A stretch of 33,836 nt of DNA from assembly GCA_030595125.1 (NCBI GenBank), contig JAUVDV010000057.1:1-33836 (forward strand). The letters are read 5' to 3'. Numbering within the stretch: the first letter of the stretch is position 1; every line of letters starts with the position of its first letter. The translations under genes and the position numbers were made by a program. The DNA is from Deltaproteobacteria bacterium (GTDB lineage Bacteria > Myxococcota_A > Polyangia > JAAYKL01). Shown in pieces: positions 1-33,836 of the stretch. The notes under the pieces are model-generated. The model saw only the letters and a program-made list of their open reading frames with translations. It searched no databases and was not told the origin of the DNA.

Positions 1-1
1 G

Positions 2-226
2 AAGTTAGCAAAGGTTGATCCCCGGGACCGCCCCAAAACGAGTAAACCGCGAACGCGCCAGCCGTTGTGTCACGCATCGAGTGTGGAAGCAGCAGATGAA
101 TACAAGTCCAACTGGCGGTCATTTCTGGACCGTTTCTTGTATGCGTCCGGGATGTGGTTGAAAGGTGTGAGAGACGTGGAATTCCCACCTGGCTCCTTCA
201 GACCACCGCTGCTGCAGTTGTGCTGA
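2..226 (+). CDS. C-terminal end of a transposase-like protein (partial at left edge)
   Basis: An open frame enters from the left edge and stops with TGA at 224-226, giving about 74 residues with no start in the window. The tail has a W-x-x-F-L-x-x-F pattern followed by G-V-R-D-V-E-F-P-P-G-S-F. From memory, this resembles the 'RDxxFPxGT/S' ending of many REP-associated or transposase-annotated proteins. No catalytic residues are present in the fragment, so the family is an inference. It does not look like a random frame because the Trp, Phe and Gly positions fit the family ending. The overlapping minus-strand frame at 119-322 has no recognisable content. A second, unrelated-looking transposase lies at 17.1 kb. 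Confidence 0.42.
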   Translation, partial: KLAKVDPRDRPKTSKPRTRQPLCHASSVEAADEYKSNWRSFLDRFLYASGMWLKGVRDVEFPPGSFRPPLLQLC

Positions 227-567
227 CCCCGCGAGCCTTACGGCTTGCCTGACTACCGATTCTTTCCGCGAGAACCTCCCTCGAAATGGGCCGCTGCATC
301 TAAAAAACCCTCTTTCGCTCAAAGAAACCCATCCGAACTCGACATCACCCGACTAGCACTCCAGAGCGTATGAATTTTCCATTCCGCTGACCGTTTCATC
401 GACCCTTATCGACCAATAGCACCCTTCAACTTGAAGAGAGCGCTAAAGACTGGGACTCTTGGAGCCCCCCCCTGCCAGCACCCACACCAGCCGCTGGCTC
501 AAGAAAGCCCTCGCGGAAGTCCTCAAGATTCTTGGCAACTCTTCTGTGCTGCGTTATGATTTTCGCC
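227..567. other. Intergenic region with no recognised gene
   Basis: This stretch lies between the partial transposase-like frame and the PilZ-like gene. I see no convincing open frame, RNA gene, strong terminator hairpin or repeat. It presumably holds the promoter of the PilZ-like gene, but no clear -35/-10 pair stands out. Confidence 0.5.
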
Positions 568-1281
568 ATGACTCATCCAGCAGAAGAAGCACGTGGACAC
601 ATAATGACAGGGCTCGAAGCCTGTCAGTCCGATCCGGAACTCGGCGAAGCCCTCGAAAAACTCGCCGGACATCTGGCAAAGGCTCAGGGAAAGCTCTTCC
701 CGGCGATCAAGCTTCCCCCAACGTCTTCGGGCGCCATCGATATGATGCGCAAAGCCATGGAGCACCTCGCCGGAGCCCTCAAGACCCTCCAGGATATCCA
801 GGCCGAGAGCCCGGCCGTCGGGGTAGCTGCTGCCTCCATCGCAAAGTCCCTGAAGACCCTGCACCCGATCGTTCAGGCGGCAAAGGAGAAGGCCGCCCAG
901 GTATCCATTCCGCCCCCCGACCCCGGCAAAAAGGGGGAGAACGTGGGCGACACGTATAACGTCAACGTCAACACCGTGCTGTCCATGAACACAGATCATC
1001 AGTTCTACACCGGGTTCTCCGAAGACATCGACGAGGGTGGCATCTTCGTGGCAACCTTCGAGCCCAGACCCATGGAATCCAAGGTGCTCGTCAACTTCAA
1101 GCTACCCGGCGGCAGACCTGTCACAGCACGCGGCATCGTTCACTTCGTGCGCGAATACAATCCCATGAACTCGGAGATGGCGCCGGGAATGGGAGTCAAG
1201 TTCACGGATCTTCTACCCAACGACAAGAAGGCCATCGAGGAGCACATCAAGTCCCGCGCTCCAATGTTCTACGACGACTGA
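568..1281 (+). CDS. PilZ-like domain protein (TIGR02266 type) with helical N-terminus
   Basis: The protein has 237 residues if the ATG at 568 is used. Residues 1-115 are helix-forming and Ala/Leu/Lys-rich, without a signal peptide. A Pro-rich hinge near 115-122 leads to a C-terminal domain from about 140 to 235. That domain resembles the PilZ-like module found in many copies in Myxococcus (TIGR02266). Canonical PilZ domains bind cyclic di-GMP through RxxxR and D/NxSxxG. Here the second motif is degenerate (D-I-D-E-G-G, residues 153-158) and I find no clear RxxxR, so nucleotide binding is doubtful. In-frame TTG at 532 and ATGs at 556 and 604 are possible alternative starts, and no strong Shine-Dalgarno site decides between them. 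The 3' end overlaps the convergent CPBP gene by 35 bases. The gene stands alone, and a signalling or motility role is only inferred from the family. Confidence 0.75.
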   Translation: MTHPAEEARGHIMTGLEACQSDPELGEALEKLAGHLAKAQGKLFPAIKLPPTSSGAIDMMRKAMEHLAGALKTLQDIQAESPAVGVAAASIAKSLKTLHPIVQAAKEKAAQVSIPPPDPGKKGENVGDTYNVNVNTVLSMNTDHQFYTGFSEDIDEGGIFVATFEPRPMESKVLVNFKLPGGRPVTARGIVHFVREYNPMNSEMAPGMGVKFTDLLPNDKKAIEEHIKSRAPMFYDD

Positions 1282-2110
1282 TTAGTCCCCATATCACCCC
1301 TCCCAATAGCACCGCTGCCACGACGATCACCGCCGGGTGATGCCCCTGGTTGAACGCCTGGCCGATTCCCTGCGGATCGAACCTCGCGGCAAGGGAACAG
1401 ATGAGGTTGTTGACACCGTGCGCCAGCACTCCCGGCCAGATGCTCCCCGTAACAAGAACCGTGAAGCCCAGGTACAGACCGATGAGGAACGCCCCGGAAC
1501 CCTGGAGCATATTCAGGTGCAACACACCAAACAGAAACGCCGAGAGCACCACCGCACCCCACGCCGAGAAATCCGCGCGAAACGACCGCAAGAGCAATCC
1601 GCGAAACATGAATTCCTCGCCGATGGCGGGCCCGATGGAGACCATGGCGGTCACGAGGACGAACCCGCCGACGGAGGCATCGGAAAAAATGGTAACCATC
1701 TGCTCGAGGCCAACGGAATCGAAGACGTCCGGCGCCAACCCCTGCAGAATCACGGTTATCTGGTCTGCCAGCACCCCGAGAGGAATGATGCCGAACACCG
1801 CCAGGATAGTGGGAAAAGCGGCGGGCTTGCCCAATCTGAGAGTCTCGCCGACCGGATTGCGCCTCAGCTTGACCGCCATTACCGCGATAACAGTCAGCAT
1901 CGTCGAGGTGATCAGAACCTGAACGGAAAGCGAGGCAGGAGAAAACAGGGCATCCTGCGCGGACTGCAGACCCGGACCGAACGCCTCGAAGGCCTGAAGA
2001 ACCACGAGCACCACCACGAACAAGAGCTGGAACCCCATTGCGGCGGCAAAGAAGATCAAACCGTGCCACCATCGCAAGGGACGCGCCGGACGCTTGGGGT
2101 AAGTGTTCAT
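1247..2110 (-). CDS. CPBP family intramembrane glutamic endopeptidase
   Basis: This 287-residue polytopic membrane protein has about eight hydrophobic segments. The CPBP (CAAX protease/bacteriocin-processing, Abi) signature is complete. Motif 1 is E165-E166-x3-R170, followed by a histidine in the G-V-L-H-L segment near residue 198 and an H-G-V-N-N motif in a later membrane segment. The family are glutamate-type proteases acting inside the membrane, although many bacterial members have unknown substrates. The gene starts only 16 bases after the FHA-ABC transporter gene and is probably the last gene of a three-gene operon. It might process or stabilise a membrane partner in that operon, which is inference. 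Its 3' end runs 35 bases into the convergent PilZ-like gene. Confidence 0.9.
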   Translation of the reverse strand: MNTYPKRPARPLRWWHGLIFFAAAMGFQLLFVVVLVVLQAFEAFGPGLQSAQDALFSPASLSVQVLITSTMLTVIAVMAVKLRRNPVGETLRLGKPAAFPTILAVFGIIPLGVLADQITVILQGLAPDVFDSVGLEQMVTIFSDASVGGFVLVTAMVSIGPAIGEEFMFRGLLLRSFRADFSAWGAVVLSAFLFGVLHLNMLQGSGAFLIGLYLGFTVLVTGSIWPGVLAHGVNNLICSLAARFDPQGIGQAFNQGHHPAVIVVAAVLLGGVIWGLISRRRTLERGT

Positions 2111-2126
2111 GTGCCAGGCGATTTCG

Positions 2127-4058
2127 TTAGACGCGATCGCGCCACTTCAATATCAGCATTGTCAGGATCACCGGCAACGTGGCGAGGGTAGCGTTCACCA
2201 TGGCGTTGATTCGCCACAATTCGTCCTCGAAACCGAACAGGAGAACCTTTGACTCGGGCACGTCCCTTATCAGGTCCATCAACCCTCCGAGGCCCCATCT
2301 CATGGCGCTCGGCCCGAGGATCCACGCGGTCCCCTGATCTCGCAATGTGGGCAACCTGATCACGAACCCGGAGAACGAGAGCATCAACACCAGCCAGCCG
2401 AGCATCAGCAACAAGGCGAGCTTGCTGGATTTGGCCAGGGTCGAGAAGAACAACCCGGAGGTCACCCCGCACAATTGCACCAGCACCAGCGTCAGAAATA
2501 TCGGCGTGAAGTCGCCGTCGACCTCGCTATACCAGATGAGTAACGCTGTTATGGAGAAGGCCTGCCACAATCCGAACGCCAGCAGGAAGATGACCTTGGA
2601 GAACACATAAGATGGGATCTTCAGGTTTACCATTCTCTCCCGGTTGAAGATGGTCCGCTCGCTGTGCATCATCTCGATGGCCGGGAAGATCCCGAAGAAG
2701 AACGCGAGCAGCGTGGCGATGAACAAGAGGACGTGCCTTTGATCCTGCTTGTCGAGCAGCATGGCCAGAAGGAACATGAAAAGAGGCGCGCCCGCCATGG
2801 CTCCAATAAGCCATCCGAGGTCTCGGGTGTAGAGTTTGGTCAGCCGCTCGAAAATGATAAAGAACTGCCTGAAACCGAACCCTCGCGACGCCCTCGCTTT
2901 GGGGGCCTCCATGCTCACCGTTTCGCTTGCTTCCTTGCGGTCGAGCACATACTCCTTGAACCAGTTTGTGGCCCTGAACTGATCCTGCATCATGTCCCAA
3001 TCGGCGGCGACCATGCCCTTTGGAGACAGCTTCTCGAACAGGGCGTCCGGGGTGTTGTCCGATCCGAAACGCTGGTACGCGCCAGTAACTCCTCCGTAAT
3101 AGATCAGCCTGCCGCCGACGCCCAGGATGAGGGCATTGTCCATCAACTCGTAAATCTCTTTCGCCGGCTGGTGGATCGTGAGGATGATCGTTCGCCCTTT
3201 TTGAGAAAGCCCCTTGAGGACCTCCATCACGCTTTTCGCGTCCGCCGAGGAGAGGCCTGAGGTGGGCTCGTCGAGAAACAGAACGGCCGGATCCGTGACC
3301 AGCTCCATGGCCAGATTGACCCGCTTTCGCTGCCCGCCCGAAAGCACCCTCGCCTCCGGGCCGCCGATGACGACGTTTGCCCTGTGCACGATGTCCAGCT
3401 CCGTCAAAACCGACACCACCCGATCGTGGAGATCCTTCTCCGAGAGCCCCTTCATGCGCAGCTTGGCCGTGTAGTAGCAGGCCTCGTAAACAGTGAGCTT
3501 GCGGTGGACGATATCATCCTGCGGCACATAGCCGATGTGACCGCGCATGGCGTCGAAGTGAAGATGCAGGTCGATGCCGTTGATGAGCACGCGCCCGATG
3601 GTGGGGCGCATGTTGCCGTTCATGTTCTCCATGAGGGTGGTTTTGCCCGCCCCCGCCGGCCCCATCAGGGCGACGAACTCTCCGGGCTCAACGGTCAGGG
3701 AGACGTCTCGTATCAACCTGATCCCGGGCTTCACGTCGTAGCATATTGACTGCACGTCTATGCGCGTGGACAGCCGAAGGTCGTCGCTCTCAACCTGCCC
3801 GTCCGAGGCCATGCGAAAACGCACGGGGCCGATCTGGACTCGATCGGAGGGGCCGATCATGGAGGGCCCGGTGATCTTTTTACCGTTGAGGAAGGTTCCG
3901 TTCGCGGAGCCCAGATCCTCCAGGAGCCAGCCGCCGTCCTTCCAGGTCAGCCTGGCGTGTTTGCCCGACACCATGGGATGATCGATCTTGTGTTCGCAGT
4001 TCGGAGAGCGACCGATTGTTAATGTACCCGTGGTCGCACGAATCAGCTCAGTGGCCAT
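2127..4058 (-). CDS. FHA domain-ABC transporter fusion (ATPase plus ABCG/ABC-2 type permease)
   Basis: A single 643-residue polypeptide combines three parts. Residues 1-95 form an FHA domain, with G16-R17, S-G-K-H at 31-34 and G-S-A-N-G-T near 50-55. Residues 100-330 are an ABC ATPase with Walker A G-P-A-G-A-G-K-T (133-140), Q-loop Q180, signature L-S-G-G-Q (239-243), Walker B ending D-E (263-264) and H-loop H296. Residues 410-640 are an ABC-2/ABCG-type membrane domain with about six segments. FHA domains bind phosphothreonine peptides, so activity is likely tied to Ser/Thr kinase signalling, as known for the FHA-ABC protein Rv1747 of Mycobacterium. The substrate is unknown. The layout is a half-transporter that should dimerise. 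The start follows the VWA-FHA stop by three bases, and its ribosome site lies inside that upstream gene, suggesting coupled translation. Confidence 0.93.
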   Translation of the reverse strand: MATELIRATTGTLTIGRSPNCEHKIDHPMVSGKHARLTWKDGGWLLEDLGSANGTFLNGKKITGPSMIGPSDRVQIGPVRFRMASDGQVESDDLRLSTRIDVQSICYDVKPGIRLIRDVSLTVEPGEFVALMGPAGAGKTTLMENMNGNMRPTIGRVLINGIDLHLHFDAMRGHIGYVPQDDIVHRKLTVYEACYYTAKLRMKGLSEKDLHDRVVSVLTELDIVHRANVVIGGPEARVLSGGQRKRVNLAMELVTDPAVLFLDEPTSGLSSADAKSVMEVLKGLSQKGRTIILTIHQPAKEIYELMDNALILGVGGRLIYYGGVTGAYQRFGSDNTPDALFEKLSPKGMVAADWDMMQDQFRATNWFKEYVLDRKEASETVSMEAPKARASRGFGFRQFFIIFERLTKLYTRDLGWLIGAMAGAPLFMFLLAMLLDKQDQRHVLLFIATLLAFFFGIFPAIEMMHSERTIFNRERMVNLKIPSYVFSKVIFLLAFGLWQAFSITALLIWYSEVDGDFTPIFLTLVLVQLCGVTSGLFFSTLAKSSKLALLLMLGWLVLMLSFSGFVIRLPTLRDQGTAWILGPSAMRWGLGGLMDLIRDVPESKVLLFGFEDELWRINAMVNATLATLPVILTMLILKWRDRV

Positions 4059-4061
4059 GCC

Positions 4062-5876
4062 CTAACCCTCCTGCCGGCTTTCGGTGCTCTCAGTTACAAA
4101 CACGCTGAGCTTCTGGCCGCCGATCCAGATCGCTTCTCCGGTCTTGAACTGCCTGCGCTGTTCAAGTTTTTGCAGATCACTCTCAGCAGCGCCCTCGGGC
4201 CCCCACAGGGTCCCGTTGGTGGACCCGAGATCCTCGGCCCACACCGTATTGTTGGCGGGATCCAGCTCGATCTTGGCGTGCTCCCTGGAGACACCCTGCA
4301 CGTCTACCTTTACCTGGCAGTGCGCCTCGCGACCAACAAGGTTCGGCCCGGGTGCAAGATCGATCTTGGTTCCGTCCGGCTTGACTATCCACGCGGAGGA
4401 TAAGGCGCCCACAGCCACCGTCTTGGGGGCTGTTCCCGGAATGGATCCCGGCACCTGGGACACGGGAGGCGCAACACTGGACGCGGTAGGAGGCGCGCCC
4501 ATGGGAACCCTGGCCTTGCGAGACCGCAGCGCCACTATGATGACCGCGATCAAGATCAATCCCACCACTCCCAATACCAGGAACATGAGCGTGCTTGAAG
4601 CCTCGGCCCCCTTTGGAGGTTTGATGATCTTGAACTTCATGGGGCTCTCGCCGGTCTGGGTGAACCTGTTGGCTACCTTTATCACACCGGTATCAGTACT
4701 CTTGCCGGTGGACGCCACGATCCGGTACGGACTCAGCGTCTTGATCTGGACGGGCCGCCCGCCCACGTAGGCCTTCACCTGCCCGGGCAAGCCACAGAAT
4801 CCCTTGCCGTCGATCGTCAGATCGATCTTCCCGTCATCCACGTGATTGCGGTAGGCCTGCTGTGGATATATGGCGGTGATCTCGGGCACCGGCGCCGGCA
4901 TGGAAGTAGCCTCATACTTGATGCCGTCCGCATCGCGACCCTCCACCTTGAGCACGGAGGTGTGCTCGAGGTAGGGCGCGGGCCGGTAGCACGGAAAGCT
5001 CACCTGCATGAAGTACTGGCTCTGAATCCTGTTCCAGAAACCCTTGATGAACCGGGCCATCTCGCTCTCGGATCGGCGAAAGATCGACCGGCCGCCCGTA
5101 TTGAGCGCGAGATCGTGGCACGCGTTCTCTATCTTGTGGGCGTTGCGCTTGTCGTCGTACTTGCGATCGAGCTTGAACACCATGTTGTAAAACGGAATCT
5201 TCCCCGCCGCATACGAATCCTTGATGCAGTTGCCCTTGCCCTCGGCCTTGTCGGCGCCTCCCGTGAGAAAGATGATGGCCCTGTACTTGGTGTTGTCCTT
5301 CTCGGGAAAGTGCTTGAGGCCCTCCGCGAGGGCGTTGCAAAATCTGCCACCTGTTTCGTCGTCCTTGGGCATGTGCTCTATTCGTTCTATTGCGGTGAGC
5401 ACCGAGGGCAAGTTGCCGGAGAACGGTAAATCAAGCCTGGTCTCCGCGTGGCCCCTCCCGGTCGGGAAAGTTGCAATGCCAACCTCGTCACTGCCGGCCC
5501 GCATCCCCTTGGCGATGGCCCTTGCCATGCGCTTGGCCTTGTCGAAGTCTTTGGTATACGACCGAGACTTGTCGATCATGATGAGCACCTGGGCGCCGGT
5601 CGCGCCGCCGCGCATGTTAGGTTGATCGGCGTTGAGGATCCAACCTCCCATATCGCCGGCGTACTCATCCACGCTGATCGTAAAAGCGGTTGAGGCCATG
5701 TTCCGGTTGAAGACGCCCCGATCCTCCACGTCCGCGAAAACGGACACGGTATCCGGAAACGCCCGCGCGTTGATCTGCCAGTGCACCTCCCGCTGCGCCA
5801 GCGAGATGGAGGGCGCCGCGAGCAGCGCGAGCAATACAACGATCATCCAAAAACGTATTCCTTCGATTGGTTTCAT
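4062..5876 (-). CDS. Membrane protein with extracytoplasmic VWA domain and cytoplasmic FHA domain
   Basis: The chosen ATG gives 604 residues. It is preceded by GAGGTC and begins a clear signal-like sequence (residues 1-28), so upstream frame to 5963 is unlikely to be translated. A von Willebrand A domain follows, with the MIDAS-type D-K-S-R-S at 102-106. A TIG/IPT-like beta domain lies around 340-420. One membrane segment (428-450) leads to a Pro-rich linker and a C-terminal FHA domain (about 505-600), with G-R at 515-516, S-R-E-H at 530-533 and G-S-T-N-G-T at 551-556. The layout suggests a single-pass receptor or scaffold: metal-dependent adhesion outside, phosphothreonine reading inside. 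The usual VWA 'TDG' third metal loop reads T-G-G-A-D. It heads the operon with the FHA-ABC transporter and CPBP protease. Its partner ligand is unknown. Confidence 0.88.
   Translation of the reverse strand: MKPIEGIRFWMIVVLLALLAAPSISLAQREVHWQINARAFPDTVSVFADVEDRGVFNRNMASTAFTISVDEYAGDMGGWILNADQPNMRGGATGAQVLIMIDKSRSYTKDFDKAKRMARAIAKGMRAGSDEVGIATFPTGRGHAETRLDLPFSGNLPSVLTAIERIEHMPKDDETGGRFCNALAEGLKHFPEKDNTKYRAIIFLTGGADKAEGKGNCIKDSYAAGKIPFYNMVFKLDRKYDDKRNAHKIENACHDLALNTGGRSIFRRSESEMARFIKGFWNRIQSQYFMQVSFPCYRPAPYLEHTSVLKVEGRDADGIKYEATSMPAPVPEITAIYPQQAYRNHVDDGKIDLTIDGKGFCGLPGQVKAYVGGRPVQIKTLSPYRIVASTGKSTDTGVIKVANRFTQTGESPMKFKIIKPPKGAEASSTLMFLVLGVVGLILIAVIIVALRSRKARVPMGAPPTASSVAPPVSQVPGSIPGTAPKTVAVGALSSAWIVKPDGTKIDLAPGPNLVGREAHCQVKVDVQGVSREHAKIELDPANNTVWAEDLGSTNGTLWGPEGAAESDLQKLEQRRQFKTGEAIWIGGQKLSVFVTESTESRQEG
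4064..4072 (-). promoter_or_regulatory. Ribosome-binding site inside the end of the VWA-FHA gene
   Basis: On the minus strand an AGGAGGG core (4066-4072) lies seven bases before the ATG of the FHA-ABC gene. It overlaps the last codons of the upstream VWA-FHA gene, whose TAG stop is at 4062-4064. Ribosomes ending one gene would therefore sit on the initiation site of the next. Confidence 0.7.
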
Positions 5877-5976
5877 TATGACCTCATGCGACGTAGATTT
5901 ATGCCTCACGGCCTGTTCTGATGGAGGGATAATAGCGCACCCCTGACCGAGTAGTCCACCCAAAGAAGTTTTGTCT

Positions 5977-6384
5977 TTATGAAGATGAGGTGTCGATAAG
6001 CCGCGTAATCACCTGAGGTATTTTCAAAAAATGACGATCCATGGTGAGCAGCGTGGCGCCGTGTTCCATTGCTCCGGCGGCGATCCAGATATCGTTGGCC
6101 GGAACGGGTGTCCCCCTTGAACGCAGGTAGTGGTGGATTGCCGCGTAGCGCTCGGCGGTGTCCCTGGTTATATCGACAACGCTTACCATGGAACTCGCAA
6201 GGAGTTCGGCCAGGATGCCCTTGTTCCACTCGATCTTGCTACCTGCCAGGAAGCCTGCATGCAGCTCGCCGAGAACCACCGGCGAAACAACGATGTGAGG
6301 ATGGCTCCGGACAACCTCGAGAGCCTCGTCGTTACCCCTGACGAAAGCGGCGTAACCGGACGTGTCGAGAGCCAGCAGCCTCAT
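5977..6384 (-). CDS. vapC: VapC-type PIN domain toxin (ribonuclease)
   Basis: The 135-residue protein has the full PIN fold acidic set: D7, E40, D98 and D116. The last two sit in N-D-I-W-I-A-A and T-M-D-R-H-F contexts typical of VapC. VapC proteins are magnesium-dependent endoribonucleases that cut tRNA or rRNA when freed from their antitoxin. The ATG at 6384 overlaps the antitoxin TGA as ATGA, the standard arrangement of such pairs and better than the longer upstream frame to 6417. It lies downstream of the antitoxin and is co-transcribed. It is complete, with no sign of decay. The target RNA cannot be read from the sequence. Confidence 0.9.
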   Translation of the reverse strand: MRLLALDTSGYAAFVRGNDEALEVVRSHPHIVVSPVVLGELHAGFLAGSKIEWNKGILAELLASSMVSVVDITRDTAERYAAIHHYLRSRGTPVPANDIWIAAGAMEHGATLLTMDRHFLKIPQVITRLIDTSSS

Positions 6385-6638
6385 CTCCACATCTCCTCGT
6401 CTATCTCCTCGAAACAAGCCGCGGCTGCACCGAACTCCGCCGCGTCGATCGCAGTCCAGACGCCGGACAAATGATCCAGTTCGTGGTGAACAGCGGGCCT
6501 CTCTTGTTTAGGGGCCGTGCCCACCGCCTCGGCTAGCAGGCAAATGATCGTCTTATTGACGCTGGTGTCCCTCCTGGCCGCCTCCCGCTTGAGCGCCACT
6601 GATAGCTTCTCGTCGACACCCCGTATTGATAATTGCAT
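6381..6638 (-). CDS. vapB: VapB-type antitoxin (Arc/ribbon-helix-helix-like)
   Basis: This is an 85-residue protein. Residues 1-40 (M-Q-L-S-I-R-G-V, then a helix with R-R-D-T-S-V-N-K) fit a ribbon-helix-helix DNA-binding domain like those of Arc/FitA/VapB antitoxins. The acidic C-terminal part should wrap the VapC toxin. The ATG at 6638 is preferred over an adjacent GTG at 6641 because AGGGG lies six bases upstream of the ATG. Antitoxins of this class repress their own operon together with the toxin. Direct repeats in the promoter fit that role. Confidence 0.85.
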   Translation of the reverse strand: MQLSIRGVDEKLSVALKREAARRDTSVNKTIICLLAEAVGTAPKQERPAVHHELDHLSGVWTAIDAAEFGAAAACFEEIDEEMWR

Positions 6639-6667
6639 CACATACCCCTTGTGCTTTCACTTTATAC

Positions 6668-6696
6668 CATCATAATGCTTTCATCTATAATGTCAA
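6668..6696 (-). promoter_or_regulatory. Promoter and probable operator of the vapBC pair
   Basis: On the minus strand TTGACA (6696-6691) is followed after 16 bases by TATGAT (6674-6669), close to the sigma-70 consensus. Two copies of a CATTAT(A)GATG motif, at 6692-6682 and 6677-6668 and separated by AAAG, cover the spacer and -10 region. They are a plausible antitoxin binding site. The antitoxin start is about 30 bases downstream. Confidence 0.65.
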
Positions 6697-6763
6697 CCTT
6701 CAGGGTGCCAGTCACTTTTCAGACGGGGATGACAAAACGCGATTCTGGGTTTATCTACTCCCC

Positions 6764-7720
6764 ATGAGAATCTACGGACCAGTTCCATCACGACGTTTCG
6801 GGCTCTCACTGGGAGTCGACATCATCCCCCACAAGACATGCCCGTTCGACTGCATCTACTGCCAGCTCGGCCCCACCGACAACCTCACCGTCGATACCGA
6901 GACATTCTACGAACTCGACGAGATATTGGCCGACGTGGAGGAAGCGCTGGAGGACGACCCGAAACCGGACGTGATCACACTGGCGGGCTCCGGGGATCCC
7001 ATTCTCTACGACAAGCTCGGCGAGCTGATAACCCGACTCAAAGAAGTATCCGACGTGCCAATTCTCCTCATCACCAACGGCGCGCTCCTGTGGAAGGAGG
7101 AGATCGCAAAAGCGGCGCTCCTGGCGGATATCCTCGCTCCGTCCCTGGACGCGGGAGACGCGGATACCTTCGCGCGGATCAACAATCCCCATTCGGAAGT
7201 AACCTTCGAACGCCTCATCGACGGCCTGCGCGCGGTGACCCACGCCCACCGTGGAGAGGTCAGGCTGGAGGTGATGCTGGTCAAGGATATAAACGACAGC
7301 GACGAGAGCATCGCCGCCATAGCGGATCTCCTGAAAACCCTGCGCTTCGACCGCATAGACGTGAACACTCCGGTGAGACCGCCGGTGCCCGAGCGAGGCG
7401 CCATGCCATGCGACGACAACGTCCTCCAGAAGGCTCTCGCGGCCTTCGGTCCAAAAGCATACGCCATCGGCAAATTCGCAAAGCGCATGGACGTAAAATC
7501 GTCACGCGGACGCTCGTTCGATGATCGGGACAAGGATATCCGCGAAATGCTGATGCGCCGACCGTGCACCCAGGAGGATATCGTAAACTCGCTGGGCATC
7601 AATCGCCATGAGCTCATCAAGATCCTCGAACGGCTGACGGAGGCCGGTCTCGTGACCCGGCGGATCACCGACGACGGCCTCTACTACAACGTCAGCGGAA
7701 GCAACCCGACTATCCGGTAG
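6764..7720 (+). CDS. Radical SAM protein of the COG0731 (TYW1-like) type with C-terminal winged helix
   Basis: The 318-residue protein starts M-R-I-Y-G-P-V-P-S-R-R, the usual opening of this family, so the upstream in-frame extension to 6626 is rejected. The radical SAM cluster motif is C26-x3-C30-x2-C33, in T-C-P-F-D-C-I-Y-C. A glycine-rich SAM-binding segment (T-L-A-G-S-G-D-P) and an L-L-I-T-N-G-A strand follow. Residues from about 250 form a helix-turn-helix or winged-helix domain (C-T-Q-E-D-I, then I-N-R-H-E-L-I-K-I-L). Members are often annotated as wyosine-tRNA synthesis-like, but bacteria do not make wyosine, so the true substrate is unknown. It is transcribed divergently from vapBC, and no good Shine-Dalgarno site is visible before the start. 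Confidence 0.85.
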   Translation: MRIYGPVPSRRFGLSLGVDIIPHKTCPFDCIYCQLGPTDNLTVDTETFYELDEILADVEEALEDDPKPDVITLAGSGDPILYDKLGELITRLKEVSDVPILLITNGALLWKEEIAKAALLADILAPSLDAGDADTFARINNPHSEVTFERLIDGLRAVTHAHRGEVRLEVMLVKDINDSDESIAAIADLLKTLRFDRIDVNTPVRPPVPERGAMPCDDNVLQKALAAFGPKAYAIGKFAKRMDVKSSRGRSFDDRDKDIREMLMRRPCTQEDIVNSLGINRHELIKILERLTEAGLVTRRITDDGLYYNVSGSNPTIR

Positions 7721-7779
7721 CACGAATCCTGGCCGACGCCTGCTTGACCGACTCTTCCACCCGGGCTACCTTTTTGACA

Positions 7780-8268
7780 ATGCTTGACTATATTGCCATT
7801 TTCCGCCGGCTGAACAAGGCGAGAGTACGCTATCTCGTGGTGGGAGGCATGGCGGTAAACCTGCACGGCATCCCCCGAATGACCTACGATCTGGACCTGA
7901 TGCTCGATCTCGAAGATGAAAACCTTGAGCGGTTTTTGACGCTGGTTAAAAAATGGGGATTTAAGCCCAAAGTTCCGGTGGATATCATGGATCTGGCAGT
8001 GGCGGAAAAGCGAGAAGATTGGATTCACAATAAAAACATGCTCGCCTTCAACCTGGTAAATACCGACTGGGCCATTTCAGAGATCGACATTCTGATATGC
8101 ACACCGTTCAGTTTTTCGCAAGCAGCTGCAGATGCCGAGCTGTTTGATCTGAATGGCGTTGAGATACCGACGGTCTCTGTCGAACATCTGATTCGCATGA
8201 AAAAAGACACCGGCCGCGAGCAGGACAGCTCCGATGTGGAATACCTGAAGAAGATTATCGGCAAATGA
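7780..8268 (+). CDS. MNT/AbiEii-like nucleotidyltransferase
   Basis: The 162-residue protein has the minimal nucleotidyltransferase fold. It carries V-V-G-G-M-A-V-N-L-H-G (residues 20-30) followed by Y-D-L-D-L with the metal pair D37 and D39. A tail ends D-S-S-D-V-E-Y-L-K-K-I. Proteins like this transfer nucleotides or AMP. They occur in toxin-antitoxin (MNT/HEPN, AbiE) systems, and several bacterial relatives remain uncharacterised. An upstream in-frame TTG at 7744 is less likely than this ATG. The next gene starts one base after its stop, so the two are probably translated together. No HEPN-like partner is seen, and the downstream small protein is different. Confidence 0.8.
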   Translation: MLDYIAIFRRLNKARVRYLVVGGMAVNLHGIPRMTYDLDLMLDLEDENLERFLTLVKKWGFKPKVPVDIMDLAVAEKREDWIHNKNMLAFNLVNTDWAISEIDILICTPFSFSQAAADAELFDLNGVEIPTVSVEHLIRMKKDTGREQDSSDVEYLKKIIGK

Positions 8269-8269
8269 A

Positions 8270-8479
8270 ATGAGCGACAAAAAGACATTCGGTTTTCGAT
8301 ACGCGCTGACCGACGAGGTCATTCGAAACTACCAGGCCAAGCCGATTGAGTTGCGCCTGCGGTGGCTCTACATGGGCAACCTGCTTCGAATGCACCTGCC
8401 GAAGAGCACCCGTCAACTTCACGATCAATTTCGACGAGGTCCGTCTGACCGGAAAGACGTCGCTACGACAGCGACTTGA
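8270..8479 (+). CDS. Small conserved-looking partner of the nucleotidyltransferase
   Basis: This 69-residue frame begins with an ATG one base after the nucleotidyltransferase stop. The first part (residues 1-50) contains K-P-I-E-L-R-L-R-W-L-Y and L-H-D-Q-F-R, a helical pattern. I recall it as a short protein that follows similar transferases in other bacteria. The last 16 residues look less protein-like and overlap the 3' end of glmM on the other strand by 17 bases, so the natural end may have been changed by a frameshift. No catalytic motif is visible. It could help dimerisation or substrate binding of its neighbour. Confidence 0.55.
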   Translation: MSDKKTFGFRYALTDEVIRNYQAKPIELRLRWLYMGNLLRMHLPKSTRQLHDQFRRGPSDRKDVATTAT

Positions 8480-9833
8480 TCAGCACGTCTTTGATGTCGG
8501 CGGCGTGGCGCTCGATCTTTTGTTGGGAGGGTCCTTCCACGAGCACACGGGCCTTGTTCTCCGTACCCGAATAGCGCACGAGCACGCGCCCGTTTTTGCC
8601 CAGCTTGTTCTCTACTTCCCCGATGATCTTCCCGACTTTGGGGAGCGTCTCGATGAGCATCTTCTTCTTGACGTCAAACGATAGCAGTACCTGGGGAACG
8701 CGATCCATGATGCCGTTCGCCAGCTCGGACAGGGGCTTTCCCTCCCTGATCATGATGGTAAGAATCTGCAGCGCCGCCAGGATCCCGTCACCCGTGGTGG
8801 CGTGCTCGAGGAAGATGAGATGCCCGGACTGCTCTCCGCCGAAGTTGTAACCCTTCTTGCGCATCTCCTCGACCACGTAGCGATCGCCGACCCCCGTGCG
8901 AACCACCTTCCCTCCGGCTGACCGCACCGCGTGATCGAGCCCGATATTGCTCATCACAGTAGTCACGAGAGTCTTCTTTGCCAGAGTGCGATCATGGATC
9001 TTCCGTGCGGCGCAAAGCGCCATGACCGCGTCCCCGTCCACGACCTCCCCCTTCTCGTCGATCAGGATTATCCTGTCCGCGTCCCCGTCGAGCGTGATGC
9101 CGACGGCGGCGCCGGTCTTGCGCACTTCCTTCGCCGCGAGTTCGGGGTAGAGGGAACCGCAGTGGTGGTTGATATTGCGTCCGTTCGGCGAGACGCTCAA
9201 CGCCTTAACGTCGGCTCCGAGCTCGGTGAATACGGCGGGCGCGGTTTTGTAAGCGGCCCCGTTCGCGCAATCGAGCACTATCTTGACGCCGTCCAGGGCA
9301 AGCTCCCTGGGGAACGAGTGCTTCAACTCCACCACATATCGCCCTCTCGCGTCGTCTATCCGCCATGTTCTCCCGATACCGCTGCCCACCCTCACACGCC
9401 CCGAGAATCCGCCCCCTTCCATGAGCGACTCCAATGTAACCTCCAGCTCGTCGGGAAACTTGAACCCATCCGCGCCGAAGAGCTTGATGCCGTTGTCGCC
9501 GTATGGGTTGTGCGAGGCCGTGATCATCACACCGGCGTCGGCCCTCATGGAGGTTGTGATAAACGATATTCCCGGCGTGGGCAGGGGACCGACCAGCATC
9601 ACCTCTCCGCCCATGGAACATATCCCGGAGGTGATGGCCGTCTCGATGAGGTATCCGGAGAGACGCGTGTCCTTTCCGATAACAACCTTGGGCCGTTTTC
9701 GCCCGCCGGAACTCCTGGCGACATGGGTCAACGCGCGCCCCAGAGCCATGGCCACCTCCCCGGTCATGGGGTGCTTGTTGGCCGCTCCACGAATTCCATC
9801 GGTGCCGAAGAGCCTGCGTGTCTGGGATGTCAT
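8463..9833 (-). CDS. glmM: Phosphoglucosamine mutase
   Basis: The 455-residue enzyme converts glucosamine-6-phosphate to glucosamine-1-phosphate for UDP-GlcNAc, and so for peptidoglycan and LPS. It starts M-T-S-Q-T-R-R-L-F-G-T-D-G-I-R-G, the standard opening. The phosphoserine loop I-T-A-S-H-N-P-Y-G-D-N-G puts the catalytic serine at S107. The metal loop is D-G-D-A-D-R, the sugar loop G-G-E-Q-S-G-H, and the phosphate-binding loop R-Y-S-G-T-E-N near the C-terminus. Length and all four loops match GlmM. The longer frame to 9920 is rejected because it adds non-family residues overlapping the upstream gene. No strong Shine-Dalgarno site is seen, and expression may depend on the upstream gene 14 bases away. 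Confidence 0.95.
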   Translation of the reverse strand: MTSQTRRLFGTDGIRGAANKHPMTGEVAMALGRALTHVARSSGGRKRPKVVIGKDTRLSGYLIETAITSGICSMGGEVMLVGPLPTPGISFITTSMRADAGVMITASHNPYGDNGIKLFGADGFKFPDELEVTLESLMEGGGFSGRVRVGSGIGRTWRIDDARGRYVVELKHSFPRELALDGVKIVLDCANGAAYKTAPAVFTELGADVKALSVSPNGRNINHHCGSLYPELAAKEVRKTGAAVGITLDGDADRIILIDEKGEVVDGDAVMALCAARKIHDRTLAKKTLVTTVMSNIGLDHAVRSAGGKVVRTGVGDRYVVEEMRKKGYNFGGEQSGHLIFLEHATTGDGILAALQILTIMIREGKPLSELANGIMDRVPQVLLSFDVKKKMLIETLPKVGKIIGEVENKLGKNGRVLVRYSGTENKARVLVEGPSQQKIERHAADIKDVLIKSLS

Positions 9834-9847
9834 ATGAAAAAGGGAGG

Positions 9848-10882
9848 CTACTTGAGTTTCTTCTGTTCGTCCTTGATCTTGGCGAGCAGAGCGTTCTGAG
9901 CCTTCACGTATTCGGCCCACGCCGCCGCGATCTTGTTGATGATCTCACTTTCGAAGGTGTCGCGAGCAAGGCCGAGGCACTTCTCGACACCGAACACCGA
10001 CTTGGTATCCCCGGGAGGAACCTTACCGTATGCCTCGATGGTCTTGTTGAAGTAATCGTCGGCCTTCGCGTTCTTGGTAAGGAGCTTGGGCATGCAGTCG
10101 CTCATCGCGCGGCGGAACCACTGGGCCTGCTCCGCGTTCTTGGCGCATGTGTCCTCGATCCTGTACTGGAGGTCCTGGGGCTCGATCTCGAACGCGATCT
10201 CGTCCACCAGAATGCAGCGCACGAGGTTGAGGTAATTGATGCCCTTGACCAGGAACTCCTCGTCCTTGGGATCTCCCTGGATACCGAGCCAGGCGTTACC
10301 CGAGTCGGTCAGCTTGTTCTTGGCTTCGAGATAATTTTCGTAAGCCTCCACCTCGCCGACGAACTCTTTCCAGGCGTTGTGCAGGTTCTCGGCTGCAGTG
10401 GCCACGGCCGCCACCTCGACGCCGAATTCGGCGGGCGCAATGAGGCTCTTGTAGTCGGGCAGCTTCGCGGCAAGTATCGGCAGCGCCTTGTCCTTGATGT
10501 GGCGGGCGTAACCGACAGACGAATTCGCCAGGATCTCTTTGATCTTGATTTCAAAATCCTCGTTGCTCTTGAGCGCCTTGATGTCTACCTGTGTTTCCTT
10601 CCAGAAGGCGTTGTACCCGTTGTCGTGAACAAGCTGAAACGCGGTCTTCACGCCCTGTATGGCCTCCTCTTTCTTGGCCTTCTCGTTGAAGTACCAGATG
10701 GCCGCACCTGCGGCGCCGAGCGCGATGAGCACCACGATTATCGCGCGAACCCGCTGCCCGGTATTGGAGATCTTCAAGTCGTCGTCGCCAGTGTGCACGG
10801 GCGCTTCCGGCGTCTTTTCCGGTGTTTCTTTCACCTCGGGAGTTTCCTCTTTGCCGGTTCCTTCAGTGTTTTCGTTTTCCAT
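9848..10882 (-). CDS. Single-pass membrane protein of unknown function upstream of glmM
   Basis: The 344-residue protein has a Glu/Thr/Pro-rich cytoplasmic N-terminus (residues 1-40), one membrane segment (about 46-65), and then about 275 mostly helical residues outside the membrane. Five cysteines in the outer part (in the stretches L-V-R-C, D-T-C, S-D-C, E-K-C) could form disulfides if it faces the periplasm. A strong GGGGAGG precedes the ATG. The gene ends 14 bases before glmM and is probably co-transcribed with it, hinting at a cell-envelope role. I do not recognise the family. Confidence 0.8.
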   Translation of the reverse strand: MENENTEGTGKEETPEVKETPEKTPEAPVHTGDDDLKISNTGQRVRAIIVVLIALGAAGAAIWYFNEKAKKEEAIQGVKTAFQLVHDNGYNAFWKETQVDIKALKSNEDFEIKIKEILANSSVGYARHIKDKALPILAAKLPDYKSLIAPAEFGVEVAAVATAAENLHNAWKEFVGEVEAYENYLEAKNKLTDSGNAWLGIQGDPKDEEFLVKGINYLNLVRCILVDEIAFEIEPQDLQYRIEDTCAKNAEQAQWFRRAMSDCMPKLLTKNAKADDYFNKTIEAYGKVPPGDTKSVFGVEKCLGLARDTFESEIINKIAAAWAEYVKAQNALLAKIKDEQKKLK

Positions 10883-11004
10883 AGCAAACCTCCCCTGCTC
10901 GGTTCTGAATCGAGCGTTTCCAGATTGGCATCAGCCTTTTTTTGTTTTTTGGTAGAAGTGTTATTGCGAGAACACCGCAAGAAGTCAATGATGCAACGCA
11001 GGTT
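10883..11004. other. Short intergenic region with promoter space for the glmM operon
   Basis: It separates two minus-strand genes. It contains a perfect 5-base stem (GTGTT/AACAC at 10958-10975) next to a T-rich run. The run lies on the wrong side of the stem for a minus-strand terminator, so I do not call one. Confidence 0.35.
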
Positions 11005-11787
11005 CTAAGGAAGATCTACTTTAAAAAGAGGAACATAAACCTCAACCCCCGGGGTGATACCGTGAATGGATTCCTCGGGCGACCATACTGTGGGACGAAC
11101 GTCCACCGCCGGGATACCGAACCCGAAGCTCCGATCAGACCCTACATGAAATAACGACCCGCTCGCCAGGTGCCTCACAGCGGTGTTTCCACCGGAATCA
11201 TTTCTTGCCTCGGGTCCCGTCAAGTCACCCTCGCCCGCCTCTGTCGGCTCCGGCGCGGGCTCCGAATCCGGGGCCTCCTCGATAGGGGGCTCATCATCGG
11301 GGATACTGTCACTGTCCGGCCTGGACTCTACCTCCGTGTAGGTGCCCTCGTCCGGCTGTTCGCTGGGATTTAACTCAAAGGAGAAGGCCGCTCCCCCCTC
11401 CGAATCGGCCGGAACCGCGCCTTCCTCCTCGGCCTCGTAGGCCCTCGCGATGGAGATAGCAACGGTTGTCGGAATAAGCAGCGCCATGCTGGACACGAGG
11501 AGAGCCACCGCGCCCTTTGGGGAATTTTTTTCGATGAAATATCCCCCCACTCCGCCTCCGCCCGCGCCCAGGATCGGGAAGACAATCCACGGCCAGGACG
11601 GCTTGACATCGGCGAACGATTCGACGAGCAGCACAACCTCCGCCCCGGCGATTATACCACCGGAGACGCCCACTCCCTTTGCCTCAACAGGCTCGTTCGG
11701 CGTCACGTTCTGCGCTGCCGCAGTTCCCGAAAAAACAAAAACCGCCGCCAGAACGGCAACTCCCAGGATTTTAGTAACCCCCTTCAT
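11005..11787 (-). CDS. Signal-peptide membrane protein with acidic linker, unknown function
   Basis: The 260-residue protein starts at the second ATG because GGGAGG lies nine bases before it, but directly against the first ATG at 11796. A cleavable-looking signal peptide ends near A-A-A-Q. Two or three hydrophobic segments follow (residues about 40-115), including a Gly-rich turn I-L-G-A-G-G-G-G-V-G-G-Y-F-I-E-K. A long acidic Pro/Glu/Asp linker (about 125-200) leads to a short beta-type tail. I recall similar layouts, including the Gly-rich turn, among uncharacterised myxobacterial membrane proteins, but no function is known to me. It does not appear to share an operon with glmM, given the 122-base gap. 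Confidence 0.72.
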   Translation of the reverse strand: MKGVTKILGVAVLAAVFVFSGTAAAQNVTPNEPVEAKGVGVSGGIIAGAEVVLLVESFADVKPSWPWIVFPILGAGGGGVGGYFIEKNSPKGAVALLVSSMALLIPTTVAISIARAYEAEEEGAVPADSEGGAAFSFELNPSEQPDEGTYTEVESRPDSDSIPDDEPPIEEAPDSEPAPEPTEAGEGDLTGPEARNDSGGNTAVRHLASGSLFHVGSDRSFGFGIPAVDVRPTVWSPEESIHGITPGVEVYVPLFKVDLP

Positions 11788-11796
11788 TTCCGGCAT

Positions 11797-11802
11797 CCTC
11801 CC
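11797..11802 (-). promoter_or_regulatory. Ribosome-binding site that selects the second ATG
   Basis: The minus-strand GGGAGG abuts the first ATG (11796) with no spacing, but is nine bases from the in-frame ATG at 11787. Translation should therefore begin at the latter, which also gives a cleaner signal peptide starting M-K-G. Confidence 0.6.
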
Positions 11803-11875
11803 GAGCCCTTGAAAATCTTAAATGAGCTCTTTTTCCTTGGATCAATCACAATAAATGCAACCGGGAACGTAGCAT

Positions 11876-11899
11876 GTAGTTTGTTGGGCAACAAGCTAC
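11876..11899 (-). terminator. Hairpin at the end of birA (possible weak terminator)
   Basis: An 11-base inverted repeat with one wobble pair (GTAGCTTGTTG / CAACAAACTAC on the minus strand) begins at the birA stop codon. It has a very short loop and no following T-run, so it may act as a weak terminator or a 3'-end stabiliser. It is not a textbook intrinsic terminator. Confidence 0.35.
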
Positions 11900-12678
11900 T
11901 CCATATACTCCACGATCCCACCCGGCACGGTCACCATCACTCCGTTGTTTTTTTCGATCAATAGCTGCCCGAGTTCGTTCAGGTCAACGGTTCGTCCCTG
12001 CACATCACCCACGCGAACCATGCGACCGAAAGCTTCCGCGCGCTCGCGCCAGGCTCTCACGAGGTCGGGTCTGTCCCCTTTTTCGATCCTCTCGTTCCAG
12101 CGCTCAACCCCCGCCACCCATCGCGCCGCGATAAGCGGGAGGGGCGGCACACGATCCGCGACTGCGGCCATATCGATAGCGATCCCATCGAGCTCAGCGG
12201 GAAAATCGCCGCCTCCCGTGTTGAGACCCAGGCCGACCAACGCGATTACCGGACGGGCGGCAATGTCCGGCGCCTCGCACAGAATGCCTCCGAGCTTGCG
12301 ATCGTTCACCATCAGATCATTGGGCCACTTGAGTAAGGGCCGCGTACCGCCCGCATCCTCGATGGCGTCAATGGCCGCGATGCCGGCCGCGAGCGGTATC
12401 AGTGGCAGGTTTTCCACTACCTCGCCCGCAACCGAGACCGACATGGAAATGTAGAGGTTGCCGTTGGACGGAGAATGCCATGGCTTCCGGTTCCGCCCCC
12501 TGCCGCCGGTCTGGGCAGACGCGATCACCACGGTTCCGACAGGAGCGCCGTCGCGAAGACATCGCAACAACTCGTCGGACGTCGAGTCTATCAGTTCGTG
12601 AATCGACACACGGCGATCCAAAGGCCGTCCCATGTGCTCGAGCTGCGCAAGAAATTGATCTTTTGGGAATCCGGTCAC
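11896..12678 (-). CDS. birA: Biotin--[acetyl-CoA-carboxylase] ligase (BirA without repressor domain)
   Basis: The 260-residue enzyme makes biotinyl-AMP and attaches biotin to carboxyl carrier proteins. The ligase core is clear: G-G-R-G-R-N-R-K-P-W (59-67), the glycine-rich adenylate loop, and the L-K-W-P-N-D-L-M-V-N segment with K-L-G-G-I-L, followed by a short C-terminal domain. There is no N-terminal DNA-binding domain, so it should be a class I ligase that does not repress biotin genes. The start is a GTG that overlaps the nadC stop (GTGA), so the two are translationally linked. A bioA gene lies elsewhere in the window. Confidence 0.93.
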   Translation of the reverse strand: MTGFPKDQFLAQLEHMGRPLDRRVSIHELIDSTSDELLRCLRDGAPVGTVVIASAQTGGRGRNRKPWHSPSNGNLYISMSVSVAGEVVENLPLIPLAAGIAAIDAIEDAGGTRPLLKWPNDLMVNDRKLGGILCEAPDIAARPVIALVGLGLNTGGGDFPAELDGIAIDMAAVADRVPPLPLIAARWVAGVERWNERIEKGDRPDLVRAWRERAEAFGRMVRVGDVQGRTVDLNELGQLLIEKNNGVMVTVPGGIVEYME

Positions 12679-13535
12679 GACAACCTTCGCACCCCTTCGA
12701 CGATGAAGCTCAAATCAGCGGACGGAGCCGAATGCGTGAACGCGCCCACCGAGATGACGTCCACGCCCGCAGCCGCCAGGCCGCCTACAGTCTGCAGGTT
12801 CACCCCGCCGGACGCCTCGACGACAGCCCTGCCGGACACGATCTCGACGCATCTGGCAACTTGTGCCGCATTCATATTGTCCAGCAAAACCGCGTCGACA
12901 CCCTCATCTAGCGCCCCGCGCAGCTCGTCCTCGTCACGCACCTCAACCTCCAACCGAATGTCACTCGGCGCTCCACGCCGACATCGCGCGATGGCCTCCT
13001 TCACCGAACCCGCCGCCGCGATGTGGTTCTCCTTTATGAGTATTGCGCCGGCCAGATCGACCCGGTGATTGCTCCCGCCGCCGTGAACCACGGCCCGCTT
13101 CTCCAGGTGCCTCATCCCCGGGGCGGTCTTTCTGGTATCGCTCAGTTTCGCGGTCGCTCCCGCAGGCAACGCGCGCACGAACCTGTCGACCAGCGTGGCC
13201 ACACCGCACAACCGCTGCAGGAAATTGAGTGCCGTTCGTTCGCCCATGAGAAGCGACGCCATGGGACCCGTCGTCTCGAGGACCAGATCGTCCGCCTTCA
13301 CGCGGTCGCCGTCGGAGGCGGCAACGCTCACACGGATGGATTGATCCACCTTGTCCATCACCATCGCGAACACGTCCGTTCCCGAAACGACCAGGTCCTG
13401 TCGGGCGAGCACCCTCCCCGAGCCCATCGCCCCAGTCGGAACGCACAGGCTCGTGGTGATATCACCCCGCCCCAGATCCTCCTCCAGGGCCAGGTCCACT
13501 ATACTCTGCACCGATGGCGGCATCGGAACTGTCAT
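12675..13535 (-). CDS. nadC: Nicotinate-nucleotide pyrophosphorylase (quinolinate phosphoribosyltransferase)
   Basis: The 286-residue enzyme converts quinolinate and PRPP to nicotinate mononucleotide in NAD synthesis. Family motifs are A-L-x-E-D-L-G-R-G-D-I-T near the start, E-R-T-A-L-N-F-L-Q-R, D-T-R-K-T-A-P-G-M-R, and G-G-G-S-N-H-R followed by I-K-E-N-H. Then come the V-E-V and L-D-N-M strands and E-A-S-G-G-V. The ATG at 13535 follows GGAGAG and gives the normal family length. The 150-residue upstream frame is rejected because it reads the CPBP gene in another frame. The gene sits 14 bases after the CPBP gene and overlaps birA. Confidence 0.96.
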   Translation of the reverse strand: MTVPMPPSVQSIVDLALEEDLGRGDITTSLCVPTGAMGSGRVLARQDLVVSGTDVFAMVMDKVDQSIRVSVAASDGDRVKADDLVLETTGPMASLLMGERTALNFLQRLCGVATLVDRFVRALPAGATAKLSDTRKTAPGMRHLEKRAVVHGGGSNHRVDLAGAILIKENHIAAAGSVKEAIARCRRGAPSDIRLEVEVRDEDELRGALDEGVDAVLLDNMNAAQVARCVEIVSGRAVVEASGGVNLQTVGGLAAAGVDVISVGAFTHSAPSADLSFIVEGVRRLS

Positions 13536-13549
13536 CAAAAACTCTCCAT

Positions 13550-14251
13550 TCAGTTGAAGCCGTACCCGGCCGTCAGGATCCCCATGAAAACATTGCTTGC
13601 GGCATGAAACAACACCGGGGCGACGATGGTCCCCCGCTTCGCCCGCAACCATCCGAAAGCCAGGGCCGGAAAGAAGACCGCCAACCGCAACGGGTTGAAG
13701 TCCACGAGAAAATGACCGACCGCAAACAAGACCGCCTGGATGATAAATCCCCACCCGAGCTTCGCGCCGGCGACCGACACTCTCCCCCTGAAGATGTCGT
13801 CCAGCCTTCCCATGATGTATCCGCGATAGAAATACTCCTCGGGAAGCGCCACGACAACAAGGTGCGCCAGGGCCGCGACCGGGTACCCGTCGGGCCAGGC
13901 GAAGCTCCACTCGCCAATGTTCCAGAAGTGACTCCAGAACAGCGGCGCCGCAAAGATCAGGGGGACGAAGAACACGGCGCTGAAGACCGACACCCATAAC
14001 AAATCGATCAGGGGCTTGCCGATGGCCAGGCCGTATCTACGGTACGGCTTGCCCCGACGGTCCAGGACCAGCACCGGCAGAAAAATGAAAACGCCGCCCA
14101 CCAGCGCGTTCAGCGCTCCGCCCAACGAGACCACCCTGTCCAGCTGAACAAGGCCGGTAACGACCACCATCTGAATGGCGAACACGACGCTCACTTCCAC
14201 GGGCAATCCGCGGGTCTTTACCGAAACGGTATCTGGGCTTGGCTCGGACAT
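13550..14251 (-). CDS. CPBP family intramembrane protease (second copy)
   Basis: The 233-residue polytopic membrane protein has the CPBP motif P-E-E-Y-F-Y-R-G-Y (E138, E139, R143). A histidine follows in F-A-V-G-H-F, and H-A-A-S-N in the last membrane region. It is more compact than the CPBP protein at 1.2 kb and not closely similar in sequence. It heads a short operon with nadC and birA, an unexpected partner set. Myxobacterial C-terminal sorting uses glutamic proteases of this superfamily, but I see no MYXO-CTERM-type substrate in the window, so the target is unknown. Its start lies only 22 bases from xseB on the other strand. Confidence 0.88.
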   Translation of the reverse strand: MSEPSPDTVSVKTRGLPVEVSVVFAIQMVVVTGLVQLDRVVSLGGALNALVGGVFIFLPVLVLDRRGKPYRRYGLAIGKPLIDLLWVSVFSAVFFVPLIFAAPLFWSHFWNIGEWSFAWPDGYPVAALAHLVVVALPEEYFYRGYIMGRLDDIFRGRVSVAGAKLGWGFIIQAVLFAVGHFLVDFNPLRLAVFFPALAFGWLRAKRGTIVAPVLFHAASNVFMGILTAGYGFN

Positions 14252-14273
14252 GATGATCGGCTATCCATATACC

Positions 14274-14489
14274 ATGAAAAAAGAAAAACCATTCGAAGAG
14301 ATCCTCGAACAACTCGAGGGCGTGGTACGTGATCTCGAGAGCAACGAGCTACCCCTCGACGAGGCGCTCAAGCGCTTCGAGGAAGGCGTGGCCCTCTCCC
14401 GAAAGGGATCCGCTCGCCTCGAGGACGCAGAACGCCGTATCGAGGAGATCCTCTCGGACGGCACCACCAAACCTCTGGACACAGATTGA
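14274..14489 (+). CDS. xseB: Exodeoxyribonuclease VII small subunit
   Basis: The 71-residue protein starts M-K-K-E-K-P-F-E-E-I-L-E-Q-L-E. It contains the family helical signature L-E-S-N-E-L-P-L-D-E-A-L and F-E-E-G-V-A-L. Several XseB subunits bind one XseA large subunit to degrade single-stranded DNA. The ATG at 14274 is chosen from several upstream in-frame ATGs because it matches the normal family start. The gene is unusual in being separated from xseA by about 6 kb and lying on the opposite strand. Its promoter must lie inside the divergent CPBP gene. A perfect 12-base palindrome (CGCGACGTCGCG) follows the stop at 14493-14504. Confidence 0.92.
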   Translation: MKKEKPFEEILEQLEGVVRDLESNELPLDEALKRFEEGVALSRKGSARLEDAERRIEEILSDGTTKPLDTD

Positions 14490-14528
14490 CATCGCGACGT
14501 CGCGCCGCAAGAGCCCACTCCATCCAGG

Positions 14529-16946
14529 TCAATCCCCAATGTAGCCCAACGCTTCCAGTTGTTTTCGAGTCTCGGGATCGATAACGGTGTCTTCTTTTTT
14601 GTGTTTCTTCTTCGAAGCGGGGGCCCTGGCCCGATCGACGGTCTTCGGAACATCGTCGGCGCCGCCAACCGATCCCGTATCCACGAACCTGCCCTGGTGA
14701 ATCCCGAGCTGCTCGTGCAGCGCCGCGAGGGTGATCGGCATCTCGTCGCTCAGATCGGTGGTCTCCGCCGGATCCGTTTCCAGATCGAAGAGGGTTGTGG
14801 AAAGCCCGCGATAAATGAGCTTGTACCGACCCATCCTCACAGCGCGCTGGCCGTACAGGAAATCGCTGAACGAAACCCCGGGCCACCGATCGCCGGCGAC
14901 ACCATTGAGGAGCGGAACAAGGCTTCGCCCCTCGACATCACCCGGAGCTTCCACGCCCGTCAACTCGCACACCGTTGGGAACACGTCCACCAGACCGACC
15001 TCCGCGTCCGACCTGGCCTTGCCCTCGTGCCCGCTCGCCCCGGGCAAACGCATCAACAGCGGCACGTGCAGCATCTCCTCGTACATCGAATGCCCGTGCC
15101 CCACTGAGCCGTGCTCGAAGAACTCCTCGCCGTGATCCGAGGTGACAACGATGAGTGTATTCTCGAGCAACCCCTGGTCCGCCATGGCCTGGTAGATCCG
15201 TGCGAAGTGATCGTCGTGGTAACTTATCTCTCCGTCATAGAGCGCCTCCAGCCGATACTTGTCCCTTTGCGAGAGCTTGACCGATCCCTTCTTGATGCCC
15301 TCCAGCAACTTGGCGGTTCCCCGTGGGGTCACGACGCCGTTGTAGGGCTCGTCATCGTACAGGGCGCGAAACTCCTTTGGCGGAATGTACGGCACGTGAG
15401 GATCGATGGTGTGCACGTACAGGAGAAAGGGTTTGTCCCTGGGCCTTGACTCGAGCCACGCGATTGTGTCCCGGGCCACGAACTGAGCCCTGTTGGCCTT
15501 CCCTTCACGCACGTAGTTTCTCCAGGTGTCCCAGCCTTTTTCAAAACCAAACTTGCCCGAAACGTAGCCGTTGGCGATAAACGCGGCGGTTGTGAAACCC
15601 AGCTCGCGAAAGTGCTCTGAGATGAGCTTGACCGTGCGCGGGATCTTGTTCTTCTCTGTCTTTGTGCGGTGGGTCTCGGGAAACAATCCCGTCAGCAACG
15701 TCGCCACGGACGGCTTGGTCCAGTTTTCCTGCACGAGGGCCCTGTTGAAGACCATCGATTCGGCCCCGATCTTGTTCATGAAGGCCGTCTGAACGCGGGT
15801 GTTGTTATTGTAGAGAGCGAGGTGATCCGCCCTCAACGTGTCGATCAAAACGATCATCACGTTCTTGGCGGTCATGGCTCCCGGAGCCGTGTCCGCTTTC
15901 CTCTTCGCGGAGTAGAGCCCGGCGCCGGATATAACCACCTCCCCGGCGGTGGCCTCAAACGTGATAGCAACCACTTTGCCCGCATGTCCGGCCAGGCTGA
16001 CGACCATGCTCGTGGATCGTTTACCCGCCTCCAGATTTGCAAGCGGGATCTCCTCGCCGTCGTCACCCCGGGCGGTAACCGAGAGCTTTGCAGTTCCGTC
16101 TACGAGATGCGACCGCACCTTGCCTCGGATCACGGCCCCCTTCGGAACAGGGATATTGTAAGTAACCGACTCGCCCCGGCCGAGCAGAATGCCGGGCTCC
16201 TTTCCTGTCCGGTCCGGATAGATGACCGCGTCGAAGGACGACGCGCTGGGCCCCGAGCCCGAATCGACAGGTGTTATTCGAATGTAGTCCACCGCCAGGG
16301 CAGCTCCCTTCCCGTCGTGGGCCGGCCTCCTGGTGTTGAAGCGCAACATCAGCTCGTTGCGCCCTTTCTTGATGCCGGTGGCGAACTCGATGGCCGAGTG
16401 TCCGAAATCATCCTTGGAATCCAGCTTCATGGTCCCTATCTGTTTGCCGTTCAGGTAGACCCGCCCCGAGGTGCTTCCGACGGCTCTGGCCCTGACAGTC
16501 ACCGTCCCGCCGCCGACCTCCGACTTCGACGCGTCGAAGTATATGCGACCGGTCGCGCCGCTCAGGTAGCTGAACGTGGTCCCTCCCTCGTCGTAGTCTC
16601 CGCGCCAGCCGGTCTTCCAGTCGCCCAGTGTGTACTTGTGCCTGGCCGGGGTCCCGAAATCCACCAGCAACCCGCCGGAGCGAAGGTGCGCTCCGCTCAG
16701 ATTTTTCGCAAAATCGTAGATCTTCTCGGAATCATTCACTGCCTGGGATTGCGCCGTATCGGAGATTGTTGTCCCGCTGCGCTCTACCGGTTTTTTCGTC
16801 CCGGCGGGATCATCCGCCACGTCGCCCTTCACGGCAGGAGTCGGCTTGCTCGGCCCGGGCGCCCGACCGCCGTTGCCGCACATTGCAAAAACGACCGCCG
16901 CGATCGCCCCCGACATGACCCCGATTGCCAGCGTCTTGAATATCAT
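14529..16946 (-). CDS. Sulfatase/phosphatase-superfamily protein with N-terminal beta domains
   Basis: The 805-residue protein starts with a hydrophobic signal or anchor (residues 1-22, ending A-M-C-G, not a canonical lipobox). Two beta-rich domains cover about 80-350. An alkaline-phosphatase/sulfatase fold from about 365 begins I-V-L-I-D-T-L-R-A-D-H-L and includes metal ligands in S-D-H-G-E-E-F and G-H-G-H-S-M. The site that normally carries formylglycine, C/S-x-P-x-R, reads T-K-P-S-V. It therefore cannot mature to formylglycine. A threonine nucleophile would resemble phosphoethanolamine or glycerolphosphate transferases. Substrate unknown; probably acts outside the cytoplasmic membrane. The gene stands alone, convergent with xseB. 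Confidence 0.85.
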   Translation of the reverse strand: MIFKTLAIGVMSGAIAAVVFAMCGNGGRAPGPSKPTPAVKGDVADDPAGTKKPVERSGTTISDTAQSQAVNDSEKIYDFAKNLSGAHLRSGGLLVDFGTPARHKYTLGDWKTGWRGDYDEGGTTFSYLSGATGRIYFDASKSEVGGGTVTVRARAVGSTSGRVYLNGKQIGTMKLDSKDDFGHSAIEFATGIKKGRNELMLRFNTRRPAHDGKGAALAVDYIRITPVDSGSGPSASSFDAVIYPDRTGKEPGILLGRGESVTYNIPVPKGAVIRGKVRSHLVDGTAKLSVTARGDDGEEIPLANLEAGKRSTSMVVSLAGHAGKVVAITFEATAGEVVISGAGLYSAKRKADTAPGAMTAKNVMIVLIDTLRADHLALYNNNTRVQTAFMNKIGAESMVFNRALVQENWTKPSVATLLTGLFPETHRTKTEKNKIPRTVKLISEHFRELGFTTAAFIANGYVSGKFGFEKGWDTWRNYVREGKANRAQFVARDTIAWLESRPRDKPFLLYVHTIDPHVPYIPPKEFRALYDDEPYNGVVTPRGTAKLLEGIKKGSVKLSQRDKYRLEALYDGEISYHDDHFARIYQAMADQGLLENTLIVVTSDHGEEFFEHGSVGHGHSMYEEMLHVPLLMRLPGASGHEGKARSDAEVGLVDVFPTVCELTGVEAPGDVEGRSLVPLLNGVAGDRWPGVSFSDFLYGQRAVRMGRYKLIYRGLSTTLFDLETDPAETTDLSDEMPITLAALHEQLGIHQGRFVDTGSVGGADDVPKTVDRARAPASKKKHKKEDTVIDPETRKQLEALGYIGD

Positions 16947-17021
16947 TGAAATCGCCTCGCTTCTTCCACGAATAGTTATAGCGAGACAAATGTGGGAAGG
17001 CCATTAATGGGCGGCTCTTCT

Positions 17022-17080
17022 CCCGCGGGTGTAAAACCCGCGGCCACAATGCACTTCGTGCGATGGGCGCTTGTCGTTCC
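17022..17080 (+). repeat. REP-like unit A1
   Basis: Stem 1 is CCGCGGG (17023-17029) and CCCGCGG (17037-17043) around the loop TGTAAAA. Stem 2 is GCAC-TTC-GTGC at about 17051-17061. A GATGGGCGCTTGTCGTTCC tail follows. The next unit starts 67 bases later. Confidence 0.7.
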
Positions 17081-17088
17081 TCTCTTTT

Positions 17089-17134
17089 CCCGCGGGAATA
17101 AAACCCGCGGCCACGATACGCTTCGCGTTGTTTC
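17089..17134 (+). repeat. REP-like unit A2
   Basis: Stem 1 is CCGCGGG (17090-17096) and CCCGCGG (17104-17110) around AATAAAA. Stem 2 is ACGC-TTC-GCGT, differing from A1 but still paired. It ends just before the stop codon of the transposase gene, which is read on the minus strand. Confidence 0.7.
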
Positions 17135-17140
17135 ACGCGT

Positions 17141-17560
17141 TCATTTTTCTTCCCGTTCGTAAGCGTTGATCGTTGAGCGCTCCTCGTGTCGTTTCCATTG
17201 ATTTCGGATGTAATCTCGCAGGACTTCGCAGTTGTCAGGATCTACCGTCACCGAATATGCGCTATCTCCCCAACCAAATGGTTTTTCTGGCTTTCGTTTT
17301 CGCCAGAGCATTGAAGAAAACCCCTTGAGACCCTTGTAAAGCTCAGCCAGTGCAAGAGCCGGCACAGACCTGACAAAAACATGAACGTGATCTTTCCACG
17401 CGCCAAACTCCTCGATGTACGAATCCATCTGATGCGCCTTGACCTTCATGGCATCAAACAGGAATTTCTCGTCGTCGCGATCGGCGATGAGATGCTCTCG
17501 GTGGTTTGTATGAAACACCAGATGATACCAAAGTCTGTGATAGCCGTGTCGCTGTTTCAT
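17141..17560 (-). CDS. IS200-like / REP-associated Y1 HUH transposase
   Basis: The 139-residue protein opens H-R-L-W-Y-H-L-V-F-H-T, typical of Y1 transposases. It has the HUH pair H58 and H60 in W-K-D-H-V-H-V-F-V, a K-G-L-K-G-F-S-S segment, G-W-G-D-S-A-Y-S-V, and the probable nucleophile Y117 in L-R-D-Y-I-R-N-Q. These enzymes cut and join single-stranded DNA at hairpins near the element ends. The length fits IS200 TnpA; the setting among REP-like palindromes fits the RAYT branch. It looks intact. The repeats on both sides are its likely recognition sites. No TnpB gene is present. Confidence 0.85.
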   Translation of the reverse strand: MKQRHGYHRLWYHLVFHTNHREHLIADRDDEKFLFDAMKVKAHQMDSYIEEFGAWKDHVHVFVRSVPALALAELYKGLKGFSSMLWRKRKPEKPFGWGDSAYSVTVDPDNCEVLRDYIRNQWKRHEERSTINAYEREEK

Positions 17561-17569
17561 TTTTCATCC

Positions 17570-17605
17570 ACGGCCCTTTTGGGCCGTATCGTGGCCGCGG
17601 GCCCG
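17570..17605 (-). repeat. REP-like unit B1 (truncated, inverted)
   Basis: Read on the plus strand it begins with the perfect stem ACGGCCC-TTTT-GGGCCGT, then TCGTGGCCGCGGG and a short CCCG. The second arm of stem 1 is cut short and the loop is missing, so this copy looks decayed. Confidence 0.6.
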
Positions 17606-17617
17606 TTTCTTTCCTAC

Positions 17618-17664
17618 ACGGCCCTTTTGGGCCGTATCGTGGCCGCGGGTTTTACACCCGCGGG
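17618..17664 (-). repeat. REP-like unit B2 (inverted)
   Basis: This unit is the A unit in the opposite direction. Stem 1 is CCGCGGG (17643-17649) and CCCGCGG (17657-17663). Stem 2 is a longer ACGGCCC-TTTT-GGGCCGT instead of the short TTC-loop stem of the A copies. Confidence 0.7.
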
Positions 17665-17734
17665 CTGTCTCGGGGCGCAAGGCCCGGCCCTTTCATGCCT
17701 TCAAACCAATCAGTGCTTGTCGTTCCTCTCTTCT

Positions 17735-17792
17735 ACCGCGGGTATAAAACCCGCGGCCACGATACGCTTCGCGTGATGGGCGCTTGTCGTTC
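17735..17792 (+). repeat. REP-like unit A3
   Basis: Stem 1 is CCGCGGG (17736-17742) and CCCGCGG (17750-17756) around TATAAAA. Stem 2 is ACGC-TTC-GCGT, and the GATGGGCGCTTGTCGTTC tail follows. The copy is preceded by the same GCTTGTCGTTCCTCTCTT lead-in as A2, which suggests it was once part of a tandem row. The tail touches the radC stop codon. Confidence 0.7.
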
Positions 17793-18477
17793 AGCCCATC
17801 AATCCGAGATCGCGCAGGCTGGAGTAGCTCTTCCTCCCCACGACGATATGATCCACCAGGGGTATGCCGATGATCTCTCCAACCTTGACCAGGCGCCGGG
17901 TGAGGGCCACGTCGTGCGGGCTGGGTCGAGGATCCCCCGAGGGGTGGTTGTGCAGCACCACCAGTCTGGCGGCGGCCTCCGAGATCATGGGGCGGAAAAC
18001 CTCCCTCGGCTCCACCATGCACTCGTTGAGCGATCCCTTGGCCACCACCTCCTCCCGGATGGGCTCATTTCGGTTGTTGAGCCCCACCGCCAGAAAGGTT
18101 TCTTGCATGAGGGGCACCAGCCTGGTGCGGTAGGCCTCCCATATGTCGGAGCTGCAGGTGAATCGCGCGCTATGTTCCTGCGTGCACCGTCGCTCCACAA
18201 TCCGAGTTCCCAATTCGATGGCCGCGACAATCCGGGACACCTTGGCCTCCCCGAGCCCGTTTATTCTCGCGAGATCGCCGGCCCCTTCCCGGACGAGCCT
18301 TTCCACTCCGCCAAGTTCCACGAGGATCCTTCGCGCGAGATCGAGGGCGTTCTCGCCTCCCGTGCCGGTGCCCAGGAGCAACGCTAGCAACTCGGCGTCT
18401 CCCAGGGCGCCGCAACCCTTTTCCCTCAAACGTTCACGAGGACGCTCCCTCGCCGGCATGGTGCACATGGAGGCCAT
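17791..18477 (-). CDS. radC: RadC family JAB/MPN domain protein
   Basis: This protein has 228 residues from the ATG at 18477; ATGs at 18468 and 18459 are equally possible and no ribosome site decides. The N-terminal part contains R-P-R-E-R-L-R-E-K-G and D-A-E-L-L-A-L-L-L-G-T-G. A helix-hairpin-helix-type I-N-G-L-G-E-A-K follows. The JAB metal motif H-N-H-P-S-G-D-P-R-P-S-P-H-D is complete. RadC proteins are common and often near mobile DNA. The old link to DNA repair is weak, and their function is unsettled. The longer frame to 18669 has a non-family N-terminus and is rejected. The transposase and repeat cluster sits directly downstream. Confidence 0.92.
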   Translation of the reverse strand: MASMCTMPARERPRERLREKGCGALGDAELLALLLGTGTGGENALDLARRILVELGGVERLVREGAGDLARINGLGEAKVSRIVAAIELGTRIVERRCTQEHSARFTCSSDIWEAYRTRLVPLMQETFLAVGLNNRNEPIREEVVAKGSLNECMVEPREVFRPMISEAAARLVVLHNHPSGDPRPSPHDVALTRRLVKVGEIIGIPLVDHIVVGRKSYSSLRDLGLMG

Positions 18478-18689
18478 TGATTTGTGAATTAGCAATCCCC
18501 GTGCCACCGGGTAAACGGTTGGTTTTCTTAGATCCCATGGACACCTGGGCGACGGAATCAGGCGGAAAACGGCGGCGGACGCCGGCGAGTCTCGGAGACG
18601 CTCTCCCCTGGAAGCTTCGCGCCTTGAGCGGCTGTTCTCATCGCCTGTCCAACACGGATAGGCAAACACCCTGATCCTCTCATCGTTTT

Positions 18690-18704
18690 GAGATATAGTA
18701 TCTC
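18690..18704 (+). promoter_or_regulatory. Palindrome overlapping a possible -10 element before the zinc-ribbon gene
   Basis: GAGATA-TAG-TATCTC is a perfect 6-base inverted repeat ending two bases before the ATG at 18707. It contains TATAGT, which would make a -10 box of a leaderless transcript. No Shine-Dalgarno site precedes the start. Confidence 0.35.
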
Positions 18705-18706
18705 TA

Positions 18707-19084
18707 ATGGAATGCGCTCGGTGCAGGAAAGAAATCTCGGAAAACGACTGCTATTGGCAGGAGGATGGTCAAATCTGTGCGCCATGCATGGCCTTGCAGG
18801 AGCGCAAGGACCATTTTCTGAAGATCTATGGAGGACTGGCCTCGGCCTCGCTTGGCGGCGGCGGCGCTTGTTTCTTCTTCGATCCATTTTTCGTCATCTC
18901 AATCGGTGCGGCCATTTCCGGGTTCGGCGCGTTGAAACACTACTTTTTCCCCTTCGATGAAGAGGACCGAGGGTTTTCGAGAAAAAATATGAAATTCTTC
19001 TGGATGGCGCTTTCAGGAATTTGCCTGGCCATGATCAAAATCGCTGTTTCGGTTTTTCGACTGCATGGAATTTTCACTTCGTAA
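18707..19084 (+). CDS. Zinc-ribbon protein with two membrane segments
   Basis: The 125-residue protein begins C-A-R-C-R-K, then C-Y-W and C-A-P-C. This gives two CxxC knuckles within the first 30 residues, a likely zinc ribbon of the 'B-box-like/GYF' type seen in small bacterial membrane proteins. Two hydrophobic stretches follow (about 45-70 and 95-120) with a charged D-E-E-D-R-G loop between. It is likely an inner-membrane protein with the zinc site in the cytoplasm. The function is unknown to me. It stands alone, between radC and the convergent bioA. Confidence 0.75.
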   Translation: MECARCRKEISENDCYWQEDGQICAPCMALQERKDHFLKIYGGLASASLGGGGACFFFDPFFVISIGAAISGFGALKHYFFPFDEEDRGFSRKNMKFFWMALSGICLAMIKIAVSVFRLHGIFTS

Positions 19085-19187
19085 GAACTATTTGAGCAAG
19101 CGATGCAGAGTCCATGGACCGGGGTCTGGCACCTATGCGGGAGGTGATCGGCCGCCGGGTCTACCGCCCCCCCAAATAATTACACGC

Positions 19188-20555
19188 CTACTTCCCAAAC
19201 GTCGCTTCGAGGGATTCGCGGACGATGGCGAAGAGGCTGTCGATCTGCTCGACGGTGATGGTGAGCGGCAATACGAAATAGACGACGTTGCCCATGGGAC
19301 GAATCAGCGCGCCGCGCTTGCGGGCCTCGACATAGAACCTCCAGCCCGCATCGTCCAGATAATCGGAGGCGCTCTCCCCCGCCTGGGGCGAGGTGAGGGT
19401 GAATGCAGTGATTATACCCGTGCGCCTCGGATTCCGAACCCACGGATGATCCTTCACGCTGTCGAGCCCCCGCTGCATGGCGTCGAACTTGGGGCCGAGC
19501 CCGCCGATGATGTTCTCCTCGTCGAAAACCTTGAGCGTCTCGAGGGCCACGGCGCACCCGATGGGATTGCCGGTGAAGGAATGCCCGTACCAGAGGGTCT
19601 CGTCCGGACCTCCGAGGAACGCATCGAAAACACGATCGCAGGCGACGGTGGCGGCCATGGGAAGAACCCCGCCGGAAAACCCCTTTGCCAGGCATGTGAT
19701 GTCCGCGTCGATCCCCGCCTGATGATGAGCCAGAAACGTTCCGGTGCGGCCGTAACCCACGAAGACCTCGTCGACGATGAGCAACACATCCAGATCATTG
19801 CACAGTGCGCGCAACTCGCTCAGGTACTCCGGAGAATACATGAGCATGCCGGCGGCTCCCTGTACCAGCGGCTCCACAATGATCGCCGCAACCTCGTCGG
19901 CGTGCTCTTCCAGGATCTTCTTTGCGGCGGCAAATGGCTCGTCGAACCACCCTACCCCGCTCTGGGTCGACACGCCCGATTCCGCGCCCCTTGAAGCGAT
20001 ACCGATGGGGCTCGGCAGAATGATCCTGTCAAAAAGCAATGGTCCCAGAGCCTTGTGAAATAACTCTCCCCCGGAGACGGACGCCGCTCCGACTGTCTCT
20101 CCATGGAAGGCCCCCTTCAGAGTGACAAACCGTCGCTTTTGCGAGCGACCCTTGATCTGCCAGTACTGATAGGCCATCCGCACCGCAACCTCCACGGCGG
20201 TGGAACCGTCATCCGAGAAGAAGATATGGTTGAGCGACTCACCGCAGAGGGGCAGCAGCTTGTCGGCCAGCTCCACCGCCGGCCCGTGGGTCATACCCGC
20301 CATGGAGCAATGGGCCAGAGTTTCGGTCTGCGCGCGCAGGGCGTTCATCAGTCGCGGGTGGTTGTGACCGAGCACGTTGACCCACCACGACGCGTTGCCG
20401 TCCACGTACCGGGTTCCGTCCATGTCGTACAGATAGATCCCCTCCGCCCGCTCCACGACCACCGGATCGATCTCCTCGATGTACTTTTTCATCGGCGTGT
20501 AGGGGTGCCATATCAACTTCTTGTCGAGCGCAACGATTTCTTTACGTGTCATCAT
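19188..20555 (-). CDS. bioA: Adenosylmethionine-8-amino-7-oxononanoate aminotransferase
   Basis: The 455-residue PLP enzyme of biotin synthesis transfers the amino group of SAM to 8-amino-7-oxononanoate. The N-terminal W-H-P-Y-T-P-M, N-A-S-W-W-V-N-V-L-G-H-N-H-P motif and S-D-D-G-S-T-A-V-E segment are BioA-specific. V-D-E-V-F-V-G-Y-G-R-T-G carries the PLP aspartate. The Schiff-base lysine is K291 in L-A-K-G-F-S-G-G. It overlaps the xseA stop as ATGATGA, so the pair is translationally coupled. Two adjacent ATGs are possible starts. No other bio genes follow. The biotin ligase gene lies about 7 kb away. Confidence 0.96.
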   Translation of the reverse strand: MMTRKEIVALDKKLIWHPYTPMKKYIEEIDPVVVERAEGIYLYDMDGTRYVDGNASWWVNVLGHNHPRLMNALRAQTETLAHCSMAGMTHGPAVELADKLLPLCGESLNHIFFSDDGSTAVEVAVRMAYQYWQIKGRSQKRRFVTLKGAFHGETVGAASVSGGELFHKALGPLLFDRIILPSPIGIASRGAESGVSTQSGVGWFDEPFAAAKKILEEHADEVAAIIVEPLVQGAAGMLMYSPEYLSELRALCNDLDVLLIVDEVFVGYGRTGTFLAHHQAGIDADITCLAKGFSGGVLPMAATVACDRVFDAFLGGPDETLWYGHSFTGNPIGCAVALETLKVFDEENIIGGLGPKFDAMQRGLDSVKDHPWVRNPRRTGIITAFTLTSPQAGESASDYLDDAGWRFYVEARKRGALIRPMGNVVYFVLPLTITVEQIDSLFAIVRESLEATFGK

Positions 20556-21859
20556 CTGGAGTTATCCTCGGTATCTTTCATTACCCTTGCAGAGATCTCT
20601 CCGCGGGCCACGGTCAATTTGAGATTCGTTCCCGTTGGGGCTTGTTCGGGTGACTTGACGATCGCGCCGTCATCGGCACGCCTGATTACTGCGTAACCCC
20701 GCTCGAGGCTGGCCAGCGGGCTGAGCACCTGTAATCTGGCGACGATCTGCCCCAGATCTCCCCGGGCCCTTGCCATCGCCGGTTGGGGCCATCTGTACAA
20801 TCCCTCGCCGGCTGCCGCGAGATCTCCCCGAGATCTGAACAGCACCCTGTCCGGCCACCTCGCCAGAACCTCCCTGGATCTTGCCAGCGCTTCCAGGCCG
20901 GCCCGCAGCCTCGTCCGCGGATCTCTGGCCTTCATGTCTCCGAGCACCCTGCCGAGTTTCTCGCGACGCCGGCTCATCCCGTGCGCAAAGGCAGTCTGAA
21001 GGCCGAGCGAGACTTCATCGAGCCGGGAAGAGAGCTTCTCCATCTCGGGCACGGCCAGCTCCGCCGCTTCAGACGGCGTTGCCGCGCGCCGATCTGCGAC
21101 CAGATCAGCGAGGGTAACATCCACCTCATGGCCCACGGCGCTTATTACCGGAACCGGACACCGGGCGATGGCGCGAACCAGCTCCTCGTCATTGAAGGCG
21201 TCGAGATCCTCAGACGAACCACCTCCCCTGCCGATGATTACCACCTCCACACCCGGCTGGCCGCTCACCAGATCGAGCCCGCGAATGATTTCGCTCGCGG
21301 CCCCCTTGCCCTGAACACTGGCGTGAGCGACTACGATACGCGACGGGAACCGGCGTGACGCCACCTTGATGATGTCCCGCACGGCGGCTCCCGTTCGGGA
21401 GGTGACCACCCCCACCCTGGCCGGAATATAGGGCAGCGGCCGCTTGCGCTCTGCGGCGAATAGACCCTGCGCCTCCAGCTTTGCGCGAAGCTCGGCCAGC
21501 GCCTTTGCCTTTAACCCCTCACCGGCCTCGTCCACGCGATCGGCGACGATCTGATATCGGCCACCGGCCTCGTACAGGGTCACGCGCCCGTGGCAACGAA
21601 TCTTGACACCCTGCTCTATTCGCGAGCCGTATCGCATGGCCCCGCCGCGCCACATCACCGCGTCGATGCTCGCCTTGCCGCCCGGATCCGCCAGCTTGAA
21701 GTAAATGTGTCCGGAACGCGCAACGGTAGCCTCCGAAACCTCCGCCTCGAGCCAGACGCCCGCGAAGGCGCTCTCCAACAACGAGCGCGCCTCCTTGTTT
21801 ATCTCTGCCACCGAGTAGGTTTTCTCGTCGGTGTTACTGGTGCCAAAACCGAATTCCAT
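20552..21859 (-). CDS. xseA: Exodeoxyribonuclease VII large subunit
   Basis: The 435-residue protein has an N-terminal OB fold with the Y-S-V-A-E-I-N and V-W-L-E-A-E-V-S pattern. The nuclease domain contains V-G-V-V-T-S-R-T-G-A-A, G-R-G-G-G-S-S-E-D-L, and G-H-E-V-D-V-T-L-A-D-L-V-A-D-R-R-A-A-T-P-S-E-A-A-E. A helical stretch follows, and then a typical C-terminal L-E-R-G-Y-A segment. The enzyme degrades single-stranded DNA from both ends with XseB. All usual conserved loops are present. It is coupled to bioA, with which it shares no pathway, and its partner xseB is about 6 kb away on the other strand. Confidence 0.96.
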   Translation of the reverse strand: MEFGFGTSNTDEKTYSVAEINKEARSLLESAFAGVWLEAEVSEATVARSGHIYFKLADPGGKASIDAVMWRGGAMRYGSRIEQGVKIRCHGRVTLYEAGGRYQIVADRVDEAGEGLKAKALAELRAKLEAQGLFAAERKRPLPYIPARVGVVTSRTGAAVRDIIKVASRRFPSRIVVAHASVQGKGAASEIIRGLDLVSGQPGVEVVIIGRGGGSSEDLDAFNDEELVRAIARCPVPVISAVGHEVDVTLADLVADRRAATPSEAAELAVPEMEKLSSRLDEVSLGLQTAFAHGMSRRREKLGRVLGDMKARDPRTRLRAGLEALARSREVLARWPDRVLFRSRGDLAAAGEGLYRWPQPAMARARGDLGQIVARLQVLSPLASLERGYAVIRRADDGAIVKSPEQAPTGTNLKLTVARGEISARVMKDTEDNSR

Positions 21860-21871
21860 AGAACGAAGATA

Positions 21872-24715
21872 TTAGCGATCTATCGATGGGGGGGAAAGGG
21901 CAACCCCAGGTTTTTTCGACACTTCGATCTCTCCAATACTCACCCATCCGCGCTTCCACACATTCGGTCCGGGCAACGCTTCGATGTGCTTTCCTTCGCA
22001 CTGAAGCGCAAGCGACCCCTTCATGCGCCCTTCCTGCCCTTTCCAGGCCAGGTGGAATACATCCTCTACAATCCGGTTCACGGGGAAGTAGATAAACGGC
22101 AGCGATGAACCTACTGGCTCGTGCGATCCCACACCCCGTATCTTCGCCCGTTTTCTATCCAAATTCAGGACGACCTTCACCCTGCAAGTCTGCTGTACAC
22201 GCTCCGTGGTGCGTAGGTACAATGCGATCCTCAGCGGTTCGTCGATAGTAATCCGGCGGTCTCCCATATCGATCGCAACCATCTCGATCCCGTTTTCAAA
22301 CTTCACATTGAGAGGTTGCGCGCTCGCAGGGACTTGATCGACAACCGAGTCGTCGAGCGCTTTCACGATCTGCTTGCTTGCCCGATACTCCTCCCAGGCA
22401 AAGAGCCGCTCCTTCATCTGCTCGATAACTTCGGGACGTTCTGCCGATATATCCTGTGCCTCCCTGGGGTCGGCGACGATGTCATAAAGCTGGTATGTTT
22501 GGCTTTTCGTTCGATAGATCATCTTGTATCTGGGACCGACAAGGACGCGGTAGTCTCCGATCTCTGCTGTTATCTCTCGATCCGAATCACAGGAGTCCAG
22601 GAGGTGTGGAACAAGCGTCGATGCAGTCATCCCGTGCCGACCTCCGTCGATTCCCACGAGGTTCAGGATCGTTGGCGCAACGTCCACATGACTGGCCGGA
22701 CAAGACACCTCCCCCGGTTCGAGCCCGGGTGAAATAACCATAAGGGGGATCCTGAGCACCTCCTGCCAGACGACATTCCCGTGTGTCCTCGCGCCGTGCG
22801 CTCCCAGCATCTCACCGTGGTCAGACATCAGAACAATTGCCGTATCGCGGTCGAGCCCAAGCTCTGTCATGCGGCGAAGCAAGCGCCCGATAGCTCGATC
22901 GGTGTAGAACACTTCTCCATCGTAGCGTCCTTTGTACCCTCTGCCGAATTTGGGGATCCCCCTGTGCTTCACGTAAGAGGAGTGCGGATCCATGAAATGC
23001 ACAAAGGCAAACCAGCTCTCTTGCTTTTGCGCCTCTATCCATCGGATCGCACGGTCGACAACCTTTTTAGATGTCTTTGCCTTCCAGAACCTGGACAGCG
23101 GACGAGCCTGGCTCGCGTCCACGTGTTCGAAACCCTGTACGACTCCCGAAGGCTTCCGCATCCCGTAATAGGTCAGGAATGCCGCCGTCCGAAAACCCGC
23201 ATCCCGCATCACCTCGGCAATTGTCGTATTTTCTTCGCGTATGCCCAGCGGGTGTACTTCCCTGTTCCAATGGATCTCGGGGATGGAACGCCCGGTGAAC
23301 AGAATAGGAAACGCGAATCGGGTCGTCGGCGACGCACTGTACGCGTTTGTAAAGCGCACACCCCTCCTGGCAAGGATATCGATATTGGGTGTCGTATTTT
23401 TTTTGTACCCGTAGCATGAGAGGCGATCCGCGCGAAGTGCATCCACCACCATCAAGAGCACCCGCTTGGGCTGTTGCATAGTGCGGGGCATTTGCACAAA
23501 GGAAGGTCTCGTTTTCCAGGGAAGCGACACGAGCCGATCTCCTCCACGGCAATTGTCGTCGATGCCGTTACCAGGTATCTCGACCGCGCCCGGATTTCGC
23601 ATGGCGTCGAAGTCGTCGCAATCTCCCCCAAAGAGCGGGGAGTAGCCGTCTCCGTCAAAATCGATCTTCGACCCCAGATCCACCAGGAGCCAGCGGGAAG
23701 GGCGGATTTCCATTGCGAATCGCGGACGGAACTTCTCGGACAGGTGCGCGCTCACGATCGCAAGGATGCCGACGGCCGCTATCACATATGCGAGTCGGCG
23801 CAGAACAGGAGAAGGTGTAACGGGCAGAAGTAACCAGGCTCCCGCGCCGAACAGTAATACGTTTGCGAGATACAACAACTCCAGGAGTCCCGTGGAAAAC
23901 AAATACGGCCGCCATATACCCGCAGCGACACAACCCAGGATGCCTGCGAGCACCAGCGCAACACCGATTGATATCCATGATTCACGCGCGCCGCGAAGAA
24001 GTTTCTGTGCCAGGATCGACGTGGCCACAAAGGCCGCGAATGCGACCAGGAGCGCGAAGAGATCGACGAACGCACAGAGCCAGGGTCGATCGATGAGGAC
24101 CGTGCGCGCCGGGATAGCGGCGCCCAGCACGATGCCTGCTGCCATGAGCGCCATGCCCAGGTTCGAAAGCGACCTCGCAGCTCGCACGACTGGGAGCACT
24201 GTCCACGCAGCGGCCAAACCGGGCCGGCCGGCGAGAAATACGAGCCCCCATACCAACGCACCGCACATCAGCCCTCCCAGTGCCGAAACCGTTGCTCCTA
24301 TCGGGAGGCCACTCGCGAACGAACCGGACGAGCTGTTATCGGTCGCAAGCCGAGCGATGAGGTCCGCCAAGAATACCGCGACAGCCGCCGTAGCGCCGGC
24401 GATCGAGAACCGCAACCCGGTCGATCGAACGCGTTGGCCCTGTTGGTTTCCACTGCCCAGACAACGTCGAACAATGTAAGAAAGCGCCGGCGCCAGACAG
24501 AGGGCAACGACAAAGACACCGACTTCCAGAACGGCCACGAGAATGGCCGCAAGTCGGGCCTGGGCAAAGTATGTTGCCGCCCACCGATCGAGGACAAACA
24601 GCGACGAGTATAGCGCCGCAAGCAAGAGAGCCATGGAAGCGACAATTGCGGCAACATCCTTTGGGGTTGCCCCGGCGGTCACTCTCCGGCGATTGTTCTC
24701 ATGCCTGTCGTTCAT
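21872..24715 (-). CDS. Polytopic membrane sulfatase-superfamily protein with calcium motif
   Basis: The 947-residue protein has about ten membrane segments in residues 30-335. An Asp-rich calcium motif of the MopE type follows at about 345-390 (D-F-D-G-D-G-Y, G-G-D-C-D-D, then G-N-G-I-D-D-N-C). A sulfatase/alkaline-phosphatase domain starts at about 420 with V-V-D-A-L-R-A-D and has S-D-H-G-E-M-L. A beta-rich tail ends the protein. The usual formylglycine site reads S-P-T-T-R, which does not fit C/S-x-P-x-R. The membrane-plus-catalytic layout resembles LtaS and EptA, so envelope modification is possible. The substrate is unknown. No strong ribosome site is visible. It ends 12 bases before xseA and may share its transcript. 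Confidence 0.85.
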   Translation of the reverse strand: MNDRHENNRRRVTAGATPKDVAAIVASMALLLAALYSSLFVLDRWAATYFAQARLAAILVAVLEVGVFVVALCLAPALSYIVRRCLGSGNQQGQRVRSTGLRFSIAGATAAVAVFLADLIARLATDNSSSGSFASGLPIGATVSALGGLMCGALVWGLVFLAGRPGLAAAWTVLPVVRAARSLSNLGMALMAAGIVLGAAIPARTVLIDRPWLCAFVDLFALLVAFAAFVATSILAQKLLRGARESWISIGVALVLAGILGCVAAGIWRPYLFSTGLLELLYLANVLLFGAGAWLLLPVTPSPVLRRLAYVIAAVGILAIVSAHLSEKFRPRFAMEIRPSRWLLVDLGSKIDFDGDGYSPLFGGDCDDFDAMRNPGAVEIPGNGIDDNCRGGDRLVSLPWKTRPSFVQMPRTMQQPKRVLLMVVDALRADRLSCYGYKKNTTPNIDILARRGVRFTNAYSASPTTRFAFPILFTGRSIPEIHWNREVHPLGIREENTTIAEVMRDAGFRTAAFLTYYGMRKPSGVVQGFEHVDASQARPLSRFWKAKTSKKVVDRAIRWIEAQKQESWFAFVHFMDPHSSYVKHRGIPKFGRGYKGRYDGEVFYTDRAIGRLLRRMTELGLDRDTAIVLMSDHGEMLGAHGARTHGNVVWQEVLRIPLMVISPGLEPGEVSCPASHVDVAPTILNLVGIDGGRHGMTASTLVPHLLDSCDSDREITAEIGDYRVLVGPRYKMIYRTKSQTYQLYDIVADPREAQDISAERPEVIEQMKERLFAWEEYRASKQIVKALDDSVVDQVPASAQPLNVKFENGIEMVAIDMGDRRITIDEPLRIALYLRTTERVQQTCRVKVVLNLDRKRAKIRGVGSHEPVGSSLPFIYFPVNRIVEDVFHLAWKGQEGRMKGSLALQCEGKHIEALPGPNVWKRGWVSIGEIEVSKKPGVALSPPSIDR

Positions 24716-24893
24716 TTCAAACCCATGTTGTCACGTCAGCCGTACTGTGTTTTCGCGTGAAACACGCTTGAGCGTTGCGAAAAATGTACCATAAAGTACT
24801 TGTTTCACATTGTGTAAGATATTCCGATACATAACTCAGAATGGCTATTTATATTGCGGCAAATGACTGTTCAAAGTTGTGCCAGGTGTGCCG
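24716..24893. other. Intergenic region downstream of the lipoprotein locus
   Basis: No gene is seen. A perfect 6-base stem (GTGTTT/AAACAC, 24747-24765) with a 7-base loop lies in it. It has no clear T-run, so a terminator role is unsure. Confidence 0.35.
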
Positions 24894-26858
24894 TCAGAAG
24901 CACTCGTAGGCGCCGCGATCGTAACCGCCGCCCGTGGGCCTGGAATTACCCTCGATATCATCCGATGGGACACCGGTGACCGCACCAGTGGCCGAATCGA
25001 TGGCTGGAGAGGAGGACGAGGCGATGTGCAGGTCGTAGGGAGCGCTTCCCACGAATCCGGGATCTGACAGGAGGTTCTGATCCCCCGGCGCGGTGGGGCC
25101 GTCCTGAAGGATGTTGTAAGTGATCGAAGCGCCGGAGGGATAAACGTCGGTGGATTGCGGAACGTTGGCCCACAGGATGGAGTTGGTGATGGTGGGAGTC
25201 GTGCCGGTCATGAAGATCCCGCCTCCCTCAGATCCGTCGTTCGACCAGATGGTGCAGTTCATCACGTTGAACGTACCGGAGTACTCGAAGAACAGGGCTC
25301 CCCCCTCACCGTAGACGTAGCCCCCGGAAGTATTGGAGCGAAAGACGCAGTTGGTGGCGCTCAGGGTGCCGCTCGACCCCAGCGATGCGTAGACCGCGCC
25401 GCCCTGTGTGCGGGGACTCTGAGCGATGTTGCTGTCGAAGAGGCACCGATCCGCGACCGTGGTGGAGGCTCCCGCCAGATACAGGGCCCCACCATATGCA
25501 AAGGTTCCGGCCGAATCACCGCTGGAGATGTTGGAGTCGAAGGTGCTGTCGGCGATGGTTGTTGTTCCTCCCGATTTGTAGATAGCGCCGCCGAATCCAC
25601 CATCGTTGTCGATGAAGTCGCACGCATCAATTATCAGCGGGCTGTTGCTGCCGTAGATTGCTCCGCCGTAGCCTCCCATCCCCGAATTGTTTGACTCGAA
25701 GATGCAGTCGGTGAAGTTGGTTGCCAGGCTCGTCGCAAGGTGGACGGCGCCTCCGGTGCTCAGGTTGTCGGTAGTTTGGTTGTCGTAGAAATAACAACCC
25801 ACGAAGACAGGGCTCGCGGTGTCGGCATTGTAGACGGCGCCGCCGGCCGCATCTGCCGAATTCTGATCGAATGTAGTATCGATGATCTGCGGGGACGCTC
25901 CATTCATATTATAAATGGCTCCTCCCTCCCCCGGGGTGCCTGCCCCGACTCCGGGGGCGCCGTTCTGAGTGAATACGCAGTTCTGGACCAGAGGAGACAC
26001 GCCGTCGTTGTACATGCCGCCACCGTGGTTGTCTTCGACTTCAAAGGTACTTGTGGCGTGGCCGCCGGTGATGGTGAAACCGTCGATCACCGAGTCGTCC
26101 GCGCCTGTCACCACGTGGTGTACGCTGCTTCCGCCGTCTATCTGAGAAATGTTTGTATCCCAATCCCGCCCGGCCCACGTCTCGGCTGTGTCGGAGAAGC
26201 CGCCGTACAGCCTGACGGTGGGTCGCATCAGGCAAGTGGCCTCCTCCGCGATGCCCTCCGTGGGGGAGTAGCTGCCTGCCTTCACCCAGACGTGGCAGTA
26301 GGTGATGCCCGGATCCCCCGACACGGCGGACTGAGCGGCGTAGATTGCGGCCTGGACGACAGTGAACGCGTCAGTCCAGTTGATGCCTGTTTCCGCTCCG
26401 GTCGCGGCGGCGTCCACATACCGAACGCAGGTCCCGCACTGATCGAAGCTGACGTCACCCCAGCCGTCCACGCAGCTGTTGCAGTCATCGGCCGGATCCC
26501 AGTTGCCCGCGCACTGACACTCTGCAGTGGTGGTGGTAATATTTACGCAGACTTGGTGATCGGTGCAGTCCTCGACAACCCCCTCGCTCTGATCGCACGA
26601 ATCAAAGGAGTGGACATCTCCTCCCGAGCATTGCTCGGAAACCGAGGGAGTACAATCCGTGTCGGTGTCGGTATCGGAATCGGTGTCGGAATCTGTATCG
26701 GAATCTGTGTCGGAATCGGTATCGGCGTCGGTGTCGGCGTCAGTATCGGTATCGGAACTCTCACCCTCCGCCTTCTCGTAATCTCCCAGGCCCAGAACTG
26801 TGTGGCAACCGGCCAGATACAGGGCAGCGATTGCAATGATGATTGAATTCCTGCCCAT
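24894..26858 (-). CDS. Surface lipoprotein with Asp-Thr linker and parallel beta-helix
   Basis: The 654-residue protein has a lipoprotein signal ending L-A-G-C18. A tether of Asp alternating with Thr, Ser or Ala follows at about residues 36-68. A Cys-rich, EGF-like short region leads to a beta-helix made of G-G-x-x-x-N and 'I-D-x-x-x-F' turns. The end (S-R-P-T-G-G-G-Y-D-R-G-A-Y-E) is typical of choice-of-anchor Q or polymorphic-outer-membrane-type helices. Such proteins are adhesins or carbohydrate-active surface proteins; no catalytic residue is recognisable. It starts two bases after the TPR/PEGA gene, with GGGGAGG inside that gene's end. It closes a four-gene same-strand run. Confidence 0.85.
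   Translation of the reverse strand: MGRNSIIIAIAALYLAGCHTVLGLGDYEKAEGESSDTDTDADTDADTDSDTDSDTDSDTDSDTDTDTDCTPSVSEQCSGGDVHSFDSCDQSEGVVEDCTDHQVCVNITTTTAECQCAGNWDPADDCNSCVDGWGDVSFDQCGTCVRYVDAAATGAETGINWTDAFTVVQAAIYAAQSAVSGDPGITYCHVWVKAGSYSPTEGIAEEATCLMRPTVRLYGGFSDTAETWAGRDWDTNISQIDGGSSVHHVVTGADDSVIDGFTITGGHATSTFEVEDNHGGGMYNDGVSPLVQNCVFTQNGAPGVGAGTPGEGGAIYNMNGASPQIIDTTFDQNSADAAGGAVYNADTASPVFVGCYFYDNQTTDNLSTGGAVHLATSLATNFTDCIFESNNSGMGGYGGAIYGSNSPLIIDACDFIDNDGGFGGAIYKSGGTTTIADSTFDSNISSGDSAGTFAYGGALYLAGASTTVADRCLFDSNIAQSPRTQGGAVYASLGSSGTLSATNCVFRSNTSGGYVYGEGGALFFEYSGTFNVMNCTIWSNDGSEGGGIFMTGTTPTITNSILWANVPQSTDVYPSGASITYNILQDGPTAPGDQNLLSDPGFVGSAPYDLHIASSSSPAIDSATGAVTGVPSDDIEGNSRPTGGGYDRGAYECF
26655..26753 (-). 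repeat. Six-base repeat coding the Asp-Thr/Ser/Ala tether
   Basis: The plus strand reads as imperfect G-T-A/G/C-T-C-G/T units of six bases over about 100 bases. They code alternating Asp and Thr/Ser/Ala. Such short-period coding repeats can change length by slippage. Confidence 0.75.
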
Positions 26859-26860
26859 GA

Positions 26861-27838
26861 CTAGAACCTCCCCGTTACAGAAAGAAATGCGCTGTCTTCT
26901 GTAATCGCCGGCGCCACCACCGGTATCTCTTCCCTGCCGAGGCGGGGCTCAATGAAGAACAGGGCCACGCCCGCTGCCACCCCGGCGGCGGCAACGCCGA
27001 TCAGGACGTTGGTGGTGGTTGCCAGAGTGCGCGTGGAATCCAGGGTGTCCCACTGGGCCGGGGGACAGTCGTCTCCCGTACAGTTGTTCTCCAGGGTCTT
27101 CGCGCGGGACGAGGCGATCCCTCCCGTGACCGCAGCGGCTATTCCGGAGGCAACTCCGACCCCGCCGGCCACCCATGTCCATACGCGTTTCCGGGGCTCC
27201 TCCGGGGCCACCGCAACCGTGGTGGGGACGGGGAGAGGTTTCGGCTCTTCTTTCACTTCCACTGTCAGCTCGATTGTCTCCCCCCCGGCGACCTTCACAA
27301 CCTCCACCAGAAGGTCCTCTCCTGCATGCTGTACCACCACCTCGTGCTTGCCGATGTCCACGAGCACGGGCTGCTCCAGAGGCGTGGTCCCGGCGGCCTC
27401 GCTGTTGATCTTGACCCTGGCCCCGTCCACAGGGGAAACAACCTGGATGAACCCCACCAGGGTCTCCAGTCGCTCAATTTCTATTTCCACTGCTTTTCGC
27501 CGTTTCGGTTTGATCTTGTCGCCGCCCTCGTCGAGGTAGCGATTGTAGGCCGTGAACGCGGCGGCGTAGTGCTCCAGGTGGTTTTCGACCTGCCCGATAT
27601 TGTATAGGATCTTGTAGCTGGGATTGAGTTCGTAGGCCCTCTCGAAGGCGATGGCGGCCAGTTCGCTCTTGCCCTCTTTGTACAGGGTGATTCCCTGCTT
27701 GAACTGCTTTCGGGCTTCCTTGTCGGGTTTGCTCGCCACTTTCGCCTGCGCCAGACCGCAGCACAACAGGAGAGCAATCAACGCCAATAAGTGCGTCAGT
27801 ATTCCCATCATTTTCTTCTTTGTCGGTAATGAATTCAT
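26861..27838 (-). CDS. TPR and PEGA domain membrane protein
   Basis: The 325-residue protein begins with a signal sequence (to about residue 32). Two or three TPR repeats with the Y-x-E-G-K-x-x-L-A-A-x-x-F-E-R-A-Y-E pattern cover residues about 40-110. A PEGA-type beta domain (V-D-G-A-R-V-K-I-N, P-L-E-Q-P-V-L-V-D-I-G-K-H) lies around 130-190. A Pro-rich linker and two hydrophobic segments in the C-terminal third follow. This build is common in Myxococcota and may act in envelope assembly of surface proteins. It lies between two lipoprotein genes, and its stop is two bases from the next start. An alternative start is the ATG pair at residues 10-11. Confidence 0.82.
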   Translation of the reverse strand: MNSLPTKKKMMGILTHLLALIALLLCCGLAQAKVASKPDKEARKQFKQGITLYKEGKSELAAIAFERAYELNPSYKILYNIGQVENHLEHYAAAFTAYNRYLDEGGDKIKPKRRKAVEIEIERLETLVGFIQVVSPVDGARVKINSEAAGTTPLEQPVLVDIGKHEVVVQHAGEDLLVEVVKVAGGETIELTVEVKEEPKPLPVPTTVAVAPEEPRKRVWTWVAGGVGVASGIAAAVTGGIASSRAKTLENNCTGDDCPPAQWDTLDSTRTLATTTNVLIGVAAAGVAAGVALFFIEPRLGREEIPVVAPAITEDSAFLSVTGRF

Positions 27839-27891
27839 GGGCGAAACGATACCACAAAAAAGAATCTACCAAACTGCTTCTTTATTGGCGC

Positions 27892-28869
27892 TCATTGACA
27901 GATAATCACTTCGGCCGCGTCGAAGACAGCTCCATACCAATCAAGCCACCATTCCGTATCGACGGCGCCGTCCGAGAACCGAATGTAGCGTAAACCTGCG
28001 CCGTATTCCGTGAAGACATGGGAAACCTCGACCCAATCGTCGTCGTCCCAGAAACAATCCGCAGTAGTGCATGTGGCGTCGCCATCGGTCGTCGTGGCGA
28101 CAGTCCAGTTATTGATCACGATCTGGTCACCATTGAGAAGCTCGACAGTCACCTCATACTCATCCGGCGCGTAAATTTCCCCCACCCACTCCGAGACGCG
28201 GATCTCGGGCTGTGCATCAAGCTCCTCCTCGGAAAAACCAAGGGACAGGAGATCGATCTGCTGAAAGCGACGACACCATTCGTAAGAGGTTCCGAAGTAT
28301 CGATCGCCCTCGTATGCATACGTGGAGACGATGGATGCCCAGCCGTAGCCACCATTTTCAGTAACCTCCCATCCGGACATGTCCCCGTCCTCTGCTCCCG
28401 GGTTGTCGAGCAAGTTGTCGCTGCAATCAGTTGCGGTATCTGTGTCTGTATCGGTATCGGTGTCGGTGTCGCCTGCCCCGAGCACGGTGAATGCGTCCTC
28501 CAGGATTGCTGACCGACCTCGGGGATCGACGATGCTCACCGAGTAGGTCCCGGCCGGCAGGTCATCAGGAACGGTCGCCTCGAGGTGTTGTCCGTCAATC
28601 CAGACCATCGATTCGAGATCATTGTCCCCAATCGCGCCCTGAAATTCGTCGTCGATTTCTATTGAATCGCCGGAGCAATTCGCATTGCGGTACATGGTAG
28701 GTTCGAGGGCAAGTCCCTCTATTGTGACTTGTGCGCTCTGCCCCGCGACTACGTGATCGGGTGTGACCGAGATCAAAGCAACCGCGTCACCGTCGCCGGG
28801 AGCCATGGCGCAACCGGTCACGACGAGCAGCAAAACCAACAGAACTCCTTTTTTCATTTGTGTGCTCAT
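27892..28869 (-). CDS. Lipoprotein with IPT/TIG-like and F-box-associated (FBA)-like domains
   Basis: The 325-residue protein has a lipobox V-T-G-C20. Residues 31-130 form an IPT/TIG-like Ig fold. An Asp-Thr linker covers 134-148. Residues 151-322 resemble the FBA domain of human FBXO2/FBXO6 and NCCRP1: N-L-L-D-N-P-G-A-E-D (152-161), G-W-E-V, Y-E-W-C-R-R-F-Q-Q-I-D-L (196-207), H-V-F-T-E-Y-G-A-G-L-R-Y-I-R-F (284-298) and W-W-L-D-W-Y-G-A (307-314). In FBXO2 the last region and nearby residues bind N-glycan core sugars. Here the FBXO2 Y-W-K series reads W-W-L, so binding may differ. It likely sits on the outer surface. No strong ribosome site precedes the start. It is second in the lipoprotein run, 27 bases after the lectin gene. 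Confidence 0.85.
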   Translation of the reverse strand: MSTQMKKGVLLVLLLVVTGCAMAPGDGDAVALISVTPDHVVAGQSAQVTIEGLALEPTMYRNANCSGDSIEIDDEFQGAIGDNDLESMVWIDGQHLEATVPDDLPAGTYSVSIVDPRGRSAILEDAFTVLGAGDTDTDTDTDTDTATDCSDNLLDNPGAEDGDMSGWEVTENGGYGWASIVSTYAYEGDRYFGTSYEWCRRFQQIDLLSLGFSEEELDAQPEIRVSEWVGEIYAPDEYEVTVELLNGDQIVINNWTVATTTDGDATCTTADCFWDDDDWVEVSHVFTEYGAGLRYIRFSDGAVDTEWWLDWYGAVFDAAEVIICQ

Positions 28870-28896
28870 TATTGGTGGCGCATCTACTGGAAAAGC

Positions 28897-31716
28897 CTAC
28901 AGCATCTCGCAGACATAGGGCCGGGCGGTCGTGCAGGGTAAGTCGTTCCACGTGCCGGCGCTGTAAGAGATCTCGGTGCAGTCCTCGTTATTGCTGGCGT
29001 TGTCGGGTTGCTCCGAGCCCCAGTTGTGCCAGGAGTAGGCGTCGCCGTCCGTATTGACGAACCGCCGGACGTCGAGGACCCAACTGCCTTCGCTGTAACC
29101 GTCGATGAAGACGAGATAACTGCCGGCATTGAGATACAGCCTGAGCAGCGAGTTCAAGCCCGGCCCACCATCATCGTCGCAGCCGTAAACCGTGGTTCCG
29201 AGACACGATGATGTGGAAGAGCAGCTGTTGTACGTGCCATTGTCGACCTCGATGACCGTGTCGTAGTTGCTACCGTTCGTTGAGAACACCCAGTACCCGG
29301 CGTTCGTAATGCTGATCTGCGTCAGGGAATCCCCGTAGCCGGATGGCCCACAGTCCAGGTACCAGTCGTCAAACGTCATGTTGTTCCCCGTGTAGTGACC
29401 ACCTGCGGAACTCAGGAGGCAGCATTCGGAGCAGTCGTCGCAGTTGCCGAGGGCTGCCGAGGCGGTGGCGTTGTCCTTGAGACCGATCCAGTAGTTGGCC
29501 GACGCAAGGCCGTTTACAAAGGTGTTCTCCGCAGCGGTGGTGATAGACGCCAGGTGCCCACCGTCTGCGACGCAATCCGCTTCGGCGGCGCTCCAGCTCG
29601 TAGCGGCGGAAACATACCAGTAGCAGTGATTATTGGTGCTCCAGATGGTGCCCAGGCACGTCTGGCACACTCCCGCGCCGGTGCATCCCGCAGTGCACAC
29701 CTCCATGGTCGGTGTGTAGCTACAAGCGCCGCTGGAGCACGTGCCGTTGGAAGTGTAATGATATGCGTTGCCGCCACTGCAATAATCGGACGGAAGTGTA
29801 TCGCACAGATCGCACCCCGCACCGCTCCCACCCGCCCAGCACAGGTAGTCCGATCCGCATGCCGATCCCAGATTACTCCAGGGCACCGACCCGTCCGGGA
29901 TGCAGGTCCCGCCCCCGTCACAATGCTGGTCTACTGTTCGGGTCTGAGGCTGCTCCAGGCATCCGCCTGATCCGCCGGAGCACTGATACTCGGTTACCGA
30001 GCTGCCACAGGATACGGTGGTTCCGTAATGGTTTGGCAGGCAGATCCCGGCGCCGTCGCACGTATCCTGATCAGAGCAGATCGCTGGACCGCTGCCACAG
30101 TTGACACCCGGCCCCACAAACGAATTCGACGGGCACCCCCCCACCCCGTCGCAGTACTCCGTGACATCGCAGTCACCCACTGCCATTCGACAAATCGTGC
30201 TCGGCGTCGCCAGGTTCTGATCACACGTCCCCATCCCGTCACAGGAGTCCGCCGAGTCGCACGTGGAACTCGAAGAGGAACCACACGGTGTACTGAGAGG
30301 CTCGTGATTGGATTGGCACGAGCCGGAACCGTCGCACGTATCGGGATCTGTGCAGTCAGTGTTGGAAAAATCGCCGCAGAATATGCCGGACAACTCGTAG
30401 TTGTCGAGACAGCTGCCGGAACCGTCGCACATATCGGCGTTGTCGCAATCATCCGAATAGGACGACCCGCAGGAGGTAGAAGAAGATTCGTAGTTAGACA
30501 GGCAAGTACCCACTGAATCGCAGGTATCCGGGTTGTCGCAATCGTTGTTCAGTGTTGAACCACAAAGGGTCCCCGGAGGGAGCAATCCTCCGCCTCCACA
30601 TGAACCCGCGCCGTCGCAGTGATCCGCTATCTCGCACGCGCTCGCCGCAGAGCACGAGGTGGTCGACGGTTCGTAGTTGGGCAGGCAGTTCATTGCGGAA
30701 TCGCAAGTATCCGGGTTGTCGCACTCGTCATCATTGGGATCTCCGCAAGATGCCCCGGGGCTCTTGATCGAATCCGAGGGACAACTACCTACCCCGTCGC
30801 AGAATTCCGCGATGTCGCAATCGTTCACCGCGACCCTGCACTCCACGGTGTTCGGCTCGATATTGGTATCGCACAAACCCGAGCCGTCGCACATATCAGC
30901 GTGATCGCAGATGGAATCCGCGGATGAACCGCAAGCGGTGGTGGAAGGCATGTAGTTGGGCTGACACGCTCCGACGCCGTCGCAGGTATCCGGATTGTCG
31001 CACTCGCCAAAAGACGTATCGCCACAAGGCGTGCTGGCGGGCTCCTGGTTCTCCAGGCAGGTTCCGGAACCGTCGCAGGTGTCCGGGTTGTCGCACTCGC
31101 TAAAAGACGTATCGCCACAAGACGTGCTGGCGGGCTCCTGGTTCTCCAGGCAGGTTCCGGAACCGTCGCAGGTGTCCGGGTTGTCGCACTCGTCGTCGGC
31201 AGGGGATCCGCAAGGCGCATCCACCGGCTCGAACTCCTCCGGGGAGCATCCGCTCGCGCTCACGCCGTCGCAATACTCCGCCACGTCACAGTCGCTCGCC
31301 GCGGGGCGACATTCGTCATCCGTGCCCAGGATCTCATCCGCGGGACAGTCTGCGTTCTCGCCGTCACAGTACTCCTCCACGTCGCAAATACCTGTGACAT
31401 CCCGGCACAGCACCGAGGAGTCCTGGAGGCTACAGGTTCCCTCGAGCCCGGGCAGGTTGCATGCGTCGCAGTCACCGTCGCACACCGTATCGCAACAGTA
31501 TCCGTCCACGCACAAGTCCGGGTCGCCGCACAGTTCCTCCGCGTTGTCTTCATCACACTCGACAGGACCATCGTCCGTGTCGCTATCCGAATTAGAATCA
31601 GAATCAGAATCACTACTGCTCGACGTGTCGTCTTCGACAGGAGTCGCCTCCAACGTTGCGCACGACACAATGAAAAGGATGATGAATAAGAACAGGCAAT
31701 TAATCAGAAAACGCAC
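28897..31716 (-). CDS. Cys-rich repeat lipoprotein with a C-type lectin domain carrying a nested domain
   Basis: The 939-residue protein starts with GTG, six bases after AGGAGG; the nearby ATG is out of frame. The lipobox is I-V-S-C19. An Asp-Ser linker covers about 32-49. Many Cys-rich repeats of about 31 residues, with C-D-N-P-D-T-C-D-G-S-G-T-C cores (disintegrin-like spacing), run to about 640. The C-terminus is a C-type lectin: first part 687-750 (W-I-G-L near 745), second part 888-939 with W-x-N-W, Q-P-D and W-N-D motifs. QPD usually goes with galactose-type binding in lectins. Residues 751-887 are an inserted module resembling the bacterial pre-peptidase C-terminal (PPC) domain. It is first in the four-gene surface run. 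Confidence 0.87.
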   Translation of the reverse strand: MRFLINCLFLFIILFIVSCATLEATPVEDDTSSSSDSDSDSNSDSDTDDGPVECDEDNAEELCGDPDLCVDGYCCDTVCDGDCDACNLPGLEGTCSLQDSSVLCRDVTGICDVEEYCDGENADCPADEILGTDDECRPAASDCDVAEYCDGVSASGCSPEEFEPVDAPCGSPADDECDNPDTCDGSGTCLENQEPASTSCGDTSFSECDNPDTCDGSGTCLENQEPASTPCGDTSFGECDNPDTCDGVGACQPNYMPSTTACGSSADSICDHADMCDGSGLCDTNIEPNTVECRVAVNDCDIAEFCDGVGSCPSDSIKSPGASCGDPNDDECDNPDTCDSAMNCLPNYEPSTTSCSAASACEIADHCDGAGSCGGGGLLPPGTLCGSTLNNDCDNPDTCDSVGTCLSNYESSSTSCGSSYSDDCDNADMCDGSGSCLDNYELSGIFCGDFSNTDCTDPDTCDGSGSCQSNHEPLSTPCGSSSSSTCDSADSCDGMGTCDQNLATPSTICRMAVGDCDVTEYCDGVGGCPSNSFVGPGVNCGSGPAICSDQDTCDGAGICLPNHYGTTVSCGSSVTEYQCSGGSGGCLEQPQTRTVDQHCDGGGTCIPDGSVPWSNLGSACGSDYLCWAGGSGAGCDLCDTLPSDYCSGGNAYHYTSNGTCSSGACSYTPTMEVCTAGCTGAGVCQTCLGTIWSTNNHCYWYVSAATSWSAAEADCVADGGHLASITTAAENTFVNGLASANYWIGLKDNATASAALGNCDDCSECCLLSSAGGHYTGNNMTFDDWYLDCGPSGYGDSLTQISITNAGYWVFSTNGSNYDTVIEVDNGTYNSCSSTSSCLGTTVYGCDDDGGPGLNSLLRLYLNAGSYLVFIDGYSEGSWVLDVRRFVNTDGDAYSWHNWGSEQPDNASNNEDCTEISYSAGTWNDLPCTTARPYVCEML
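30995..31180 (-). repeat. Two nearly identical 93-base tandem units in the Cys-rich region
   Basis: Copies at 30995-31087 and 31088-31180 differ at only a few positions, while neighbouring units of the same protein are much more diverged. One unit codes 31 residues. The similarity points to a recent duplication within the repeat row. Confidence 0.75.
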
Positions 31717-31728
31717 AACATGCCTCCT
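31714..31728 (-). promoter_or_regulatory. Ribosome-binding site selecting a GTG start
   Basis: The minus strand reads AGGAGG (31723-31728), six bases before GTG at 31716-31714. The ATG between them is in another frame and stops after five codons. Spacing and the lipoprotein signal both support GTG. Confidence 0.6.
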
Positions 31729-31825
31729 TGAAAATAACTCTCCATTTGATTAGTTGTTCATTTCTAGCATAGTAACCAAGAAATAACGGAGTGATGACAA
31801 AGTTTCCAAAGCAGTTTAGTCTATC

Positions 31826-31839
31826 GTTCGAAAACGAAC
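31826..31839 (+). promoter_or_regulatory. Small hairpin in the leader of the cyclophilin gene
   Basis: GTTCG-AAAA-CGAAC is a perfect five-base stem with a four-base loop. It lies about five bases before the AGGAG site of the cyclophilin gene. It could modulate translation or be chance. Confidence 0.3.
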
Positions 31840-31857
31840 TGTCACAGGAGTTATTAC

Positions 31858-32373
31858 ATGACCAATCCAATAGCTGTTTGCGAAACATCCCTGGGAACCT
31901 TCAAGATGGAGCTGTTCTCGGACAAGATGCCCATAACTGCCGGTAACTTCGTCGAGCTCGCGAAGAGCGGATTTTACGACGGGCTTCATTTTCACCGTGT
32001 CATCAAGGGCTTCATGTGCCAATTTGGCTGCCCTCACAGCAAGGACCCCAACAGCTCGCAGGCGGGAACCGGCGGTCCTCCTCACGGCACAATCCAGGAC
32101 GAACACCCGGATGACGCCAAGTTTTCCAACGAGCCGGGGACCATTTCCATGGCCAACACTGGCCGGCCCAACTCCGGGGGGTCCCAGTTCTTTCTGAATA
32201 CGGTGCACAACAGCAACCTGGACTGGTTCACCGGTGGACCCTCGAAACACCCGGTATTCGGCAAGGTGTCGGAGGGGATGGACGTGGTCACAGCCATCGA
32301 ATCCACGCCCACAGGAGCCGGAGATCGCCCGATCACGCCGGTCAAGATGATCAAGGTAGCCATTCAAGAGTAA
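31858..32373 (+). CDS. ppiB: Cyclophilin-type peptidyl-prolyl cis-trans isomerase
   Basis: The 171-residue protein has no signal peptide and is likely cytoplasmic. The cyclophilin core has [15 protein letters not shown] (catalytic Arg), G-S-Q-F-F-L-N-T and H-P-V-F-G-K-V segments. It speeds folding at proline bonds. CAGGAG lies nine bases before the ATG. The length matches short bacterial PpiB enzymes. It is divergent from the lectin gene, and the following lipoprotein gene is in the same direction 58 bases away. Confidence 0.94.
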
Positions 32374-32431
32374 TCGGCTCGCGCGCATTTGGAGCCTTTT
32401 CTATAAGTCGGATTAATTCAGGAGAATCATC

Positions 32432-33283
32432 ATGAAGAAACACCCTTTTCTGCTCTGCATGGCCCTCATTGTCTCTTTGATGCTGTCATCCTGCGATGGC
32501 GATCCCGACAACAAGAACGACGGCGGGACCGACGCGGGGCTCGACTGCCAGAACGGCGTCTGGGACGGGGATTACATGGTCGCGGATCTGACCGCAGTTT
32601 TTGAACTCGTCAACTACACCGAAGTATCCGGCCACCTCGATATAACGTCAACGGATCTGCAGGGACTCAACGGCCTCGAATGCCTCGAGACGGTGGGCGG
32701 ACGACTCCAGATAACCAGCCAACTCATGACCGATCTCGGCGGCCTGACCAATCTCACCTCCGTCGGCGACAACCTGACAATCATCGGCAACCAGGCGCTC
32801 CTCAACCTCTCCGCCCTGGGCAACCTCAACAGCCTGGGCGGGCATATCATCATCGCCGACAATATCGAGCTGCTCAATCTCGACGGCCTGTCGAGCCTGG
32901 CCGGAGCAATAAACGGTCCGCTCTCTCTGTACAACAACCTTCACCTGGCCAACGTGGGCGGACTCTCGGGAATCACGTCGATCGGCGGCATGTTGAGAAT
33001 CGCCGACAACGGGGATCTCCAAAATCTCAACGGATTGTCCTCTATCTCGGGCGCCCTCGGCGGCACGCTCCAGATCGAAGGGAATGACATACTCAACAAC
33101 GTTAGCGGTCTCGACGGACTGACTTCCCTCGTCGATTACTTCAGCATCCAGGACAACCCAACCCTTCCCACCTGCGACGCGCTCGCCCTGCTCAACGGGC
33201 TCTCGGGCTTTGGCGGAGACGTGTGCATTCGAGGCAATCTGGCAGACAGCTGCGCGGACGTGACCAGCGGCTGCCTCAACTGA
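32432..33283 (+). CDS. Lipoprotein with leucine-rich receptor L-domain-like repeats
   Basis: The 283-residue protein has a lipobox L-S-S-C21, followed by an acidic Asp/Asn/Gly linker. Repeats of about 24 residues (L-x-G-L-x-x-L-x-x-V-G-G-x-L-x-I, then N-x-x-L-x-x-L) run through the rest, with four cysteines near the C-terminus. This matches the L-domain type leucine-rich fold of receptor ectodomains, which serves in binding. AGGAG precedes the ATG by eight bases. It is on the opposite strand from the lipoprotein run but has the same overall design of lipid anchor, acidic tether and binding domain. Confidence 0.85.
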   Translation: MKKHPFLLCMALIVSLMLSSCDGDPDNKNDGGTDAGLDCQNGVWDGDYMVADLTAVFELVNYTEVSGHLDITSTDLQGLNGLECLETVGGRLQITSQLMTDLGGLTNLTSVGDNLTIIGNQALLNLSALGNLNSLGGHIIIADNIELLNLDGLSSLAGAINGPLSLYNNLHLANVGGLSGITSIGGMLRIADNGDLQNLNGLSSISGALGGTLQIEGNDILNNVSGLDGLTSLVDYFSIQDNPTLPTCDALALLNGLSGFGGDVCIRGNLADSCADVTSGCLN

Positions 33284-33313
33284 TCCCATAATTACGACTA
33301 AACGGTTTTCCCA

Positions 33314-33790
33314 ATGACCACTTCTGCTGAACAATTTATGAGAGAGGCCATCGAGGATTCCCGGCAATGGAAATCCCTGGGCTACGGCGGTCCCTTTGGC
33401 GCCCTCGTGGTCAAGGACTCGGAGATCATAGCCCGCGGCTTCAACCAGGTCGTGAAAAACAATGATCCGACTGCCCACGCGGAGGTCATTGCTATTCGCA
33501 ATGCTTGCCGGATCCTCGGCACTCACAGCCTTGCGGGATGTGAAATCTTCGCCAGCTGCGAGCCGTGTCCCATGTGCATGGCGGCGATATACTGGGCCAG
33601 GATCGACAGAGTATGGTTTGCCTGCACACACATGGACGCTTCTTCCGCCGGTTTCGACGATTCGCTCATCTATCGAGAGATAAGCTTGCCGCCCAAGACG
33701 CGCGAGTTGCCCATGTCACAAATATTGAGGGAAGAAGCTCTCGAAGTCCTCGAGGCATGGGCGCGCAGCACAGACAAGATAATTTACTGA
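33314..33790 (+). CDS. guaD: Guanine deaminase-type nucleoside/nucleobase deaminase
   Basis: The 158-residue zinc enzyme of the cytidine deaminase superfamily has H55-A-E57 in D-P-T-A-H-A-E-V and P84-C85-P-M-C88 as zinc ligands. The rest strongly follows Bacillus subtilis GuaD: A-I-Y-W-A-R-I, then the H-M-D-A-S-S-A-G-F-D-D-S-L-I-Y-R-E-I segment of the swapped C-terminal part. GuaD converts guanine to xanthine for purine salvage. The length is normal. The same fold is used by tRNA adenosine deaminases, but the A-G-F-D-D-S-x-I-Y signature argues for guanine. It starts 30 bases after the L-domain lipoprotein gene. Confidence 0.9.
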   Translation: MTTSAEQFMREAIEDSRQWKSLGYGGPFGALVVKDSEIIARGFNQVVKNNDPTAHAEVIAIRNACRILGTHSLAGCEIFASCEPCPMCMAAIYWARIDRVWFACTHMDASSAGFDDSLIYREISLPPKTRELPMSQILREEALEVLEAWARSTDKIIY

Positions 33791-33815
33791 CCTCTTCGAA
33801 AAAGTGGGGCTCTTT

Positions 33816-33836
33816 ATGTGGGTGGCGATCATCCTG
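33816..33836 (+). CDS. Possible start of a membrane protein (partial at right edge)
   Basis: An ATG begins M-W-V-A-I-I-L and runs off the window. The upstream GTGGGG might serve as a ribosome site, or GTG at 33804 may be the start. Only seven codons are visible, so this is a weak call. Confidence 0.22.

Follow-up and report, generated by a model that had tools for sequence, protein, structure and literature searches.

A predicted bacterial lipoprotein carrying an F-box-associated (FBA) domain and its relatives in Myxococcota

The FBA lipoprotein gene and its surroundings

The window analyzed was the whole 33,836-nt stretch of contig JAUVDV010000057.1 (assembly GCA_030595125.1) from a Deltaproteobacteria bacterium. 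An ATG-start ORF at 27892..28869 on the minus strand encoded a predicted 325-aa FBA-domain lipoprotein, and this ORF, together with every motif quoted in the initial annotation, was present in the translation. The protein displayed four successive parts, all encoded on the minus strand: (i) a signal peptide plus lipobox at residues 1-20 (28810..28869), identified by a pattern and hydropathy script, with VTG-Cys20 (ATG-C in orthologues) behind a hydrophobic stretch and Ala at +2; (ii) a spacer module at residues ~27-131 (28477..28791), conserved in orthologues; (iii) an acidic Asp-Thr repeat linker GDTDTDTDTDTDTD at residues 132-146 (28432..28476), differing in length among orthologues; and (iv) an FBA domain (PF04300) at residues 150-323 (27901..28422), assigned by Pfam and predicted structure. 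Ala at lipoprotein position +2 is compatible with outer-membrane sorting. Pfam detected no F-box in the protein, the N-terminus of which was composed of the signal peptide and spacer. The initial annotation had described an Asp-Thr linker behind an Ig-like module on a lipid anchor: the lipobox and linker were indeed present, but for the Ig-like part neither Pfam nor the PDB sequences gave a significant match, TIG/Ig families being absent at E<=1 and the sole weak Pfam match being PF09099 (E 0.17). By eye, the spacer resembled an IPT/TIG-type beta module and may be one; the full-length protein model, made from a three-row alignment, reached a pLDDT of 31.5.

Two congeneric genomes carried orthologues of the FBA lipoprotein with 84-88% identity, and the gene is under purifying selection among them (dN/dS 0.15-0.25 for the whole gene and 0.14-0.29 for the FBA part). 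The order deaminase, receptor-L-domain protein, cyclophilin, and FBA was common to the source genome and both congeners. In the window, the cyclophilin gene was located at 31858-32373 (plus strand), and the ORF 31816-32388 (minus strand) was rejected as spurious in its favor. The Receptor L-domain protein was encoded at 32432-33283 (plus strand; PF01030, 7.2e-8), with similar ORFs near the FBA gene in both congeners; this domain is familiar chiefly from growth-factor receptors of eukaryotes.

A gene at 28897..31716 (minus strand), co-directional with the FBA gene and lying upstream of it across a 27-bp gap, but not found at this place in the congeners, encoded a 939-aa C-type lectin-domain lipoprotein (PF00059, 1.8e-19) with an acidic Ser/Asp linker and Cys-rich repeats. 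The match to its C-type lectin domain was split in two by a long insert, and its Cys-rich repeats gave weak disintegrin matches; further C-type lectin proteins were found on two other contigs of the source genome. Downstream of the FBA gene and co-directional with it lay a gene for a TPR-PEGA protein (26861..27838, minus strand; Pfam), which adjoined the FBA gene in genome G001 too, in line with a gene for a Chlamydial PMP-repeat protein with choice-of-anchor Q domain (24894-26858, minus strand). Two large sulfatase-family proteins were encoded at 14529-16946 and 21872-24715 (both minus strand), and in genome G002 a tandem pair of sulfatase-family ORFs lay downstream of the FBA gene. No neighbor shared by FBA genes across genera was found, nor any conserved glycan-processing partner. 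The FBA gene had a GC of 0.56 and a GC3 of 0.64, which were low for the 33.8-kb window; other genes in the window were equally low, and base composition was thus uninformative on transfer.

Domain identity, predicted fold, and the bacterial FBA family

The hmmscan match to PF04300 (F-box associated region) had an E-value of 3.5e-32 and covered profile positions 7-175 of 175 at residues 150-323, its score of 112 bits (cut-off 32.4) excluding chance. A whole-genome profile search recovered PF04300 as a single copy in the source genome (E=2.6e-32). Mouse FBXO2/Fbs1 was the best PDB-sequence match of the 325-aa protein in phmmer (5.6e-24), followed by Fbs2 and FBXO44, with no other significant match.

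The AlphaFold2 model of the FBA domain, built on an alignment of 20 bacterial FBA domains, was an antiparallel beta-sandwich with a pLDDT of 92.4 and a pTM of 0.89. The first ten Foldseek matches were Fbs1, Fbs2, and FBXO44 chains (best E 1.3e-16, 2e33). In VIA-align, the model matched Fbs1/Fbs2 at Z 23.6-24.0 and 1.4-1.5 A over 165 residues (2e31: Z 24.0, 1.5 A, 165 residues, 38% identity), while FBXO44/FBG3 shared the fold but was farther than Fbs1 (Z 21.0, rmsd 2.3 A). The next folds after the FBA structures were the bacterial glycan-binding modules CBM61 (Z 16.3; TmCBM61, beta-1,4-galactan) and CBM16 (Z ~15), which belonged to the same beta-sandwich class at Z 15-16 and 15-20% identity; CBM61 additionally gave a weak profile match to the bacterial FBA (E 0.0038). 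CBM61 and CBM16 are attached to glycoside hydrolases. Since Fbs1-type structures ranked first, the domain was clearly an FBA domain, with bacterial glycan-binding modules as its wider neighbors. The FBA domain recognized in the initial annotation was therefore genuine: neither a missing PF04300 match nor an unlike fold was encountered.

FBA domains are known as glycan readers of animal cytosolic ubiquitin ligases. Whole-genome searches found FBA above the curated cut-off in 11 of the 318 genomes of the source class plus two other genomes of the phylum, giving a Myxococcota total of 20 FBA domains in 13 of ~592 genomes, including a one-contig 16-Mb genome (16,040,666 bp); 14 control genomes contained none. 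No NCBIfam model matched the FBA lipoprotein. Bacterial FBA domains had 31-41% identity to Fbs1, about as low as that between distant bacterial FBAs. Assembly artefact or eukaryotic contamination might be suspected of a domain best known from animals, but the gene had bacterial neighbors on its 33.8-kb contig, a lipobox, and no introns, its orthologues occupied the same gene neighborhood in two other genomes, and FBA matches were present in the one-contig genome; contamination or chimerism was ruled out by this synteny in independent genomes together with the one-contig genome, and its probability was judged negligible.

The bacterial FBA proteins displayed modular variation: (i) an acidic linker plus FBA, mostly with a lipobox, in the source protein, L023-L027, L030, L031, and L037; (ii) EGF arrays plus FBA in L033-L035, and EGF plus two FBAs in L032; (iii) Big_5 plus a C-type lectin domain plus two FBAs in L023 of a congeneric genome, this joining in one protein making a C-type lectin-FBA link plausible; and (iv) Cys-rich repeats plus FBA in L028 and L029. 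The ORFs of L028 and L032 extended beyond contig ends on the N-terminal side. Under a stringent hydropathy threshold, the script called a lipobox in about half of the bacterial FBA proteins; in most others one was recognized by eye, and as a set these proteins look exported. Two tandem FBA genes were found in one relative (L027:7904-9705) and two FBA domains within a single protein in another (L023:248-2941), which suggests repeated local duplication.

A plant survey table listed zero bacterial FBA proteins, with an F-box also required (PMC3719486). No paper describing bacterial FBA proteins was found in the literature searched, although Pfam may already list bacterial members. The domain family is already known and Pfam recognizes it at once; the bacterial set is a real new branch, with at least 20 exported-looking FBA domains in new architectures involving EGF arrays, C-type lectins, and lipid anchors.

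Putative sugar site and proposed function

Mouse Fbs1 residue numbers were taken from the full-length chain 2e31, and mouse Lys281 and Asp216 were assumed to correspond to human Lys280 and Asp212, respectively. In Fbs1, binding of GlcNAc-GlcNAc requires Phe177, Tyr279, and Trp280, and the beta5-beta6 and beta9-beta10 loops contact each other; the target is the innermost N-glycan core, accessible on denatured glycoproteins (PMC4603797). Asp154, Asp212, and Lys280 of human Fbs1 are predicted contacts, Ala changes having mattered at two of them (PMC5457524). FBXO44 has a Tyr/Tyr/Trp triad yet binds no sugar owing to different loop packing, and it acts on a non-glycoprotein (PMC4603797).

In the alignment to mouse Fbs1, the Phe177, Tyr279, and Trp280 positions were occupied by Tyr196 (28282..28284, minus strand), Trp307, and Trp308 (together 27946..27951, minus strand), and the YEWCR motif closely resembled FEWCR of mouse Fbs1. 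Across the 20 bacterial FBAs, the Phe177 position was aromatic in 18, the Tyr279 position in 11, and Trp280 was kept in all. The Lys281 position was Leu here and Lys in 0/20 bacterial FBAs, while the Asp216 position held Ala in the source protein and Glu in the two congeners, with Asp, Glu, or Asn in 14/20. By alignment, the triad was aromatic in kind (Y/W/W), but Lys281 and Asp216 were not kept. Three acidic residues (A1 positions 89, 159, and 170) were invariant in 20/20 bacterial FBAs: (i) Asp236 (28162..28164, minus strand) in the beta5-beta6 pocket loop, Ser219 in Fbs1 and Cys in Fbs2; (ii) Glu306 (27952..27954, minus strand) in the beta9-beta10 pocket loop, Val278 in Fbs1 and Gln in Fbs2; and (iii) Asp317 (27919..27921, minus strand) near the C-terminus, Thr in both (Thr289 in Fbs1). 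Because the two pocket loops touch in Fbs1, Asp236 and Glu306 likely form a pair of acids at the edge of the pocket, where they may have a part in sugar or calcium binding.

Compared to Fbs1/FBXO2 and Fbs2/FBXO6, the bacterial domain aligned over its whole length with 38-41% identity and shared Trp280 and an aromatic residue at Phe177 (Tyr, as in FBXO44), but the bacterial protein was an exported lipoprotein without an F-box rather than a cytosolic ubiquitin-ligase subunit, and it lacked Lys281 and Asp216 while having the three extra invariant acids. Since FBXO44 has the triad without any sugar binding, a lectin function does not follow from the triad by itself, and the aromatic site would be permissive for a lectin rather than proof of one.

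The FBA lipoprotein was, on balance, considered a stalked, outer-membrane-tethered putative carbohydrate-binding module with a presumed role in adhesion, a reading held with moderate confidence. The exported lipoprotein would probably be held in the outer membrane and face outward, and the spacer plus flexible acidic Asp-Thr stalk would present the C-terminal FBA beta-sandwich. This domain, a homologue of the one with which animal Fbs1 binds sugars, would most likely be a carbohydrate-binding module contacting its ligand at the loop edge equivalent to the Fbs1 GlcNAc-GlcNAc site, through Tyr196, Trp307, and Trp308 plus Asp236 and Glu306; the ligand would probably be an extracellular polysaccharide, a glycoprotein glycan, or a matrix glycan, with adhesion as the presumed effect. 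The carbohydrate reading drew on homology, CBM-like nearest folds, kept aromatics, exported architectures, the lectin neighbor, and the dN/dS of 0.15-0.25; against it stood Lys281 in 0/20, Ala at the Asp216 position, an aromatic residue at the Tyr279 position in only 11/20, the FBXO44 precedent, and the lack of a glycan-processing neighbor across genera.

The same FBXO44 precedent would allow the FBA fold to have been kept for a protein ligand (e.g., a partner lipoprotein or matrix protein), in which case the protein would be no lectin: FBXO44 with its Tyr/Tyr/Trp binds no sugar and acts on a non-glycoprotein (PMC4603797), and the polar sugar contacts of Fbs1 were not conserved in bacterial FBAs. 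However, the nearest non-FBA folds were glycan-binding modules, C-type lectin domains were fused to or adjoined FBA, and the pocket-loop Trp was kept in 20/20, so that a protein ligand was regarded as unlikely.

Two special cases of the carbohydrate reading were also weighed. Binding of the N-glycan chitobiose core in the manner of Fbs1, by which the protein would adhere to eukaryotic prey or hosts, drew on the aromatic Tyr/Trp/Trp triad, the YEWCR/FEWCR similarity, and 41% identity to Fbs1; it appeared quite improbable given the loss of polar contacts (Lys281 to Leu, Asp216 position to Ala), the absence of an aromatic residue at Tyr279 in about half of the bacterial FBAs, the fact that Fbs1 targets the innermost core, which denatured glycoproteins expose (PMC4603797), and the equal compatibility of chitin, peptidoglycan, or other GlcNAc polymers with the aromatic platform. 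High-mannose N-glycan specificity would be a possibility, though a less likely one than binding of an unspecified glycan. In the other case, the protein would belong to the cell surface or matrix, and its FBA would bind exopolysaccharide made by the cell itself. This matched the modular, exported build of the proteins, their long acidic linkers, and the matrix polysaccharides for which the phylum is known, as well as the several FBA copies per genome in some species, but no exopolysaccharide operon was recognized next to FBA genes and the distribution was sporadic (13/~592 genomes), leaving this case rather doubtful. Whatever their ligands, bacterial FBAs constitute a natural comparison set for residues making or breaking sugar binding; they might also supply new lectin reagents and offer a way to test where the animal domain came from.

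Phage relatives and possible origin

Three IMG/VR phage proteins, L043 (3483-5501), L047, and L048, had a C-terminal FBA-like domain starting with NPGAETGDTTGW. These domains resembled the bacterial FBA in their NPxAETGDTTGW start and in having Asp at the Asp236 and Asp317 positions, the phage rows being weakly aligned, but they lacked the Trp-bearing beta9-beta10 segment common to bacterial and mammalian FBAs. As a lead only, this pattern hints that bacterial FBAs may keep older features and that the mammalian ones may have changed. A tentative scenario, possible though not favored, is that extracellular Myxococcota FBA lectins were the source of animal FBA, which was then fused to an F-box, the bacterial acids (possibly calcium-binding) being shared with phage/CBM-like relatives and lost in cytosolic animal forms; if true, an outward-facing glycan binder became a cytosolic glycoprotein quality-control receptor.

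The eukaryotic sampling consisted of mammalian PDB sequences, and eukaryotes were represented in the tree by two mammalian sequences. In one tree, the mammals were placed beside some bacterial groups with support of 95/97, and the deep forks collapsed when more phage rows were included; rooting the FBA tree with the phage relatives was abandoned, the branches being too long. Mobile spread of FBA was likewise rejected as a candidate: tblastn searches of plasmids and of phage genomes returned no match, and the sole IMG/VR match, L043, was a phage-protein relative below the PF04300 cut-off (E 0.23). L043 and its relatives belonged to PHROG 12736, annotated as a virion structural protein.
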